DNA from: Streptomyces tirandamycinicus
GTDB taxonomy: Bacteria > Actinomycetota > Actinomycetes > Streptomycetales > Streptomycetaceae
Length of the DNA stretch: 64,000 bases
Direction: 5' to 3'
Assembly (NCBI RefSeq): GCF_003097515.1
Contig: NZ_CP029188.1
Coordinates: forward strand, 6,678,531-6,742,530
The position numbers were made by a program, and so were the translations under genes. Each line of letters opens with the position of its first letter. Position 1 is the stretch's first letter. This document shows, one piece after another, positions 1 to 64,000 of the stretch. The notes beneath the pieces were generated by a model. That model saw nothing but the letters and a program-made list of their open reading frames with translations, was not told the origin of the DNA and searched no databases.

Positions 1-244
1 GCCGGGCGGCCTTCTCCATGGCCCAGCCGGAGTAGATCTTGTACCGGTGGGGCGGGATGCCGAGGATCCCCATCAGCTCCCGCAGCGCCTCGCGGTCTTC
101 GGCGATGTCGTCCGCGAGCCGTCGCAGTTCGCTCGCGCGTGGCGACGAACGGTGGGTGCGGGCGATACGCCGGGCGAGTTCGACCCCGGACGTGGCGCCC
201 GAGAGGTGGTCGTTGAGATAGATGCGGAGGGCGTCTCGGTGCAC
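1..244 (-). CDS. Partial small conserved protein of unknown function
   Basis: The left window edge cuts this leftward gene. Eighty-one codons are visible and the frame stays open to the edge. The start is a GTG at 244 with GGAG eight bases upstream. The visible protein begins VHRDALRIYLNDHLSG and continues with ELARRIARTH and a charged stretch DDIAEDREAL. It looks helical and has no signal peptide or membrane segment. I recall similar small uncharacterised proteins in Streptomyces, but no function is known to me. It is divergent from the SDR gene that starts at 573. Codon use matches the neighbouring genes. Confidence 0.72.
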   Translation of the reverse strand, partial: MHRDALRIYLNDHLSGATSGVELARRIARTHRSSPRASELRRLADDIAEDREALRELMGILGIPPHRYKIYSGWAMEKAAR

Positions 245-572
245 GGAATCTGCTCCAGGTCGTCTGGGCGCGGCGAGGCGCCGCACGGGTATCGACGGAA
301 CTGCCTCTGGGGCCGGACGCCTCGCGGCGAGCGGGCCGCCCGGTTCTCTTGGTCATCTCTTCCGCCGGCGTCCGCGGGCCTCACGCCGGGTACCCACCGT
401 CGCCCGTTCGGCGTCATACCGGGCCGGGACGGCCGTGGGCGGTTTGGCGCCCTGATACCGGGGCAACCGCCGGGTGCCCCGGGAGCGCGACGAGCCGGGC
501 ATGCTCCCGCCGGTATGCGTCCGTCCGTGAGGCGACCGGGAAGGGCTCGTACGACTCGAGAGGATGAACGTC
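245..572. other. Divergent intergenic region
   Basis: This 328-base stretch separates two divergent genes and should hold both promoters. GGGTAC at 388-393 resembles a SigB-type -10 box, but no GTTT-like partner lies at the right distance. I see no convincing promoter, gene or RNA here. Confidence 0.5.
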
Positions 573-1463
573 ATGGCAGCGAGGAATCCCGAGCGGCGCG
601 ACCCTGTCACCGCTCACCCGCAGCCGGAATTCCCTGATCAGAAGCAGGCCCATCCCGGATGGACGGGGCCCATGGATCCGCCCCCGGACCACGGCGAGTC
701 GTCCTACGTGGGACACGGCCTGCTTCAGGACCGCGCGTCGGTGGTGACCGGCGGCGATTCGGGCATCGGCAGGGCTGTCGCACTGGCCTACGCGCGCGAG
801 GGTGCCGACGTGCTCTTCACATATCTCCCGGAGGAGGAGGGGGATGCCCGTGAGACGGCCCGGCTCGTGGAGGAGGCGGGCCGCAGGGCGGTGGCGGTGA
901 GCTGCGACATCCGTGAGGAGGCCCAGTGCCGGGCCCTGATCGAACGGGCCGTCGAGGAGTTCGGCCGCATCGACGTCCTGGTCAACAACGCCGCGTATCA
1001 GATGTCGCAGCCGGACGGTATCGGCGCGATCTCGACGGAGCAGTTCGACCGGGTGATGCGGACCAACCTCTACGGCATGTTCTGGCTGTCGCAGTCGGCC
1101 CTGCCGCACATCCCCCGGGGCGGCAGCATCATCAACACCACCTCCGTGCAGGCGTACAAGCCCAGTCCGCACCTACTGGACTACGCGATGAGCAAGGGCG
1201 CGATCGTGACCTTCACCCAAGGGCTGGCCCGGATGGTCGCCGAGGACGGTGTGCGGGTGAACGCCGTCGCGCCGGGGCCGGTGTGGACGCCGCTGATCCC
1301 GGCGACGATGCCCGACACCCGGGAATTCGGTGAGCAGTCTCCGCTCGGCAGGCCGGCTCAGCCCGTGGAGATGTCGCCGGCATATGTCTTCCTCGCCTCC
1401 GACCGGGCCCGCTTCATCACGGCCGAGATCCTCAACGCCACAGGGGGGACGCCGCTGCCCTGA
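573..1463 (+). CDS. SDR family oxidoreductase, YghA/YhdF-like
   Basis: This is an NAD(P)-dependent short-chain dehydrogenase of the long SDR type often annotated as a general-stress oxidoreductase (YghA/YhdF/YdaD group). The 296-residue protein has an N-terminal extension of about 50 residues with HPGWTGPMDPPPDHGE, which is typical of that group. The cofactor motif TGGDSGIG is at residues 59-66, NNA at 138-140, and the catalytic set is Ser191, Tyr204 and Lys208 (YAMSK). I chose ATG 573 because GAGAGG lies nine bases upstream. The ATG at 564 would sit directly on that Shine-Dalgarno sequence. The gene is convergent with the esterase gene at 1679. The substrate is unknown. Confidence 0.93.
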   Translation: MAARNPERRDPVTAHPQPEFPDQKQAHPGWTGPMDPPPDHGESSYVGHGLLQDRASVVTGGDSGIGRAVALAYAREGADVLFTYLPEEEGDARETARLVEEAGRRAVAVSCDIREEAQCRALIERAVEEFGRIDVLVNNAAYQMSQPDGIGAISTEQFDRVMRTNLYGMFWLSQSALPHIPRGGSIINTTSVQAYKPSPHLLDYAMSKGAIVTFTQGLARMVAEDGVRVNAVAPGPVWTPLIPATMPDTREFGEQSPLGRPAQPVEMSPAYVFLASDRARFITAEILNATGGTPLP

Positions 1464-1605
1464 GACGTCCTCGATGGGACACGACGGCGTTCTCCCGGCA
1501 CTGGCTGAGGGCAACCGGGCAGCACGGCGCAAGTCGGCTACACCATGCGTGGAGCGGAAAGGCGCGGGCGGTCAGGGGAAGCGAGCGTCACACACCATGG
1601 CCGCG

Positions 1606-1642
1606 TGGGCACCGGTCGCCGGCGGACACGACCGGGTGCCCA
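1606..1642. terminator. Candidate bidirectional hairpin
   Basis: The arms TGGGCACCGGT (1606-1616) and ACCGGGTGCCCA (1631-1642) pair with one bulged G. The hairpin lies between the convergent SDR and esterase genes. There is no U-tract, as is common in Streptomyces. Confidence 0.45.
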
Positions 1643-1678
1643 CTGCCCCGACGGCCGTGCCGCCGGGGCGGATCCGGG

Positions 1679-3181
1679 TCAGGAGGGGCAGCCGGAGTCG
1701 GCGATCACGAAGTAGCCGGGGGAGGTCTCCTCCAGGGTGTGGGTGACGTAGACGTTGTAGAGACCCATGTTCTGCCCGGAGCCGTTGGCGTAGACCGTGC
1801 CCTGGATCTGATGGGCACGGCCCGCGGCCACATGGTTGTAGTTGTTGTCGGTGTGGCAGGCGTGAGGCGCGCCGGTCGTCGTGGCCTGCACCGGAGCCGA
1901 CGGTGCGCCTGCGGCGCCCGCCCCGTCCACGGCCGAGACGGTGTACGTGTAGGTCGTACCGGGGGAGAGGCCGGAGTCGGTGAAGGAGGTCGACGGCGCC
2001 GTGCCGGCCACGGCCCCGTCGCGGAGGACCCGGTACGACGCCGCACCCGACACGGCGCCCCACGTCAGGGAGACCGACGAGTCCCCGACTGCGGTGACCG
2101 CCGGTGCGGACGGAGCGGGAAGCGTGCCGCCGCCGTCGGGAGCGCCGAGTCCCCAGGTCCGGCCGATCCAGTAGGAGCCGCAGATGTTCGCGTCCAGCAC
2201 ATAGGCGCCGGCGGTCCCGCACTGGGCTTCCCCGCTGCCCGGATCGACGGGCTGACCGTGCCCCATGCCGGTCAGGCTGTACGACTCCACCACGGCCCGG
2301 CCGCCGCCGTCCCGGTACACCTTGTGCGGATACCCCTGCACCGTGCCCTCGGCGTCCGCGACCGCGTCGGTCCCGTGCACGTCGGTCCACTGCTCGACGA
2401 GCTCGGTCATGTTCCTCGGAGCCACGGTGCCGTCGGCGGTGCCGTGCCACACGGCCATCACCGGATACGGGCCCCGGTAGGACGGGTACGCCGCCCGGAC
2501 CTTGTCGCCCCACTGCCGTGCGCCGAGGTCGGAACCCGGGCTCATGCAGCCGAACGCCGCGGCGACGGTACGGGCGCAGTCGAAGGGCACACCGGCCACG
2601 ACCGCAGCCCCGGCGAAGACGTCCGGGTACGAGGCGGCCATGACGGCGGTCATCGCACCACCGGCCGACAGCCCCGTCACATACACCCGGGAGCGGTCCG
2701 TGCCGTGGTCGGCGGCCATCCGGTCGACCATCTGCTTCACGGACAGCGCTTCGCCCTGGCCGCGTGAGAAGTCGCCCGACTGGAACCAGTTGAAGCAGGA
2801 GTTGGCGTTGTTGGCGGACCGCTGCTGCGGCAGCACGAGCGCGAAGCCCCAAGTGTCGGCCCAGCGCGTCCAGCCCGTCTCGTCGTCGTACGCGGCGGCC
2901 GACTGGGTGCAGCCGTGCAGTGCGACCACGAGCGGCCGGTCGGACGGCAGCCCGTCGGGGACGTACCGGAACATCCGCAGACCGCCGGGGTTGGAGCCGA
3001 AGCCGGTCACCTCCGTCAGGCTCGCTGCCTGCGCCGGAGCGGGCAGCAGCGCCACGAGGAGGGCGAACAGCGACAGGAGCACACCCCTGGCCGTCCGGGC
3101 GAGCGGGCGTGGCGGACGACCCGCGCGCCCGCGGACGGGCCGGGGCCTGACGGTGAGGAAGCCTTTGGGAGGTGGATTCAT
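1679..3181 (-). CDS. Secreted PHB-depolymerase-type esterase with FnIII and C-terminal substrate-binding domain
   Basis: This 500-residue extracellular carboxylesterase belongs to the poly(3-hydroxybutyrate) depolymerase family (Esterase_phd). A basic N-region, a hydrophobic core around residues 33-47 and PAQA form a Sec signal peptide. The alpha/beta-hydrolase domain has VALHGCTQ as the oxyanion region, the nucleophile at about Ser172 in GLSAGG, Asp in WHGTADGT and His in GMGHGQP. A fibronectin III linker follows (VTAVGDSSVSLTWGAV). The last 60 residues (CHTDNNYNHVAAGRAH to C-terminal CPS) resemble the substrate-binding domain of short-chain-length PHB depolymerases. ATG 3181 was chosen because GAAGG precedes it and the signal peptide starts there. 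Likely substrates are PHB granules or related polyesters; this is inferred from the family. Confidence 0.92.
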   Translation of the reverse strand: MNPPPKGFLTVRPRPVRGRAGRPPRPLARTARGVLLSLFALLVALLPAPAQAASLTEVTGFGSNPGGLRMFRYVPDGLPSDRPLVVALHGCTQSAAAYDDETGWTRWADTWGFALVLPQQRSANNANSCFNWFQSGDFSRGQGEALSVKQMVDRMAADHGTDRSRVYVTGLSAGGAMTAVMAASYPDVFAGAAVVAGVPFDCARTVAAAFGCMSPGSDLGARQWGDKVRAAYPSYRGPYPVMAVWHGTADGTVAPRNMTELVEQWTDVHGTDAVADAEGTVQGYPHKVYRDGGGRAVVESYSLTGMGHGQPVDPGSGEAQCGTAGAYVLDANICGSYWIGRTWGLGAPDGGGTLPAPSAPAVTAVGDSSVSLTWGAVSGAASYRVLRDGAVAGTAPSTSFTDSGLSPGTTYTYTVSAVDGAGAAGAPSAPVQATTTGAPHACHTDNNYNHVAAGRAHQIQGTVYANGSGQNMGLYNVYVTHTLEETSPGYFVIADSGCPS

Positions 3182-3690
3182 GGCGCCGCCTTCGTCGTTC
3201 GGCTGGACGGGAGCGGCGGCCGCACCTCGGTGACCCGGTACGGGAGCCGGACGCCGTTGCGCAGCCCCCGGGTTGAGCGGAACGTACGACCGGGGAAACG
3301 GGCCGGTAATGGCGGCAGGCCCCACCCCCTGCGGTCCCGCGATGTGAGCCCTCACCGTTGCCGCCGCGCCCTGACCCGCGCCGGGAACCGAACCACCCCG
3401 TCCACCCGGGTCCGTGCCTAGGCGGTTCCCCGGGGTCCCTCAGACTCAGCGGCGGCTCCTGCGGTCTTCCGGGACTCCTCGGTGGCTTCCGCGGTCCTCC
3501 CGGAACTCATCGGCGGCTCCTCGGCGGCTCCTCGGCGGCTCACCGGGCCGCCGCCGCACGTCCCCGCCCTCCGGCACCGTGTTCGAGTCCCGCGGCGAGA
3601 TGGCAGCATGGCACCTCGCCGCGTGTGCCGGACGGAACGGGCCGGCGCCGCGGTACGCACATCAGTCCGCAAGACCAGAGGGGATGGGCC
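3182..3690. other. Divergent intergenic region with short repeats
   Basis: This region of 509 bases lies between the esterase and the khtT-like gene. It contains imperfect copies of CTCCTCGGTGGCTTCCGCGG-like sequence and an 11-base tandem CGGCGGCTCCT (about 3 copies, 3511-3542). No gene with Streptomyces codon bias was seen. Promoters for both flanking genes should lie here but are not recognisable by eye. Confidence 0.5.
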
Positions 3691-4176
3691 GTGCCTGCCT
3701 CACGGATGAGCACCACGCCGCTGCCCGGCATCGGTGTCCAGTACGACCTCACCACACGTGAACACCGGCATCTGTCGGTGATCGCCCACCGGGACGGCAC
3801 CAGGACGGTGAACGTCTACCGGGCCGACGACCCCGACGCCTGCGCCCAGTCCCTGCACCTCTCGCCGACGGAGACCGCGTCGCTCATCGACGCGCTGATG
3901 CCGGACCACCACAGCCCCACCGTGCTCCACACCACGGACCTCGGACTGGTCGCGGAGCGTATCGAGCTGTCCGCCCACTCGCACTGGAACGGACGGGTAC
4001 TCGGCGAGATGCGGATGCGGACCGACACCGGCGCGTCCGTGGTGGCCGTGCTGCGCAGGGCGGAGGCGATCCCGTCGCCGGCGCCCGACTTCCGCCTCGC
4101 GGGCGGCGACACGCTCATCGTCATCGGTACCCGTGAGGGCGTCGAGGCGGCGGCGGCCCTCCTCGGACGGGAGTGA
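3691..4176 (+). CDS. Cation:proton antiporter regulatory subunit, KhtT-like (TrkA-C domain)
   Basis: This 161-residue soluble protein has an N-terminal beta-rich half (GVQYDLTTREHRHLSVIAH) and a C-terminal RCK_C/TrkA-C domain at about residues 75-158 (ERIELSAHSHWNGRVLGEM, GDTLIVIGTREGVEAA). It matches KhtT, the regulatory subunit of the KhtTU K+/H+ antiporter. The start is GTG 3691 with AGAGGGG seven bases upstream; an in-frame ATG at 3706 is the alternative. Its stop overlaps the start of the antiporter gene as GTGA, so the two are translationally coupled. TrkA-C domains often bind nucleotides such as c-di-AMP; that is family knowledge and is not visible here. Confidence 0.87.
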   Translation: MPASRMSTTPLPGIGVQYDLTTREHRHLSVIAHRDGTRTVNVYRADDPDACAQSLHLSPTETASLIDALMPDHHSPTVLHTTDLGLVAERIELSAHSHWNGRVLGEMRMRTDTGASVVAVLRRAEAIPSPAPDFRLAGGDTLIVIGTREGVEAAAALLGRE

Positions 4177-5633
4177 CCCGCGTGCACTCCGCCCTCTTCC
4201 TGATCGAGTTCGGTGCGATCATCCTCGGCCTCGGCCTGCTGGGCCGTGTCGCCGGCCGCTTCCGGTTCTCCCCGATCCCGCTCTACCTGCTCGCCGGTCT
4301 GGCCTTCGGCGAGGGCGGGCTGCTGCCACTCGGCGCGAGCGAGGAGTTCGTCGCGATCGGCGCCGAGATAGGCGTCATCCTGCTGCTGCTGATGCTGGGC
4401 CTGGAGTACACGGCCAGCGATCTGGTGTCCAACCTCAAGACCCAGTACCCGGCCGGGCTGGTCGACTTCGTCCTCAACGCCGTGCCCGGCGCCGTCGCGG
4501 CGCTGCTGCTCGGATGGGGGCCGGTGGCGGCGGTGGTCCTGGCCGGCGTCACCTGGATCTCGTCCTCCGGTGTCATCGCCAAGGTCATGGGCGACCTCGG
4601 GCGGATCGGCAACCGCGAGACGCCGGTGATCCTGAGCATCCTCGTCCTGGAGGACCTGGCGATGGCGGTCTATCTGCCGATCGTCACGGCCCTGCTGGCG
4701 GGGGTGGGCCTCGCCGCGGGCAGCATCACCCTCGCGATCGCCCTCGGTGTGGCCGGAGTGGTGCTCTTCGTGGCGCTGCGCTACGGCAGGGTCATCTCGC
4801 GCTTCGTCTCCAGCGACGACCCGGAGAAGCTGCTGCTGGTCGTCCTGGGGCTGACGCTGCTGGTCGCGGGTATCGCCCAGCAACTGCAGGTCTCCGCCGC
4901 GGTCGGCGCGTTCCTCGTCGGCATCGCCCTGTCCGGCGAGGTCGCCGAGGGCGCCCACACGCTGCTCAGCCCGCTGCGGGATCTGTTCGCGGCCGTCTTC
5001 TTCGTCTTCTTCGGCCTGCACACCGACCCCGCCAGCATCCCGCCGGTCATCCTGCCGGCGTTCGCCCTGGCCGTCGTCACGGCCTGCACCAAGGTCGCGA
5101 CCGGCTACTGGGCCGCCAGGCGGGCCGGGGTCGGTGTCAGGGGACGCTGGCGCGCGGGCGGCACGCTGGTGGCCCGGGGCGAGTTCTCCATCGTCATCGC
5201 CGGCCTGGCCGTCACCGCCGGCATCGAACCGGCACTGGGCCCGCTCGCCACCGCGTACGTCCTCATCCTCGTCGTCGTCGGCCCCCTCACCGCCCGCTAC
5301 ACCGAGCCCCTCGCCGCCCGCCTCAGCCGGCTGACCGGGCCCGGTGAACCGTCGGGGGCGGCTCCGGCGGTACGGCGGACTCCGGAGCCGGTCACCCATG
5401 GTCCGGTCACCCATGGTCCGGCCGGCGCATCCGTGACGGCCCGCGACGCGGGGCCGGACCGGGAGGTGCCGCGGGACGCGGCGGAAGCCCGGGAGGCGCT
5501 GGCGGCCCACGATGCGGTGGACCGCGACTCGGTGGACCGCGACTTGGTGGTGGATCGTGGTGCGGAGCCGGACCGGGAGGCACTGGCGGATCCCGAGGCA
5601 CTGCGGGACCGGGACGCCGTGGACCGCGCCTGA
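4173..5633 (+). CDS. Monovalent cation:proton antiporter, KhtU/KefB-like (CPA2)
   Basis: This 486-residue integral membrane antiporter has about 12 hydrophobic segments between residues 5 and 385. The Na+/H+ exchanger fold is shown by FGEGGLLPLG, LLLLMLGLEYTASDL and AAVGAFLVGIALSGEVAE. It probably exchanges K+ (or NH4+) for H+ under control of the KhtT-like protein encoded just upstream, with which it overlaps by GTGA. There is no fused RCK/TrkA-N domain, which fits a separate regulatory subunit. After residue 390 comes an unusual tail of about 95 residues with a duplicated VTHGP and many Asp/Arg/Glu residues (VDRDSVDRD), probably disordered and cytoplasmic. It is convergent with the MscS gene. 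Confidence 0.9.
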   Translation: MTRVHSALFLIEFGAIILGLGLLGRVAGRFRFSPIPLYLLAGLAFGEGGLLPLGASEEFVAIGAEIGVILLLLMLGLEYTASDLVSNLKTQYPAGLVDFVLNAVPGAVAALLLGWGPVAAVVLAGVTWISSSGVIAKVMGDLGRIGNRETPVILSILVLEDLAMAVYLPIVTALLAGVGLAAGSITLAIALGVAGVVLFVALRYGRVISRFVSSDDPEKLLLVVLGLTLLVAGIAQQLQVSAAVGAFLVGIALSGEVAEGAHTLLSPLRDLFAAVFFVFFGLHTDPASIPPVILPAFALAVVTACTKVATGYWAARRAGVGVRGRWRAGGTLVARGEFSIVIAGLAVTAGIEPALGPLATAYVLILVVVGPLTARYTEPLAARLSRLTGPGEPSGAAPAVRRTPEPVTHGPVTHGPAGASVTARDAGPDREVPRDAAEAREALAAHDAVDRDSVDRDLVVDRGAEPDREALADPEALRDRDAVDRA

Positions 5634-5641
5634 GCGACGGG

Positions 5642-5675
5642 TTGCCCGCGGAACCCTCTTGCCCGCGGAACCCTC
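5642..5675. repeat. 17-bp tandem duplication
   Basis: TTGCCCGCGGAACCCTC occurs twice in direct succession, immediately after the antiporter stop codon and abutting the terminator hairpin. Confidence 0.9.
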
Positions 5676-5708
5676 CGGTGACCCCTGCCGCCCGCCGGGG
5701 TCACCGGA
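5674..5708. terminator. Bidirectional terminator hairpin
   Basis: TCCGGTGACCCC (5674-5685) and GGGGTCACCGGA (5697-5708) form a perfect 12-bp stem with an 11-base loop between the convergent antiporter and MscS genes. Confidence 0.8.
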
Positions 5709-5729
5709 ATCCGCGTCCCGCGGTCGGCG

Positions 5730-6845
5730 TCACACCGGCGGCGTCGGGTTCACCGGCGTGGTCATCGCGTCGGTGGCGAGGCGCGGACCGGGGATCGGCA
5801 ACTCGGGCTGCGGGATCTCCGTCTGGTGCACGGAGACGATGCGCCGGGGCGCGGGCACACTGATGCCTTCCGACCGGTAGCGCCGGTGCAGCCGCTTGAT
5901 GAACTCGTGCCGGATCCGGTACTGGTCGCTGAACTCGCCGACGCCGAGGATCACCGTGAACCCGATCCGGGAGTCGCCGAACGTGTGGAAACGGACGAGG
6001 GGCTCATGGTCGGGCAGGCCGCCCTCGACATCGGCCATGACGCCCTTCACGACCTCGGTCGTGACCCGCTCGACATGCTCGAGGTCGCTGTCGTACCCGA
6101 CCCCCACCTGCACGTTGAGTGACATGTGCTGCTCGGGACGGTGGTAGTTGGTCATATTGGTGCCGGACAGCTTCGTGTTGGGGATGATCACGAGGTTGTC
6201 CGAGAGCGTACGCACGACGGTGTTGCGCCAGTTGATGTCGACGACGTAGCCCTCCTCGCCGCTGCTGAGCTTGATGTAGTGGCCCGGCTGCACCGTGCGG
6301 GAGGCGAGGATGTGCACGCCCGCGAAGAGATTGGCCAGGGTGTCCTGCAGGGCCAGCGCCACCGCCAGACCGCCGACGCCCAGCGCCGTGAGCAATGGCG
6401 CTATGGAGACGCCCAGCGTCTCCAGCATCACCAGGAAGCCCATGGCCAGCACGACGACGCGGGTGATGTTCACGAAGATCGTGGCCGAGCCGGCGACGCC
6501 CGACCTGGACTGCGCCAGGGCCCTCACCATGCCCGCCACGACCCGCGCGGCGGTGACCGTCGCCGCCAGGATCAGCACCGCGGTCAGGGTCAGGGTCACA
6601 TTGCGCCCGACCCGGGCCGTCAGCGGAAGCGCCGAGGCGGCCACCGCCGCGCCGCCGGTCAGCGCGGCCCAGGGGACGATCGTCCGCAGCCCGTCGACGA
6701 TGATGTCGTCGCCGCTCCACTTCGTTCTCCCGGCCCGTACCCCGAGCCATCTCAGGATCACCCGGAGCAGCAGGGCGGCCGCCGTGCCGGCCGCCAGTGC
6801 GATACCGGCGACGATCAGGTCGTGCAGGGTGAGGGCACGGGTCAC
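5730..6845 (-). CDS. MscS-family mechanosensitive ion channel
   Basis: This 371-residue small-conductance mechanosensitive channel has four or five N-terminal hydrophobic helices, starting with residues 8-27. The pore-lining helix and its follow-on are recognised by GVGGLAVALAL and ALQDTLANLFAG. The MscS beta domain (INWRNTVVRTLSDNLVIIPN) comes next, then the alpha/beta C-terminal domain ending in RRIVSVHQTEI. It releases solutes on membrane tension, which fits its position next to a K+/H+ antiporter. I chose the GTG at 6845 because GGGAGG stands six bases upstream and the protein then starts VTRALTLHDLIVAG. A longer ATG start would add an unlikely basic extension. Confidence 0.92.
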   Translation of the reverse strand: MTRALTLHDLIVAGIALAAGTAAALLLRVILRWLGVRAGRTKWSGDDIIVDGLRTIVPWAALTGGAAVAASALPLTARVGRNVTLTLTAVLILAATVTAARVVAGMVRALAQSRSGVAGSATIFVNITRVVVLAMGFLVMLETLGVSIAPLLTALGVGGLAVALALQDTLANLFAGVHILASRTVQPGHYIKLSSGEEGYVVDINWRNTVVRTLSDNLVIIPNTKLSGTNMTNYHRPEQHMSLNVQVGVGYDSDLEHVERVTTEVVKGVMADVEGGLPDHEPLVRFHTFGDSRIGFTVILGVGEFSDQYRIRHEFIKRLHRRYRSEGISVPAPRRIVSVHQTEIPQPELPIPGPRLATDAMTTPVNPTPPV

Positions 6846-7308
6846 CGCGCACCTCCCGGTACGGGGGAGGGGGTGCGGGCGGTTGTGTCTGCCGCTCCGG
6901 ACGGGATGTGAAGTGTCGTCACGAGCCACCTGTGCGTGTCGGGGAATGCAGCTGCGCGCCGCGCACGGCCGTTCGGATCCGTCCGGCGCGACGGTTCATC
7001 CTGCCGCATCTGTCGGATCGTCATATGACCGGGCCCCGGTGTTTCGCCCCTGCCCTGCGGCGGTTCCATGAGCGCGGGGCCGGGTCCACGACCCGGTTCA
7101 CGGCTCGGCCTACCCGCATCGCAGCCCCGGTCCGCACCCGGCCCCAGGCCTCGGGCGGCACCTCCGGTGAGCCGGGCGCCGCCCTTCGCCCTGCCGCGAC
7201 GGTGTGTGACCGGTCCGTGCCGATCCGCCTATACCGCGGCGCCGGTGCGCGACTGTCCGGGCACCCGGGGTGACCATGAGTGCCGGAGGCTCCGGCGCCG
7301 TGTGATGC

Positions 7309-7341
7309 CGGACATAGGAGGTGCGTCACGTCCTATGTCCG
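7309..7341. promoter_or_regulatory. Inverted repeat, possible operator
   Basis: CGGACATAGGA and TCCTATGTCCG form a perfect 11-bp inverted repeat around an 11-base centre (GGTGCGTCACG). The core CGGACAT recurs about 56 bases downstream. It lies roughly 240 bases before the SLT gene and upstream of its leader. It may be an operator or a short RNA hairpin; no known regulator site is recognised. Confidence 0.55.
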
Positions 7342-7435
7342 ATAGTGGTGGTCGGTGGCGGGCGACCTCCGGATAGCGCCCTTCCGCCATGAAATCGGAC
7401 ATTTCTCCGTAGAGCGGTAGTACGTCACATTTTTG

Positions 7436-7545
7436 CGTTCGGTCGGGGGGACCCTCCACGATGGCTGACGTTCCGGGGAGTGAGTGCCGGGCCGAGCGGG
7501 TCGCCATCCCGCGCCGAACGCTCAGCTCTGCCGAACCGCCCTTCG
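7436..7545 (+). promoter_or_regulatory. Candidate ydaO-type (c-di-AMP) riboswitch leader
   Basis: The leader before the SLT gene contains GGGGGGACCC, then GGGGAGTGAGT, then CCGAACGCTCAGCTCTGCC. These occur in the order and rough spacing of the conserved blocks of the ydaO-yuaA c-di-AMP riboswitch (GGGGACCC, GGGGTGAAT, CCGAACCCG.CAGCT). It is established for Streptomyces coelicolor that rpfA and several swl muralytic genes carry this leader. The boundaries are approximate and the match is by eye only. A covariance-model search would decide. Confidence 0.45.
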
Positions 7546-7582
7546 GTTCCTCCCCACGCAGTCCATCATGGGAGTCCCCCGC

Positions 7583-8128
7583 ATGACCGTTCGTACGCAG
7601 TCCACCGCCGGCCGCATCGCCCGCCTCCGCAAGCTCTCCGTCGCCGGCATCGCCACCGCGGGTGCCGCGGCAGCGGCCCTCACGCTGGCCCCGTCGCCGG
7701 CGCACGCCGTCGAGCAGGGTTCGGCCGGCCTCGCGACCAGTGGGGCTGTGGCGGCCGAGGCTCCGGCGAAGAAGGAGCAGAAGGCGAAGAAGGGGCAGAA
7801 GCAGTACAAGGACAACCTCGACGGCTGGATCCGTGAGGCCCTGGACGTGATGAAGTCCGAGGGCATCCCGGGCAGCTACGAGGGTCTGCACCGCAACATC
7901 ATGCGTGAGTCCGGCGGCAACCCGAACGCGCAGAACAACTGGGACGTCAACGCCCAGAACGGCACCCCGTCCAAGGGCCTGCTGCAGGTCATCAAGCCCA
8001 CCTTCGACGCCTACCACGTCGACGGCACCGAGCGCGATATGACGGACCCGGTCGCCAACCTCACCGCTGCCGCCAACTACGCCGCCGACCGCTACGGCTC
8101 CATCGACAACGTCGACTCCGCCTACTGA
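7583..8128 (+). CDS. Secreted transglycosylase (SLT domain), Swl-like muralytic enzyme
   Basis: This 181-residue cell-wall hydrolase cleaves peptidoglycan glycan strands outside the cell. The signal peptide spans residues 1-42 (basic MTVRTQSTAGRIARLRK, hydrophobic core, PAHA). A Lys/Ala/Glu linker follows (PAKKEQKAKKGQK). The lysozyme-like SLT domain has the catalytic Glu at about residue 109 in MRESGGNPNA, then NGTPSKGLLQVIKPTF and NLTAAANYAADRYG. ATG 7583 has GGGAG eight bases upstream. The order of secretion signal, short linker and C-terminal SLT domain matches the Streptomyces Swl proteins that act in germination and growth. Its long leader probably provides riboswitch control. Confidence 0.9.
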   Translation: MTVRTQSTAGRIARLRKLSVAGIATAGAAAAALTLAPSPAHAVEQGSAGLATSGAVAAEAPAKKEQKAKKGQKQYKDNLDGWIREALDVMKSEGIPGSYEGLHRNIMRESGGNPNAQNNWDVNAQNGTPSKGLLQVIKPTFDAYHVDGTERDMTDPVANLTAAANYAADRYGSIDNVDSAY

Positions 8129-8566
8129 GCCGCGGCCGCCGCGGGCTTTCCCGGGGGCGGACCCGGGCCCGATCGCCCGCCGCAGGTTCCCCACGGCTGA
8201 TCCGCGCCCCTGTCTCCCCGCCACCGCGGCGGATGCGGGGGCGCCCCTGTCGTTCCCGCTCGTTGCCCCTCGGCCCCCTCGTACCCGGTCGGCCCCCTCG
8301 TTGCCCCTCGGCCCCCTCGTACCCGGTCGGCCCCCGCGCTGCCTTCGGCCCCCCGATCCCGCTGGGTCGCCGCGCGTTTCCCGTGACGGCCCGCCGCCCC
8401 CGGGAACGCCGGGGCGGGGTTCCGGCCACCGGTGAACCACGGCGACCGTCCTGTTCTCCCCGATGGCGTCAACGCCTACTGGCAAGGCGTCACTTGCGCC
8501 GCGATGCTGAAGCGTCGTCACGTGCGCACCGGGTGCGCGTGACCACCCGCCTTCACGGGAGTCGCC
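8129..8566. other. Intergenic region with a 38-bp duplication
   Basis: A 438-base gap between two rightward genes. CCGCGG-CCG-CCGCGG right after the SLT stop (8131-8146) could be a weak terminator. A 38-base sequence is duplicated at 8261-8336. No gene was seen. The promoter for the large downstream gene must lie toward 8400-8560. Confidence 0.5.
8261..8336. repeat. 38-bp direct tandem repeat, two copies
   Basis: The unit starts CGTTGCCCCTCGG at 8261 and again at 8299, with near-identical sequence through CCCGGTCGGCCCC. It lies in non-coding DNA. Confidence 0.85.
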
Positions 8567-11500
8567 GTGCCCTCAGCCGGTTTCAGGAGATCCACGACAG
8601 TCCTGGCGATGTGCTCGGCCCTGGCACTCGGCGCCGCCGGGCCCGCCGCCGCCGGGTCCGCACCCCCACCCGAACCCCTCCCGCGCACCGCGGCCGAGAT
8701 GCTGCGGCCGGTCTCCCCACCGGCCGCCCGCCAGGCGGACCGCGAGCACGGGAACCCCGGCCCGGCGGACCTCGGGACCTTCACCATCGCCGACGGCGAC
8801 GGGCTGGAGACCGCCCGGACCAGCCGCCCGCTCGCCCCCGGCGTCGAACTCGGCTCGTACGACCGGCTGGAGTCGGACACCTGGCTCCGGGTCGACACGA
8901 TCTCCGTCGACCTCACCCGGGGTACGCGGGTGGACTACCTCCACCCGGGCAAGGTCGCCGCCCGGCAGACGGTGTCCCGGATGGCCGCGGAGCACGACCC
9001 CGGACCCGGGCGGCGGACCGTCGCCGCCGTCAACGGGGACTTCTTCGACATCAACCAGACCGGTGCGCCCAGCGGCATCGCCCTGCACGACGGCCGGCTG
9101 GTCAACTCGCCCGCCCCCGGCCGCAACCGGGCCGTCGGCGTCGGCCCCGGGGACGCCGGCCGGGTCCTCCAGCTGTACTTCGAGGGCACCCTGACCCTTC
9201 CCGCGGGCACCCGCCCTCTCGCCGCCCTCAACGCGGCCGACGTCCCCGCGAACGGCGTCGGCGCGTACAACGCCCAGTGGGGCGAGGCGGACCGGGCCCT
9301 CACCGTGGACGGGGCGCGCCGCGCCGCCGAAGTCGCCGTCGCGGACGGCAAGGTGACCGCAGCGGCCGGCCCGCCCGGCAAGGGCCCGGTGCCGCCCGGT
9401 GCGACCGTGCTCGTCGGCCGGGACGCGGGCGCGGACGCGCTCACCGCGCTCGCCGTCGGCGACCCGGTCGGCTGGGAGTACCGCCCGCGCGCCGCGACCG
9501 GAGAGGTCCCGCGCACCGCGATCGGCGCGGGCGAACTCCTCGTGCTCGACGGCGAACCCGTCGACCACGAGGGCGGCGGCAACAACCCGGCCGCCCCCCG
9601 CACCGCGGTCGGCTTCTCCCGTGACGGCGCCGTCATGCGGATCCTCACCGTCGACGGCCGCCAGGCCGACAGCGGCGGCGTGACCCTCACCGAACTCGGC
9701 CTGATGATGCGGCGCGAGGGGGCCCACAACGCCGTCAACCTCGACGGCGGCGGTTCCTCCACCCTCGTCGCCCGCGAGCCGGGCAGCGACACGATGCGGG
9801 TGGAGAACAGCCCGTCCGACGGCACCGAACGGCCGGTACCCAACGGCCTGGCCCTCACCGCGCCCGACGGCAGCGGCGAGCTCAGGGGCTACCGGGTCGG
9901 GACCGCCATGGACCCCGGCGCCGCGCCCACCGCCGACCCGGTCCGGGGCGGTCACCCCGAACGGGTCTTCCCCGGCCTGACCCGCCGCCTCACCGCCGCC
10001 GGGTACGACGAGACCTACGGACCCGCCGAGGGGGCGCCACACTGGTACGCGAGGAACCCCCTGGCCGGACGGGCCGGCCCCGACGGGGTGTTCACCGCCC
10101 GGCACAGCGGCTCCACGGACGTCATCGCGCGGCGGGGGAGTGCCCGCGGAGTCATCCGGCTGACCGTCCTCGGCGAACTGGACCGCATCCGGCCCTCGGT
10201 ACGGCGGGTGGGCCTGGCCGACGCGCAGGCGTCCGGGCGCTTCGGCGTCCTCGGCCTCGACGCGCACGGCACCAGCGCCCCCGTGGAACCCTCCGACGTC
10301 CGGCTCGACTACGACCGCTCCCTCTTCGACATCGCCCCGGACGCCGAGGGCTTCACCGTCCGGGCGCGCACCGCCGAGCCCGTGGCCGGCCGTGTCACGG
10401 CGACCGTGGCGGGCAGGAGCACGGTCGTCGCCGTCACCGTCGGGCTGGCCGCCCACCAGGTCGCCTCCTTCGACGACGCGGGCCGCTGGACCTTCACCGC
10501 CGCCCGTGCCTCCGGCTCGGTCGCGCCCACGGCCGACGGCCGTACCGGCACCGGCCTGGACATGGCCTACGACTTCACCCAGTCCACCGCCACCCGCGCC
10601 GCCTACGCCCATCCGCCGGCGCAGATCCCCGTCGACGGCCAGCCGCAGTCGTTCGGGCTCTGGGTCAAGGGCGACGGCAACGGCGCCTGGCCGACCCTGC
10701 ACCTGAAGGACCAGGCGGGCTCCGACCAGCTGCTCCGGGGACCGTATGTGACCTGGACGGGGTGGCGGCACGTCGAGTTCGCGGTGCCCGCCGGCGTCTC
10801 GTACCCCCTGCGGGTCCACCGCGTCTACCTCGCCGAGACCGCCGCCACCCGCTCGTACCGGGGCCGGGTCGTCTTCGACGAGCTCACGGCGATGGTCCCG
10901 CCCCCGGTGGCGCTGCCCGCCGGGCCGGTCCACCGGGACCCGCTGGTCGGGACCGCCGCGAAGACCGCGAGCCGGGACTGGCGCTTCGCGGTCCTGTCCG
11001 ACGCGCAGTTCGTGGCCCGCAGCCCCGACAGCCAGGCCGTCGCCCAGGCCCGCCGCACCCTGCGGGAGATCAGAGCGGCCCGGCCCGACTTCGTGGTGGT
11101 CAACGGCGACCTGGTCGACGAGGGGTCACCGGCCGACCTGGCGTTCGCCCGCACCGTCCTGGAGGAGGAACTCGGCGGCGGGCCGCCCTGGTACTACGTA
11201 CCGGGCAACCACGAGGTGATGGGCGGCGGGATCGACGACTTCGTCGCGGAGTTCGGGCCGGCCCGGCGCACGTTCGACCACAAGGGCACCCGGTTCATCA
11301 CCCTCGACACCTCCAGCCTCGGGCTGCGCGGCGGCGGCCTCGCTCAGATCAGGGAGCTGCGCGCGCAACTGGACGCGGCGGCCGCCGATCCGCGCGTCGG
11401 CTCCGTGCTGGTCGTCCAGCACGTGCCGCCCCGCGACCCCACACCGCAGCAGGGCAGCCGGCTCGCGGACCGCAAGGAGGCGGCGCTGCTGGAGGGCTGG

Positions 11501-12328
11501 CTGTCCGCCTTCCGCCTGTCGACGGGCAAGGGGGCGGCCTTCGTCGGAGCCCATGTCGGCACCTTCCACGCGGAGCGCGTCGACGGTGTCCCGTACCTGG
11601 TCAACGGCAACTCGGCGAAGACGCCGTCCACTCCGGCGGACGAGGGCGGATTCACCGGATGGTCGCTGGTCGGCGTCGACCGGGTGTCACCCGCCGAGCA
11701 GGCGGTGGCGCGGCACCTGCCGTGGACCGGCGGACCCGACTGGGTGACCGTCCAGGCCCGCGCGCACGTCGACGGGCTCACCCTCGACGCCCCCGCTTCG
11801 GTACCGGCCGGGACCGGGGCCCCCGTCACCGCCGTCGTCCGGCAGGGCCAGGGCCCGGGCGCCCGTGAGGTACCCGCCCGCTTCCCGGTGAGCACCGACT
11901 GGAGCGGGTCGCCCCACCTGTACGTCGGCGATCCCGCCCGCGCCAGACCATGGCACGTCGCGGCGTACGACCCGTCCACGGGCCGCCTCACCGGACTCCG
12001 CCCGGGGACGGCCGTACTCGCGGTGACGGTGAACGGGACGAGGACCGAGTCCCGGGTGACCGTGGCCGCCTCGCCGGCCTCGTACGCCTCGTCGGCTTCG
12101 CATGTCCCGCCGGCCTCGTATGCCTCGTCGGCTTCGCATGTCCCGCCGGCCTCGTATGCCTCGTCGGCTTCCTGCGTCTGGTCGGCCGAGTCGGCCTCGC
12201 ACCCCCTGCGCGCCCCCTGCGCACGCCCGGGCGGCGGCCCGGGTGACGCGACCGCGACGGCTCCCCGGCCGGTGACACCGGCGGGGCTCGCCGGGCGCGG
12301 CGTCGAAGGGATCAGCGGGTCGGGATGA
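8567..12328 (+). CDS. Large secreted phosphodiester glycosidase (NAGPA domain) fused to a metallophosphoesterase
   Basis: This 1253-residue exported protein has a signal peptide at residues 1-30. A NAGPA-type phosphodiester glycosidase domain spans about 90-430, with VNGDFFDINQTGAPSGIAL near 155 and NLDGGGSSTLV near 390. Beta-rich Ig-like and carbohydrate-binding-like segments follow (about 440-790). A calcineurin-like metallophosphoesterase domain covers about 800-1010 with LSDAQF, VVNGDLVDEG, PGNHEVMGGG, VQHVPP and GAHVGTFH. GTG 8567 has GGGAG five bases upstream. The C-terminus carries a repeat PPASYASSASHV (about 2.5 copies). NAGPA domains remove sugars from phosphodiesters and the second domain could cleave the exposed phosphate ester. 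A substrate such as teichoic acid or another cell-wall polymer is inference. A terminator hairpin lies 17 bases after the stop. Confidence 0.88.
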   Translation: MPSAGFRRSTTVLAMCSALALGAAGPAAAGSAPPPEPLPRTAAEMLRPVSPPAARQADREHGNPGPADLGTFTIADGDGLETARTSRPLAPGVELGSYDRLESDTWLRVDTISVDLTRGTRVDYLHPGKVAARQTVSRMAAEHDPGPGRRTVAAVNGDFFDINQTGAPSGIALHDGRLVNSPAPGRNRAVGVGPGDAGRVLQLYFEGTLTLPAGTRPLAALNAADVPANGVGAYNAQWGEADRALTVDGARRAAEVAVADGKVTAAAGPPGKGPVPPGATVLVGRDAGADALTALAVGDPVGWEYRPRAATGEVPRTAIGAGELLVLDGEPVDHEGGGNNPAAPRTAVGFSRDGAVMRILTVDGRQADSGGVTLTELGLMMRREGAHNAVNLDGGGSSTLVAREPGSDTMRVENSPSDGTERPVPNGLALTAPDGSGELRGYRVGTAMDPGAAPTADPVRGGHPERVFPGLTRRLTAAGYDETYGPAEGAPHWYARNPLAGRAGPDGVFTARHSGSTDVIARRGSARGVIRLTVLGELDRIRPSVRRVGLADAQASGRFGVLGLDAHGTSAPVEPSDVRLDYDRSLFDIAPDAEGFTVRARTAEPVAGRVTATVAGRSTVVAVTVGLAAHQVASFDDAGRWTFTAARASGSVAPTADGRTGTGLDMAYDFTQSTATRAAYAHPPAQIPVDGQPQSFGLWVKGDGNGAWPTLHLKDQAGSDQLLRGPYVTWTGWRHVEFAVPAGVSYPLRVHRVYLAETAATRSYRGRVVFDELTAMVPPPVALPAGPVHRDPLVGTAAKTASRDWRFAVLSDAQFVARSPDSQAVAQARRTLREIRAARPDFVVVNGDLVDEGSPADLAFARTVLEEELGGGPPWYYVPGNHEVMGGGIDDFVAEFGPARRTFDHKGTRFITLDTSSLGLRGGGLAQIRELRAQLDAAAADPRVGSVLVVQHVPPRDPTPQQGSRLADRKEAALLEGWLSAFRLSTGKGAAFVGAHVGTFHAERVDGVPYLVNGNSAKTPSTPADEGGFTGWSLVGVDRVSPAEQAVARHLPWTGGPDWVTVQARAHVDGLTLDAPASVPAGTGAPVTAVVRQGQGPGAREVPARFPVSTDWSGSPHLYVGDPARARPWHVAAYDPSTGRLTGLRPGTAVLAVTVNGTRTESRVTVAASPASYASSASHVPPASYASSASHVPPASYASSASCVWSAESASHPLRAPCARPGGGPGDATATAPRPVTPAGLAGRGVEGISGSG
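12075..12175 (+). repeat. 36-bp in-frame tandem repeat at the 3' end of the glycosidase gene
   Basis: About 2.7 copies of a 36-base unit (CCGGCCTCGTATGCCTCGTC followed by GGCTTCGCATGTCCCG) encode SPASYASSASHV-type 12-residue repeats, so copy-number change would keep the frame. Confidence 0.9.
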
Positions 12329-13026
12329 CGTCCTGCACGGCGTCCCGCCCTGACGGCGGAACCGTCAGGGCGGTTTCGGTGAAGGGGTGTTGGTGCCCGC
12401 CCGGCGGGGCGGAGCGCCGGGCGCCTCGCGGCGGGACACCGTCCGAGGGGGTGCCCGGGCGGGACGTGGCGAGGCCCCGCCGGGCGGATGCGGGCGGGGT
12501 CTCGCGGCGGTGCGCAAGGGGGGAGGTGCACCGCGTATCCCCGGCGGGCGGTGCCGGGGATCCGCACAGTACGCGCCAACATGGCGGAAAAGGAACCCCC
12601 GTGCATCGGTCGGCACAAGGGATGACCGTACGGCTCGTGCGACGGACCCGGGGCGCCGCCCGCACTCCCCGGTGTCCGCCGGGCAGGCGAAGTGCCCGGC
12701 GCCCGCGCCTCGTCGACCCGGACGCCCGGACATCCCCGTGGCGCGGTGCGGCGGCATGGTGGCACAGCCCCGCGCCGTCCGGCTTCCGTCCGGCTTCCGC
12801 CCGGTCGCCGCCGCGCCGCTCACCGGCCTCTTTCGCCCATGGGGACCGCCGGACGCCGGGCGGTCGCCGCCGCCGTGGCCTCGGGCGCCGCGACGCGAGA
12901 GACCCGTGGCGACGGGAGGCTCCGGCACACCGGCCGCCGCTTCGGGTGACGACGTGATCGCTCGCGCCGTTGAGTAGGCTGCGGACGGTCGGGAACGGGA
13001 GACGACACGGAGCGGGAGGCGGAGAC
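12329..13026. other. Intergenic region upstream of padR
   Basis: A 698-base gap. It begins with a strong terminator and ends with TAGGCT at about 12976, which could be a -10 box for padR. Several open frames cross it, but none has Streptomyces-like codon bias or recognisable protein sequence. Confidence 0.5.
12345..12373 (+). terminator. Terminator of the glycosidase gene
   Basis: CCGCCCTGACGG and CCGTCAGGGCGG form a perfect 12-bp stem with loop CGGAA, followed by TTTCGGT. It stands 17 bases after the stop codon at 12328. Confidence 0.88.
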
Positions 13027-13617
13027 ATGGCGCTGCGCCATGCGGTGCTCGCGGCCCTGCTGGACGGGGAGTCCAGCGGCTACCAGCTCGCCAAGGCCTT
13101 CGATCTCGGGGTGGCGAACTTCTGGCACGCGCTGCCGCAGCAGCTCTATCTGGAGCTCGCGAAACTGGAGAAGGCCGGCCTGGTCGAGGGCCGCCAGGTG
13201 GTCCAGCAAACCCGTCCGCCGAAGCGGCTGTTCACCATCACGGACGAGGGGCTGCGGGAACTGGCGCGCTTCGCGGAGACCTCGGCGAAACCGTCCTTCA
13301 TCCGGGACGACCTCATGGTCAAGGTGCAGGCCGCGGACAGTGCGCCCGTGGCACCGGTGGTCGAGCAGCTCGACGAACGGGCCGCGATGGCCACCGCCAA
13401 GACCGACATCTTCGAGCGCTTCCTCCGGCGGCTGCGCGGCGACCTCGACGAGGAGACCTTCCTCGCCACGGCGGATCGCGTCGGGCCCTATCTGACCTGT
13501 CTGCGGGGTCTGCGCTTCGAGCAGGAGACGGCCGACTGGTGCGCACGGACGGCCGCGGTCCTCCGAGCGCGGCAGCACCGGCCCGCGGAGGGCGGCCCGC
13601 GGCGCCGGGACGCCTGA
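13027..13617 (+). CDS. PadR-family transcriptional regulator
   Basis: This 196-residue regulator has a winged helix at residues 1-85 (MALRHAVLAALLDGESSGYQ, then FWHALPQQLYLELAKLEKAG and PPKRLFTITDEG). A C-terminal helical Vir_act_alpha-type dimerisation domain spans about 95-185. It is a cytoplasmic repressor that typically controls an adjacent transporter or detoxification gene. The next gene, a convergent ABC exporter, is a plausible target, but convergence argues against simple operator sharing. ATG 13027 follows GGAGGCGGAG. No effector can be deduced. Confidence 0.92.
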   Translation: MALRHAVLAALLDGESSGYQLAKAFDLGVANFWHALPQQLYLELAKLEKAGLVEGRQVVQQTRPPKRLFTITDEGLRELARFAETSAKPSFIRDDLMVKVQAADSAPVAPVVEQLDERAAMATAKTDIFERFLRRLRGDLDEETFLATADRVGPYLTCLRGLRFEQETADWCARTAAVLRARQHRPAEGGPRRRDA

Positions 13618-13880
13618 CGGGCGTTCCGAGGTTCGTCGGGCCACCGGTCGACGAATCCCAGGGTCGGGCCGCCCTCGTGCCGACCCGCGCCGGGGACGAC
13701 CCGACCCCGCTTCCGCCGTATCGCCGGACTCGCTGCGGGAGCCGCCGTACCGCCGCGGGAGCCTCCGTGTCGCCGCACCGTCTCGGGAGCCCTCGTACCG
13801 CCGCACCGCCGCACCGCCGGACTCGCCGCGGGAGCCTCCGTCCCGCCGAACCGCGTCCGCGAACCACCCCTCGGCGCCTG

Positions 13881-16163
13881 CTACCCGGCGGGACTCCCCG
13901 GCGTGCCGGTACGGGGCGGACGCTGCTCGGGGCCACCGGCCCCGGTCGCCGGTCCGGCCTGGTCCGGCCGCGGCCCGTGCTCCGCCGGCCCCACCTCCGC
14001 CCCGGCGGAGCCGAGCGGGCCCGGGGTCCCCGCCCCGTTGCCCCGGGGCGCACGGACCTGCGGCACCGACGGCCGGGGCGCGGGACCCGCGGGCGACGGG
14101 TGCCGGATCGCCGGGTCCTCGGGTGCCGGGTCCTGACCGGCCGGGGGCCCGGGCACCGGAGGAGGCCCGGCCGGGACACCGGTCGCGGAGACCTCCGCGG
14201 CCGGGCCGCAGGGCCGTTGCGCCCCCTGCGCGTACTGCGCCGCCTGGGTACGGAACATGGACGCGTACCGGCCGTCGGCGGCCATCAGCTCGTCGTGGGT
14301 GCCGTGCTCCACCAGCCGCCCCCGGTGGAGCACATGGATGGTGTCGGCGTGGCGCACCCCGGACATCCGGTGGGTCACCAGCACGATCGCGCGCCGCGGG
14401 CCGGCCAGCCGCCGGATGCGGTCGAACACGGCGATCTCCGCCTCGGGGTCGAGCGCGGACGTGGGCTCGTCGACGATCAGCAGGCCGTCCGCCCCGCAGC
14501 CCTCGGTACGGAAGTGCGTACGGGCCAGGCCGATCTTCTGCCACTCGCCGCCGGAGATCTCGGACGCTCCGCGGAACATCCGGGCCAGCAGCGTCCGCAG
14601 CCCGTGCGGAAGCCGCTCCACCAGCGCGCCGCCTCCCGCGAACCGCACCGCGCCCGCCAGGTCCTGCTCCTTTGAGGCGGCCCGTCCGGGGCGGCCGATA
14701 CGGATGTTCATCCCCGCCGTCATCGGCCAGCGCTCGAAGTCCTGGGTGAGCAGCGCGACCCGGTCGAAGAGCTGGGCGCGGTCGAGGCGGGCCACGTCGA
14801 CCCCCGCCCAGCGCACGCTGCCGCTGCCGGGCAGCAGCAGCCCGGCGAGAACCTTGATCAGCGTGCTCTTCCCCGAGCCGTTCTCCCCGACGACGGCCGT
14901 GACCGAGCCCATCGGAATCGTCAGCGACACCCCGTCCAGGGCCGGTTCCGCGCGGTCGGGATAGCGGTACGTGACGTCCTCCGCGCGGATCTCGTCCACC
15001 CGGGCGGGCACGTCGGCTCCGCCCTCGGGAATGGTGTGACGGGCGGCCTCCGCCAGGAAGCGGTCGTGGTCGTGGACGTACAGGGCCTCCTCGTGGAGCT
15101 GGTTGACGTTCATCACCAGCGCGCCGAGGTTCGCCGAGCCGGAGCGGACCGCGATCACCGCGGTGCCGGCGACCGCCAGCTCCATGTGCCCCGCCACGAT
15201 CAGCCACCCCATGAACGCGTACGTCGCCACCATGGCGAGCCCCGACAGGCCCGCCGCCACGAGTTCGGTCAGCGCCTTGTCCGTCGCCAGGCGCTTCTGC
15301 TCCCGCTCCGCGCTCTCCGCCATGTCCCGGTAGCGGTCCAGCAGGAAGTCGCCCACCCCGTGCACCCGGACCTCCTGCGCCGCGCTGCGCGAGGTGAGCA
15401 GGGAGCCGAGCAGCCGGCCCGCCCGGACGTGCTCCACCCACACCATCACCGACACGTACCGCTCCTGGGCCACCCGCATCGCGCCCCAGCCCCGCGGGGC
15501 GGCGATCAGCAGGAGCATCGGCAGCAGCGCGGGATGCAGGACCGTCAGCACACCGCCCGCGGCGACCAGCGAGATGGTCCCGTTCACCGCGGCCACGCTG
15601 ACGCCGATCATCGCGCGGGCCGAAGCCGCGCCGTACTGGGCGACGTCGATGAGCCGGCGGAACTCCGGGTCCTCGATCGCCTCCATCTCCACCGCCGCTG
15701 CCGCCGCCAGGTACTCCGTCGTCGCCAGCCGCTCCACCAGCGGCTCCAGCCGGCCCGCCCGGGACGTGGACCAGCACGCGAGCCCCGCGTTGACGACACC
15801 GACCACGCCCACGGCGACCAGTGCCGGCAGCGCCGCGTACAGCCGGTCGGTCGGCGTGCCGCCGCCGAGCAGGGCGTGCATCACCGCGTTCACCGCGAGC
15901 AGACCCACGGCCGCGGCGACACCCTGCCCGATCTCACTGACCGCCACGGCGACCAGTGCCGGGCGGTCCGCGCGCCAGGCCCTGCGCAGCGTCCCGCCGA
16001 CCAGCCGCGGCATCGCCCGCACCGCGCTGAGCATCGACAGCTCCAGCCGTGCCCGCTCGTGCTCCGCCCAGCCCATGTCGTACCGCAGCGGCCCGCCGAA
16101 CAGCTCCCGCTCGCTCTCGGACACCGCGGCCCCGGCCGCCCTCACCCGTCCGAACACCCTCAT
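13881..16163 (-). CDS. ABC transporter with fused membrane and ATPase domains (exporter half-transporter)
   Basis: This 760-residue half-transporter has six hydrophobic helices within residues about 60-330. The ATPase domain carries Walker A GENGSGKST near residue 430, a Q-loop in LLTQDFERWP, signature SGGEWQ near 540, Walker B LLIVDEPTSALDPE near 566 and the H-loop in LVTHR. The Q-loop and spacer sequence resemble lantibiotic or peptide exporters rather than lipid flippases. After about residue 640 there is a long Pro/Gly/Ala-rich tail (VPGPPAGQDPAPEDP), probably disordered. ATG 16163 has GGGAGGGGG upstream. It is divergent from the S1 protease gene. A half-transporter normally dimerises; no partner gene is adjacent, so a homodimer is likely. 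Substrate unknown. Confidence 0.9.
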   Translation of the reverse strand: MRVFGRVRAAGAAVSESERELFGGPLRYDMGWAEHERARLELSMLSAVRAMPRLVGGTLRRAWRADRPALVAVAVSEIGQGVAAAVGLLAVNAVMHALLGGGTPTDRLYAALPALVAVGVVGVVNAGLACWSTSRAGRLEPLVERLATTEYLAAAAAVEMEAIEDPEFRRLIDVAQYGAASARAMIGVSVAAVNGTISLVAAGGVLTVLHPALLPMLLLIAAPRGWGAMRVAQERYVSVMVWVEHVRAGRLLGSLLTSRSAAQEVRVHGVGDFLLDRYRDMAESAEREQKRLATDKALTELVAAGLSGLAMVATYAFMGWLIVAGHMELAVAGTAVIAVRSGSANLGALVMNVNQLHEEALYVHDHDRFLAEAARHTIPEGGADVPARVDEIRAEDVTYRYPDRAEPALDGVSLTIPMGSVTAVVGENGSGKSTLIKVLAGLLLPGSGSVRWAGVDVARLDRAQLFDRVALLTQDFERWPMTAGMNIRIGRPGRAASKEQDLAGAVRFAGGGALVERLPHGLRTLLARMFRGASEISGGEWQKIGLARTHFRTEGCGADGLLIVDEPTSALDPEAEIAVFDRIRRLAGPRRAIVLVTHRMSGVRHADTIHVLHRGRLVEHGTHDELMAADGRYASMFRTQAAQYAQGAQRPCGPAAEVSATGVPAGPPPVPGPPAGQDPAPEDPAIRHPSPAGPAPRPSVPQVRAPRGNGAGTPGPLGSAGAEVGPAEHGPRPDQAGPATGAGGPEQRPPRTGTPGSPAG

Positions 16164-16301
16164 GGCGCCCCCTCCCGTGAGGCCATGGATACCCCGGTTG
16201 AACGGCGGCGCGCCGGGCCGCGTATAGACGGTGGGGCCAAGGGCGCTTCCTGGGCCCCGCACACCTGGTGACACCGTGTCGATACGACCTTGGGGCCGCG
16301 G

Positions 16302-17699
16302 ATGAGGCACGCACGACGGAACCTTCAGCGGATCGCCCGGCTGGCGGCGGTCGGCGGGCTGGTCTGCGGCTCGCTGATGGTCTCCGACGCCATGGCGGGG
16401 GAGAACCGGGCGCCGGGGACGGGCACGGCCCCCGCCGCACCGGCCGCCGCACCGGGTGGCGGGGTGGTCGAACGGCTCGGGACGTCCCGGACCGCGGGGA
16501 GCTGGATCGGTGACGACGGCCGCCCCGTGGTCGCCGTGACCGACCAGGGGGCCGCGGCCGAGGTGCGCAGGGCCGGCGCGAACCCCAAGGTGGTGAGCCA
16601 CAGCGCGGACGAACTCCGCTCGGCCACCGAGACCCTGCGTGGCGCCCCGCGGGTGCCGGGCACGGCGTGGGCGGTGAACTACCGCACCAACGAGGTCGTG
16701 GTGCGCGCCGACCGCACCGTCTCCGCCTCCGACTGGTCGCGGCTCACCGAACTCGCCGAGGACATCGGCGGCTTCGTCCGGATGGAACGCAGCCAGGGCA
16801 CCTTCACCACCCGGCTGAACGGTGCCGCACCGATGTTCGGTGGGGCCAGCCGGTGCTCCGCCGGCTTCAACGTCACCGACGGGCAGCAGTCGTTCGTCCT
16901 CACGGCCGGCCACTGCGGGCCCGTCGGGACGACCTGGTTCGGCGACCGCGGGCGGAACGACCGGGTCGGCAGCACGGTCGCCGGCAGCTTCCCGGGCGGC
17001 GACTACTCCCTGGTGCGCTACGACGAGGGCGCCGCGCCCGACCCGGCCGCCGCCGGCATCGTGGCCATCGGAGAGGACCGGGGGGTACGGATCGTCGGGG
17101 CGGCCGACCCCGCGGTAGGCCAGGAGGTGTTCCGCAGCGGCAGCACCACCGGGCTGCGATCCGGGCGGGTGACCGCGCTCAACGCGACCGTCAACTACCC
17201 CGAGGGTACCGTCGGCGGGCTGATCGAGACGACCGTCTGCGCCGAGGCCGGGGACAGCGGCGGCCCGCTGTTCGCCCAGGGCATCGCGCTCGGCGTCACC
17301 TCGGGCGGCACCGGTGACTGCGACAGCGGCGGCACCACCTACTTCCAGCCGGTCACCAGCGCCATGGCGTCGCTCGGGGTGGCGCTCAGCGGGCAGCCGC
17401 CCGCCCCGCCGGGCGGTGCTGACGGACAGCCCGCGGCTCCGGCGGACCCGTCGGCGCCCGCCGCCGGCGGCACGGCGCCGGGGGCGGGTACGGGGGGCGG
17501 TGCCGCGCCGCCGTGGGGCGGTACGTCCGGCCCCGGGATCGTCACCGACATCGCCGCCGGGCTCGGGCCGCTCGGTGCGGTCGCCCCCGGCGTCGGCGTC
17601 ATCGGCGCGAGCCTGGTCCTGCTGGTCGTCAGCCGCTGGATCCAGACGGCCCAGGGCCGCCGGAACTACCGGGAGTACTACTCGCAGACCTGGGCCTGA
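16302..17699 (+). CDS. S1-family serine protease with C-terminal membrane anchor
   Basis: This is a 465-residue exported chymotrypsin-fold protease of the streptogrisin/alpha-lytic group. The signal peptide covers residues 1-32. A pro-like segment spans about 55-175. The catalytic domain has His204 (TAGHC), Asp234 (GGDYSLV) and Ser319 (GDSGGPL), with Cys185/Cys205 and Cys313/Cys340 as likely disulphides. A Pro/Ala/Gly linker (365-405) is followed by a hydrophobic helix at about 424-446 and a basic/aromatic cytoplasmic end (RWIQTAQGRRNYREYYSQTWA is split by this helix edge). This anchors the protease to the membrane instead of releasing it. ATG 16302 is preferred over a TTG at 16290; neither has a strong Shine-Dalgarno. 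A terminator follows. Confidence 0.9.
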   Translation: MRHARRNLQRIARLAAVGGLVCGSLMVSDAMAGENRAPGTGTAPAAPAAAPGGGVVERLGTSRTAGSWIGDDGRPVVAVTDQGAAAEVRRAGANPKVVSHSADELRSATETLRGAPRVPGTAWAVNYRTNEVVVRADRTVSASDWSRLTELAEDIGGFVRMERSQGTFTTRLNGAAPMFGGASRCSAGFNVTDGQQSFVLTAGHCGPVGTTWFGDRGRNDRVGSTVAGSFPGGDYSLVRYDEGAAPDPAAAGIVAIGEDRGVRIVGAADPAVGQEVFRSGSTTGLRSGRVTALNATVNYPEGTVGGLIETTVCAEAGDSGGPLFAQGIALGVTSGGTGDCDSGGTTYFQPVTSAMASLGVALSGQPPAPPGGADGQPAAPADPSAPAAGGTAPGAGTGGGAAPPWGGTSGPGIVTDIAAGLGPLGAVAPGVGVIGASLVLLVVSRWIQTAQGRRNYREYYSQTWA

Positions 17700-17707
17700 G
17701 GGGGCGG

Positions 17708-17731
17708 CGGCCCCGGGCCGATCCGGGGCCG
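17708..17731 (+). terminator. Terminator of the S1 protease gene
   Basis: CGGCCCCGG and CCGGGGCCG form a 9-bp stem with a 6-base loop, eight bases after the stop codon. Confidence 0.7.
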
Positions 17732-17785
17732 GTGGCCGTCAGGCGCCACCGGGTCCGTGTGAGGGGCATCACATGTCGAGGGCGC

Positions 17786-17815
17786 TTCATCGGTGACGGC
17801 GCCGGCGGGTACCGT
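17786..17815 (+). promoter_or_regulatory. Candidate promoter for a leaderless amidase transcript
   Basis: TTCATC (17786-17791), 18 bases, then TACCGT (17810-17815), then CCCGCC and ATG at 17822. There is no Shine-Dalgarno before the amidase start. The -10 box placed 6 bases before ATG fits a leaderless mRNA. Confidence 0.4.
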
Positions 17816-17821
17816 CCCGCC

Positions 17822-19222
17822 ATGACGGACGATCTTGCGTATGCGGGCGTCGCCGGGCAGGCCGCGGCCGTCCGCTCCGGTGAGGTGTCGGCTCGGGAGC
17901 TCACCGGACTGCTGCTCGCCCGCATCGAACGCTACGACGGCACCCTCAACGCCTTCACCGCCGTCATGGCCGAGGAGGCCCTGGCCGAAGCCGCCCGCAG
18001 GGACGCCGCCGCCCCAAAGGAGCGGGGCCCGCTGCACGGCGTACCGGTGGCGGTCAAGGAGGAGAACGACGTCGAAGGCCGGGTGACGACCTTCGGCACC
18101 GCCGCCAACACCCGCCCCGCGACCGCGGATTCGGAGGTGGTGCGCCGGCTGCGCGACGCGGGCGCGGTCATCGTCGGGAAGACGAACATGCCCGAGTTCG
18201 GCCTCTTCCCGTTCACCGAGTCGTCGGCGCACGGGAACACCCGCAACCCCTGGTCCCCGGACCGCTCGCCCGGCGGCTCCAGCGGCGGCTCGGCGGCCGC
18301 GGTCGCGGCCGGGCTGGTCCCGGCCGCCATCGGCGGCGACGGCGGCGGCTCCCTCCGCATCCCGGCCGCCTGCTGCGGCCTGTTCGGCCTGAAGCCCACC
18401 CGCGGCCGGGTGAGCACCGCGCCGCATCCGCACCTGTGGTGGGGGCTCGGGGCACTCGGTCCGCTGACCCGCTCGGTGCCGGACTGCGCCCTCGTCCACG
18501 ACGCGATCCGCGGTTCCCTGCCCGGGGACATGTTCCGCGCCGGGACCCCTGCCGGCTCCTTCACGGCGGCCGCGGCCGCCGAACCGCCCCGGCTGCGGAT
18601 CGGCTGGTCCACCCGGCCCGCCGCGCGGGGCGTGCGGCCCGCGCCGGAGGTCGTCGGGGCCGTGACCCGGACGGCCGCCCTGCTGGCCGAACTCGGCCAC
18701 CACGTCCGGGAGGTCGACCCCCGCTACCCCGACCCCACCGCCGCGTTCGTGCCGCAGTTCTTCGCCGGACTGCGCACCGAGGCGTTCGCCGTGGACGACT
18801 ACGCCCGGCTGGAGCGGCGCACCCGGGAGACCGTCCGCCTCGGAGCCTGGGTCCGGCCCGCCGTCACCCGCTGGGCGATGGCCCGGGGGGAGGAGGTGGC
18901 CGTCCGGGCGAACCGCGTGTTCGACCGGGTCGACGTGCTGCTCACTCCGACGATCGCCGGCCTCCCGCCCACGGGCGGAAGGCTGGAGGGCACCGGCACG
19001 GTGCGAGCGGCCCTGCGGGCCATGCCGATGATCGCGTACTGCGCGCTGTGGAACGTCACCGGCAACCCCGCGGCCTCGGTCCCGGCCGGGTTCACGGCGG
19101 GCGGACTGCCCCTCGCCGTACAGCTGGTGGGCCGCCGTGACGACGAGACGACACTGCTGTCCCTGGCCGCCGAGCTGGAGAGGGCCCGCCCCTGGGCCGG
19201 CCGCAGACCGCTGCCGGCCTGA
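17822..19222 (+). CDS. Amidase signature family hydrolase
   Basis: This 466-residue cytoplasmic amidase shows the Ser-cisSer-Lys triad: Lys79 in VPVAVKEEND, cis-Ser154 in PGGSSGGSAA and nucleophile Ser177 in GGDGGGSLRIPA. The usual motif reads GSDxGGS, so GGD is a small deviation, but the three catalytic residues are present. FGLKPTRGRVS and the C-terminal GNPAASVPAGFTAGGLPLAV complete the family pattern. It hydrolyses a carboxamide; the substrate cannot be told, and it is not clustered with gatA/gatB partners, so GatA is unlikely. ATG 17822 is chosen for the family N-terminus (AYAGVAGQAAAVRSGEVSA). It is convergent with the PAS/PP2C gene. Confidence 0.93.
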   Translation: MTDDLAYAGVAGQAAAVRSGEVSARELTGLLLARIERYDGTLNAFTAVMAEEALAEAARRDAAAPKERGPLHGVPVAVKEENDVEGRVTTFGTAANTRPATADSEVVRRLRDAGAVIVGKTNMPEFGLFPFTESSAHGNTRNPWSPDRSPGGSSGGSAAAVAAGLVPAAIGGDGGGSLRIPAACCGLFGLKPTRGRVSTAPHPHLWWGLGALGPLTRSVPDCALVHDAIRGSLPGDMFRAGTPAGSFTAAAAAEPPRLRIGWSTRPAARGVRPAPEVVGAVTRTAALLAELGHHVREVDPRYPDPTAAFVPQFFAGLRTEAFAVDDYARLERRTRETVRLGAWVRPAVTRWAMARGEEVAVRANRVFDRVDVLLTPTIAGLPPTGGRLEGTGTVRAALRAMPMIAYCALWNVTGNPAASVPAGFTAGGLPLAVQLVGRRDDETTLLSLAAELERARPWAGRRPLPA

Positions 19223-19277
19223 GCCGGGGAGCCGCGGCGGGGTACGGGAAGCCGGCGACGCACGGGGAGCGGGGCCC

Positions 19278-22100
19278 TCAGGCGAGGGACTGTTCGGCCC
19301 AGATGGTCTTGCCGTCCTCCGTGTAGCGCGTGCCCCAGCGCTCGGAGCACTGCGCCACCAGCAGCAGGCCCCGGCCGCCCTCGTCGGTCGTACGGGCATG
19401 GCGCAGCCGGGGCGAGGTGCTGCTGCCGTCGGACACCTCGCAGGTCAGGACGTGGTCGCGGATCAGGCGCAGCCGTACCGGCGCACCCGCGTACCGGATC
19501 GCGTTGGTGACCAGCTCGCTCGCGATCAGCTCGGTGGCGAACGCGGCGTCGTCGAGCGCCCATGCGGACAGCTGACGGGTGACCAGGGAGCGCGCGGTGG
19601 AGACGACGGCCGGATCGCTCGGCAGGTCCCAGCTCGCGACCCGGCCCGGGCCCAGCGCGTGCGTACGCGCCACGAGCAGGGCCGCGTCCTGCCCGGGCCG
19701 GGCGGGCATCAGCGCCTCCAGCAGCATCCGGCCCGTCTCCCGTACGGAGCCCGGGGCCCGCGCGAGCGTGCCCAGCAGCCGTGACCTGGCCGGCTCCGCG
19801 GCGTCACCGCCCTCCTCCGCGGCCTGGCCCTCCTCCGCGGCCTGGCCCGCTCCGGACGGGTCCGCTCCGGCCCGGTCCGCGGAGTCCTCGGCTGCGCCGC
19901 CCGCGCCGGCGTGCAGCAGACCCGGCGTGTAGAGCACGAGCACCGCGTTCTCCGGCAGGTCGACCTCCGTCCTGCGGAACGCCGCCCCGGGGCGGCCGAG
20001 CGGGGCGGCCGCCGGGACGTCGAGGACCCTGACCGTGCCGTCCGGCTGCGCCACGGCCGGAGCGGGATGGCCGGCGCTCGCGACGGCACAGCGCTGCGAG
20101 ATCGGGTCGTAGGTGAGATACAGACAGGTGCACCCGGTCTCCGTGCCCGTGGCCGGGGGCCTCGTCTCCCCGCCCGCGGCCGGGGTCCCGGCCGCCTCCT
20201 CAGTGGCCGGAGCTCCGGTCCGCCCGCCGGTGACCGGGGCTCCGCCCGGCGGAGCGGGGGGCTCCGTGCCGCGGTCGTACCGCCGTCCGCCGAGGGGCTC
20301 CTCCGGGCCGTCACCACCGCCGAGGCGCCGTACCAGGTCGTCCATGCGGGCGAGCAGTTCCTCGGGATCCAGGTCCAGATCCGACAGGGTGTGCACCGCC
20401 GCCCGGAGCCGTCCCATGGCGGCGGCGGTGGCGACGCCGCGTCCGGGGACGCTCCCGGCCACGAGCGCGACCCGCGCCCCCGACAGCGGGACGACGTCGA
20501 CCCAGTCGCCGCCGGTACCCGCGTGCACGTACTCGTGGGCCACCTCCACCCCGTGATGGTGCGGCAGCTCCCCGGGCAGCAGGGTGCGCTGCAGGGCCAG
20601 CAGCGTGTTGCGCTCCCGCAGGTACCGGCGCGTGTTGTCCAGACACACCGCCGTGCGCCCGGCGAGCTCCGTCGCGAGGGTCAGATCGTCGTCGCGGAAC
20701 GGCCCCTGCGCACCCCAGCGGTAGAAGGTGGCGACGCCGAGGACCCGGCCCTGGGCGACGAGCGGTACGACCATCAGCGAGTGGACCCTGTCCTGGAGGA
20801 TCCGCGAACCGCGTGCCGGGTCCTGGAGCACCCACGCGCTGTCGGCCTCCACCGAGCCGACCAGCCGCGGCCGGAGATCGGTGAGCGCGTCGAGGGAAGG
20901 GGCGGCGGGTGGAAAGGTGCTGACCTCACCCTCCGCGTACACACCCGCCGGTTCCGCCGGGCCGCTCGCCAGGGAGGCCGCCCGGCGCAGTACCGCCCCG
21001 GGGCGCACCGGCCCGGGGAAGAGCTCCTCGCCGGCGAGCACCTCCTCGAGGACCTCGACGGCCATGCTGTCGGCGAGCCGTGGCACCGTCACCTCGGCCA
21101 ACTCCTGGGCCGTGCGCGTGACCTCGAGGCTCGTCCCGATCCGGGCCCCGCCCTCGGCGAGCAGCTTCAGTCGCTCCTGTGCCCGGTGGCGCTCGGTGAC
21201 GTCGACCGCGGCGTCGGCGACCCCGAGGACGCGGCCTTCGGCGTCCTCCAGCCGGAAGGAGGAGGTCGAGTACACATGCTCGTGGCCCGGGTCGCCGGGC
21301 GGCCTGCCGTGCTTCTCCCAGCCGATGACGGGGCGGCCGGTGCGCAGCACCTGGCCCATCACCTGCTCGGTGAGGTCCGCGCTGAACTCGGGCCACACCT
21401 CCCCGGGCCGCTTTCCCAGGACGGCCTCGACGGCCACGCCCTGCATGCCCTCCGCCGCCGGGTTGACACGGATGAGGCGGAGCTGGGGGTCGACGACGAA
21501 CAGTCCCACCGGTGAGCGGGTGAACAGCGCCTCCAGCAGTGCCCTGTCGAGCTCGCTGTCGGGTGCCGGTCCCGCCGTGGCGGGACCGAGCAGTACCTCC
21601 CAGCCAGCGTCGGGCCCGCCGGCCGCCGAGGGGCGGATGCCGACGCGGCAGGCGAGCAGTGCGCCGTCGCTGTGCCGCAGCAGCACGGAGCCGGCGTCCG
21701 CTGCCGACACGGAGCCGGCGTCCGCCGCCGAGGCGGAACCGGCGTACTCCGCCGACGCGGCCCGGGGGTGGGGTTCCGCGTCGGGACGGCGGTCCCCGCC
21801 CGAACCGGGGCCAAGGCCCGGGTCCGGGCCGGAGCCGGCGGCCGTGGTGGGTCCGGTTCCGGCGGGCGGGGGCGCGGCGGCCGCCGGGGGCCATCCCAGG
21901 GCGGCCGCCTCGTGCGCCGTGGCCAGCAGCTCGACGGCGGGTCGGCCGAGGACCCGGTCCGCCGGGTAGCCGAGCAGTCGCTGGGCCGACGAGCTCCATC
22001 CGGTCACCACGCCCCGCGCGTCCACCACGACCTTGGCCCAGCCGCCCGCCACGGCGGGCTCGCGCCCGTCACTGCTCCGGGTGACGCCGCCTGTGCCCAT
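19278..22100 (-). CDS. PAS-PAS-GAF-PP2C(SpoIIE)-HATPase signalling protein
   Basis: This 940-residue cytoplasmic multidomain regulator has PAS 1 at about residues 20-80 (DARGVVTGWSSSAQRLLGYP) and PAS 2 at about 160-275. A GAF domain lies at about 300-470 and an RsbU/SpoIIE-type PP2C phosphatase at about 480-790. A C-terminal anti-sigma-factor-like HATPase covers about 810-935, with Asn in ELVTNAIRYAG and DEGGRGLLLVAQ. The PP2C domain is interrupted by a low-complexity insert (about 565-655), and Ala/Glu/Gly-rich sequence precedes the HATPase. Such proteins run partner-switching control of alternative sigma factors. ATG 22100 (GAGG nine bases upstream) is chosen; a GTG at 22163 lies in repeat DNA. 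No sigma or anti-anti-sigma gene is adjacent. Confidence 0.9.
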   Translation of the reverse strand: MGTGGVTRSSDGREPAVAGGWAKVVVDARGVVTGWSSSAQRLLGYPADRVLGRPAVELLATAHEAAALGWPPAAAAPPPAGTGPTTAAGSGPDPGLGPGSGGDRRPDAEPHPRAASAEYAGSASAADAGSVSAADAGSVLLRHSDGALLACRVGIRPSAAGGPDAGWEVLLGPATAGPAPDSELDRALLEALFTRSPVGLFVVDPQLRLIRVNPAAEGMQGVAVEAVLGKRPGEVWPEFSADLTEQVMGQVLRTGRPVIGWEKHGRPPGDPGHEHVYSTSSFRLEDAEGRVLGVADAAVDVTERHRAQERLKLLAEGGARIGTSLEVTRTAQELAEVTVPRLADSMAVEVLEEVLAGEELFPGPVRPGAVLRRAASLASGPAEPAGVYAEGEVSTFPPAAPSLDALTDLRPRLVGSVEADSAWVLQDPARGSRILQDRVHSLMVVPLVAQGRVLGVATFYRWGAQGPFRDDDLTLATELAGRTAVCLDNTRRYLRERNTLLALQRTLLPGELPHHHGVEVAHEYVHAGTGGDWVDVVPLSGARVALVAGSVPGRGVATAAAMGRLRAAVHTLSDLDLDPEELLARMDDLVRRLGGGDGPEEPLGGRRYDRGTEPPAPPGGAPVTGGRTGAPATEEAAGTPAAGGETRPPATGTETGCTCLYLTYDPISQRCAVASAGHPAPAVAQPDGTVRVLDVPAAAPLGRPGAAFRRTEVDLPENAVLVLYTPGLLHAGAGGAAEDSADRAGADPSGAGQAAEEGQAAEEGGDAAEPARSRLLGTLARAPGSVRETGRMLLEALMPARPGQDAALLVARTHALGPGRVASWDLPSDPAVVSTARSLVTRQLSAWALDDAAFATELIASELVTNAIRYAGAPVRLRLIRDHVLTCEVSDGSSTSPRLRHARTTDEGGRGLLLVAQCSERWGTRYTEDGKTIWAEQSLA

Positions 22101-22138
22101 CGCAACCAGCCTCGCCTGAGTCGGAGCGACTCCGCTTC

Positions 22139-22225
22139 CGGTCTCCGCCACCGCCACCGCCACCGGTCTCCGCTACCGCTACCGCCACCGGTCTCCGCTA
22201 CCGCTCCAGGTCTCCGCTTCCGGCT
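22139..22225. repeat. Short tandem repeats upstream of the PAS/PP2C gene
   Basis: GCCACC and GCTACC hexamers alternate with GGTCTCC, giving three to four imperfect copies of a GGTCTCCGCTACCGC-like block just upstream of the leftward gene. Confidence 0.8.
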
Positions 22226-22309
22226 TCCGCCTGTGGTTTCCGCTTCCGGTCCCTGCTCCCAGTCTCTCCCACGCCGGGGAGGCCACCACTGGGGACGGCG
22301 CGGTCACAC

Positions 22310-22339
22310 GGCGGCTCCCCGCCGGGGCGGGGAGCCGCC
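22310..22339 (+). terminator. Strong hairpin upstream of the MFS-anmK operon
   Basis: GGCGGCTCCCCGC (22310-22322) pairs perfectly with GCGGGGAGCCGCC (22327-22339), giving 13 bp and a 4-base loop. It stands in a divergent region, not after a gene, so it could be an attenuator or an insulating terminator rather than an ordinary gene end. Confidence 0.6.
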
Positions 22340-22342
22340 TTC

Positions 22343-22362
22343 CGGCCGTCGCGCGACGGCCG
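22343..22362. promoter_or_regulatory. Perfect 20-bp palindrome, possible operator
   Basis: CGGCCGTCGCGCGACGGCCG is fully self-complementary with no spacer. It lies about 100 bases before the MFS start and only three bases after the strong hairpin. It may be a dimeric repressor site; no regulator is assigned. Confidence 0.5.
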
Positions 22363-22463
22363 TGCCACCGCCGTGCGCCGCGCACCGGACGGCCCCGCGC
22401 GAGCGGGTCCGGCACCCCCGGAAGAGACGATTCCGGAAGTGTTGTCGTGGGCACGTAGAGGGG

Positions 22464-23771
22464 ATGACCGAACCAGCCCTGCGGCTTCCCGCGCCGCCGC
22501 CGCCCGCCCGCTCCCGTCGCGCCCTGCTCGCGGGCTCCGTCGGCAACTTCGTCGAGTGGTACGAGTTCGGCGTGTACGGCTACTTCGCCACCGTCATCGC
22601 GGCCAACTTCTTCACGCCCGAGGGCGGCAGCGACGTCGAGGCCCTCGTCAGGACCTACGCCTCCTTCGCGCTGGCGTTCTTCTTCCGGCCGGTCGGAGCC
22701 GTGCTCTTCGGCCGGCTCGGCGACCGCATCGGCCGGCGCCCCACACTGATCCTGGTCATCGGCCTGATGACGCTCGCCACCACGATGATCGGGCTGCTGC
22801 CCACCTACGCCACCGTCGGCGCTGCGGCGCCCTGGCTGCTCACCCTGCTGCGGGTGCTCCAGGGCCTGTCCGCGGGCGGTGAGTTCGGCGGCGCCGTCTC
22901 CCTGATGACGGAGTTCGCCCCGCCCGGCAGGCGAGGTCTCTACGGCTCCTGGCAGTCCTTCACCGTCGCCCTCGGCCTGCTCGGCGGCGCCGGCGCGGCC
23001 GCGCTGCTGGCCACCGTGCTCTCCGAGGCCGCGCTGAACGACTGGGGCTGGCGGATCCCGTTCCTGCTGACGCTGCCGCTCGGCCTCGTCGCCCTGTGGC
23101 TGCGGCTGCGGCTGGAGGAGACGCCCAGCTTCCGCCGCGCCGAGGCGGCGGACCCCGCAACTCCGCCACCGGGCAGGGGAGAAGTGGCGCGGGCGATCGT
23201 GCTGGGCGCAACCCGCATCATGGGCTGGGCGGCGGCGGGATACACCTTCCTCGTCGTCCTCCCCTCCTACCTGCAGTCGGCCCTCGGTGCCTCGTTCCGC
23301 GAGGCGCTGCTCGCCACGGTCCTCGCCAACCTCGGCTTCGCCGCCTCGATCATTCCCGCGGGGCTCCTCAGCGACCGCCTCGGGCGCCGGACCGTCATGC
23401 TCTCCGGCGCGGGCCTGGTGGTGCTGCTGGCCCTGCCGCTGATCGACCTGCTCCAGGACACCGGGGCCCCGGCGGCGGCGAAGGGCGCGGCGGTGCTGGT
23501 CGCGGGCGCCGTCGTCGGGCTCATGGCCGGCCCGGGCCCGGCCATGCTGGCCGAGATGTTCCCGACCAGGGTCCGCTGCACCGGACTGGGGGTGGCGTAC
23601 GCGCTGTCCAACGCGGTGTTCTCCGGCTGCGCCGGGCTCATCGTCACCGAGCTCGTCGCACGCACCGGCGACACCGACATCCCGGCCTACTACGCGGCGG
23701 GCGCCTGCGCCGTCAGCGTCCTCGCCCTGCTGACCCTGCGCGGCGACGACCACCGGAGGCCGCTGCGATGA
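22464..23771 (+). CDS. MFS transporter, metabolite:H+ symporter (MHS) type
   Basis: This 435-residue 12-helix transporter carries the MHS-type start GSVGNFVEWYEFGVYGY. The family loop motif GRLGDRIGRRPTL lies between helices 2 and 3, GGEFGGAVSLMTEFAP around helix 4-5, and the second-half repeat LLSDRLGRRTVML follows. Members import organic acids, osmolytes or sugar acids with protons. It shares ATGA with anmK downstream, so both proteins are made from one message. This suggests, but does not prove, a substrate linked to anhydro-N-acetylmuramic acid recycling. ATG 22464 sits directly after AGAGGGG, which is unusually close for a Shine-Dalgarno; no better in-frame start is visible. Confidence 0.9.
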   Translation: MTEPALRLPAPPPPARSRRALLAGSVGNFVEWYEFGVYGYFATVIAANFFTPEGGSDVEALVRTYASFALAFFFRPVGAVLFGRLGDRIGRRPTLILVIGLMTLATTMIGLLPTYATVGAAAPWLLTLLRVLQGLSAGGEFGGAVSLMTEFAPPGRRGLYGSWQSFTVALGLLGGAGAAALLATVLSEAALNDWGWRIPFLLTLPLGLVALWLRLRLEETPSFRRAEAADPATPPPGRGEVARAIVLGATRIMGWAAAGYTFLVVLPSYLQSALGASFREALLATVLANLGFAASIIPAGLLSDRLGRRTVMLSGAGLVVLLALPLIDLLQDTGAPAAAKGAAVLVAGAVVGLMAGPGPAMLAEMFPTRVRCTGLGVAYALSNAVFSGCAGLIVTELVARTGDTDIPAYYAAGACAVSVLALLTLRGDDHRRPLR

Positions 23772-25000
23772 GGGTCGTCGGACTGATGTCGGGCACGTCG
23801 TACGACGCCATCGACGCGGCCGCCGCCGATCTCACGGTCGAGGACGGCACGCTGGTCCTCACGCCACTGGGCATGGTGAGCGAGCCGTACGACGACGACC
23901 TGAGGGCACTGCTCGCCGGTGCCCTGCCGCCGGCCACGACGACCCTGGCGGACGTGTGCCGGCTGGACACGCTCGTCGGCCGGGCCTTCGCGGACGTCGC
24001 CGTACACGCCGACCGCGAACTCTGCGGCGGAGCGGCGGAACTGGTCGCCTCGCACGGCCAGACCGTCTTCCACTGGGCGGGGGACGACCGGGTGCACGGC
24101 ACCCTGCAGATCGGCGAGCCGGCGTGGATCGCCGAGGCCACCGGCCGCACCGTGGTGTCCGGGTTCCGCACCAGGGACGTCGCGGCCGGCGGCCAGGGCG
24201 CCCCGCTGGTGAGCCTCGTCGACCTGATGTGGCTGCGCGGGCGCCCGGGCGTGCCCGCCGCACTCAACATCGGCGGCATCGCCAATGTGACCGTCCTGCC
24301 CCGCGGCGGGCGGCCGGTCGCCTTCGACACCGGGCCGGGCAACGCGCTCATCGACGCCGCGGCGCACGATCTGACGGGCGGACGGCTCGCCTACGACGCG
24401 GGCGGGGCGCTCGCGGGCGCCGGCCGCGTCCACGAGCCGCTGCTGCGCAGGCTGCTCGACGAGCCCTACTACCGCCGGCCCGCCCCCAGGACCACCGGCA
24501 AGGAGCTCTTCCACCGCGGATACCTGCGCGCCGCGCTGGAGGGCTTCGGAGGACTCCCGGCCGAGGACGTGGTCGCCACCGTCACCCGGCTGACCGCGCG
24601 GACCGTCGCCGACGCGGTCCGGCCACTGGGTGCGACCGAGCTGATCGCCTCCGGCGGAGGCACCCGCAACCCCGTACTGACGGCCATGCTCCGGGACGAG
24701 CTGGCAGGGGTCGCCCTGCGGACCTCCGACGAACTCGGCCTGCCGTCGTCCGCGAAGGAGGCCTGCGCCTTCGCCGTCCTCGGCTACCTCACCCTGCACG
24801 GACTGCCCGGCAACGCGCCGTCGTGCACCGGGGCGCTCGGGCCGCGGGTCCTCGGCTCGATCACCCCGGGGAGCCGCCCCCTCCGGCTGCCCCCGGCGCC
24901 CGCGGCGGCGCCCGCCTCGCTGGTGGTGCGGGCCCGGCCGGACCGCAGCCCGCCGCCCGGGGAGCACACGGGCGCACTTCCGGCGGCCGGGCGGCGATAG
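23768..25000 (+). CDS. anmK: Anhydro-N-acetylmuramic acid kinase
   Basis: This 410-residue ASKHA-fold kinase converts 1,6-anhydro-N-acetylmuramic acid and ATP to MurNAc-6-phosphate in cell-wall recycling. The family start VVGLMSGTSYDAIDAA binds the phosphates. ASHGQTVFHW, LNIGGIANVTVLP, FDTGPGNALIDA and LIASGGGTRNPVL are AnmK landmarks. The length is slightly above the usual 360-390 because of a Pro/Ala-rich C-terminal tail after about residue 370. It overlaps the MFS gene by ATGA. A soluble lytic enzyme is encoded 16 kb away, but no murQ is seen in this window. Confidence 0.95.
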   Translation: MRVVGLMSGTSYDAIDAAAADLTVEDGTLVLTPLGMVSEPYDDDLRALLAGALPPATTTLADVCRLDTLVGRAFADVAVHADRELCGGAAELVASHGQTVFHWAGDDRVHGTLQIGEPAWIAEATGRTVVSGFRTRDVAAGGQGAPLVSLVDLMWLRGRPGVPAALNIGGIANVTVLPRGGRPVAFDTGPGNALIDAAAHDLTGGRLAYDAGGALAGAGRVHEPLLRRLLDEPYYRRPAPRTTGKELFHRGYLRAALEGFGGLPAEDVVATVTRLTARTVADAVRPLGATELIASGGGTRNPVLTAMLRDELAGVALRTSDELGLPSSAKEACAFAVLGYLTLHGLPGNAPSCTGALGPRVLGSITPGSRPLRLPPAPAAAPASLVVRARPDRSPPPGEHTGALPAAGRR

Positions 25001-25101
25001 CCGCGTATGTGCACTGGCCCGGGCCGCCGGGGGATGGAAAGCTTGCGGCCCACAGACTGTCGCCGCTCACGACGGGTGGAGGCCCCACGGGTGGAGGACC
25101 C

Positions 25102-25623
25102 ATGACGACTCTCCGACGACTGGTGGTCCTCAGGCACGCCAAGTCCGCCCGGCCGCCCGGCGTGGCCGACGCCGAGCGGCCACTGGCCGACCGCGGGCTG
25201 CGCGACGCCCCCGCCGCGGGCCGCTGGCTGCGGGACGCAGGCTGCGTCCCGGACCTCGTGGTGTGCTCGACCGCCGTCCGGGCCCGCGAGACCTGGGACC
25301 TCGCGGCCGGGGAGCTCCCCTCCGGCCCTGCGGTCCGCCATGACCCGCGGCTCTACGGCGCGGACGCCGAGGACCTGCTCGCCGTGGTGCGGGAAACCCC
25401 GGACGAGGTGGCGACCCTGCTGCTCGTCGGCCACAATCCGGCGCTCGAGGAGTTCGTGCTGCTGCTGGCGTCGGAGGGACTCGGCGACACCCTCCAGCGG
25501 GTCGAGGAGAAGTTCCCGACCTCGGCCATCGCGGTACTGACCCAGCAGACGTCCTGGCCGGAGGCCGCCCCCGGGGGCTCGCTGCTCACCGACGTCGCCG
25601 TACCGCGCGGCACGGAGGGCTGA
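25102..25623 (+). CDS. SixA-like histidine phosphatase
   Basis: This 173-residue protein of the histidine phosphatase (phosphoglycerate mutase-like) superfamily has catalytic His in VVLRHAKSA near the N-terminus. CSTAVRARETW supplies the second Arg, and the distal His is in LLVGHNPALEEF. Length and the RHAKS variant match SixA-type phosphohistidine phosphatases. SixA in E. coli dephosphorylates phosphohistidine on PTS or phosphorelay proteins; the target here is unknown. ATG 25102 has GGAGG four bases upstream. It lies about 100 bases after anmK on the same strand and may be cotranscribed. Confidence 0.9.
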   Translation: MTTLRRLVVLRHAKSARPPGVADAERPLADRGLRDAPAAGRWLRDAGCVPDLVVCSTAVRARETWDLAAGELPSGPAVRHDPRLYGADAEDLLAVVRETPDEVATLLLVGHNPALEEFVLLLASEGLGDTLQRVEEKFPTSAIAVLTQQTSWPEAAPGGSLLTDVAVPRGTEG

Positions 25624-25830
25624 CCGGGGGTACGCACCCCACCGCCCGGCTCGGCGACCCGGACCGCGCGGCGGGCGGGCGCCGTATCCCGGACCGTGCG
25701 GGCGCCGCACCGCGAGGCGGGCCGCCGCGCCTGCTCCCGTAGTGCGCCCGGCCCCTCCCCGTCGTACGCCGGACCTGCTCCCGTAGTGCGCCGGGCCTGC
25801 GCCTTACGTACGACGGCGTGCGCCTGATGC

Positions 25831-25935
25831 GCTCCGGGAGCGCTCCCTGCCTGTGCCCGACATGCTCCGGGAGCGCTCCCTGCCTGTGCCCGACATGCTC
25901 CGGGAGCGCTCCCTGCCTGTGCGACACGCTCCGGG
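25831..25935. repeat. 33-bp tandem repeat, just over three copies
   Basis: Units start at 25831, 25864 and 25897 with GCTCCGGGAGCGCTCCCTGC and run through CTGTGCCCGACAT. A partial fourth unit with a 2-base deletion starts at 25928. Each unit contains the near-palindrome GCTCCGGGAGC, extended to GCGCTCCGGGAGCGC in the first copy. Confidence 0.92.
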
Positions 25936-25981
25936 CCCCGCTCCCGCCGTGCCCGGGACGTACGCCGGAGCAGCGCCCGAT

Positions 25982-26033
25982 CCGCGCCTACCGGCCGCGC
26001 CTACCGGCCGCGCCTACCGGCCGCGCCTGCCGG
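25982..26033. repeat. 13-bp tandem repeat, four copies
   Basis: CCGCGCCTACCGG occurs at 25982, 25995 and 26008 and, with one change (CCGCGCCTGCCGG), at 26021. It is non-coding. Confidence 0.92.
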
Positions 26034-26197
26034 CCGGACACCGCCGGGTGGGCACCGCCGTGCCGGGCACCGCCCGGGCGGCCGTCGTCCGCCGCCGGGC
26101 CACGTGCGGTACCCCGGGCGGCCCAACCCCCGCGCTGCGACTCGGCCGGACCCGGCACGGGCCCCTACGGTGTGCCATCGGAAAGGGCCGGTGAGAC

Positions 26198-26782
26198 ATG
26201 GCGGCATCGGGGGCGTCAGGGGCATCAGGGGCGTCAGGGGCATCGGGACGGCAGGGCCCGGACGAGGCGGCTCCGCGGGCGCCGGCCGGTGCCCCGAAGG
26301 CGGGCGCGACCGCGGCGGCCCGGCTCAAGGAGCGCATCTACGCGACCATCACGCTCACGGCCGTCGTGGTCGCCCTGTCCGAGACGGCGCACCCCGAGCA
26401 CCTGGAGTCCGCCCTCACGGTGGCCGTGACCGCGCTCGGGGTCTGGCTGGCGACCCTCGTCGCCGACGAGCAGGCGCACCGGGCGCTGACGGGGCGCGGC
26501 GCGACCCTCCGGGAGGTCCGTGCCGCGCTGTACGTCTCCAGCCCGCTGCTGCTCTCCGCCGTGGGGCCGCTCGTCCTGATCGGCGTCTCGGCGCTGGGAG
26601 TGCTGGAGCTGCAGGCGGCCCTGCTGCTGAGCGCGGCGGTCGCGGCGGCCACCCTGTTCGTGTGGGGCTGGCGGACCGGGCTGCGGATGGGGAACGGACC
26701 GCTGAGCGCCGTGGTCTCCGGGCTCGTCGACACCCTCATCGGGGTGAGCGTGATCGCGGTGAAACTGCTCGTGGGCCACTGA
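26198..26782 (+). CDS. Small integral membrane protein of unknown function
   Basis: This 194-residue protein starts with a low-complexity MAASGASGASGASGASG stretch encoded by a 9-base DNA repeat. An Ala-rich basic segment follows, then about four hydrophobic helices (around residues 48-62, 72-90, 112-135 and 138-158) and a last one near 172-190. HPEHLESALTVAVTALG and DEQAHRAL stand between helices. I recognise the type (VIT1/DUF-like four-helix actinobacterial membrane proteins) but cannot name a family. The start is ATG 26198 with GGTGAG close upstream. A possible terminator lies at 26893. Confidence 0.8.
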   Translation: MAASGASGASGASGASGRQGPDEAAPRAPAGAPKAGATAAARLKERIYATITLTAVVVALSETAHPEHLESALTVAVTALGVWLATLVADEQAHRALTGRGATLREVRAALYVSSPLLLSAVGPLVLIGVSALGVLELQAALLLSAAVAAATLFVWGWRTGLRMGNGPLSAVVSGLVDTLIGVSVIAVKLLVGH

Positions 26783-26892
26783 CGACGTATCGCGCGGCCA
26801 GGGACCGCAAGGCCCGCAAGGCCCGCGAGGCCCGCGCGGCCAGGGACCGCGAGGCACCGGAGGCGGCCCCGGCGGTGCGCACACCGGACATC

Positions 26893-26909
26893 CCGCCCTT
26901 GTCGGGCGG
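26893..26909 (+). terminator. Candidate terminator before mutA
   Basis: CCGCCC and GGGCGG pair around TTGTC, 111 bases after the membrane-protein stop. The stem is short (6 bp) and there is no U-tract. Confidence 0.4.
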
Positions 26910-26985
26910 TGGACGCGGCACCGAGTGCCAAATCAGCGAGCAAGGTCACAGCCGTCTCCTATCCTGCTCATCCGTAACCCTGCCC

Positions 26986-26991
26986 TAGCAT
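26986..26991 (+). promoter_or_regulatory. Candidate -10 box for a leaderless mutA transcript
   Basis: TAGCAT, then CCGAGC, then ATG at 26998. No Shine-Dalgarno precedes mutA. The -35 region is weak (TCCTGC at 18 bases). Confidence 0.4.
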
Positions 26992-26997
26992 CCGAGC

Positions 26998-28851
26998 ATG
27001 ACGGTTCTGCCTGATGACGGGCTCACGCTCGCCTCCGAGTTCCCCGACGCCACCCATGAGCAGTGGCAGCGCCTCGTCGAGGGTGTGCTGCGCAAATCGG
27101 GCAAGGACGTGCCGGGTTCGGCGGCGGAAGAGGCGCTGGCGACAGCCCTGGACGACGGGCTCGTGGCGAGCCCCCTCTACACCGCGCGGGACACCGCGCC
27201 CGACGCCGGCTACCCCGGCTTCGCGCCGTATCTGCGCGGCGGCCGGCCGGTCGGCGGCTGGGACGTGCGCCAGCGCCACGGGCGTCCGGAGGCCGACCGC
27301 ACCAACGAGGCGGTCCTCGCGGACCTCGAGAACGGCGTCACCTCGCTCTGGCTCACCGTCGGGGACGCCGGCGTGCCCGTCACGGGCCTCGCCCGGGCCC
27401 TCGACGGCGTCTACCTCGACCTCGCCCCGGTCGTCCTCGACGCCGGCCCGGACACCGCGGCCGCCGCCGGCGAGCTGCTGCGGCTCTACGAGGAGCGGGG
27501 CGTCCCCCGCGAGGAGGCGCGGGGCAACCTCGGCGCCGACCCGCTGGGCGTGTCCGCCCGCACCGGGCAACCCGTGGACGCCGAGGCGGCGGTGGAACTC
27601 GCCCGCCGCACCCACGACCGGTACCCGGCGCTGCGCGCGCTGACCGTCGACGCGCTGCCCTACCACGAGGCCGGGGCCTCCGCCGGGCAGGAGCTGGGCG
27701 CGTCGATCGCGACCGGCGTCGCCTACCTCCGGGCCCTCACCGCCGCCGGACTGGCGACCGGGGACGCCCTGCGCCAGCTGGAGTTCCGCTACGCCGCGAC
27801 CGCCGACCAGTTCCTCACCATCGCCAAACTGCGCGCCGCCCGCCGGCTGTGGGCGCGCGTCGCGGAGGCGTCCGGCGCCGCCGGGGACGCGGGTGCCGCC
27901 CAGCGGCAGCACGCCGTGACCTCGCCGGTGATGATGACCCGCCGCGACCCGTACGTGAACATGCTGCGCACCACCATCGCCTGCCTCGGCGCGGGCGTCG
28001 GCGGCGCGGACGCCGTGACCGTCCTGCCCTTCGACCACGAACTCGGCCTGCCGGACGCCTTCGCCCGCCGCATCGCCCGCAACACCTCCTCCATCCTGCT
28101 GGAGGAGTCGCACCTCGGCCGGGTCGCCGACCCCGCGGGCGGCTCCTGGTACGTCGAGCGGCTCACCGACGAACTCGCCCACGCCGCCTGGGCGTTCTTC
28201 CAGGAACTGGAGCGCGCCGGGGGTCAGGGCGAAGCCCTGCGCTCCGGCCTGGTCGGCGAGCGCATCGCCGCCACCTGGGCGGAGCGCAAGCGCGGGCTCG
28301 CCAAGCGCCGTGAACCCGTCACCGGTGTCAGCGAGTTCCCCTTCCTCGCCGAGAAGCCCGTCGAGCGCGAGCCCGCCCCCGGCGTGCCCCGCCCCGAGGG
28401 CGGGCTGCCCCGGGTGCGCCGCGACGAGGACTACGAGGCCCTGCGCGCCCGCTCCGACGCCCACCTGGCCGCGACCGGCGCCCGCCCCCGCGTGTTCCTC
28501 GCCGCGCTCGGCCCCGCCTCCGCGCACACCGCACGGGTCGCGTTCGCCTCGAACCTGTTCCAGGCCGGCGGCGTCGAACCGGTCCACGACCCGGTGACGG
28601 TCGACGCCGCCACCGCCGCGGCAGCCTTCGCCCGCAGCGGCGCCTCGGTCGCCTGCCTCTGCTCCAGCGACACGCTGTACGAGGAGCAGGCCGAGGAGGT
28701 CGCCGAGGCCCTCAGGTCCGCCGGTGCCCGTCAGGTCTTCCTCGCCGGCCGGCCCGGCGAGCACACCGGCGTCGACGCCTACGTCTTCACGGGCTGCGAC
28801 GCCGTCGGCGTGCTGTCCTCCGTTCTCGACCGCATGGGAGTGGCCCCGTGA
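26998..28851 (+). CDS. mutA: Methylmalonyl-CoA mutase small (beta) subunit
   Basis: This 617-residue non-catalytic partner of the B12-dependent mutase interconverts methylmalonyl-CoA and succinyl-CoA together with MutB. The TIM-barrel part shows [58 protein letters not shown] and [18 protein letters not shown]. The C-terminal Rossmann-like domain (about 490-617) lacks the DxHxxG cobalamin ligand motif, as expected for the small subunit. The stop overlaps the mutB start as GTGA, so the subunits are translationally coupled in equal amounts. The start ATG has no Shine-Dalgarno and is probably leaderless. Confidence 0.95.
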
Positions 28852-31070
28852 ATGGCTCCGTGCCGCAGATCCCCGACTTCTCCGAGGTCGCCCTCGGCCC
28901 GGGCACCCCGGCCGCCGGGGCCACCGAGGAGCAGTGGCGCGCCGCCGTCAAGGAGCGCACCGGCAGCAGCGCCGACGACCTGGTCTGGGAGACACCGGAG
29001 GGCATCGGCGTCAAGCCGCTCTACACCGGCCGCGACCTGGAGGGCCTGGACTTCCTCGGCACGTACCCGGGCGTGGCGCCGTACCTGCGCGGCCCGTACC
29101 CCACCATGTACGTCAACCAGCCGTGGACGATCCGCCAGTACGCGGGCTTCTCCACCGCCGAGGAGTCCAACGCCTTCTACCGGCGCAACCTCGCCGCCGG
29201 CCAGAAGGGCCTGTCGGTCGCCTTCGACCTGCCCACGCACCGCGGCTACGACAGCGACCACCCGCGCGTCACCGGCGACGTCGGCATGGCGGGCGTCGCC
29301 ATCGACTCGATCTACGACATGCGGCAGCTCTTCGACGGCATCCCGCTGGACCGGATGACGGTGTCGATGACGATGAACGGCGCCGTGCTGCCGGTCCTCG
29401 CGCTCTACATCGTGGCGGCGGAGGAGCAGGGCGTACCGCCCGAGAAGCTGGCGGGGACCATCCAGAACGACATCCTCAAGGAGTTCATGGTCCGCAACAC
29501 CTACATCTACCCGCCGCGCCCCTCGATGCGGATCATCTCCGACATCTTCGCGTACACCTCGCAGCGGATGCCGCGGTACAACTCCATCTCCATCTCCGGC
29601 TACCACATCCAGGAGGCCGGTGCGACGGCCGACCTGGAGCTGGCGTACACCCTCGCCGACGGGGTGGAGTACCTGCGCGCCGGACGGGACGCGGGTCTCG
29701 ACGTGGACGCCTTCGCGCCGCGCCTGTCCTTCTTCTGGGCGATCGGCATGAACTTCTTCATGGAGGTCGCCAAGCTGCGCGCGGCGCGGCTGCTGTGGGC
29801 CAAACTGGTCAAGCAGTTCGACCCGAAGAACGCCAAGTCGCTGTCGCTGCGCACGCATTCGCAGACCTCCGGCTGGTCCCTCACCGCGCAGGACGTCTTC
29901 AACAACGTCACCCGCACCTGCGTGGAGGCCATGGCGGCGACCCAGGGCCACACCCAGTCCCTGCACACCAACGCCCTCGACGAGGCACTGGCGCTGCCCA
30001 CCGACTTCTCCGCCCGTATCGCCCGCAACACCCAGCTGGTGCTGCAGCAGGAGTCCGGCACCTGCCGGGTGATCGACCCCTGGGGCGGCAGCGCGTACGT
30101 CGAGAAGCTGACGTACGACCTCGCGCGCCGGGCCTGGCAGCACATCCGGGAGGTCGAGGCGGCCGGCGGCATGGCGCAGGCCATCGACGCCGGCATCCCC
30201 AAGCTGCGCGTGGAGGAGGCGGCGGCACGCACCCAGGCCCGGATCGACTCCGGGCGGCAGCCGGTCATCGGCGTCAACAAGTACCGCGTCGAGAGCGACG
30301 AGGCGATCGACGTCCTCAAGGTCGACAACTCCTCCGTGCGCGCACAGCAGATCGCCAAGCTGCGCCGGCTCCGCGAGGAGCGCGACGAGACCGCCTGCCG
30401 GGACGCGCTGCGCGCGCTGACCGAGGCCGCCGGACGGGCCTCCGGTGCCGGGCTCGACGGCAACCTGCTGGCGCTCGCAGTGAACGCGGCCCGGGCGAAG
30501 GCCACCGTCGGGGAGATCTCGGACGCCCTGGAGAAGGTGTACGGGCGGCACGCGGGCCAGATCCGTACCATCTCCGGCGTGTACCGCAACGAGGCAGGGG
30601 AGTCGCCGTCCGTGGAACGGACCAGGAGCCTGGTCGACCGCTTCGAGGAGGCGGAAGGCCGCCGTCCGCGCATCCTCGTCGCCAAGATGGGCCAGGACGG
30701 CCACGACCGCGGCCAGAAGGTGATCGCCTCGGCCTTCGCCGACCTGGGCTTCGACGTGGACGTCGGCCCGCTGTTCCAGACCCCGGCCGAGGTGGCCCGG
30801 CAGGCCGTGGAGGCGGACGTGCACGTCGTGGGCGTGTCGTCGCTCGCGGCCGGCCATCTCACCCTCGTCCCGGCGCTGCGCGAGCAGCTCGCCGAGGAGG
30901 GCCGCGAGGACATCATGATCGTCGTCGGCGGGGTGATCCCGCCGCAGGACGTGCCGACCCTGCTGGAGATGGGGGCGACGGCGGTCTTCCCGCCCGGCAC
31001 GGTCATCCCCGACGCCGCCCACGACCTGGTCGAGCGCCTGGGCGCGGCGCTGGGCCACGACGGGCTGTAG
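28848..31070 (+). CDS. mutB: Methylmalonyl-CoA mutase large (alpha) catalytic subunit
   Basis: This 740-residue adenosylcobalamin-dependent mutase links odd-chain and branched-chain acyl-CoA degradation, and polyketide extender supply, to the TCA cycle. Landmarks are [54 protein letters not shown] and [31 protein letters not shown] and [14 protein letters not shown] also match. The C-terminal B12 domain has the lower-ligand motif DGHDRG near residue 618, then [14 protein letters not shown]. The start is a GTG inside the mutA stop. meaB begins 6 bases downstream, completing the operon. Confidence 0.97.
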
Positions 31071-31076
31071 CCGCGG

Positions 31077-32105
31077 ATGGCCAGGGAAATCGACGTCGAC
31101 GCGTACGCCAAGGGCGTGCTCGACGGGAAGCGGGCGGCCGTCGCCCGCGCCATCACGCTCGTCGAGTCCACCCGGCCCGACCACCGCGCCGCGGCCCAGC
31201 GGCTGCTGACCGAACTGCTGCCGCACAGCGGCGGCGCACGGCGGATCGGGGTCAGCGGAGTGCCGGGGGTGGGCAAGTCCACCTTCATCGACGCCTTCGG
31301 CACCATGCTGACCGGGATGGGGCACCGGGTCGCGGTGCTGGCCGTCGACCCGTCGTCCACCCGCACCGGCGGCTCCATCCTCGGCGACAAGACGAGGATG
31401 GAGCGGCTGGCCGTCGACCCCGCCGCCTTCGTCCGGCCGTCGCCGTCGGCCGGCACCCTGGGCGGGGTGGCCAAGGCCACCCGCGAGTCCATGGTGGTGA
31501 TGGAGGCGGCCGGGTACGACGTGGTCCTGGTGGAGACCGTCGGCGTCGGCCAGTCCGAGACGGCCGTCGCCGGGATGGTCGACTCCTTCCTGCTGCTCAC
31601 CCTCGCCCGGACCGGCGACCAGCTCCAGGGCATCAAGAAGGGCGTCCTGGAACTGGCGGACGTCCTGGCGGTCAACAAGGCCGACGGCCCGCACGAGCGC
31701 GACGCCCGCGCCGCGGCGCGGGAACTGGCCGGTGCACTGCGGCTGATGCGTCCCCACGGTCTCAGCTCCGCCGGGCCTGGGGACACCCCGTCGGCCGACG
31801 CCGCCTGGACCCCGCCGGTGCTGAGTTGCAGCGCGCGGGAGTCCAGTGGGCTGGACACGGTCTGGGACCGGCTGGAGCAGCACCGCGCCCTGCTCGACGC
31901 GGGCGGGCGCCTCGCCGCCAAACGCCGTGAGCAGCAGGTCGACTGGGCCTGGGCGATGGTGCGGGACGAACTCCTCGGCCGTCTCCGCTCCCATCCGGCG
32001 GTACGGGCCCTCGGCCCCGTCCTCGAACAGCAGGTCCGCGACGGCGAACTGACCGCGACCCTCGCGGCGGAACGCATCCTGGAGGCGTTCGCGCGGGAGG
32101 CGTGA
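31077..32105 (+). CDS. meaB: MeaB/ArgK-type GTPase, methylmalonyl-CoA mutase chaperone
   Basis: This 342-residue G3E-family GTPase protects and reloads the mutase with adenosylcobalamin. Walker [10 protein letters not shown] is near residue 60, followed by [20 protein letters not shown] and the switch and ESVGVGQSE-like segment [16 protein letters not shown]. The guanine-specificity motif NKADG is in [14 protein letters not shown]. The DNA of the last third has a Ser/Pro-rich insert near [15 protein letters not shown]. It starts 6 bases after mutB, so it is cotranscribed and coupled. Such coupling with mutAB makes a MeaB function more likely than a general ArgK kinase. Confidence 0.95.
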
Positions 32106-32405
32106 GCGGGGCCGCACGCCGGTGCGCCGAGCGAAGGGGCGGGGGGCCGGTGTGCGCGGGTGACGGTGCGGCTGGGGCGTGAGGTGCGCGCGGGGTGTGC
32201 GGCGGGCACGGGTGTGCGTGCGCGGGGTGCGTTGAGCGCCGCGGTGTGCTGTGCGCGCGCGGGGCAGCCGCGGTGCGGATGCGGATGCGGATGCGGGTAC
32301 GGATGCGGGTACGGGTACGGGTACGGGTACGGGTACGGATGCCGCCGCGGGTGCCGTGGCGCGGGTCCCACCCCGGGCACGCCCGTCCGGACCGGGCGAA
32401 CACCG
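32106..32405. other. Convergent intergenic region with GCGGGTAC/GCGGAT repeats
   Basis: A 300-base gap between meaB and the leftward lipid-kinase gene. GTGCGC-rich sequence is followed by a hexamer array (GCGGAT then GGGTAC) at about 32274-32341. CGCCCG/CGGGCG at 32380-32398 is a weak candidate terminator for the leftward gene. No gene was seen. Confidence 0.6.
32274..32341. repeat. Hexamer microsatellite
   Basis: About eleven tandem 6-base units alternate between GCGGAT and GGGTAC (GCGGATGCGGATGCGGGTAC at the start). Non-coding. Confidence 0.9.
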
Positions 32406-33716
32406 TCAGCGCGCCAGGGCCAGCATCACCAGCCGGCGCCACTTCAGCCGGGGCCGGGCGGGAGGGACACCGGGCCGGTGGCGGGGGACGCGGACCCGCA
32501 GGGCGCCGGGCCTGACGGTGCAGCGCACCGGGACGGGCATCGTCACCGCCTCCCCGTCCACGCCGACCCGGACCTCCGGCGCGTCTGCGTCGACGACGAC
32601 CTCGCGGGCGGTGAGCGCCGTGAACCCGGGCGAGCGTTCGCCGCGCAGCAGCCCGGCGGCCTGGGCGGCGCTGTCGACGGTGACGCCCAGGACGCCCAGG
32701 ACGCCGCGGTCGAGGCGGTCCCGGCGCGCGACCGAGGCCCGATCCCCGGCGCGGTAGGGGTTGTTGCTCACCAGGACCGCCTGCGGGGAGGACAGTGTCG
32801 TCCCCGCAGCCCGCACCGTGAGCCGCGGACCCGCGCGGTGTGTCAGCACGTCGGGGAACAGGTCCAGGGTGGTGCCGACCTTGTCGTCGCGGTACGCGTC
32901 GCTCTGCACGACCAGCGCATAGGCCCCGAACGAGGCGTTGTTGACGAAGACCCGGTCTCCGGCGGTGCCGAGGTCGACGGTGAGCTCGACCCCGTCGGTC
33001 AGGGCGTCCAGCGCCTTCGACGGGTCGTCGCGGTCGAGTCCCAGATCCAGGGCGAAGTGGTTGCGCGTGCCCGCCGGTACCACCATGAACGGCACGCCCC
33101 GCTCCGCCGCGACCCCCGCCACCAGCGCCTGCGTACCGTCACCGCCGGCCACCCCCAGCAGGTCGGCACCGGCCGCGACGGCTTCCCGTGCCACGGCCGC
33201 GACATCGCTCGGGTGGTCCGGGTCCAGCAGGAAGACCTCCGCCCCCGCCCGCTCGGCCTTCTCCTCCAGCCCGAAGCTGCGCACCTTTCCGCCACCGGAG
33301 CGCGGGTTCATGATCAGGAACGGTCGTGCGGGACGCCGTACCGCAACCCCCGGCCGGGCCTTGTGCCGGGCGTCCAGGGCGAGCGCCTCCCATCCGGCGG
33401 AGGCGGCCACCGCCCCGAGGGCGAGGCACAGCACCATGACCCACAGCACGCCTGATTGGACCTGCAGCCAGATCACGGTCAGCGGGGCGGCGAGCGCCAG
33501 CAGAACCGCCAGCACCCGTACGGCTCCCCGCCGGGTCAGCGCCCACCAGAGAGCAGCCGCCGTCACCGCCGTTCCGGCGAGTACCAGCAGCACCATCGCG
33601 ACACCGCCGAGCCCGGAGGCCACCAGCAGCACCACGACGGCGGCCGCCGCGAGGACCGCCAGCCGCGCACTCCACCGCTGGGCCCGGACCGCCCGCGTCC
33701 TGCCGTCGTCGACCAT
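32406..33716 (-). CDS. Diacylglycerol-kinase-type lipid kinase with N-terminal membrane helices
   Basis: This 436-residue protein has a DAGK catalytic domain that phosphorylates diacylglycerol or a related lipid. Three to four hydrophobic helices fill residues 18-110. The kinase domain follows with FLIMNPRSGGGKVRSFGLE, the nucleotide loop VAGGDGTQALVAG near residue 192 and PAGTRNHFALDLGLDRDDP. The C-terminal beta sandwich contains FVNNASFGAYALVVQS and VGVDGEAVTM. Membrane helices fused to a DAGK domain are a common actinobacterial form. ATG 33716 has GGAGG four bases upstream; an earlier start would add a repeat-encoded extension. Convergent with meaB. Confidence 0.92.
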   Translation of the reverse strand: MVDDGRTRAVRAQRWSARLAVLAAAAVVVLLVASGLGGVAMVLLVLAGTAVTAAALWWALTRRGAVRVLAVLLALAAPLTVIWLQVQSGVLWVMVLCLALGAVAASAGWEALALDARHKARPGVAVRRPARPFLIMNPRSGGGKVRSFGLEEKAERAGAEVFLLDPDHPSDVAAVAREAVAAGADLLGVAGGDGTQALVAGVAAERGVPFMVVPAGTRNHFALDLGLDRDDPSKALDALTDGVELTVDLGTAGDRVFVNNASFGAYALVVQSDAYRDDKVGTTLDLFPDVLTHRAGPRLTVRAAGTTLSSPQAVLVSNNPYRAGDRASVARRDRLDRGVLGVLGVTVDSAAQAAGLLRGERSPGFTALTAREVVVDADAPEVRVGVDGEAVTMPVPVRCTVRPGALRVRVPRHRPGVPPARPRLKWRRLVMLALAR

Positions 33717-34182
33717 GGCACCTCCGGTCCGTATCCCTTCCCGGCCCACCGGGTCCCTCCTCGTCCCACCGGGTCCCTCCTCGTCCCCCCGGTCGCTCCT
33801 CGTCTCCCAGGTCGCCCTCGTCCGTCGAGGCCGCTCCTCGTCCGGCCGGGTTCCTCCGGCAAGTCCCTGCTCGTCTCTCCTACCGCCATTGCACAACCGC
33901 ACGGAGGGCGCCGCCTCTCCGACCGCCCCGCGGCCGCGTCCTTTGGGTACGAGGCGGGGTACGGGGCCGTCCGGTGGCGGCCCCGTACTCCCGCCCCGTG
34001 CGCGGGCCCGTTCACGGCCCCGAACGCCGCTCCGTACGCCGCCCCGTACGCCCGCCCCGTACGCCGCTCCGTACGGGGCCCGTTCACGGTCCGTCCGCTG
34101 CCGGGGACGGCGGCCGTTGGCGATCATGAAAGGGCGCTGGGATCATGAAGGCCGACGAACGGACGGCACGGCGGTGGAACCC
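33717..34182. other. Divergent intergenic region with CCTCGTCCC repeats
   Basis: This 466-base region lies between the lipid kinase and the LAL regulator. At about 33741-33835, ACCGGGTCCCTCCTCGTCCC is repeated with variation. At 34018-34078, GCCGCTCCGTAC/GCCGCCCCGTAC units recur. No gene-like frame was seen and promoters are not recognisable. Confidence 0.6.
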
Positions 34183-36960
34183 ATGGCCGAGGACGCCCAG
34201 CTGCACCCCAGCGGCGACCCGCTGCTGGCCGCGAAGTTCGCGGTACCCGCCGTACCGCCTGCCTTCGTGGCCCGGCAGCGCCTGCTGGACAGGCTCGCCG
34301 AGGGAGCCCGGGGGCCCCTCACGGTGATCACGGGGCCCGCGGGCGCGGGCAAGACCACCCTCGCCGCCTCCTGGCGCGAGGCGGACCTGGCGCCCGGCCC
34401 GGTGGTCTGGCTCACGGTGGAGAGCGACGACAACGCGCCGGGCGTGTTCTGGGCCTATGTCCTCGGCGCCTTCCGCTACCACCGGGTGCCCCTCCCGGAC
34501 GGCGTCGGCAGCCCGTCGAGCGCCGACAACGTGGACCACTCGCTGATCGTGCGGCTGGCCGGCGCCCTCGCCCAGCTGCCCGAGCCGGTGGTGCTGGTCC
34601 TCGACGGGCTGGAACACGCCGGGGGCCACGGCATCGCCGCCGAGCTGGACTTCGTCCTCGCCCACGCCGGACCGTCCCTGCGGCTGGTCCTCATCGGGCG
34701 GGTCGATCCCGCGCTGCCCCTGCACCGCTACCGGGCCGAGGCGCGGGTCTGCGAGATCCGCGGGTCCGAACTGGCGTTCACCCCGCGGGAGACGGCGCAG
34801 CTGCTCCGCTGCCACGGTCTCACTCCCTCCCGCGAGAGCGTCGGCGTCCTCACCGAGCGCACCCAGGGCTGGGCCGCCGGGCTCCGGCTGTGCGCCCTGG
34901 CGATGCAGCGGGCCGAGGACGCCGAGCACTTCGCCCAGTCCTTCGCGGCCTCGCAGAACGCCGTCTCCGACTACCTCACGGCCGAGGTCCTGGCGGCCCA
35001 GCCGGCGGCCACACAGGACCTGCTCGTCCGCACCAGCATCCTCTCCCACGTCCACCCGGGGCTCGCCGACGCCCTCACCGGACGGGACGACGGCGCACGC
35101 ATCCTCGGCGGGCTCGTCCGCGACAACGCCTTCGTGGAGCCGATCGGCGACACCTCCTGGTACCGCTGCCACCCGCTGTTCGCCGAGGTGCTCCGCGCCC
35201 ATCTGCGCAGCCGCAGCCCGGCGCTCGCCGCGCCGCTGCACCGCGAGGCGGCATGCTGGCTCGGCGCGCACGACCGGCTGACCGACGCGATCGAGCACGC
35301 GGCCGCGGCGGACGACTGGCCGTACGCCGCCGGTCTGCTCGTCGACCGGCTCGCCACCGGACGCCTCCTCACCGGACCGGAAGGCCCACGCCTCGAACGA
35401 CTGTTCAGCTCGATGCCGGACGGCCTGCCCGGCACCGCACCCGCCCTCGCCGCGGCCGCCTGCGCCCTCGCCCGCGGGGACGCCGCCGCCGGGCGCAAGC
35501 ACCTCGCGGGCGCCCGCCCGGGCCGCGACGCCGCACCCGAGGTCCTGCTCACCCGGGCCCTGCTGGGACTCCTCACCGGCGCGGACACCGGGACCGGCAG
35601 CACGGCCCCCCGGACCCCCGCCCCCGCCGGGGGCGGCGACGGCCGGACGCCGCCCACGGAGGGATGGGACCCGGACCGCGGGACACCGGACCCGGACCGT
35701 GCGACGCCGGACCCGGACCGCGAGGTACGGGCGCTGATGGACCGGGTGGACCGAGCACTGCTCACCCGGCACCCCGAGATCGAGGCGCTCCGGCGGTACG
35801 GCCGGGGCCGCGCCCTCCTCGCCGCGGGGCACGGGTCCGAGGCACGGAAGGCGTTCGCCGCGGCCCTCGCCGCGGCGGCGGACGAGCAGACCTGGACGGT
35901 CCGCTACCACTGCCTCGGCGCGCTGGCCCTGTCCGAGGCCGTCGACGGACTGCTGCGGGAGGCCGAGGCGCACGCCAGGGACGGCCTCAAGGCCGCCGAG
36001 GAGCACGGCATTCCCCTCGACCGGCGTACGGCACGCTGCCACCTCGCACTCGCCGCGGTCGCCGCCGACCGCGGCGACCTCGCGGGCGCCGGCCGTTACC
36101 TCGCCGCCGCCCGTGCCCACGCGACGGCCCACGACGTACCGGCCGCCGCCGAGGCCGCGGTGCTGCGCTCCCGTCTCGAACTCGCCCACGGGCGCGCGAC
36201 GGCGGCGCTGTCCGCGCTCGACGACGTACCCGTCTCGGCCGACGGCCCGGCCCGCGCCGGGGGAGAGGCGGCCGGGCGCATCGCGGTGGCCCGATGCTCG
36301 GTCCATCTGGCACGAGGTGACCCGGCGGCCGCGCTCGCCGCACTCGGCGAGGCGCCCACGGGCGGCCCCGCCGTCGCCGTCGCCACTGCCGCCGCCCGGC
36401 TCGCCGCAGGAGACGCCGAACCGGCGCGCCGGCTGCTCGCCGGGCTCCCCGGCGGCGAGCGGGTCCCTCCCGCGGTCCGGGTCCGCGCACAGCTCCTCGA
36501 AGCCCGGTCGGCGGCGGTCGAGGGGGACACCGCGAGGGCCGTGCCGCTCGTCGCCGCTGCCGTGCGCACCGCGCGGCCGCACGGACTGCGCGCCCCGTTC
36601 ACCGAGGCCGGACCGTGGCTGCGGCACCTGCTCGCCCGCGCGCCCGGACTCGCCGACGCCGGGGCCTGGCTGACGGGACGGTCCGCGGACGCGGAGAAGC
36701 GGTCCGGTCGGGGCACCGCAACCCGCTCCGGGCCGGAGGACGCGGCAGCCGGGGCCCCTCTGCTCGTCGAACAGCTCAGCCCCCGAGAGCGCGACGTGCT
36801 GCGGTGCGCCGCCCAGACGATGTCGACCGACGAGATCGCCGCCGAGCTGTTCCTGTCCGTCAACACCGTCAAGACGCATCTGAAGAGCGTCTACCGCAAG
36901 CTGTCGGTCTCCCGCCGCAGCGAGGCGGTACGCCGCGCCCGGGACATCGGCCTGCTCTGA
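34183..36960 (+). CDS. LAL-type (MalT-like) LuxR-family transcriptional regulator
   Basis: This 925-residue STAND-ATPase regulator has a Walker A GPAGAGKTTLAASW near residue 51 and a Walker-B-like VVLVLDGLEH near 145. Long tetratricopeptide-like helical arrays follow (about 330-820). A GerE/LuxR helix-turn-helix occupies residues about 862-925 (LSPRERDVLRCAAQ, EIAAELFLSVNTVKTHL). These proteins sense a small inducer and activate nearby pathways, often secondary metabolism. The middle contains a Pro/Asp-rich insert with duplicated DPDR (about 485-520). ATG 34183 (after GGTGGAACCC) is preferred; an in-frame ATG at 34126 is possible. No clear target is next to it. Confidence 0.9.
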   Translation: MAEDAQLHPSGDPLLAAKFAVPAVPPAFVARQRLLDRLAEGARGPLTVITGPAGAGKTTLAASWREADLAPGPVVWLTVESDDNAPGVFWAYVLGAFRYHRVPLPDGVGSPSSADNVDHSLIVRLAGALAQLPEPVVLVLDGLEHAGGHGIAAELDFVLAHAGPSLRLVLIGRVDPALPLHRYRAEARVCEIRGSELAFTPRETAQLLRCHGLTPSRESVGVLTERTQGWAAGLRLCALAMQRAEDAEHFAQSFAASQNAVSDYLTAEVLAAQPAATQDLLVRTSILSHVHPGLADALTGRDDGARILGGLVRDNAFVEPIGDTSWYRCHPLFAEVLRAHLRSRSPALAAPLHREAACWLGAHDRLTDAIEHAAAADDWPYAAGLLVDRLATGRLLTGPEGPRLERLFSSMPDGLPGTAPALAAAACALARGDAAAGRKHLAGARPGRDAAPEVLLTRALLGLLTGADTGTGSTAPRTPAPAGGGDGRTPPTEGWDPDRGTPDPDRATPDPDREVRALMDRVDRALLTRHPEIEALRRYGRGRALLAAGHGSEARKAFAAALAAAADEQTWTVRYHCLGALALSEAVDGLLREAEAHARDGLKAAEEHGIPLDRRTARCHLALAAVAADRGDLAGAGRYLAAARAHATAHDVPAAAEAAVLRSRLELAHGRATAALSALDDVPVSADGPARAGGEAAGRIAVARCSVHLARGDPAAALAALGEAPTGGPAVAVATAAARLAAGDAEPARRLLAGLPGGERVPPAVRVRAQLLEARSAAVEGDTARAVPLVAAAVRTARPHGLRAPFTEAGPWLRHLLARAPGLADAGAWLTGRSADAEKRSGRGTATRSGPEDAAAGAPLLVEQLSPRERDVLRCAAQTMSTDEIAAELFLSVNTVKTHLKSVYRKLSVSRRSEAVRRARDIGLL

Positions 36961-37328
36961 GCTGGGTGTTCGGCCTCCCCGGGCTCGGTGCTCCCGGACC
37001 GGCCCGGCGCGTCCGTGTCCCCGTCCGTGTCCCCGTCCGTGTCCCCGTCCCTGCCGTCGTCCCGGTGTCCGTGCCGCCGTCCTTGTCGTCGTCCCGGTGT
37101 CCCGCGCGACCGCGTCCCCGCTCCCGCCGTCGCCCCGGTGCCAGGCGCGCTGCCCGTTCCTCGAACCGGGGCTTCCCGGGCCCGGCCGGGGGCCCGCGGT
37201 GCGCCGGCCGGACGGACCCGCCGCCGCACGCCGAACGCCGGGTCACCTTGTCCGGGTGATGCGGGCCCGCCTCCCGCCGCGCCACCATGCAGCAAGAGCC
37301 GTCAGCGCACGCACGGGGAAGTGCTCGC
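36961..37328. other. Intergenic region with a 12-bp repeat
   Basis: A 368-base gap. GTCCGTGTCCCC is repeated about 3.5 times at 37011-37050, followed by related GTCGTCCCGGTGTCC blocks. No gene was seen. The end (37315-37322) provides GGGGAAG as the Shine-Dalgarno of the next small gene. Confidence 0.65.
37011..37050. repeat. 12-bp tandem repeat
   Basis: GTCCGTGTCCCC occurs at 37011, 37023 and 37035, with a degenerate fourth copy at 37047. Confidence 0.9.
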
Positions 37329-37526
37329 ATGCGATACGAGTTCCGCGTCTCCGGTCATCTGTCACCGGCCGTCGCCGGTGCCTTTCCCGAGCTCGACGAA
37401 GTGACGGTGCCGGAGGAGACGGTCCTGTACGGGCCGGTCATCGACGAGGCACATCTGTACGGGCTGCTCGTACGGTTCCAGGACCTCGGCCTCCGCGTGG
37501 TGGAGCTGCGCCGGCTGCCCGACTGA
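37329..37526 (+). CDS. Small conserved-looking protein of unknown function
   Basis: This 65-residue protein MRYEFRVSGHLSP... ends in VVELRRLPD. It looks like a compact beta-alpha-beta fold with GPVIDEAHLYGLLVRFQDLG. I recall similar small Streptomyces proteins whose sequence ends in a dimer-forming VxELRR segment, but no function is known. The start is ATG 37329 with GGGGAAG eight bases upstream. Strong third-position GC separates it from the noise around it. It stands alone between two repeat-rich gaps. Confidence 0.8.
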   Translation: MRYEFRVSGHLSPAVAGAFPELDEVTVPEETVLYGPVIDEAHLYGLLVRFQDLGLRVVELRRLPD

Positions 37527-38023
37527 ACCGCCGCACCGCCCTCGGGGCCCGCCGATGAGCCATGAGCCACGGGCCATGTGCCATGAGCCATGAGCGACGG
37601 GCCGTGAGCGGTGAGCCGGAGCACCCGCCCGGCGCCCGGCGCCCGGGCCCGCGGCACGCGTCCCGCGGGACGGCGAAGCCGGAGCCCGCCACCCGGGTGG
37701 CGGGCAGGCCGGCTGCCGTGGACGGACCGCGTGAGGAGCGGGGCTCCGGGGCCGCCGGCTCCGTCGGCCGCTCTCGTCCCCGCTCACCCGTCCGGCGGTA
37801 CGGGCCCGCCGGAGCAGGCGGGCGGCCGCGACGCGAAGGGGACCGCGCGGCCCGTGCCAGGCCCCGCGAGCGTGGTACGGCGACGGGCCCCGCAGCCGGC
37901 TCTCCCGCGCGGTCCGGCCGGCCGCCGATTCACCCGTGTGGGGTGAGGGAACCACCCGCCCGCCGTCCCACACTGACGGCGAGCGGACATCCGAGGTCCG
38001 ACGGGAACGGCAGGAGGACGGAG
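37527..38023. other. Intergenic region with CCATGAGC repeats
   Basis: A 497-base gap. CCATGAGC/CCACGGGC/CCGTGAGC units recur at about 37553-37618. Open frames cross the rest but read as Arg/Pro/Gly-rich noise. The last bases carry CAGGAGG for the SHOCT gene. Confidence 0.6.
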
Positions 38024-38431
38024 ATGGACGACGCGGTCGACCTCGCTTACGACTATCCGGTTCTGGGCGCGTTCTGGACCGTGATGTGGATCTTCCTGTG
38101 GGTCGTGTGGCTGGTGCTGCTCTTCCGTGTCTTCGTGGACATCTTCCGCGACCACGAGATGAACGGCTGGGCCAAGGCGGCCTGGATCGTCTTCATGCTG
38201 CTGATTCCCTTCCTCGGCGTGCTGATCTACGTGATCGTCCGCGGCAGGGACATGGGCAGGCGCGAGATCCAGCACGCACAGGAGCAGCAGGAAGCCTTCA
38301 ACGCGTACATCCGGCAGACCGCCAAGGGCGCCGGAACGGGGGACGAGCTTGCCCGGCTCTCCGAGCTCAGGTCCAAGGGCGACCTGAGCGAGGAGGAGTT
38401 CCAGCGAGCCAAGGACAAGCTCCTGAGTTGA
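38024..38431 (+). CDS. Membrane protein with PLD-nuclease-N-like helices and SHOCT domain
   Basis: This 135-residue protein has two hydrophobic helices at about residues 12-36 and 46-68 (WAKAAWIVFMLLIPFLGVLI), the PLDc_N pattern ending in VRGRDMGRRE. A charged linker follows, then a C-terminal SHOCT domain (LARLSELRSKGDLSEEEFQ). SHOCT domains mediate oligomerisation; function unknown. ATG 38024 has CAGGAGG seven bases upstream. The next gene starts 15 bases downstream, so the two form an operon ended by a strong terminator. Confidence 0.9.
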   Translation: MDDAVDLAYDYPVLGAFWTVMWIFLWVVWLVLLFRVFVDIFRDHEMNGWAKAAWIVFMLLIPFLGVLIYVIVRGRDMGRREIQHAQEQQEAFNAYIRQTAKGAGTGDELARLSELRSKGDLSEEEFQRAKDKLLS

Positions 38432-38446
38432 GGACGAGGGGACATC

Positions 38447-38863
38447 ATGACCCAACCGACCACCGCACACTCCAAGCGCTACTTCGCCTGGGCCGGAGGC
38501 CTGACGATGTTCGCCGGAGTGGTCCTGATCATCGCCGGATTCCTGGACTTCTTCCGCGGAATCATGGGCATCGCCAACGACGACGTGTTCGTCGCGACGC
38601 CCGGCTACGTCTTCCGATTCGACCTCACCGCATGGGGCTGGCTGCATCTGATCTTCGGGATCGTCGCAGTCGCGGCCGGTTTCGCCCTCTTCAAGGGCGC
38701 CCTGTGGGCGCGGATCCTCGGCATCGCCCTCGCCGGGGTGCTGCTGGTCGTCAACTTCCTCTCCCTGCCGTACTACCCGCTGTGGTCCCTGGTGGCGATC
38801 GCCCTCTACATCGCGATCATCTGGGCCCTGTGCGTCGGACGGTCGGAGGAGGAGAAGATCTGA
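38447..38863 (+). CDS. DUF7144-like four-helix membrane protein
   Basis: This 138-residue protein has four hydrophobic helices (about residues 14-34, 62-82, 86-104 and 112-130). GLTMFAGVVLIIAGFLDFF and DLTAWGWLHLIFGIV are typical of the small actinobacterial membrane family often labelled DUF7144. The role is unknown. It is in an operon with the SHOCT gene (15-base gap) and is followed after 7 bases by a terminator. Confidence 0.88.
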   Translation: MTQPTTAHSKRYFAWAGGLTMFAGVVLIIAGFLDFFRGIMGIANDDVFVATPGYVFRFDLTAWGWLHLIFGIVAVAAGFALFKGALWARILGIALAGVLLVVNFLSLPYYPLWSLVAIALYIAIIWALCVGRSEEEKI

Positions 38864-38870
38864 CGGGGCG

Positions 38871-38904
38871 GCGGGCCCGCCGGTCCACCGGACCGGCGGG
38901 CCGC
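38871..38904 (+). terminator. Terminator of the SHOCT/DUF7144 operon
   Basis: GGGCCCGCCGGTCC and GGACCGGCGGGCC pair over 13 bp (loop ACC), with two further pairs after one bulge. It starts seven bases after the stop codon. Confidence 0.88.
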
Positions 38905-39339
38905 CCGCGGTGCCACCGGCATCCACGGCAGCGCGGGCCCTGCGCCGAGCAGGTCCGCCGGGGCCGCCGGACGGGGCCCCCGGCCACCGGGCGGCCCCGT
39001 CCAGCGGCCCCGACGGCGGCCGGGTGCACGGTTCCAGCGGCCGCGGGCAGGACGGTCCCCGGGGCCTCCGGCCCGGCGAGCGCCGCCGGGACACCGCCCG
39101 CGGCGGCCGCCCCGCCGGGGAGCCTGCCCGGCAGTAACGTCCCCACCCGCGGTCCTGCGGAGCCCTTCTCCGCCGGACCATCGGACTTCCGGACCCGCTC
39201 TCCCGACCCGTGGCCGTGGTCTTGCGGACCCGCCCTCCGGACCCGCGGTCTTGCGGACCCGGCGCCCTCCGGACCCGCGGACTTCCGGGCCCGCGGCCGT
39301 GCGGCCCCGCGCTGCGCGGCAGCCGTAACCGCCCGGGAC

Positions 39340-39368
39340 GTGCCACACGCACTCGGACAGGTGTGCAC
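39340..39368. promoter_or_regulatory. Inverted repeat, possible operator of the betaine importer
   Basis: GTGCCACAC and GTGTGCAC form a near-perfect inverted repeat around GCACTCGGACAG. The right arm ends 39 bases before the GTG start of the first permease gene. Confidence 0.4.
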
Positions 39369-39406
39369 AGCGCGCGCGAGTAGGGCGCCCGGGCTGCAAT
39401 GGACGG

Positions 39407-40096
39407 GTGACGGCGACTCCCGACGACTGCCTCTCGCGCAACGAGTGGATCTGCGGCGCCTACCTCTCCACCCGCCGCGAGATCCTCTGGGATGCCACCC
39501 TGCAGCACCTCCAGCTGACGTTCGCCTCCGTGGCACTGGCCCTGCTCCTCGCCGTGCCCCTCGCGATGGCCGCCCGCAGCCGGCGCTGGGCCGCCGGCCC
39601 CGTGCTCGGACTGACGACGATCCTCTACACGATCCCGTCCCTGGCGATGTTCTCGCTGCTGCTCCCGGTGTACGGGCTGTCCGCCTCGCTGGTCGTGGCC
39701 GGACTCGTGCTGTACTCCCTCACCCTGCTGGTCCGCAACATCCTCGCCGGACTCCGTGCCGTCCCCGCGGAGACCCGGCAGGCCGCGCGCGGCATGGGCT
39801 ACGGGCCGGTGCGGCTGCTCCTGGCCGTGGAGCTGCCGCTGGCCCTGCCCGCCGCGATGGCCGGGCTGCGGATCGCCACCGTGTCCGCCGTCTCACTGGT
39901 CACCATCGGCGCGATCGTCGGCTTCGGCGGGCTGGGCAACCTCATCTACTCGGGGATGAACACCTACTTCAAGGCCCAGGTGCTGACGGCCTCGGCGCTC
40001 TGCGTGCTCATCGCCGTGGCCGCCGATCTCGCCCTGCTGGGCATCCAGCGGGCGCTCACCCCGTGGACCCGGCCGTCACGGCGGGCCGCCGCGTGA
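39407..40096 (+). CDS. Glycine-betaine/osmoprotectant ABC transporter permease 1
   Basis: This 229-residue inner-membrane permease of the OpuC/ProW type has about five to six helices. The EAA loop that contacts the ATPase is ETRQAARGMGYGPVRLLLAV. LYTIPSLAMFSLLLPVYG and VGFGGLGNLIYSGMN are family signatures. It forms an importer with the overlapping second permease, the lipoprotein, and the ATPase on the opposite strand. The start is GTG 39407 (VTATPDDCLSRNEW); there is no strong Shine-Dalgarno. It shares GTGA with the next gene. Confidence 0.9.
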   Translation: MTATPDDCLSRNEWICGAYLSTRREILWDATLQHLQLTFASVALALLLAVPLAMAARSRRWAAGPVLGLTTILYTIPSLAMFSLLLPVYGLSASLVVAGLVLYSLTLLVRNILAGLRAVPAETRQAARGMGYGPVRLLLAVELPLALPAAMAGLRIATVSAVSLVTIGAIVGFGGLGNLIYSGMNTYFKAQVLTASALCVLIAVAADLALLGIQRALTPWTRPSRRAAA

Positions 40097-40767
40097 ACAC
40101 GCTCGCCCAGACCTGGGACTGGCTGGCCGACTCGGCCAACTGGTCGGGCGCGGACGGGGTCTGGCGCCGCCTCGGCCAGCACCTCTACCTCACATCGGTC
40201 TGTCTGGTGATCAGCTGCGCGATCGCCCTGCCCGTGGCCCTCACCCTGGGGCACCTCGGCAGGGGCGGGGCCCTCGCCGTCAACATCTCCAACGTCGGCC
40301 GGGCCGTCCCGACCTTCGCCGTCCTCGTCCTGCTGCTGCTCAGCCCGATCGGCACGTGGGGCGACTGGCCCACCATCGTCGCTCTCGTGCTGTTCGCCGT
40401 ACCGCCGCTGCTGACCAACGCCTACGTCGGGATGCGCGGTGTGGACCGGGACGTGGTGCGCGCCGCGCGGGGGATGGGCATGACGGGCACCCAGACGCTG
40501 CTCCGCGTCGAACTCCCGCTGGCGACGCCACTGGTCCTGACGGGGGTGCGGATCGCGGCCGTCCAGCTCGTGGCCACCGCGACCGTCGCGGCACTCGCGG
40601 GCGGCGGCGGGCTGGGCCGCATCATCACGGCGGGCTTCCATCTCGCCTCCACCCCGCAGGTGGTCGCCGGCGCGGTGCTCGTCGCCGCCCTCGCGCTGCT
40701 GGTGGAGGGCGTCTTCGTGGCCGCGGAGCGGTACGGGCCCGGGTGGGCCGGGGGACCGGCGACATGA
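40093..40767 (+). CDS. Glycine-betaine/osmoprotectant ABC transporter permease 2
   Basis: This 224-residue permease is paralogous to the preceding one, with NVGRAVPTFAVLVLLLL, the EAA loop DVVRAARGMGMTGTQTLLRV and AALAGGGGLGRIITAGF. The start is GTG 40093 inside the upstream stop (GTGA), giving MNTLAQTWDWLADSANW. The stop in turn overlaps the start of the binding-protein gene (ATGA). Two permeases with one ATPase is the usual OpuC/OpuB arrangement. Confidence 0.92.
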   Translation: MNTLAQTWDWLADSANWSGADGVWRRLGQHLYLTSVCLVISCAIALPVALTLGHLGRGGALAVNISNVGRAVPTFAVLVLLLLSPIGTWGDWPTIVALVLFAVPPLLTNAYVGMRGVDRDVVRAARGMGMTGTQTLLRVELPLATPLVLTGVRIAAVQLVATATVAALAGGGGLGRIITAGFHLASTPQVVAGAVLVAALALLVEGVFVAAERYGPGWAGGPAT

Positions 40768-41792
40768 GGCGCCTCCCCGCCCTTCCCTCCCGCCGTGCCC
40801 TCCCTTCTGTCCGCGCCCTTCCCTCGCTGCGCGTCCTCTCCTCCCTCCGCGTCCTTCCCGTACTCCTGTGCGCCGCCCTGCTGGTTCCGGTGGCCGCCTG
40901 CGCCACCGGGCCTTCCCTGGAGGACCGGGGACGGGTGACCGCCCCACCCGGGGACAGCAGGCACCTGACGATCGGAACCGCCGGCTTCACCGAGAGCGAT
41001 CTGCTCGCCCGGATGTACTCCCTGCTGCTCGAGCACGCCGGATACGGCACGAAGGTCATCTCCGTCTCCAACCGGGAGATCTACGAACCCGCCCTGGAGA
41101 GCGGGCAGATCGACGTGGTCCCCGAGTACGCGGCCACCTTCGCCGACTGGCTGAACGCCAAGACGCACGGTCACGGCGCGCCGCCCGTCGGCTCGCCCGA
41201 CCTCGGCGCCACCCTGCGCGCGCTGCGCTCGCTCGCCGAACCGCGAGGCCTGAAGGTCCTCGACCCGGGCCGGGCCGTCGACCAGAACGCCTTCGCCGTC
41301 ACCGAGGAGTTCGCCCGCGCGCACAACCTGCGGACCCTGAGCGACCTGGGCAGATCCGGGATCCCGGTGCGCCTAGCGGCCGGTGACGAATGCGTCCGGC
41401 GGCCGTACTGCGCACCCGGGCTGGAGAAGACGTACGGCATCCGCATCAGCGGAATCGACCCCAAGGGCGTCGGCACCACACAGGCCAAACAGGCCGTTCG
41501 GTCCGGCCGGGACCAGATGGTCCTCACCACCACCACCGACGCCACGCTCGACGACTTCGGGCTGGTGCTCCTGGAGGACGACAAGCACCTCCAGAACGCC
41601 GACCACATCGTCCCCGTCGTCAACCGGGCGCGGGCCGGCGGAACCCGGGTCACGGAGGCCCTCGGCAGGCTGAACACGGTGCTGACCACGGAGGATCTCG
41701 CCCGGCTCAACGAGCAGGTCGACAGCCGGCGCAGGCTGCCCGAGGACGTCGCGCGGCAGTACCTGCGCTCCAAGGGCCTGCTCCCGGAGTGA
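40764..41792 (+). CDS. Glycine-betaine/osmoprotectant-binding lipoprotein
   Basis: This 342-residue OpuAC/ProX-type solute-binding protein captures quaternary ammonium compounds. The lipobox VAAC puts the lipidated Cys at residue 46. The signal peptide is unusually long because its N-region holds imperfect repeats of LPSLRVL/LPSVRAL. The mature protein has TIGTAGFTESDLLARMYSLL, GQIDVVPEYAATFADWLN, DQNAFAVTEEFARAHNL and DFGLVLLEDDKHLQNAD, all matching the family. The start ATG overlaps the permease stop. It is convergent with the ATPase gene. Confidence 0.92.
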   Translation: MRRLPALPSRRALPSVRALPSLRVLSSLRVLPVLLCAALLVPVAACATGPSLEDRGRVTAPPGDSRHLTIGTAGFTESDLLARMYSLLLEHAGYGTKVISVSNREIYEPALESGQIDVVPEYAATFADWLNAKTHGHGAPPVGSPDLGATLRALRSLAEPRGLKVLDPGRAVDQNAFAVTEEFARAHNLRTLSDLGRSGIPVRLAAGDECVRRPYCAPGLEKTYGIRISGIDPKGVGTTQAKQAVRSGRDQMVLTTTTDATLDDFGLVLLEDDKHLQNADHIVPVVNRARAGGTRVTEALGRLNTVLTTEDLARLNEQVDSRRRLPEDVARQYLRSKGLLPE

Positions 41793-41889
41793 CCCGGACG
41801 GGGCGGCGACCCGGGGGCGGCCGAGGGCGGCACGAGGTGGCACGGGCCAGCGGCACGGCGCGGCGCGGCACGGGTCGGTGTCGCGCGGC

Positions 41890-41951
41890 GCGGCACCGGC
41901 GGTCGGCCGGGGGCGGCACGGGGCGGCACCGGCGGTCGGCCGGGGGCGGCT
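41890..41951. repeat. 33-bp tandem repeat between convergent importer genes
   Basis: GCGGCACCGGCGGTCGGCCG followed by GGGGCGGC is present twice with a spacing of 33 bases, ending at the stop codon of the leftward ATPase gene. Confidence 0.85.
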
Positions 41952-43114
41952 CAGGCGTCCGCCACCGAGTCGAACTCCACCTCATCCCTGGCCACCCCCA
42001 GGGCCTCGGCGCCCACCGAACGGCGCAGTGCCTCGTGGAGTTTCGCCGGGGTCAGCACCCCCGCGAACCGGGCCCCGTCCACCACCGCCACCCATCCGGC
42101 GTCGTGCTGCAGCATCTCGCCGAAGGCCCGCTTCAGCGGAGCCCCGAGCGGTACCCATGCCTCCATCCGGCGCGCCAGGTCGCCGACCGTGCCCCGGCCG
42201 CCGGCCAGGGCCAGGGACTCGGCCGACACCCAGCCGTGCAGATCCCCACCGGCGTTGAGCACGACCGCCCAGCGGGCGTCCGCGGCCCGCAGCCGGGCCG
42301 CCGCGGCGCCGGCCGGTTCGTCCAGGCGCGCCACCGGGGGCTGCTCCAAGGCGTCCTCGTCGATCGTGGTCACCGAGAGCCGCTTCAGCCCCCGGTCCAC
42401 GCCCACGAAGCGGGCCACGTAGTCGGTGGCGGGTGTGCCGAGCACCGCGCCGGGCGTGTCGAACTGCTCGATGCGGCCGTGACCGTACACGGCGATGCGG
42501 TCACCCATCCGCACCGCCTCCTCGAGGTCGTGGGTGACGAGCAGCACGGTCTTGCGGACCGTCGCCTGGAGATTGAGGAACTCGTTCTGCAGGCGCTCCC
42601 GTACCACCGGGTCGACGGCGCCGAACGGCTCGTCCATCAGCAGTACCGGAGGATCCGCCGCCAGTGCCCGGGCCACCCCGACCCGCTGGCGCTGGCCCCC
42701 CGAGAGCTGCCCGGGGTAGCGGTCCCCGAAGGTCTTCGGATCCAGGCCCACCAGTTCGAGGAGCTCGGCGGCCCGGGCCCGGGCCCTGCGCTTCTTCCAG
42801 CCCAGCAGGGACGGCACCGTCGCGGTGTTGTCGAGGACCGTCCGGTGCGGGAAGAGCCCGACCTGCTGGATGACGTAGCCGATGCGGCGGCGCAGCCGTA
42901 CCGGGTCGACCCGGGAGACGTCCTCGCCGCCCACCAGGATCCGCCCGGACGTGGGTTCGATCAGCCGGTTGACCATCATCATCGTGGTGGTCTTCCCGCA
43001 TCCCGACGGGCCGACGAGCGTGACCAGTTCGCCCTCGGCGACCTCGAAGGACAGCCCGTCCACAGCGGTCGTCCCGTCCGGGTAGACCTTGCCGACCTCC
43101 TCGAACCGGATCAT
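41951..43114 (-). CDS. Glycine-betaine/osmoprotectant ABC transporter ATP-binding protein
   Basis: This 387-residue ATPase of the OpuCA/ProV type has Walker A GPSGCGKTTT near residue 36, Q-loop VIQQVGLFPH, signature LSGGQRQR, Walker B VLLMDEPFGAVD and switch His in LLVTHDLEEAVRMGD. The C-terminal third is a CBS-like regulatory region (LNAGGDLHGWVSAESL, DAGWVAVVDGARFAGVLTP) that in OpuA-type systems senses ionic strength or c-di-AMP. It is convergent with the permease and binding-protein genes, whereas related clusters usually keep all genes on one strand. ATG 43114 has no Shine-Dalgarno but a -10-like TAGCGT six bases upstream. Confidence 0.93.
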   Translation of the reverse strand: MIRFEEVGKVYPDGTTAVDGLSFEVAEGELVTLVGPSGCGKTTTMMMVNRLIEPTSGRILVGGEDVSRVDPVRLRRRIGYVIQQVGLFPHRTVLDNTATVPSLLGWKKRRARARAAELLELVGLDPKTFGDRYPGQLSGGQRQRVGVARALAADPPVLLMDEPFGAVDPVVRERLQNEFLNLQATVRKTVLLVTHDLEEAVRMGDRIAVYGHGRIEQFDTPGAVLGTPATDYVARFVGVDRGLKRLSVTTIDEDALEQPPVARLDEPAGAAAARLRAADARWAVVLNAGGDLHGWVSAESLALAGGRGTVGDLARRMEAWVPLGAPLKRAFGEMLQHDAGWVAVVDGARFAGVLTPAKLHEALRRSVGAEALGVARDEVEFDSVADA

Positions 43115-43120
43115 GCGTCC

Positions 43121-43126
43121 ACGCTA
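43121..43126 (-). promoter_or_regulatory. Candidate -10 box for a leaderless ATPase transcript
   Basis: On the minus strand the order is TAGCGT, then GGACGC, then ATG (43114). There is no Shine-Dalgarno. Confidence 0.4.
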
Positions 43127-43289
43127 GGCGCGCGGCGCATGGGGCGCACACGGACCGGCACCGCACCGGCACCGGATCGGGCACCCTCCGGCACCGGATC
43201 GGGCGCCGGGACGGCAGAGCAGCGGGCGCCGGGACGGCAGCGGCCCCGGCCCGGGCAGGGAAAGCCCGGCTCGGCCCACGAAACCCCCG

Positions 43290-43332
43290 TCCGGTCCGGG
43301 AAACCCGGGTTCGGTCCGGGAAACCCGGGTCC
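43290..43332. repeat. 20-bp tandem repeat
   Basis: TCCGGTCCGGGAAACCCGGG (43290) is followed directly by the same unit with one change (43310) and a partial third. Confidence 0.88.
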
Positions 43333-43443
43333 GGCGAGCGGACGGCCCCGGCCGGCTGATCCTCGGGCGACCCCCGCCCGGCCGTGTGATGCACTGGGCG
43401 GGCGGGGAACGCACCATCAGTGACGACACAGCAGGAGCGCGCA

Positions 43444-44742
43444 GTGACCAGCTACCGGCAGCCGGGCCTCGTCCTCACGGACCGCCACTTCACCGTTCCC
43501 CTGGACCACGCCGACCCCTCGGGGGAGCGGATAGCGCTCTACGGCCGCGAGATCGTCGCCGGCGGCCGGGCCGGGGCCGATCTGCCCTGGCTGGTGTACC
43601 TGGAGGGCGGGCCCGGCTTCGGGGCGCGGCGCTTCCCCGGCAAGCAGGCGTGGCTGGGACGTGCGGTGCAGGAGTTCCGCGTCCTCCTCCTCGACCAGCG
43701 CGGCACCGGGCTGTCCTCGCCCGTCAACCGCCAGACCCTGCCCCTGCGCGGCGGCCCGGAGGAGCAGGCCCGCTACCTCTCGCACTTCCGTGCGGACAGC
43801 ATCGTCCGGGACTGCGAAGCGGTCCGCGCGCAGCTGACCGGAGGGGCGCGCTGGACGGTCCTCGGCCAGAGCTTCGGCGGATTCTGCGCGACCCGCTACC
43901 TCTCGACCGCACCGGAAGGGCTGAAGGCCGTCCTGATCACCGGCGGACTGCCCTCGCTGGACGCGCGTGCCGAGGACGTCTACCGCGCCGCCTACCCCCG
44001 CATCCAGCGCAGGAACGACGCCCACTACGCCCGCTACCCGCAGGACGTGGAGCGCGCCCGGCGCATCGCCGCACACCTCGCGACCGGGCGGACCGTCCTG
44101 CCCGGCGGCTACGTCCTCACCCCCGAGGCGTTCCAGTCGCTGGGGATCCAGCTCGGCACCGGCGACGGCAGCCACCAGCTCCACTACCTGCTGGAGAACG
44201 CCTTCGTCCGCACGGCCGACGGCGACGAGCTCTCCGACGCATTCCGGCAGGCCGCCCTCACCGCGCTCTCGTACGCGGCCCATCCGCTGTACGCCGTGCT
44301 CCACGAGGCCATCTACGCCCAGGGCGGGGCCCCCACGGCCTGGGCGGCCGAACGGGTGCGCGCCGAGTTCCCGCAGTTCGACGCGGAGAAGGCCCTCGCG
44401 GGCGACGGACCCCTGCTCTTCACCGGGGAGTCCGTCCACCCCTGGCACTTCGAGACCGACCCCGCCCTGCGGCCGCTGCGCGAGGCCGCGGAGATCCTGG
44501 CCGCCCGCACCGACTGGCCCGCGCTGTACGACGCCGAACGCCTCGCGGCCAACGAGGTCCCGGTCGCCGCCGCCGTCTACCACGACGACATGTACGTCGA
44601 CACCGCCCACTCCCTCGCGACGGCACGCGCCATCCGCGGACTGCGCACCTGGGTCACCGACGAGTACGAGCACGACGGCGTGCGGACGTCCGGTTCCCGT
44701 GTGCTGGACCGGCTGCTCGCGCTGGCGCGCGACGAGGTGTGA
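43444..44742 (+). CDS. Alpha/beta hydrolase, proline-iminopeptidase-like
   Basis: This 432-residue cytoplasmic hydrolase is related to prolyl aminopeptidases (S33). The oxyanion motif is YLEGGPGFGA, the nucleophile is Ser in VLGQSFGGFCATRYL and LLLDQRGTGLSSP precedes it. The late YHDDMYVD segment likely supplies a catalytic acid, and the His would be in the final TAHSLATARA region or HDD. It removes N-terminal proline or related residues from peptides by family inference. GTG 43444 has AGGAG six bases upstream; a GTG at 43420 would sit before that Shine-Dalgarno. It starts divergently from the ATPase gene. Confidence 0.9.
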   Translation: MTSYRQPGLVLTDRHFTVPLDHADPSGERIALYGREIVAGGRAGADLPWLVYLEGGPGFGARRFPGKQAWLGRAVQEFRVLLLDQRGTGLSSPVNRQTLPLRGGPEEQARYLSHFRADSIVRDCEAVRAQLTGGARWTVLGQSFGGFCATRYLSTAPEGLKAVLITGGLPSLDARAEDVYRAAYPRIQRRNDAHYARYPQDVERARRIAAHLATGRTVLPGGYVLTPEAFQSLGIQLGTGDGSHQLHYLLENAFVRTADGDELSDAFRQAALTALSYAAHPLYAVLHEAIYAQGGAPTAWAAERVRAEFPQFDAEKALAGDGPLLFTGESVHPWHFETDPALRPLREAAEILAARTDWPALYDAERLAANEVPVAAAVYHDDMYVDTAHSLATARAIRGLRTWVTDEYEHDGVRTSGSRVLDRLLALARDEV

Positions 44743-44849
44743 CGAGGCGCCGCGAGCCGCCGCCGGTTGCGGGCGCGGAGCGACAGAACCGGCGGCACGA
44801 CCGCCGGCCGGCTCGGAGAGGTGACGCCGGGAAGCGCGGGCACCGCGGA

Positions 44850-44855
44850 TACGCT
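44850..44855 (+). promoter_or_regulatory. Candidate -10 box for a leaderless PIG-L transcript
   Basis: TACGCT, then CCCGGC, then ATG at 44862, with no Shine-Dalgarno. The -35 element is not clear. Confidence 0.4.
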
Positions 44856-44861
44856 CCCGGC

Positions 44862-45725
44862 ATGACCGATCCGACCGATCCGACCGATCCGACCGATCCG
44901 ACCGATCCGACCGATCCGACCGATCCGACCGATCCGACCGATCCGACCGATCCGGCCCACCCGACCGGCCTGACCGCACTCACCGGCTCTCGACTCGAAC
45001 CGGTGCCGGACGACTGGCAGCGGGCACTCGCCGTCGTCGCCCACCCGGACGACCTCGAGTACGGCTGCGCGGCCGCCGTCGCCGGCTGGACGGACGCCGG
45101 CAAGGAAGTGGCGTACCTCCTCGCGACCCGTGGCGAGGCCGGCATCGACACCGTCGATCCGGCCGAGTGCGGCCCGCTGCGGGAGCGCGAGCAGCGGGCG
45201 AGCGCCGCGGTGGTCGGGGTGGGCACGGTGGAGTTCCTCGGCCACCGGGACGGCGTCGTCGAGTACGGCACGGCGCTGCGCCGCGACATCGCGGCCGCGA
45301 TCCGGCGCCACCGCCCGGAACTGGTCGTCACCCTCAACCACCGCGACACCTGGGGTCCCGCCGTCGGCGGCGCGTGGAACTCGCCGGACCATCGCGCCGT
45401 CGGCCGGGCCACGCTGGACGCCGCCGGTGACGCGGGCAACCGGTGGATCTTCCCCGAACTCCGCGCCGAGCACGGCCTCGAGCCCTGGGACGGCGTCCGC
45501 TGGGTGGCGGTCGCCGGCTCGTCGACCCCGACCCACGCCGTGGACGCGACCGCCGGACTGGAGCGCTCCGTGCTGTCGCTGCTTCAGCACCGCAGCTACC
45601 TGGAGGCCCTGACGGACCAGGATCCCGAGGCGTACTGCCGGGAGTTCCTGGTGGGCGCCGCCCGTGCGGTGGCACCCCGGTTCGGCGGGGTGCCCGCGGT
45701 CGCCTTCGAGCTCTTCCGCCGGTAA
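44862..45725 (+). CDS. PIG-L family deacetylase with an N-terminal (TDP)10 repeat
   Basis: This 287-residue zinc-dependent N-acetyl-sugar deacetylase belongs to the LmbE/PIG-L family (relatives: MshB, Mca). The zinc motif HPDD is at about residue 60 (VVAHPDDLEYG). The second metal site is in NSPDHRAVGRATLDAA, and TRGEAGIDT and TLNHRDTWG are further landmarks. The first 31 residues are Met followed by ten exact TDP tripeptides from a 9-base tandem repeat, an extension not expected in the family. ATG 44862 has a -10-like TACGCT six bases upstream. Sugar substrate unknown; mycothiol-related deacetylation is one possibility. Confidence 0.92.
   Translation: MTDPTDPTDPTDPTDPTDPTDPTDPTDPTDPAHPTGLTALTGSRLEPVPDDWQRALAVVAHPDDLEYGCAAAVAGWTDAGKEVAYLLATRGEAGIDTVDPAECGPLREREQRASAAVVGVGTVEFLGHRDGVVEYGTALRRDIAAAIRRHRPELVVTLNHRDTWGPAVGGAWNSPDHRAVGRATLDAAGDAGNRWIFPELRAEHGLEPWDGVRWVAVAGSSTPTHAVDATAGLERSVLSLLQHRSYLEALTDQDPEAYCREFLVGAARAVAPRFGGVPAVAFELFRR
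44865..44954 (+). repeat. 9-bp in-frame tandem repeat, ten perfect copies
   Basis: ACCGATCCG is repeated exactly ten times right after the start codon of the PIG-L gene. There is no variation between copies, unlike the older-looking repeats elsewhere in the window, which suggests recent expansion. Confidence 0.97.
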
Positions 45726-45930
45726 CGGCCCACCGGCCCTTGGACGCCGCCGGCGGGTGGCCCACCGGCCCACGAGGCCGCCGCGTCCACCTGCGCATGG
45801 CTCACGGCGCCCCCGACCCACGGCCCGTCGGCCCGCTCCCACGGCCGGATTCCGGTGGCTCGTTTGCCGCCAGGGGGGCCGGGTAACCGCCGCGGGAACC
45901 GCGACGGAAGCGTCCGCAGGGAGCGATGCG

Positions 45931-47457
45931 ATGAGTCAGACGGGTACGGCCCGCACCGGTACGGTCACCACCGAAGTCCCCGCCCGTCTCGACCGGTTGC
46001 CCTGGTCCCGGTGGCACTGGACGATCGTCATCGGGCTGGGGACCGTGTGGATCCTGGACGGTCTCGAGGTCACCCTCGTCGGCAATGTCGCCGGGCGCCT
46101 CGCCGAGGACGGCAGCGGCCTCGCCATCACCGGCGCCCAGGTCACCGGTCTCGCCGCCGCGCTGTACGTGGCCGGTGCCTGCTCCGGGGCCCTGTTCTTC
46201 GGGTGGCTGACGGACCGTTACGGGCGCAAGAAGCTGTTCCTCATCACGCTCGCCGTCTATCTGGCCGCCACCGCCCTGACGGCCCTGTCGACGTCCGCCT
46301 GGTGGTTCTTCCTCTTCCGCTTCCTCACCGGCTTCGGCATCGGCGGGGAGTACGCGGCCATCAACTCCGCCATCGACGAGCTGATCCCCAGCAAGTACCG
46401 GGGCCGGGTCGACCTCATCATCAACGGCAGCTTCTGGCTCGGTGCCATGGCGGGCGCGCTGCTGTCCGTCGTCGCCCTGGACACCGACATCTTCCCCAAG
46501 GACATCGGCTGGCGGCTCACCTTCGCGCTGGGCGTCCTCCTGGGCCTCGTCATCCTGCTCGTCCGCCGCAGTGTGCCGGAGAGCCCGCGGTGGATGTTCG
46601 TCCACGGCCGCGAGCGGGAGGCGGAGGAGCTGGTGGCCGGGGTCGAACGGGAGGTGGAGCGGGAGACGGGGAGGCCGCTGCCCCGGCCGGAGACGTCCAT
46701 CACCGTCGACCAGCGGCACAGCGTCGGCTTCGGCACGATCGCGAAGACCGTCTTCCGCTCGTACCCCAGGCGCGCCGTACTCGGGCTCTCGCTCTTCGTC
46801 GGCCAGGCGTTCCTCTACAACGCCATCACCTTCGGCTTCGCTTCCATCCTGATCACCTTCTTCGACGTCCCCAGCGGTGCGACCGGCTACTACTTCACGG
46901 TGATCGCACTGGGCAACTTCCTCGGGCCCCTGCTGCTCGGGCCCTTGTTCGACACCGTGGGGCGCAAGCCGATGATCGCCGGTACGTACATCACCTCCGG
47001 ACTGCTGCTGTTCGCCACCGCCTGGCTGTTCGACACCGGCAGGCTGGACGCCGTCACGATGACCGCGTGCTGGTGCGTCGTGCTCTTCTTCGCCTCGGCC
47101 GGGGCCAGTTCCGCGTACCTGACCGTGAGCGAGATCTTCCCGATGGAGACCCGGGCGATGGCGATCGCGTTCTTCTACGCCGTCGGCACGGCGGCGGGCG
47201 GCATCTCCGGGCCCCTGATGTTCGCCGAGCTGACGTCCAGCGGTGTCGTCGGCGACACCGTCCTCGCGTTCTCCGTGGGCGCGGCGCTGATGACGGCGGC
47301 CGGGCTGGTCGCGCTGTTCCTCGCGGTCAAGGCGGAGGGCCGGTCTCTGGAGTCCATCGCCACCCCGCTCTCGGCCCGGGCCGCCGAGGACGCCGGCGGT
47401 ACGACCGGGGCCGCGGCGAGTGCGGCCACCCGCGGCGGACCGGTGGCACAGGCCTGA
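45931..47457 (+). CDS. MFS transporter, sugar-porter-like
   Basis: This 508-residue 12-helix major facilitator has SGALFFGWLTDRYGRKKLF between helices 2 and 3, FRFLTGFGIGGEYAA in helix 4-5, the sugar-porter mark RRSVPESPRWMFVHGR after helix 6 and PMETRAMAIAFFYAVGT in the second half. Members carry sugars, aromatic acids or other organic acids with H+. ATG 45931 has AGGGAG seven bases upstream. It is convergent with a membrane-protein gene and shares a terminator hairpin with it. Substrate not deducible. Confidence 0.92.
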   Translation: MSQTGTARTGTVTTEVPARLDRLPWSRWHWTIVIGLGTVWILDGLEVTLVGNVAGRLAEDGSGLAITGAQVTGLAAALYVAGACSGALFFGWLTDRYGRKKLFLITLAVYLAATALTALSTSAWWFFLFRFLTGFGIGGEYAAINSAIDELIPSKYRGRVDLIINGSFWLGAMAGALLSVVALDTDIFPKDIGWRLTFALGVLLGLVILLVRRSVPESPRWMFVHGREREAEELVAGVEREVERETGRPLPRPETSITVDQRHSVGFGTIAKTVFRSYPRRAVLGLSLFVGQAFLYNAITFGFASILITFFDVPSGATGYYFTVIALGNFLGPLLLGPLFDTVGRKPMIAGTYITSGLLLFATAWLFDTGRLDAVTMTACWCVVLFFASAGASSAYLTVSEIFPMETRAMAIAFFYAVGTAAGGISGPLMFAELTSSGVVGDTVLAFSVGAALMTAAGLVALFLAVKAEGRSLESIATPLSARAAEDAGGTTGAAASAATRGGPVAQA

Positions 47458-47462
47458 AAAGT

Positions 47463-47517
47463 CCCGCCGCGCCGCCGGGCCCCTTGAGCGCTGCCGCTCA
47501 CCCGGCGTCGCGGCGGG
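47463..47517 (-). terminator. Long terminator hairpin shared by convergent genes
   Basis: Left arm 47463-47479 and right arm 47501-47517 pair over 16 bp with one C/T mismatch and a 21-base loop. For the leftward gene the stem is followed by TTTT (AAAA at 47457-47460), a proper U-tract. The right arm lies inside the last codons of that gene. Confidence 0.85.
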
Positions 47518-48349
47518 GCCGCTCGGTCTGCTCGGTCTGCTTGGTTCGCTCGCCGTCCGCGTCCAGCTTGAACGCGCGTACGAGCAGCGAGCCGAGGACG
47601 ATCAGGGCGATGCCCAGCCAGGTGGGCCCGGAGCCGATGGCGAGCACGACGATGCCCACGGGCACCAGGTAGGCGGAGAAGGGAATGAACAGGGCGCCCA
47701 CCGACGTCGGGCTGCCGCGGGACGGCGCGCCGCCGTGGATACGCTCCCGTACGACAGGGGGATACCACTCGGTGAACCGCACCGCGACGATGATCGCTCC
47801 GATCTGGATGACCCAGTTCGTCCAGATGTTGTCCGGCTGGCGCAGCACGAGGTCGCCGACGAGCCCGGCCACCGCCGCCACGAGGAAGGCGAGCGCCCAC
47901 ACGGCGGTGATCACGTAGTTGGTGTGCATGAAGCCGCGGGTGTCCCACTGCGACCGGGGCACCCGCTCCCGCGCGTACTGCACGGTGAAGGGCTCCCGGA
48001 ATGCGATCGAGCCGAAGGCGATGGCCACCAGCGCGAAGTTGGACAGCTCTCCGGAGTACGTCTCCAGCCAGCGCAGTGTGCCCGCGGAGGCGACGAGGCC
48101 GACGATCGCGAGAGCGGCGAAGAAGACCACGTCCGAGACCTCGAGGATCTTGAACGAGGTACCGGGCCGCCTCAGCCGGCCCGCGACGAGGACGAACGCG
48201 GCGATCGCCAGCGAGATTCCCACGGCGAACTCGAAGCGGCCGGGCCCGGCCAGCACCGAGAACACGATCCACGGGAGCATCCCGACCACGGGGCTGTCGA
48301 GGAATCCGGTGAGGCGGCGGGCCGCCTCGGTGCCGGCGATCGCGTTCAT
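47498..48349 (-). CDS. Polytopic membrane protein of unknown function
   Basis: This 283-residue protein has about seven hydrophobic helices (for example GMLPWIVFSVLAGPGRFEF, SDVVFFAALAIVGLVAS, TAVWALAFLVAAVAGLVG and GIVVLAIGSGPTWLGIALIV). REPFTVQYARERVPRSQWD and HTNYVITAVWAL are conserved-looking loops. I recognise it only as a widespread uncharacterised bacterial membrane type. ATG 48349 has GGGAGG eight bases upstream; a GTG at 48355 is too close to it. Convergent with the MFS gene. Confidence 0.85.
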   Translation of the reverse strand: MNAIAGTEAARRLTGFLDSPVVGMLPWIVFSVLAGPGRFEFAVGISLAIAAFVLVAGRLRRPGTSFKILEVSDVVFFAALAIVGLVASAGTLRWLETYSGELSNFALVAIAFGSIAFREPFTVQYARERVPRSQWDTRGFMHTNYVITAVWALAFLVAAVAGLVGDLVLRQPDNIWTNWVIQIGAIIVAVRFTEWYPPVVRERIHGGAPSRGSPTSVGALFIPFSAYLVPVGIVVLAIGSGPTWLGIALIVLGSLLVRAFKLDADGERTKQTEQTERPRRDAG

Positions 48350-48722
48350 GGACACGCCCTCCCGGAGTCGGCCTGCTGATGTTCACGGACGTCCGGCCCC
48401 CGTTCACGGGCACGGCCCCCGTTCACGGGCACGGCCTCCACTCACGGACACGGGCCCCCGGAGACGGCCTACTGTCCAGCGTGCTCCCCGACCCGCCGTC
48501 CCGCGACGCGGCCCCGCCCGCGGCCGCGTCGCGGGACCGCGGTCCCCGCAGGCCCGTCCGGGAAGACGGCGGCCGGACGGGGACGGGGTCCGGACGGGGA
48601 CGGGGGTGCGGTCGGGGACCGGCCGCACATCGGCCGGGAGAGACTGTTCCCCCGGAGGCAAGCGACCGCTTAGTATGCGGCGGAGCAGTGCCACGACGTC
48701 CTACACACCGCGGAGGCCCCCA
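48350..48722. other. Divergent intergenic region
   Basis: A 373-base gap. CGTTCACGGGCACGG is tandemly duplicated at 48401-48434 and ACGGGGAC motifs recur near 48580. Toward the end, GCTTAGTATGCGG (48669-48681) contains a -10-like TAGTAT about 50 bases before the quinone-reductase start, with GGAGG for its ribosome site. No gene was seen. Confidence 0.55.
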
Positions 48723-49691
48723 ATGCAGGCATGGCGAGTGCACCGGAACGGCGAGCCGGGCGAGGTGATGCGCCTCGAGGAGACCGTCCGCCCCGAGCCC
48801 GGCGAAGGGCAGGTCCTGCTCAGGGTGCGGGCCGCCAACGTCAACTTCCCCGACGCGCTGCTCTGCCGCGGCCACTACCAGGTGACGCCGCCGCTGCCCT
48901 TCACACCGGGCGTGGAGCTGTGCGGCGAGACCGAGGACGGCCGCCGCGTCATCGCCACCGCCGCCCTGCCGTACGGCGGGTTCGCCGAGTACGCCGTCGC
49001 CGACGAGGCCGCCGTGCTGCCCGCGCCGGACTCCCTCGACGACGCCGAGGCGGCCGCCCTGCACATCGGCTACCAGACCGGCTGGTTCGGACTGCACCGC
49101 CGGGCGGACCTCCGGGAGGGCGAGACGCTGCTCGTGCACGCGGCCTCCGGCGGCGTCGGCAGCGCGGCCGTACAGCTCGGCAAGGCCGCGGGCGCCCGTG
49201 TCATCGGCGTCGTCGGCGGCCCGGAGAAGGCCGCCGCGGCCCGCGAAGTCGGCTGCGACGTCGTCATCGACCGGCGCGCGGACGACATCGTCGCCGCCGT
49301 GAAGGACGCCACCGGAGGCCGCGGCGCCGACGTTGTCTACGACCCCGTCGGCGGTGACGCCTACGACAAGTCCGCCAAGTGCGTCGCCTTCGAGGGCCGC
49401 ATCGTCGTCGTGGGCTTCGCGAGCGGTACCATCCCCAGCCCGGCGCTCAACCACGCGCTGGTGAAGAACTACTCGATCGTCGGACTGCACTGGGGCCTCT
49501 ACAACCGGAAGGACCCCCAGGCCGTGCTCCGCTGCCACGAGACCCTCACCGGCCTGGCCGCCAAGGGACTGATCAAGCCGCTGGTCAGCGACCGGGTTGC
49601 GCTCGAGAGCGCCGCCGAGGCCGTCCAGCGCGTCGCCGACGGCACCACCACCGGGCGCCTCGTCGTCCTCCCGGGAGGAGTGAGGGCATGA
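48723..49691 (+). CDS. NADPH:quinone oxidoreductase family protein (MDR)
   Basis: This 322-residue zinc-free medium-chain reductase has the GroES-like fold in residues 1-115 (RVRAANVNFPDALLCRGHY, FTPGVELCGE). The nucleotide fold has HAASGGVGSAAVQLGKA at about residue 138 and VYDPVGGDAYDKS. The C-terminal NHALVKNYSIVGLHWGLY matches the quinone reductase/enoyl-reductase-like group. ATG 48723 has GGAGG six bases upstream. Its stop overlaps the next acyl-CoA dehydrogenase gene (ATGA), so it is the first gene of a three-gene acyl-CoA oxidation operon. Confidence 0.93.
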   Translation: MQAWRVHRNGEPGEVMRLEETVRPEPGEGQVLLRVRAANVNFPDALLCRGHYQVTPPLPFTPGVELCGETEDGRRVIATAALPYGGFAEYAVADEAAVLPAPDSLDDAEAAALHIGYQTGWFGLHRRADLREGETLLVHAASGGVGSAAVQLGKAAGARVIGVVGGPEKAAAAREVGCDVVIDRRADDIVAAVKDATGGRGADVVYDPVGGDAYDKSAKCVAFEGRIVVVGFASGTIPSPALNHALVKNYSIVGLHWGLYNRKDPQAVLRCHETLTGLAAKGLIKPLVSDRVALESAAEAVQRVADGTTTGRLVVLPGGVRA

Positions 49692-50875
49692 CCGACGCCG
49701 CCGAACTGCGCCTGCGCACCCGCGAGTTCCTCGCCGCGCACCCGCCCGCCACCACCGCGCGGAGCGACTTCCTGGGCGCCCGCTTCGACGCCGGCCTCGC
49801 CTGGGTGCACTACCCGGCCGGACTCGGCGGACTCGGCGCGGCCCGCTCCCTGCAGGCCGTCGTCGACGCGGAACTGGAGGCCGCCGGCGCCCCCGACAAC
49901 GACCCCCGCCGCATCGGCATCGGCCTCGGGATGGCCGCGCCCACGATCCTCGCGTACGGCACCGAAGAGCAGAAGAGGCGTTTCCTGCGCCCGCTCTGGG
50001 CCGGTGAGGAGGTCTGGTGCCAGCTGTTCAGCGAACCCGGCGCGGGCTCCGACCTCGCCGCCCTCGGCACCCGTGCCGTCCGGGACGGCGCCGACGGCGA
50101 CTGGATCGTCAACGGCCAGAAGGTGTGGACCTCCAGCGCGCACGTCGCCCGCTGGGCCATCCTCATCGCCCGCACCGACCCGGACGCCCCCAAGCACCGC
50201 GGCATCACCTACTTCCTGTGCGACATGACCGACCCCGGGGTGGAGGTCCGGCCGCTGCGCCAGATCACCGGCGAGGCCGAGTTCAACGAGGTCTTCCTCA
50301 CCGATGTGCGGATCCCGGACGACCGGCGTCTCGGCCCCGTCGGCGAGGGCTGGAAGGTCGCCCAGACCACCCTCATGAACGAACGCGTCTCCATCGGCGG
50401 CATGCGGCTGCCGCGCGAAGGCGGAATGATCGGCCCCGTCGCCCGCACCTGGCGCGACCGCCCGGAGCTGCGCACCCACGAGCTCCACCAGCGCCTGCTC
50501 ACCCTCTGGGTGGAGGCCGAGGTCGCCCGGCTCACCGGCGAACGGCTGCGCCAGCAGCTCGCCGCGGGCCAGCCGGGCCCCGAGGGATCGGGCATGAAGC
50601 TCGGCTTCGCCCGGCTCAACCAGGAGATCAGCGGCCTCGAGGTGGAACTGCGCGGTGGTGAGGGCCTGTTGTACGACGACTGGACCATGCGGCGCCCCGA
50701 GCTGGTCGACTTCACCGGCCGCGACGCCGGCTACCGCTATCTGCGTTCCAAGGGCAACTCCATCGAGGGCGGCACCAGCGAGGTGCTGCTCAACATCGTC
50801 GCCGAACGGGTGCTCGCCCTGCCCCCCGAACCACGCAACGACAAGGACGTCCCCTGGAAGGACCTCGCGCGATGA
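49688..50875 (+). CDS. Acyl-CoA dehydrogenase, subunit/isozyme 1
   Basis: This 395-residue flavoprotein oxidises acyl-CoA to 2-enoyl-CoA. WCQLFSEPGAGSDLA and DWIVNGQKVWTSSAH are FAD and substrate motifs. ITGEAEFNEVFLTDVRIPD and the C-terminal GNSIEGGTSEVLLNIVAERV complete the family. The pattern resembles FadE17/FadE28-like proteins of actinobacteria that pair with a second subunit. It overlaps both neighbours by ATGA, and its partner gene follows directly. Substrate unknown (branched, steroid-like or aromatic acyl-CoA are options). Confidence 0.95.
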   Translation: MTDAAELRLRTREFLAAHPPATTARSDFLGARFDAGLAWVHYPAGLGGLGAARSLQAVVDAELEAAGAPDNDPRRIGIGLGMAAPTILAYGTEEQKRRFLRPLWAGEEVWCQLFSEPGAGSDLAALGTRAVRDGADGDWIVNGQKVWTSSAHVARWAILIARTDPDAPKHRGITYFLCDMTDPGVEVRPLRQITGEAEFNEVFLTDVRIPDDRRLGPVGEGWKVAQTTLMNERVSIGGMRLPREGGMIGPVARTWRDRPELRTHELHQRLLTLWVEAEVARLTGERLRQQLAAGQPGPEGSGMKLGFARLNQEISGLEVELRGGEGLLYDDWTMRRPELVDFTGRDAGYRYLRSKGNSIEGGTSEVLLNIVAERVLALPPEPRNDKDVPWKDLAR

Positions 50876-51957
50876 GCACTCAGCCCGACCTTCTCTACTC
50901 CGAGGCCGAGGACGACCTGCGGGCCGCCGTGCGCTCCCTGGTCACCGGCCGGTCCGACCACACCGCCGTCCTCTCACGCGCCGAGTCGGGAACGCCCTAC
51001 GACGACGGGCTGTGGCAGTCGCTCGCCGCCGGGATCGGCGCCGCGGGACTGCTCGTCCCCGAGGAGCTCGGCGGCCAGGGTGCCGGTCACCGCGAGGCCG
51101 CCGTCGTCCTCGAGGAACTCGGCCGGGCGGTCACCCCCGCGCCGTACCTCACCGGTTCGGTGATCGCCACCGAGACGCTGCTCGCCCTCGGCGAAGCGGA
51201 CGGCGAGGCCACGGGGCTGCTGAAGGAACTGGCCGGCGGCCGGACGGTCGCCGTCCTCGCTCTGCCGCTCTCCGCCTCCGCGGGCGCCGTACTCCCCACC
51301 GGGGCGACCGTGACGGGTGTCGCCGACGCGGCCGCCGCCGACGTCCTGCTGGTACTCCGGGCGGACGGCCTGTACGCGGTGCGGCGCGACGAAGCGACGG
51401 TCGAACCGCTCACTCCGCTCGACCTCACCCGGCCCCTCGCCGCCGTCACCACGGCGGACGACTCCGGCACCCGGCTCGCGGACGCGGACCGGGCCCGCGC
51501 CGCGGTGCGCCGCGGACTGCTCGCCGGCGCCGGGCTGCTCGCCTCCGAGCAACTGGGCGTCGCCGAGTGGTGCCTGGAGGAGACGGTCCGCTACACCCGC
51601 GACCGGTACCAGTTCAACCGCCCCGTGGGGTCCTTCCAGGCGCTGAAGCACCGGATGGCGCAGCTCTGGCTCGACGTTGCGGGAGCGCGCGCCGCGGCGC
51701 GGAACGCCGCGGACGCCCTCGCGACCGGAAGCGCCGAGGTGCCGCTCGCGGTCTCCGTCGCCCAGGCGCACTGCTCCCGGGTGGCGGTGCGTGCCGCCGA
51801 GGAGTGCGTCCAGCTCCACGGCGGCATCGGCATGACCTGGGAGCACCCGGCACACCTCTACCTCAAGCGGGCCAAGGCGGACGAGATCGCCCTCGGCACC
51901 CCGGGCCGCCACAAGGAGGTGCTGGCGGAACTGGTCTCACTGCCCGGCCCGCTGTGA
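50872..51957 (+). CDS. Acyl-CoA dehydrogenase, subunit/isozyme 2
   Basis: This 361-residue protein is shorter and more divergent than the first dehydrogenase. The middle beta domain is reduced. The C-terminal domain has RYQFNRPVGSFQALKHRMAQ and ECVQLHGGIGMTWEHPAHLY, where a Glu in TWEHP matches the catalytic-acid region of FadE29/ChsE-type subunits. Such pairs form alpha2beta2 heterotetramers in mycobacteria and relatives; the ATGA overlap fits stoichiometric production. A strong hairpin follows the stop. Confidence 0.93.
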   Translation: MSTQPDLLYSEAEDDLRAAVRSLVTGRSDHTAVLSRAESGTPYDDGLWQSLAAGIGAAGLLVPEELGGQGAGHREAAVVLEELGRAVTPAPYLTGSVIATETLLALGEADGEATGLLKELAGGRTVAVLALPLSASAGAVLPTGATVTGVADAAAADVLLVLRADGLYAVRRDEATVEPLTPLDLTRPLAAVTTADDSGTRLADADRARAAVRRGLLAGAGLLASEQLGVAEWCLEETVRYTRDRYQFNRPVGSFQALKHRMAQLWLDVAGARAAARNAADALATGSAEVPLAVSVAQAHCSRVAVRAAEECVQLHGGIGMTWEHPAHLYLKRAKADEIALGTPGRHKEVLAELVSLPGPL

Positions 51958-51967
51958 CGAGGCGGGA

Positions 51968-52016
51968 CCCCGCGCCGGGTAGGCCCGGGCCCGGCGGACC
52001 CCGGCCCGGCGCGGGG
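51968..52016 (+). terminator. Terminator of the acyl-CoA dehydrogenase operon
   Basis: CCCCGCGCCGGG (51968-51979) and CCCGGCGCGGGG (52005-52016) pair perfectly over 12 bp with a 25-base loop that has its own GGGCCC pairing. It begins ten bases after the stop. Confidence 0.75.
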
Positions 52017-52098
52017 CCGCGGTAGTCCGGGATGAGGCTGCGGTCCGGCGCGGGGCCGCAGTAGTCCGGGATGGGGCTGCGGTCCGGCGCGGGGCGGT
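52006..52098. repeat. 39-bp tandem repeat
   Basis: The unit begins CCGGCGCGGGGCCGC and contains GTAGTCCGGGATG. Copies start at 52006, 52045 and 52084 (partial). The first copy includes the right arm of the terminator, so the array may have grown from it. Confidence 0.9.
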
Positions 52099-52320
52099 GG
52101 TCCGGCGGCGCGCGCCGACCGCACCGACACCGACGCACCCGCCGGACCGCGGCGCTTCCTCCTCGCCCGTGACCGCCGGCCCACGGCAACATCCCGGGTC
52201 AACAACGGATTTGACGAGCACCCGATCGGCGGACACGCCAGTCGGCCGTCCGGCGCGCCCACTGGGCCACACTGGCGCCCGAATGCCGCACAACCCCGGT
52301 GCGGCGGAGGGAGGCCGGCC

Positions 52321-52515
52321 ATGGCCGTTTCGGTTTCGGTGGTGCTGCTGCTACTCGTCCTTGCGGTGATCTTCCTCCGCAACGGCGGGCTGAAGCTCTC
52401 ACACGCACTCGTGTGCGCCCTGCTGGGGTTCTTCCTCGCGGGCACCAGCATGGCGCCCACCATCCACGACGGCGTCTCCGCGACCGCCGAGGTCGTCGGC
52501 AAGCTCAGCCCCTGA
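52321..52515 (+). CDS. Small membrane protein of unknown function
   Basis: This 64-residue protein has one N-terminal hydrophobic helix (VSVVLLLLVLAVIFL) and a second around SHALVCALLGFFLAG, ending in TIHDGVSATAEVVGKLSP. I recall similar short proteins in many streptomycetes, without known function. ATG 52321 has a good GGAGG about eight bases upstream. It lies between a repeat-rich gap and a serine hydrolase gene and probably forms its own unit. Confidence 0.85.
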   Translation: MAVSVSVVLLLLVLAVIFLRNGGLKLSHALVCALLGFFLAGTSMAPTIHDGVSATAEVVGKLSP

Positions 52516-52690
52516 CCTCCGAGCTCGGCGACCGCGACCGCGACCGCGATCGGGGTCCGGCTCCCGGCCGCCGAGGCCGCCGACCGGTCCAGGCTCCTGA
52601 CCGCCGAGGCCTGCGACCGGTTGCCCGCCGCCCGGCGGGGCGCCCCGGCCTCCGGGCGACAGGGCCCGGATTCGGGCGTTCAATGGGTGC

Positions 52691-54403
52691 ATGCACCCGG
52701 GGAAGAGCCTGCGGCAGCGCCGTCGCCGCCCGCTCGCCGTATCGGGCCTGGCCGCGCTGCTCCTCGCGGCGACGGCCCTGACGCCGGGTGCCGCCGCTCC
52801 GGGCTCCGCGCCCGGCACCGCGCCCTCGCCCTCCGAGCCCGCGCCCTCGCCGTCCGAGCCCGCGCCGAAGCCGCCGTCGGACCAGCCGCCGCCGCTGCTC
52901 ACACGGGCCGATGTGGACCGGGCCGTATCCCGCCTCGACGGCGTCGTCCAGGACATGATGAAGAAGACGGGCGTCCCCGGCGTCGCGGTGGGCGTCGTGC
53001 ACCAGGACCGCGTGCTGTACCTGAAGGGGTTCGGCAAGCGGCATGTCGGCGAGCCCGCCGCTGTCGACCCCGACACCGTCTTCCAGCTCGCCTCGCTCTC
53101 GAAGCCGATCGGCTCGACCGTCGTCGCGGGGGCCGTCGCGGGGAAGGGGGCGGACGGTCCGGACGGTACGGGGGCGGAGGGCGCGGACGGACGGGACGCC
53201 GGCTGGGACGAACCGGTCACCCGGCACCTGCCCGGCTTCGCCCTCAAGGACCCCTGGGTGAGCGGCCATGTCACCGTCACCGACCTCATGTCCCACCGCA
53301 GCGGACTGCCCGACCACGCGGGAGACCTGCTGGAGGACCTCGGCTACGACCAGGCCTACATCCTGAGCCACCTCCGCGACGAGCCGCTCGCCCCCTTCCG
53401 GGCGAGTTACGCCTACACCAACTTCGGCTTCACCGCCGGCGCGGAGGCCGTCGCCCGCACGAAGGGCGTCAGCTGGCAGAAGCTCTCCGAGGACACCCTG
53501 TTCCGGCCCGCCGGGATGGACTCCACGAGCACCACCTTCGCCGACTACGAGAAGGCCGCGAACAGGGCGGTGACCCATGTGCCCGGTCCCGACGGCACCT
53601 GGCAGGCGAAGTACGTGCGCGACGCGGATGCCCAGGCGCCCGCCGGAGGAGCCAGCTCCACCGCCGCCGACATGATGCGCTGGCTGCGGCTCCAGCTCGC
53701 CGGAGGGAAGCTCGACGGCAGGCAGATCATCGACGCCGAGAGCCTGCGGCACACCCATCTGCCCGAGATCGTCTCCCAGCCGCCGACGGCCCCCGCGGGG
53801 CGTACCGGCTTCTACGGGCTGGGCTGGAACGTCAACTACGACAACAAGGCCCGGCTGCGGCTCAGCCACTCCGGCGCCTTCGAGCTCGGCGCCAACACCA
53901 ATGTGACGATGCTGCCCGGCGAACAGCTCGGCATCGTCGTCCTCACCAACGGCAAGCCCGTCGGACTGGCCGACGCCGTCGCCGAGGACTTCTTCGACAT
54001 CGCCCAGTACGGCAAGCCCACCCGTGACTGGCTCGCGCTGTTCGCCGCGCTCTACGCGCAGCTGGACGAGGCCGGTGTGTCCCCCACGGACTACGCCGAT
54101 CCGCCCGCGTCCGCGAAGGCCGCCCGGCCCGGCGGCGCTTACACGGGAACGTACGACAGCGCCTACTACGGGAAGGCCACCGTCACCATCGGCCCGGACG
54201 GTCTGGTGCTCGAACTCGGCCCGGAGCCGAAGCGGTTCCCGCTGCGCCACTACGACGGCGACACCTTCAGCTTCGAGACGACCGGCGAGAACGCCGTCGG
54301 GCTGACCGGCGTCACCTTCACGTTCGGCCAGGGCGACACGGCACGGAAACTGCGCGTCGAGTACCTCGACGAGACGGGCCTCGGCACCTTCACCCGCCGC
54401 TGA
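52691..54403 (+). CDS. Exported serine hydrolase, class C beta-lactamase/D-alanyl carboxypeptidase-like
   Basis: This 570-residue protein of the beta-lactamase superfamily (PF00144 type) has a signal peptide at residues 1-36 and a PSPSEPAP linker to about 68. The active-site motifs are SLSK at 135-138, Tyr242-Thr-Asn244 (YTN) and LSHSGAF (HSG) near 392. Between SLSK and the next conserved part lies an Asp/Gly-rich insert (GKGADGPDGTGAEGADGRD, about 151-169). A C-terminal lipocalin-like domain follows from about 490. It is likely an esterase or D-aminopeptidase acting outside the cell; true beta-lactamase activity is uncertain. Convergent with the VOC gene. Confidence 0.9.
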   Translation: MHPGKSLRQRRRRPLAVSGLAALLLAATALTPGAAAPGSAPGTAPSPSEPAPSPSEPAPKPPSDQPPPLLTRADVDRAVSRLDGVVQDMMKKTGVPGVAVGVVHQDRVLYLKGFGKRHVGEPAAVDPDTVFQLASLSKPIGSTVVAGAVAGKGADGPDGTGAEGADGRDAGWDEPVTRHLPGFALKDPWVSGHVTVTDLMSHRSGLPDHAGDLLEDLGYDQAYILSHLRDEPLAPFRASYAYTNFGFTAGAEAVARTKGVSWQKLSEDTLFRPAGMDSTSTTFADYEKAANRAVTHVPGPDGTWQAKYVRDADAQAPAGGASSTAADMMRWLRLQLAGGKLDGRQIIDAESLRHTHLPEIVSQPPTAPAGRTGFYGLGWNVNYDNKARLRLSHSGAFELGANTNVTMLPGEQLGIVVLTNGKPVGLADAVAEDFFDIAQYGKPTRDWLALFAALYAQLDEAGVSPTDYADPPASAKAARPGGAYTGTYDSAYYGKATVTIGPDGLVLELGPEPKRFPLRHYDGDTFSFETTGENAVGLTGVTFTFGQGDTARKLRVEYLDETGLGTFTRR

Positions 54404-54465
54404 GCACCGCGGCCGGACAGTGTGGGCACCGAGGCCGGACGGCGCGAACGAAACGGCACCGACGT

Positions 54466-54493
54466 GCCTGCGGCCTGCGGCCTGCGGCCTGCG
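54466..54493. repeat. 7-bp tandem repeat, four copies
   Basis: GCCTGCG is repeated four times in the convergent gap between the serine hydrolase and VOC genes. Confidence 0.9.
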
Positions 54494-54509
54494 GTCGACG
54501 TCCGCTGCC

Positions 54510-54537
54510 CCCGGGCCCGCCGGAGGCGGCGCCCGGG
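54510..54537. terminator. Candidate bidirectional terminator
   Basis: CCCGGGCCCGCC and GGCGGCGCCCGGG pair over 12 bp with one bulged C and a tight GGA loop, between convergent genes. Confidence 0.6.
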
Positions 54538-54561
54538 TGTCGTGCGTGCGTGCGCCCGTCG

Positions 54562-55350
54562 TCAGGTGAAGGTCGGCATCTCGCCCTCGGTCGTGGTGGT
54601 GTCGATGACGGCGAACGGCGCACCCTGCGGGTCGACCACGGCCGCGAACCGGCCGAAGGGCGTCGTCATCGGCCCGAACACCAGTCTGCCGCCCAGCTTC
54701 TGGGCCGACGCGACCGCGGCGTCGCAGTCCGCGACGGTCCAGTACACCTGGACGTAGGACGGCACCTCGGGCGGGAACTCGTCCGTCATCTCCATCCGGC
54801 CGAGGACGGGATCCCGGCCCAGGTCGAACACCTTGAAGTCGGCCTCCTGGTGCGCCATGGTCTTCACGCCGTAGCCGAAGACCGCGGGGAAGAACGCGTC
54901 CGACTTCCCGGGCTCACGCGTGAAGACCTCCGCCCAGCAGAAGGAACCGGGGGTGTTCGTCGTCTCGAAGCCCTTGTGCGTGCCCGCCTGCCAGACGCCG
55001 AAGACGACACCGCTCGGGTCCTGCGCGAGGCACATCGTGCCGAACTCGCCCACCTGCATGGGCCCCATGAGCAGCGTGCCGCCGTTCTCCCGGATCCTCC
55101 CGGCGGTGGCGGTGGCGTCCGGGGACGCCAGATAGAGGCACCACTGGGAGGGCCCCTCCTGCCCCGGCATCGGCGGAACCACCGCGGCCACGGCCTTGCC
55201 GTCCGCGTGCGCCTGGGTGTAGTCGCCGTACTCCGGCGACGACTCGCCGAACGTCCAGCCGAGGACCTCGCCGTAGAAGGCCTTGGCCCCCTCCAGGTCG
55301 GAGAACATCGCGTCGGCCCAGATCGGTGTGCCTTCGGGTGCGTCTGCCAT
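54562..55350 (-). CDS. VOC-family protein with two glyoxalase-like domains
   Basis: This 262-residue protein is built of two vicinal-oxygen-chelate domains (about 8-125 and 135-255). FSDLEGAKAFYGEVLGWTFG and LAQDPSGVVFGVWQAG mark the first, and VADCDAAVASAQKLGG with VVDPQGAPFAVI the second. It resembles the mycobacterial 27-kDa antigen Cfp30B/hydroxylase-like group. Enzymatic role unknown. ATG 55350 has GAGGGG seven bases upstream. Convergent with the serine hydrolase. Confidence 0.92.
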   Translation of the reverse strand: MADAPEGTPIWADAMFSDLEGAKAFYGEVLGWTFGESSPEYGDYTQAHADGKAVAAVVPPMPGQEGPSQWCLYLASPDATATAGRIRENGGTLLMGPMQVGEFGTMCLAQDPSGVVFGVWQAGTHKGFETTNTPGSFCWAEVFTREPGKSDAFFPAVFGYGVKTMAHQEADFKVFDLGRDPVLGRMEMTDEFPPEVPSYVQVYWTVADCDAAVASAQKLGGRLVFGPMTTPFGRFAAVVDPQGAPFAVIDTTTTEGEMPTFT

Positions 55351-55557
55351 GACGGTGCCCCTCTTCCGTGCGGACTGCGTGGCTCGGAGACCCCCTCCCA
55401 GCCACGCTAGCCATCGCCGGGCGGTCCCGCGCGGCGACGCCGCCCCCGCCCTGGACGGCCCCGCCGGCGCACGCACGCCGGGGCCCCGGCCCCGGAGTCC
55501 GCGAAGCGTCCCGTGCCGACCGCCCCGTCCCGCGCACCGGGGCGTCCCGGTACGGGC

Positions 55558-55926
55558 TCAGGTACCGAGCACCCGGGAGCGGATCAGGAACCGCACCCCC
55601 TCGGGGGCCTCCAGCGAGAACCCGCTGCCGCGGCCCTCGACCACGTCGACGATCAGACGCGTGTGGCGCCACGCCTCGTACTGGCTCACCGACATCCAGA
55701 ACGGCACCGGTGCGTCGACGCCCTCGACGGCGAGCTCCGCCAGCAGCACGTCCGAGCCGCCGGTGCGGAACTCGCCCGCCGGGTAGCACATGGGGGCGCT
55801 GCCGTCGCAGCAGCCTCCCGACTGATGGAACATCAAGGGCCCGTGGGCCGCGGTCAGCCTCCGCAGCAGGCCGGCCGCCGCCGGGGTGAGCTCCACGGGC
55901 GCGGCAGCACCCGTCCCGGCGCTCAT
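55558..55926 (-). CDS. DUF779 domain protein
   Basis: This 122-residue protein has the DUF779 pattern: MFHQSGGCCDGSAPMCYPAGEF and VPFWMSVSQYEAWRHT. The Cys cluster (Cys-Cys and a third Cys) suggests a metal or redox site. DUF779 genes usually sit next to aldehyde dehydrogenase genes of the ExaC/AldB type; none is seen here. The start is ATG 55926 without a clear Shine-Dalgarno. It lies 121 bases downstream of the Cys-rich unknown on the same strand. Confidence 0.88.
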   Translation of the reverse strand: MSAGTGAAAPVELTPAAAGLLRRLTAAHGPLMFHQSGGCCDGSAPMCYPAGEFRTGGSDVLLAELAVEGVDAPVPFWMSVSQYEAWRHTRLIVDVVEGRGSGFSLEAPEGVRFLIRSRVLGT

Positions 55927-56047
55927 GACGTGGAGTCCGGGGTCCGCGCGGACCGCCCGCGCACCCGGTGCTCCGTATGACGCAGATGCACGTCCCGCCC
56001 CTTCCCCGCCGCAGCTCGTCCGCGCGGCGCCGCCGATGGCGGTCCAG

Positions 56048-56539
56048 TCAACCTCCCTCGACGTTGCGACCGCGTTGCACCGCGTCCGGCGGGCGGAGCC
56101 GGCCCCTCCGGGGTGTCCCCGCGGCGGGCCCGACGGCCACCGCCACGCCCCGGTCGCGCAGGGCGCGCGCCAGCGACTCCATCTCCACCAGCGTGCCGAC
56201 GAGACCGGTCCCGGCCAGTTCGGCGGCCCGCGCGCGGGCCGCCGCGATCGTCAGGTCCTCCGCCGCGCGGAGCGCCCGCAGCACGGGGACCAGGCCGGTC
56301 CGGGCGTCCGCGAGCGAGAGCCTCGCCGCTCCGTGCGCGGTCAGCAGCGCCTGCCTGACCCACTCCGGTGTCACCACCGGCCCCTGGTTGCGCTCGCACC
56401 ATCCGTGGGCGCAGCGTCCGCACCCGCCTTCGCTGCCCCACCACAGGACGCCGCGCTCGATCCACTGCCCCACCTCGTACACCAGCGTGGCGCGGCACTC
56501 CGGACAGAGCCCCGTGATCCGTGCGCCCTGTGTGATCAC
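56048..56539 (-). CDS. Cys-rich (zinc-ribbon-like) protein of unknown function
   Basis: This 163-residue protein starts (GTG 56539) VITQGARITGLCPECRATL and carries two Cys pairs, CPEC at about residues 12-15 and CGRC at about 40-43 plus CE at 48, as in zinc ribbons. TPEWVRQALLTAHGAARLS and a helical LAELAGTGLVGTLVE-like stretch follow, ending in a basic tail. I do not recognise the family. It lies 34 bases downstream of the epimerase-like gene on the same strand, so cotranscription is likely. No good Shine-Dalgarno is visible, so the start is less certain. Confidence 0.72.
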   Translation of the reverse strand: MITQGARITGLCPECRATLVYEVGQWIERGVLWWGSEGGCGRCAHGWCERNQGPVVTPEWVRQALLTAHGAARLSLADARTGLVPVLRALRAAEDLTIAAARARAAELAGTGLVGTLVEMESLARALRDRGVAVAVGPAAGTPRRGRLRPPDAVQRGRNVEGG

Positions 56540-56573
56540 GCGGCGCCGTCCGCGCCGCGTCCGCCCACCGTGG

Positions 56574-57593
56574 TCACGCGGAGCCGCGTCCGCCCCGCGG
56601 CTCCCCCGGCGCCCGGTCCGTGCGCAGGGCGGCGAGCAGCTCCCGTTCGCTCGCGGCGTCCAGTCCGGCACGGCGCTCCCGGCCGAGACCCTGCTCGCGC
56701 TCCCACACCAGCAGATCGGCCAGCAGTTCCCGTCGCGGCCGGTGGCGCAGCCCCGCGGCACCTGCCGCGGCCCCGCTGCGCGCCGAGACCGGCTCGTCCA
56801 GCCACATCGGCAGGGACCGGGGACCCATGAACCCGGCCACGTCATGGGCGCGCAGCCAGGCCGCCTCGGCGGTGACCACCGGCCCGGTGTGCCCGCCGGC
56901 GGCCCGGGACAGCGCGATCCACTCCCCGAACGGGACCACCGGCCCCACCGCGTCGTACGTGCCGGTCGTCCCCCGCTCGGCGGTGTCGAGGAGCCAGCCG
57001 GCGAAATCGCGGACGTCGACGGTCTGGGTGGGAACGCTCATGCCGTCGGGTACCAGCATCGGCTCCCGGGGCCCGCGTGCCGCCCGGGCCACCCAGTATC
57101 CCGAGCGTCCGGTGTGGTCACCGGGGCCGCCGATGAGACCTGCGCGCGCGATCAGCAGGCGGTCGCCCACGGCGGCCGCCGAGGCCTGCTCGCAGGCGAC
57201 CTTCGCCTCGCCGTAGAGCGCGCGGTCCACCTCGTCCCGCTCCGTCGGGGGGAGCAGCGCCGCCGATTCGTCCGCGCCGACCTCACCGTGCGAGGCGTAG
57301 GCGCTCACGGAGGACACATACGTCCAGTGCCGGGCCCCGGCGGCCAGGGCGCTCAGGGCCCCGCGCACGAAACCCGGCTGCCACGACACCTCGAAGACCG
57401 CGTCCCACCCGCGGTCGCGCAGCGGCTCGTACGCCGAGGGGTCACGCCGGTCGGCGGCGACCAGCCGGGCCCCGTCCGCCACAGGCCCGCTCTCGCCCCG
57501 GGCGAGGCAGGTCACCCGATGGCCGCGCCCGACCGCCTGCGTCGACAGCTCGCGGCCCACCCAGGCAGTTCCACCCAGCACCAGAATCTCCAT
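56574..57593 (-). CDS. NAD(P)-dependent epimerase/reductase-like protein (extended SDR)
   Basis: This 339-residue extended SDR has the dinucleotide motif [12 protein letters not shown] near residue 7 and [11 protein letters not shown] as the active-site Ser region. [10 protein letters not shown] holds the YxxxK pair, and [16 protein letters not shown] follows. It resembles reductases of sugar-nucleotide or isoflavone type rather than a named epimerase. The C-terminal third ([17 protein letters not shown]) is the usual NAD-epimerase extension. ATG 57593. Preceded by the HAD gene and its terminator. Confidence 0.9.
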
Positions 57594-57660
57594 GCGGCCA
57601 CCCAAGCACCCGTACCGCCCGCGCAACCTGCGGGTTCGCGCAGAGCGGAGCCGGGGATCC

Positions 57661-57703
57661 GGGCGCTCGCACCGGCGGGCTCGCCCGGGCGGTGCGAGCG
57701 CCC
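57661..57703 (-). terminator. Terminator of the HAD phosphatase gene
   Basis: GGGCGCTCGCACC (57661-57673) and GGTGCGAGCGCCC (57691-57703) pair perfectly over 13 bp, with a further CGGGC/GCCCG pairing inside the loop. It lies 66 bases past the stop of the leftward gene. Confidence 0.85.
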
Positions 57704-57769
57704 CACCGGGGTCTGCCCGACGGTTCCGCGTCGCCCCGGGAACCCCTCCGCGCGGGAGGCCCCGGACGG

Positions 57770-58681
57770 TCAGCCCTCCAGTCCCTCCGGTGGTCCCGGT
57801 CCTTCGGGTGGTTCCCATCCCCCCGGTGGTTTCGGTCCCGCCGGTGGTTTCGGTCCCGCCGGTGGTTCCGGTCCCGCCGGTGGTCCCGGCGGCTCCAGCC
57901 GCTCCAGCAGAGCCGGGAGATCGGCGAAGGAGTCCAGGACGTGGTCCGGCGTCCCCGACGCGTCCCGGTGCGTCCCGGGCCGGTACTTGCCCGTCCTGAC
58001 CAGGACCCCGGTGAGCCCCTGGCGCTGGGCCGCCAGGACGTCGGACTCGATGTCGTCACCCACCATGAGCGTCCCGGCGGGGTCGGCGCCCAGGCGGTCC
58101 AGGGCCGCGGCGAAGAACGCCGGCGACGGCTTGCCGAGCACCACCGCCTCGGTGCCGGCCGCCGCCTCGAGACCCGCCAGGAACGCGCCCGAGTCGAGCT
58201 GGAGCCCCGCCTCGGTCCGCCAGTACAGGTTGCGGTGCATGGCCACCAGCCGTGCGCCGCGCTGGAGATGGGCGAACGCCCGGTTCAGTGCCGGGTAGCC
58301 GAACTCGGGGCCCGCGCCGCCGACGACGACCACGTCCGCGGGCGCGCCGTCCTCGGGGCCCACGACGGTGATGCCTTCGAGGTCGCCAGCGATGTCACCG
58401 CTGTTGAGCAGCAGGCAGCGCGCTCCCGGGAAGTGCGCGGCGAGATACACGGCGGTCGCCGCGGGCGCCGTGAGGATGTCGCCGGCGGTCACCGGGAAGC
58501 CGGCGCCGGCCAGCGCGTCGGCGACGGACGCGCGGGTGCGCGACGTGGTGTTGGTGACCAGGGCCAGCGGCACCCCCCGTTCCCGCAGGCGCTCCATCGC
58601 CGCGACCGCTCCCGGCAGCGGCTGGAAGGAGACGGTGAGCACACCGTCGATGTCGATCAGTACCGCGCCGACCCGTCGCAT
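57770..58681 (-). CDS. HAD-superfamily hydrolase, LHPP/NagD-like, with Pro/Gly repeat tail
   Basis: This 303-residue phosphatase has the nucleophile motif LIDIDGVLT (Asp10 and Asp12). Motif II is [11 protein letters not shown], a cap domain carries [19 protein letters not shown], and GKPSPAFF with [14 protein letters not shown] form motifs III-IV. This order fits the LHPP/HDHD2 branch (TIGR01458-like) that removes phosphate from small substrates or phospholysine. The C-terminus adds a PPAGPK-type repeat from an 18-base DNA repeat. ATG 58681 has a -10-like TACGGT seven bases upstream instead of a Shine-Dalgarno. Confidence 0.92.
57820..57890 (-). repeat. 18-bp in-frame tandem repeat in the HAD gene tail
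   Basis: CCCGCCGGTGGTTTCGGT is repeated about four times with small changes and encodes [12 protein letters not shown] hexapeptides, preserving frame on copy change. Confidence 0.9.
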
Positions 58682-58688
58682 GGAACCG

Positions 58689-58694
58689 ACCGTA
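58689..58694 (-). promoter_or_regulatory. Candidate -10 box for a leaderless HAD transcript
   Basis: On the minus strand TACGGT precedes CGGTTCC and ATG (58681); no Shine-Dalgarno is present. Confidence 0.35.
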
Positions 58695-58729
58695 CCCGTG
58701 GGCGGGGGACGGGGCAGTGCGGGCACGGG

Positions 58730-58774
58730 GCCGCGGTGCGAGACCGGCTCGGGGGTACGGGCTCGCACCGCGGC
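58730..58774 (-). terminator. Terminator of the P450 operon
   Basis: GCCGCGGTGCGAG (58730-58742) and CTCGCACCGCGGC (58762-58774) pair perfectly over 13 bp with a 19-base loop. It lies 18 bases past the P450 stop codon and before the HAD start. Confidence 0.88.
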
Positions 58775-58791
58775 GTTCGGGATGCCGCCGC

Positions 58792-60030
58792 TCAGGCGGC
58801 TGCGGGTTCCAGCACGACCGGCAGCTCGGTGAGGCCGCGGAAGGCCGGGAACGGCACCTCCATCCACGCCGGCTCCGCCTGCGGGTCGGCCGGCGCGATC
58901 CTCGGGAACCGCCCGAACAGGCCGCTCAGCGCCAGCTGGGTCTCCATCCGGGCCAGCGGTGCCCCCAGGCAGTAGTGACCGCCGTGCCCGAAGCCGATGT
59001 GGGCGGCGGTGCCCTGGCGGCGCACGTCGAACACGTCCGGGTTTTCGAACTTCAGCGGGTCGCGGTTGGCGGCGAGGAGCGAGATCTGCACCAGTGCGCC
59101 CTTGGGGATCCGGGTGCCGCCGATCTCCATGTCCTCGGTGGCGTACCGGAAGGTGGCGCTCTCGACCGAGCCGTCGAAGCGGACCAGTTCCTCCACCGCC
59201 GGGCCGATCAGCTCCGGGTCCTCCCGCACGGCGCGGAGCTGCGCCGGGTCGGCCAGGAAGTGGTGCACGGCGTTGCCGATGAGGTACGCGGTCGTCTTGT
59301 GCCCCGCGAACATCAGCAGGAAGGCCGTGGAGACCAGTTCGTTCCCGGTCAGCCCGCCCTCCTGGTCCTGGGTGGCGGCGAGCGCGCTGAGCAGGTCGTC
59401 ACCCGGCCGGCGGCGCTTGCGGGCGACGAGTTCGGTGAAGTAGGCGTGGAGGTTCTCCTCCGCCTGCTGCTGGGCCCGCTTGAACTCCTCGCCGAAGCCC
59501 GTCTGCGCCACCGTGGTGGACAGTTCCTGCATCAGCGACCGCTCCTCGGGCGGTACGCCGAGCAGCTCGCAGATCACCGTGATCGGCACCGGGAAGGCGA
59601 ACGCCGGCAGCAGGTCGAACGGCTCCCCGGTCGGGCACGCGTCCAGGAGCCGGTCCACGATGTCCTGGATCTTCGGCCGCAGGGCCTCGACCCGGCGCGG
59701 GGTGAACTCGGAGTTGACGAGCTTGCGCAACCGGGTGTGCTTGGGCGCGTCGGAGTTGAGCATGTTGTCGTCCAGCGCCACCGACGAGTCGCCGAAGATC
59801 CTCCGGTACGCGTCCATGGCCCCGTACATGTCCTTGCTCAGCCGGGGGTCCGACAGCGCCGCGCGGGCGTCCTCGTACCGGGTGATCAGGTACGTCTCGA
59901 TGCCGTGCGGCGGTGTCATCGGGCAGACGGGACTGGTGTCCCGCAGGTGCGCGTACACCGGGTGCGGGTTCCGGCGGAACTCCGCGGTGCACCGCTCGGC
60001 TGCGGCGACGGGGTCGTGCGTCGTGGTCAC
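58792..60030 (-). CDS. Cytochrome P450, CYP107-like
   Basis: This 412-residue soluble bacterial P450 has the heme thiolate Cys354 in GFGHGGHYCLGAPLARME, the K-helix ExxR at Glu281-Arg284 and the I-helix AGHKTT at 242-247. HTRLRKLVNSEFTPRRVE is the C-helix region. In most bacterial P450s the residue before TT is Glu or Asp; here it is Lys245, an unusual replacement in the proton-delivery pair. The start is GTG 60030 with AGGAG six bases upstream, inside the amidohydrolase stop (GTGA). It is the last gene of the four-gene operon. No ferredoxin or reductase gene is seen in the window, so it would use general electron donors. Confidence 0.95.
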   Translation of the reverse strand: MTTTHDPVAAAERCTAEFRRNPHPVYAHLRDTSPVCPMTPPHGIETYLITRYEDARAALSDPRLSKDMYGAMDAYRRIFGDSSVALDDNMLNSDAPKHTRLRKLVNSEFTPRRVEALRPKIQDIVDRLLDACPTGEPFDLLPAFAFPVPITVICELLGVPPEERSLMQELSTTVAQTGFGEEFKRAQQQAEENLHAYFTELVARKRRRPGDDLLSALAATQDQEGGLTGNELVSTAFLLMFAGHKTTAYLIGNAVHHFLADPAQLRAVREDPELIGPAVEELVRFDGSVESATFRYATEDMEIGGTRIPKGALVQISLLAANRDPLKFENPDVFDVRRQGTAAHIGFGHGGHYCLGAPLARMETQLALSGLFGRFPRIAPADPQAEPAWMEVPFPAFRGLTELPVVLEPAAA

Positions 60031-61064
60031 GGACGGCTCCTGAGGTCGAAGAGGGCCTCGGCGTTGCCGCCGAGGATGCGCTGCTGGGCCGCCCTGTCGA
60101 GGGGCAGCTTCTCGATCATGCGGATGAGGTCCTCGAGGGGCACCGACAGCGGCGGCGAGTCGGTGCCGAACAGCATCCGCTCGGGCCCGAGCACCTCCGC
60201 GTTGAGGCTCAGATGGGCGGGGCTGAACGGGCTGGTGTCGACGTACATGCGGCGCAGTGCGGCGCCCGGGTCGGGCGACGCCTGGACGGTCGGCTCCGCG
60301 GCCCCCGGGGGCCGGCCGGACGGAGGCCGTCCGGACCGGGTCCCGCCGGCCCCCTGCCGGCCGGCCTCCGGCGGGGCGGAGGGCGGCGCGCCCCCGCCCC
60401 AGTGCCGGGGGCGTGCCGCCATCTGGAGGCGCTCCGGCAGCAGGGCCATGGCCCCGCCGCCGGTCGCGCCGATCAGCCGCAGACCGGGGTACTTGTCCAG
60501 CCACCCCGCGAAAGCGATCATGGCCATGCCCATGGTGACGTCGCCGAAACGGCCGATCTGCTCGACGAAGGCGATGTTCTCCACCCGCTCCGTGCCGATC
60601 GGTTCGGCCGGCGCGTGCACCATGACGGGCACTCCCACCTCGGCGGCCAGCGCGAAGAAGGAGTCCGCCCGCGGCGAGCCGAGCAGCTCACCGTGCACGC
60701 TGGAAGTGGTGATCAGGCCGACGAAGGCGGGGTCCGCCAGCGTCTCCCGTACCCCTTCCAGATGGTCGTCGTCCCCGAACGGGTTCGCGTACACGTACCC
60801 GCGCAACTGGTCCGGGAACTCGGTGATCAAGCCCGACATCCACGCGTGGAAGCCACGCAGCCGGTCGCGCGGTTGCTTGTAGTTGTCCACGCCCGGAACC
60901 CGCGCCATCGCCCCGGCGCCGACGGGGCTGCCGATGATGGTGAGGTCGATTCCGGCCTGGGCGCGGGCGGCGAGCATGCCGTCCACGTCGGTCAGGCTGG
61001 GGGGCATGGGGAAGCGTTTGGCCGCCTCCGGCGGGGACAGGTGTCCGTGGATGTCGATGATCAT
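60027..61064 (-). CDS. Amidohydrolase-2 family protein (ACMSD-like)
   Basis: This 345-residue TIM-barrel metal hydrolase or decarboxylase has His6-x-His8 (DIHGH), His150 (VMVHAPAE) and Asp302 (FGTDSPP), a full zinc set by comparison with ACMSD. The family's usual HGGG segment, whose His is catalytic in ACMSD, reads ATGGGAM with Thr201 in its place. A Pro/Gly/Arg-rich insert of about 34 residues (225-258) interrupts the barrel just after that. The ATG overlaps the oxidoreductase stop (ATGA), and its own stop overlaps the P450 start. Expected activities are non-oxidative decarboxylation or C-C/C-N hydrolysis of an aromatic or keto acid; altered chemistry is possible. Confidence 0.92.
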   Translation of the reverse strand: MIIDIHGHLSPPEAAKRFPMPPSLTDVDGMLAARAQAGIDLTIIGSPVGAGAMARVPGVDNYKQPRDRLRGFHAWMSGLITEFPDQLRGYVYANPFGDDDHLEGVRETLADPAFVGLITTSSVHGELLGSPRADSFFALAAEVGVPVMVHAPAEPIGTERVENIAFVEQIGRFGDVTMGMAMIAFAGWLDKYPGLRLIGATGGGAMALLPERLQMAARPRHWGGGAPPSAPPEAGRQGAGGTRSGRPPSGRPPGAAEPTVQASPDPGAALRRMYVDTSPFSPAHLSLNAEVLGPERMLFGTDSPPLSVPLEDLIRMIEKLPLDRAAQQRILGGNAEALFDLRSRP

Positions 61065-61948
61065 TTGTCGGTTCCCGGTTTCCGTGTGAGGGCGCGGGTG
61101 ACCGCGGCGCAGTCCTCGTCACCGAACCCGTGCTCGGTGGCGCGGACATGGGTCTCCGCGGCCGCCGCGGTGAGCGGCAGGCTCAGGCCGGAGGCTTCGG
61201 CCTGCTCCGTTGCGAGCATGAGGTCCTTGGCCATCAGCCGCAGCCGGAAGTCCGGCTCCTCGAAGCGCCCCGAGGCGAGGCGCCGGGACTTGAACGACAT
61301 GACCGGTGACGCGAAGCCGCTGCCCGCTATGGTGCGCAGGACCTGCTTCCGGTCGAGCCCGGAGGCGGCCGCCAGCTCGGCGGCCTCGGCCATCGCCTGC
61401 ACCTCTATGCCCATCAGCAGGTTGAGGAGCAGCTTCATCCGCATGCCGGAACCGAGTGCGCCCAGATGGACGACCTCCTTGGCCAGCATCTCCAGCAGCG
61501 GCCGGCCTGCGGCGAAGACCCGCTCCTCGCCGCCCACGAACAGGCGCAGTTCGCCGTCGCGGGCGTGGTCGCGGTTGCCGAGCATGCCGACGTCCAGGAC
61601 GGCGGGCGCGTCCCCGGCGAGGCGGACGACCTCGTCGGGCGCGACGGTGCTGGCGCAGATCAGGGCGCCGGGGTAGCCGCCCCGGGCCAGGATCCCGTCC
61701 GGGCCGCGCAGCACCGTCCGCAGGGCCTCGCCGTCGGCGACGGTGCAGATGGCGGCACTCGTGCCCTCGACCGCCTCGCTCGGGCGGGACGCCGCGAAGG
61801 CGCCCGCCCTGGCGAACGGCTCGGCACGCTCCGGGGTGCGGTTCCACACCCGGACCTGTATGCCTTGACCGAGGAGGCGTGAGGCCAGGCCGCCGCCCAT
61901 GGTGCCGAGACCGAGGACGGCGACGGGGCCGTTCGTGGTGTAGGTCAT
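61061..61948 (-). CDS. NAD(P)-dependent oxidoreductase, beta-hydroxyacid dehydrogenase family
   Basis: This 295-residue two-domain dehydrogenase resembles 3-hydroxyisobutyrate dehydrogenase. Rossmann motif GLGTMG is at 13-18 (VAVLGLGTMGGGL), NRTPERAE suggests NADP preference, and catalytic Lys172 is in GMRMKLLLN. The lysine argues against an imine reductase. The substrate loop, usually DAPVSGG, reads DVGMLGN (about 119-125). ATG 61948 has GGAG five bases upstream and overlaps the upstream ABM stop (ATGA). It is the second gene of the operon and likely reduces or oxidises an intermediate handled by its neighbours. Confidence 0.93.
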   Translation of the reverse strand: MTYTTNGPVAVLGLGTMGGGLASRLLGQGIQVRVWNRTPERAEPFARAGAFAASRPSEAVEGTSAAICTVADGEALRTVLRGPDGILARGGYPGALICASTVAPDEVVRLAGDAPAVLDVGMLGNRDHARDGELRLFVGGEERVFAAGRPLLEMLAKEVVHLGALGSGMRMKLLLNLLMGIEVQAMAEAAELAAASGLDRKQVLRTIAGSGFASPVMSFKSRRLASGRFEEPDFRLRLMAKDLMLATEQAEASGLSLPLTAAAAETHVRATEHGFGDEDCAAVTRALTRKPGTDK

Positions 61949-62283
61949 GACGTCTCCTTCACGGTCTCCATGACGACTCGGAACCTCAGGGACTGCGTCG
62001 AGTCGACCCATTCGCGGAGCGGGGCCACCAGGGCGCGGTGGTCGTCGCTCTGCTGCCAGGCGAAGAAGTGCTCGGGAGTCTCCCACTCGCTGGTGATCAC
62101 CCACTGACGGGAGTCGTCGACGGGCTCACCGAGCCGCTCGACGATGTGGCCGGGAGTGCCGGCGACGGACTTCCGGAGCTTGTCGTACATTTCCAGGAAC
62201 CCCTCTTCGCCGCCCTCGATGACCCGGACCGCGAAAACCACGGACAGCCTGTCGTTCTGTCGGCCGTTCTGCACAGTGCCCAT
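61945..62283 (-). CDS. ABM-domain monooxygenase-like protein
   Basis: This 112-residue ferredoxin-like alpha-beta protein of the antibiotic-biosynthesis-monooxygenase family shows VVFAVRVIEGGEEGFLEMY, HIVERLGEPVDDSRQWVI and SEWETPEHFFAWQQSD, with a C-terminal beta strand RFRVVMETV. Such proteins are cofactor-free monooxygenases on (hydro)quinones or heme-degrading or small-molecule-binding proteins. ATG 62283 has AGGAGG four bases upstream and begins the operon. A long gap of 848 bases precedes it and presumably holds the promoter. Confidence 0.9.
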   Translation of the reverse strand: MGTVQNGRQNDRLSVVFAVRVIEGGEEGFLEMYDKLRKSVAGTPGHIVERLGEPVDDSRQWVITSEWETPEHFFAWQQSDDHRALVAPLREWVDSTQSLRFRVVMETVKETS

Positions 62284-63131
62284 GTCTCCTCCTGATGGTG
62301 AGAACCGGCGGGACACGCTTTCTAAGGACTCATGGCCCCTGGGGGGCTGCAACTCCGAATGGCGGACACCCCAATGGGCGCAGGGGGTACCGCTCCGTGA
62401 TTAGTCCATGCGGGTGAGTGACCAAAGGGTGCCGGACATGCGGGGCGAGGGCGTTCCGGGACCCCGTGAACCGGGTTGTGTTCCCCCTTCGGGCACCGGT
62501 CACCACACGGCCGGGCGGCCTGCCCGCCGTTCGGCTGTACGAAAGCCGCCCGATGGCCCAACGCCCGGGCGGCCGACCGGGCGCCTTGCGGCCGGGCCGG
62601 GGCAGGCGGGCCGGTTCCGCCGCCGCCCTCCGGCACTCCGGCCCGGAGTCCTTCGCGGGTGCCGTCCGGCCGTGCACTCCGGTCGCGCCGGTCGCCCCGT
62701 TCTGCTGGTCACTCCGTTCGCGCCGTTCGGCCCGTCCGTCCGTTCGCGCCGTTCGCGCTCTTGGGCCCGTCCGTCCGTGCGTGCCGTTCGCGTCGTCCGG
62801 CCCGCTCGCCATCACGCCGTGCACGTCGTGCACCGGCTCTCAGCGCACGGCACCACGGCCGCCGCCGGCCGGGCGAGCGGGGCCGTGAAGCGGCGGAGCG
62901 GGACGGCCGCGAGGACTCAGGCCGCGATGGCCACCCGCGGCCGGGGCCGCCGGGGCCGCCCGGTAGCGGGGAGCCCCGGCGCACCACGCGGGCCCGCGCG
63001 GTAAGAGCGCGCGGCCCGGGCGCCCCGTCCGCGACGCACCGGTTCCGTGCGGTTCGGCGCCGCGGGCCGCACGGGGCGGCGCCGGACACCCGCTGCCCGC
63101 CCCGCGGCCGGTGGGATCGGGAGCGGCGGGC
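62284..63131. other. Long intergenic region upstream of the P450 operon
   Basis: This 848-base gap is the longest in the window and lies between pgm (transcribed toward it) and the ABM gene. Imperfect repeats of CCGTTCGCGCCGTTCG/GCCCGTCCGTCCG lie at about 62690-62800. ATTAGTCCATG near 62400 is the only A/T-rich patch. Open frames here are Arg/Pro/Ala-rich and unlike proteins. It should hold the operon promoter and the pgm terminator, neither recognised. Confidence 0.55.
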
Positions 63132-64000
63132 TCAGCCGTGCAGCGCCGCCGCCACCACGGACCGCGCCTCCTCCTGCACCCGGGCCAGATGGCCGGACCC
63201 GAGGAACGACTCGGCGTACACCTTGTAGACGTCCTCCGTGCCCGAGGGGCGCGCCGCGAACCAGGCGCTGGCGGTGGTCACCTTGATGCCGCCGATGGGC
63301 GCGCCGTTGCCCGGAGCGTGGGTGAGCACGGCGGTGATCGGCTCCCCGGCCAGGGTGTCCGCGGTCACCTGCCCGGGGGAGAGCCGGCTGAGCACGGCCT
63401 TCTCCTCACGGGTGGCGGGAGCGTCGACCCGGGCGTAGGCCGGTTCGCCGAACCGCTCGGTGAGCGAGGCGTAGTGGCGGCTCGGCGACACCCCCGTCAC
63501 GGCCAGCATCTCGGACGCGAGCAGGGCCAGCACGATGCCGTCCTTGTCGGTCGTCCACACCGAGCCGTCCCGGCGCAGGAACGAGGCACCGGCGGACTCC
63601 TCCCCGCCGAAACCGAGCGATCCGTCGAGCAGCCCGTCCACGAACCACTTGAAGCCGACCGGCACTTCGCGGAGCTCCCGGCCGAGATCGGCCGCCACCC
63701 GGTCGATCATGCCGGAGGACACCAGCGTCTTGCCGACCGCCGCTCCGGCCGGCCACTGGTCGCGGTGGCGGTAGAGGTACGAGATCGCGGCGGACAGGTA
63801 GTGGTTGGGGTTCATGAGCCCGCCGTCCGGGGTGACGATCCCGTGCCGGTCGGCGTCCGCGTCGTTGCCCGTGGCGACCTGGAACCGGTCGCGCTGCTCG
63901 ATCAGCGACGCCATCGCGTGGGGGGAGGAGCAGTCCATCCGGATCCTGCCGTCCCAGTCCAGCGTCATGAACCGCCATGCCGGGTCGGTGAGCGGGTTGA
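63132..64000 (-). CDS. pgm: Phosphoglucomutase (alpha-D-glucose-phosphate specific), C-terminal part
   Basis: The right window edge cuts this leftward gene; 289 codons of the C-terminal half are visible. It interconverts glucose-1-phosphate and glucose-6-phosphate, feeding glycogen, trehalose and cell-wall sugar nucleotide synthesis. Visible landmarks: the metal loop [13 protein letters not shown], the sugar-binding [11 protein letters not shown] and [12 protein letters not shown], and the C-terminal phosphate-binding [18 protein letters not shown]. The catalytic phosphoserine lies in the missing N-terminal part. The frame is open to the edge with no start inside the window that fits the family. 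Confidence 0.95.

Follow-up and report, generated by a model that had tools for sequence, protein, structure and literature searches.

A compact set of four oxidative genes occupies the minus strand (58792-62283) of the window, the 64,000-nucleotide stretch of the Streptomyces tirandamycinicus genome analysed here (contig NZ_CP029188.1, positions 6,678,531 to 6,742,530), and raises the question of which pathway it serves. The sequence-only reading of this DNA had described it as a small, self-contained tailoring or catabolic pathway that could not be matched to a described one.

A conserved four-gene operon

The genes encode an ABM-domain protein, a beta-hydroxyacid-dehydrogenase-like enzyme (BHAD), an amidohydrolase (AMH) and a cytochrome P450, arranged head to tail in that order with three overlaps of 4 nt, which are visible directly in the sequence as ATGA, ATGA and GTGA. 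Matches to PF03992, PF03446 with PF14833, PF04909 and PF00067 confirmed the families and positions assigned earlier, and inspection by eye of 52-64 kb of the window bore out the observation that no polyketide synthase (PKS) gene lies nearby. The hairpin 3′ of gene 4 (58730-58774; arms of 17 nt, 94% complementary), previously described as a perfect 13-bp terminator, does contain 13 perfect pairs. Since no T-run follows it and it is missing from the output of the terminator scan, its role as a terminator is unproven.

A search for conserved gene order, as the sequence-only reading had suggested, recovered the complete four-gene order in 32 of the 57 loci found with AMH, in neighbourhoods that vary. 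Sixteen further loci are remote amidohydrolases without the operon, six hold operons cut at or near contig ends, two are diverged, and in one (L044) AMH is present with no P450 found in the 5.5 kb downstream. Two pairs of loci, L040/L048 and L041/L049, each represent the two ends of one strain's operon. The three junctions measure exactly -4 nt in 27/32, 30/32 and 30/32 complete relatives, and the order is retained at 65-77% protein identity, including in Peterkaempfera (L037); co-conservation thus extends beyond close relatives. The reading of the genes as a single conserved oxidative tailoring unit is supported, and we found no description of it among the titles and abstract openings listed in searches of the open-access literature.

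Gene 1 (61945-62283, minus strand) encodes a WhiE-ORFI-type ABM protein of 112 aa that passes the PF03992 domain test (53.7 bits against a cut-off of 23.1; E 2e-14). Its best sequence matches in the PDB, 9lmn and 9lmm, are the 42.8 kDa protein of the whiE locus, and an 85-residue alignment with the ABM half of WhiE-ORFI from the same genome shows 45% identity. The BHAD of gene 2 (61061-61948, minus strand; 295 aa; PF03446/PF14833), an NAD(P) reductase by family, carries the GxGxxG motif as GLGTMG, and its catalytic Lys172 and Asn176 are invariant in 12 aligned rows. The SGG motif, which usually binds the substrate carboxylate in beta-hydroxyacid dehydrogenases, is absent: it reads LGN in nine operon rows and in the diverged locus L043, and IGN in L045 and L151.

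Gene 3 (60027-61064, minus strand) encodes AMH, a 345-aa protein of the Amidohydro_2 family (PF04909). Its AlphaFold model (mean pLDDT 75.5) is nearest to ACMSD and to the 5-carboxyvanillate and dihydroxybenzoate decarboxylases (PDB 4ofc, 4l6d and 2dvt), with TM scores of about 0.6-0.7. AMH resembles these enzymes in fold and in its HxH, His and Asp positions, which we take to be the metal ligand positions of ACMSD-type decarboxylases; H6, H8 and H150 are invariant in 23 rows, and the Asp of GTDSP is present. It differs from them in its low identity (~17%), in a Gly/Pro/Ala-rich insert (residues 221-258; 60291-60404, minus strand) that is predicted with low confidence (pLDDT < 50) and varies in length among relatives, and in having Thr for the acid/base His. 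This Thr, at a position that presumably corresponds to ACMSD His228, is found in 8/8 operon rows aligned and in L043, with Asn in L045, whereas His is kept in three rows of another subfamily, AMH2.

The P450 of gene 4 (58792-60030, minus strand; GTG start; PF00067) retains the heme Cys motif, FGHGGHYCLG. Its I-helix reads AGHKTT, and AGHKTT or AGHKST was present in 38/38 operon rows read, compared with xGxETT in 4/7 P450 paralogues of the same genome, the closest of which is 46% identical. Thr (or Ser-Thr) is present, and every operon or whiE-embedded row read has Lys at the acidic position. The claim of changes at usually conserved positions therefore holds for the P450, AMH and BHAD. Because the odd residues are common to all operon relatives aligned, we regard them as signatures and reject the reading of decayed enzymes.

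Relatives in type II PKS clusters and co-occurrence with whiE

All four gene families have relatives inside type II PKS clusters. Within the whiE locus of five genomes, a P450 63-64% identical to that of the operon adjoins an ABM gene and shares the AGHK motif of the operon P450; a tree placed the operon and whiE P450s together on one side of a branch, opposite the seven own-genome paralogues (support 97/98). The same five loci hold an amidohydrolase of a different subfamily, 26-27% identical to AMH, and no BHAD was found in them. Further relatives lie in three clusters without the standard whiE layout, where BHAD, with or without AMH and ABM, accompanies KSalpha, KSbeta and cyclases. That of S. 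coacervatus (L043) contains a diverged BHAD-AMH-ABM set (49/62/47% identity), that of Amycolatopsis anabasis (L045) an AMH and a BHAD (41/39%), and that of genome G051 (L151) a BHAD (35%), an ABM protein and a P450 (48%) that differs from the operon P450 in reading AGHEST instead of AGHK. Rishirilide rslH, considered as a precedent, is reported to be a putative amidohydrolase that is not essential (PMC7221717).

A simpler arrangement was observed outside whiE in whiE-positive genomes of the sample, where an AGHK P450 (50-54% identical) stands beside an amidohydrolase (L148, L149, L150, L153 and L154, with L147 assigned by coordinates). These pairs differ from the operon in that no ABM or BHAD is labelled alongside and the amidohydrolase belongs to the AMH2 subfamily. 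One ABM gene within a PKS cluster of a whiE-negative genome (L141) was considered as a counterexample to a whiE link and dropped, as no operon-type BHAD, AMH or P450 is labelled there.

In the source genome, one contig carries whiE at 0.29 Mb and, about 6.4 Mb away, the operon at 6.74 Mb, which places the operon genes outside the whiE cluster. The genome has two type II PKS loci away from the operon, and its anthracycline-like cluster lies at 6.37-6.40 Mb. Searches for KSalpha and whiE-ORFI, from which L033, L040, L041, L044 and L046-L049 were left out, recovered whiE-ORFI in 31/31 operon genomes, against 29/55 operon-free sampled genomes (Fisher p 9e-7, uncorrected for kinship). KSalpha lies within 2 kb of whiE-ORFI in 29/31. 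The exceptions are G028, where the two are on different contigs, and G021, which has the full operon and the WhiE-ORFI, FMO and methyltransferase genes, with the PKS core absent between ORFI and the methyltransferase gene and no KSalpha match at E 1e-100. At that threshold, 11 of the 31 genomes show a single KSalpha match, adjoining WhiE-ORFI, and 19 show two or three.

An even sample of 61 genomes (35 whiE-positive, 26 whiE-negative) gave a similar picture for the P450: an AGHK P450 accompanied by a neighbouring amidohydrolase occurs in 19/35 whiE-positive and 0/26 whiE-negative genomes (Fisher 2e-6). A tree-based test favoured the model in which the P450 depends on whiE (LRT 12.1, p 0.0023), using one marker gene, with fitted rates at their bounds and with G050, G063 and G083 absent for want of the marker. 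The control P450, chosen as a presumed accessory gene, is near-universal (58/61 genomes), which confines its use to checking detection and marking the tree. Conversely, whiE does not need the operon, which is present in only 6/35 whiE-positive sampled genomes (its own included), nor the AGHK P450, which was not found at E 1e-110 in 16/35.

A proposed satellite of the spore-pigment pathway, and rival readings

We propose, with a probability of roughly 65%, that the operon is a satellite tailoring unit acting in trans on a WhiE-type spore-pigment polyketide. Its genes most likely act on a product made elsewhere, and the notion of a self-contained pathway loses its support, given whiE-ORFI in every operon genome searched and relatives of the P450 and ABM protein inside whiE loci. 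The earlier statement that the operon could not be matched is likewise narrowed by these loci and by the type II PKS clusters. What the enzymes act on, which reactions they perform and in what order, and how they are timed and controlled during sporulation are inferred, as follows. The distant whiE type II PKS would build an aromatic polyketide, which the operon enzymes would modify during sporulation. The ABM protein may oxidise a phenolic ring or prevent the folded intermediate from going astray, and the P450 may hydroxylate or couple rings. Reduction of a carbonyl or quinone-type group may fall to the BHAD-like enzyme, and AMH, with its ACMSD fold, could remove a carboxyl group, or otherwise cleave or hydrate the ring system. 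Several observations weigh against this reading: G021 lacks the PKS core, L044 shows no P450 in the 5.5 kb downstream of AMH, most whiE-positive sampled genomes lack the operon and 16/35 show no AGHK P450 at E 1e-110, the amidohydrolase embedded in whiE loci belongs to another subfamily with no BHAD in the five loci read, AMH has no ACMSD-type acid/base His, and the upstream box described next is at chance level in the window.

The upstream region contains a candidate BldM-WhiI Group II-like box, TCACCCGCATGGACTA (62402-62417, minus strand), which begins 134 nt before the first ATG; it has 2/12 mismatches, and such sites number 26 in the window against 25 expected, which is chance level there. 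The motif TCAC[CT]CG, which corresponds to one half of the BldM-WhiI site reported for the whiE regulon (PMC4125116), occurs at a similar distance upstream of the operon in 31/34 rows (the window's included; 35 rows minus L046, which contains Ns), against 58/3389 random windows. Among 12 upstream regions of whiE-embedded or satellite P450s, some with approximate gene starts, a site with no more than one mismatch was found in only one. Of the longer blocks, the best conserved in the alignment of the 35 upstream rows is CGGAGTTGC (62349-62357, minus strand), which is not retained in L037.

The operon might instead tailor a different aromatic polyketide made in this cell, such as the product of the anthracycline-like cluster. 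The layout of the clusters holding BHAD and AMH relatives (L043, L045 and L151) and the additional KSalpha matches in 19 operon genomes speak for this, but we consider it unlikely, though foremost among the rivals: the presence of whiE-ORFI in all 31 operon genomes searched argues against it, and we do not favour a tie to the anthracycline-like cluster because the whiE KSalpha is the only one found at E 1e-100 in 11/31 operon genomes. Next in our ranking, and also improbable, is an anabolic or catabolic small-molecule pathway that stands on its own, is unrelated to polyketides and owes its link to whiE to inherited history. Such a pathway would accord with the lack of an adjoining PKS gene and with the retention of the operon in G021 without a PKS core, and amidohydrolases of the ACMSD fold often serve in aromatic-acid breakdown. 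Against it, the whiE association survives the tree-based test (on one gene tree), WhiE-ORFI is the nearest protein to the operon ABM protein, and relatives lie within type II PKS and whiE loci. This last point is why we do not favour a catabolic operon; of the two roles first suggested, tailoring is upheld and catabolism finds no support here.

We regard as very unlikely a sporulation-linked operon in which the ABM protein and AMH have no catalytic role and instead provide scaffolding or fidelity to a complex that makes pigment. The precedent is ForS, an ABM protein for which its authors, in the accessible part of PMC6689052, proposed a non-catalytic fidelity role, and AMH does not have its family's active-site His; yet AMH retains the HxH, His and Asp metal-site positions and BHAD its Lys and Asn.

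A broader extension of the satellite reading is more tentative, and we hold it somewhat doubtful. The AGHK P450 and its amidohydrolase partner may form an unrecognised maturation core for spore pigments in about half of whiE-bearing streptomycetes, carried as exchangeable cassettes whose type would help to decide pigment structure and colour. The cassette types would be a whiE-embedded P450-ABM with AMH2 and FMO, a free P450-AMH2 and a free ABM-BHAD-AMH-P450; at most one cassette was observed per genome in the sample.

Comparison with known pigment loci

Streptomyces taxonomy has long made use of spore colour. A 2014 paper stated that the spore-pigment structure had been determined in no species (PMC4125116), and the difference between grey and green spores has been traced to one change within a single tailoring enzyme of whiE (PMC8788739). 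A compact and movable cassette whose occurrence follows that of whiE would put names to four genes through which pigment diversity could be explained, and a detached gene set makes it testable whether small movable cassettes help to set spore colour. It also suggests that a single-locus reading of a pathway can miss part of it.

The whiE locus of S. coelicolor and its relatives shares the ABM domain family with the operon through WhiE-ORFI, and in five sampled genomes it holds P450, ABM and amidohydrolase genes, as the operon does; the operon differs in its remote position, its BHAD and its amidohydrolase subfamily. The remote S. coelicolor locus SCO7449-7451 encodes a membrane protein, a sortase and an ORFI paralogue; the available part of the report mentions no P450, BHAD or amidohydrolase, and in this respect the locus is unlike the operon. 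Strains deleted for it showed changed pigmentation, and it was suggested to take part in processing the pigment. As a distant locus that carries a relative of WhiE-ORFI, it provides a precedent for a split pathway (PMC3878966).

Organization and conservation of the operon

The operon consists of four consecutive minus-strand genes (window 58792-62283), encoding an ABM protein (61945-62283), a beta-hydroxyacid-dehydrogenase-like oxidoreductase (BHAD, 61061-61948), an ACMSD-fold amidohydrolase (AMH, 60027-61064) and a P450 (58792-60030), in a genome assembled as a single contig of 7.29 Mb. The ATGA, ATGA and GTGA overlaps that the sequence-only reading had placed between neighbours were all found. 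What it had called a perfect 13-bp terminator proved to be a hairpin 3′ of the P450 with 17-nt arms, 13 nt of which are perfect; no T-run follows it, and it is not among the sites listed by a terminator scan. The downstream HAD-like phosphatase carries a repetitive terminal tail rich in Pro and Gly (57770-57905).

Searching with AMH, one genome per species, yielded 57 loci, and the complete ABM-BHAD-AMH-P450 order, whose search across genomes had been proposed, recurs in 32, all from Streptomyces save L037 (Peterkaempfera). The three junctions measure exactly -4 nt in 27/32, 30/32 and 30/32 complete loci. Elsewhere, the operon is cut at or near contig ends (six loci: L040, L041, L046-L049), has AMH with no P450 within 5.5 kb (L044), is diverged (L043, L045), or is absent around remote amidohydrolases (L050-L065). 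Among the fetched relatives, over the stretches compared, the window's flanking genes recur only in L009-L011, indicating that the operon order is constant and its surroundings variable. In an even congeneric sample, operon BHAD (E 1e-60) was detected in 5/60 genomes, our own genome being extra. The operon is real and conserved.

The nearest relative of its ABM protein is WhiE-ORFI, the ABM-domain protein of the type II PKS spore-pigment locus whiE; ABM-type proteins may, according to one account, serve in oxidation or in guarding fidelity (PMC6689052). The AMH model (pLDDT 75.5) adopts an ACMSD/aromatic-acid decarboxylase fold (TM about 0.6-0.7) with HxH, His and Asp retained and a Gly/Pro/Ala insert predicted at low confidence, and differs from the other amidohydrolase subfamily, AMH2, in having Thr where AMH2 has His. 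BHAD retains Lys and Asn and lacks SGG, a pattern that would suit an enzyme whose substrate is not a small hydroxy acid.

Relatives within and around PKS loci

Our genome holds two type II PKS loci, with types read from their genes: whiE (0.29 Mb) and an anthracycline-like locus (6.37-6.40 Mb). The latter (G000:C1, L073 and L074) carries, by eye, type II PKS, sugar, glycosyltransferase and KSIII-like genes. Within whiE itself, five sampled genomes (L136-L140) have a P450 63-64% identical to that of the operon, adjoined by an ABM gene and accompanied by AMH2 (26-27%; in L138 identified by alignment rather than BLAST label) and a WhiE-VIII-type FMO; for seven other P450s of our own genome the best identity is 46%. 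Phylogenetic analysis separated 38 operon and 5 whiE P450s from these seven, which are long branches, with branch support of 97/98. The I-helix motif AGHK[ST]T is present in every operon (38/38) and whiE-embedded (5/5) row, making its Lys a mark of the clade. Further AGHK P450s with AMH2 nearby occur in L146, L148-L150, L153, L154 and, judging by coordinates, L147, the whiE core being absent from the stretch read around each; L146 retains the FMO gene. L152, a 4-kb contig too short to show surroundings, carries AMH2, FMO and a partial P450.

Other relatives lie inside type II PKS clusters. KSalpha, KSbeta, cyclase and SchA/CurD genes are close to BHAD-AMH-ABM in L043, and a similar cluster in L045 includes AMH and BHAD. 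In L151, KSalpha, KSbeta, ACP and ARO are flanked by BHAD, a SchA/CurD protein, a P450 (48%) and an ABM protein. Lys172, Asn176, Gly124-Asn125 and LM-x-KDL are common to all 12 aligned BHADs, including those of L043, L045 and L151. By eye, L045 (Amycolatopsis) also shows an NRPS-like adenylation gene (7596-9419) and a diaminopimelate-epimerase-like frame (10296-11903) near its AMH/BHAD homologues.

Association with whiE and the likely substrate

From 34 loci, 33 genomes were obtained (L033 left out), 31 with the complete operon. WhiE-ORFI, our whiE marker throughout, was found in all 31, counting matches in G003 (two pieces) and G028 (314/373 residues), and KSalpha lies <2 kb from it in 29. 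ORFI (E below 1e-100) is present in 35/61 sampled genomes, and in 31/31 operon genomes versus 29/55 operon-free ones (Fisher p 9e-7). Two ORFI copies occur in G087 (C1:7079765 and 7704633), G072 and G075, the second copy being in two pieces in the last two.

A P450 search (E 1e-110) matched 20 sampled genomes, 19 with AGHK (G049, G063 and G067 read via L019, L012 and L009, apparently the same genomes judging by coordinates); the 20th, the whiE-negative G051, has AGHEST and corresponds to the L151 PKS-cluster P450. AGHK P450s occur in 19/35 whiE-positive versus 0/26 whiE-negative genomes (Fisher 2e-6). A near-universal control P450 was recovered in 58/61 genomes, including 25/26 whiE-negative ones, so P450 detection works in the latter. 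AMH2 (at least 50%) was present in 13 genomes, identical to the 13 operon-free AGHK genomes, and at E 1e-50 had no match in the sample's 6/6 operon genomes. On the 58-tip control P450 tree, making the AGHK P450 dependent on whiE gave a better model than independence (LRT 12.1, p 0.0023; single-gene tree, fitted rates at bounds), with 6 label changes for the AGHK P450 and 14 for whiE.

The whiE product is favoured as substrate because in 11/31 operon genomes, many of them multi-contig drafts, the only KSalpha (E 1e-100) adjoins WhiE-ORFI. Against this counts G021, where an intact operon (L029) accompanies a whiE remnant (L117, 4131 bases) that retains ORFI, FMO and methyltransferase genes but has lost the PKS core between ORFI and the methyltransferase, with no KSalpha in the genome at E 1e-100; recent loss or another substrate could account for it. 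The AGHK P450 (E 1e-110) is absent from 16/35 whiE-positive genomes, so whiE can dispense with it. We infer substrate, chemistry and timing, and the best interpretation of the operon is that of a satellite to the spore-pigment pathway.

Candidate regulation and precedents

Group II genes, including whiE, are described as controlled by the BldM-WhiI heterodimer via TGnnCCGnnCGGGTGA (PMC4125116). One half of this site, TCAC[CT]CG, lies ~110-160 nt 5′ of the operon ATG in 31/34 rows, versus 58/3389 random windows. Allowing up to one mismatch, the full site occurs in 13/34 upstream regions (related rows) versus 17/1970 random stretches, 11 of the 13 sitting 134-136 nt before the ATG, and in 1/12 upstream regions of other P450s. 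The window's own candidate box has two mismatches, which is chance level (26 found versus 25 expected). These motifs hint at a candidate site for BldM-WhiI control. Better conserved than this box is CGGAGTTGC (62349-62357, minus strand), which, with a nearby ATGAGTC block, is almost invariant across aligned operon-bearing species; a known-site match was sought for both and none was made.

Within the open-access literature, we found no description of the cassette or its AGHK P450-amidohydrolase core. The remote locus SCO7449-7451, which includes a WhiE-ORFI paralogue, is reported to alter pigmentation when deleted (PMC3878966), and one WhiE-VIII change is reported to explain grey versus green spores (PMC8788739). 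Given these precedents, dividing a pathway between separate loci is nothing new as such.
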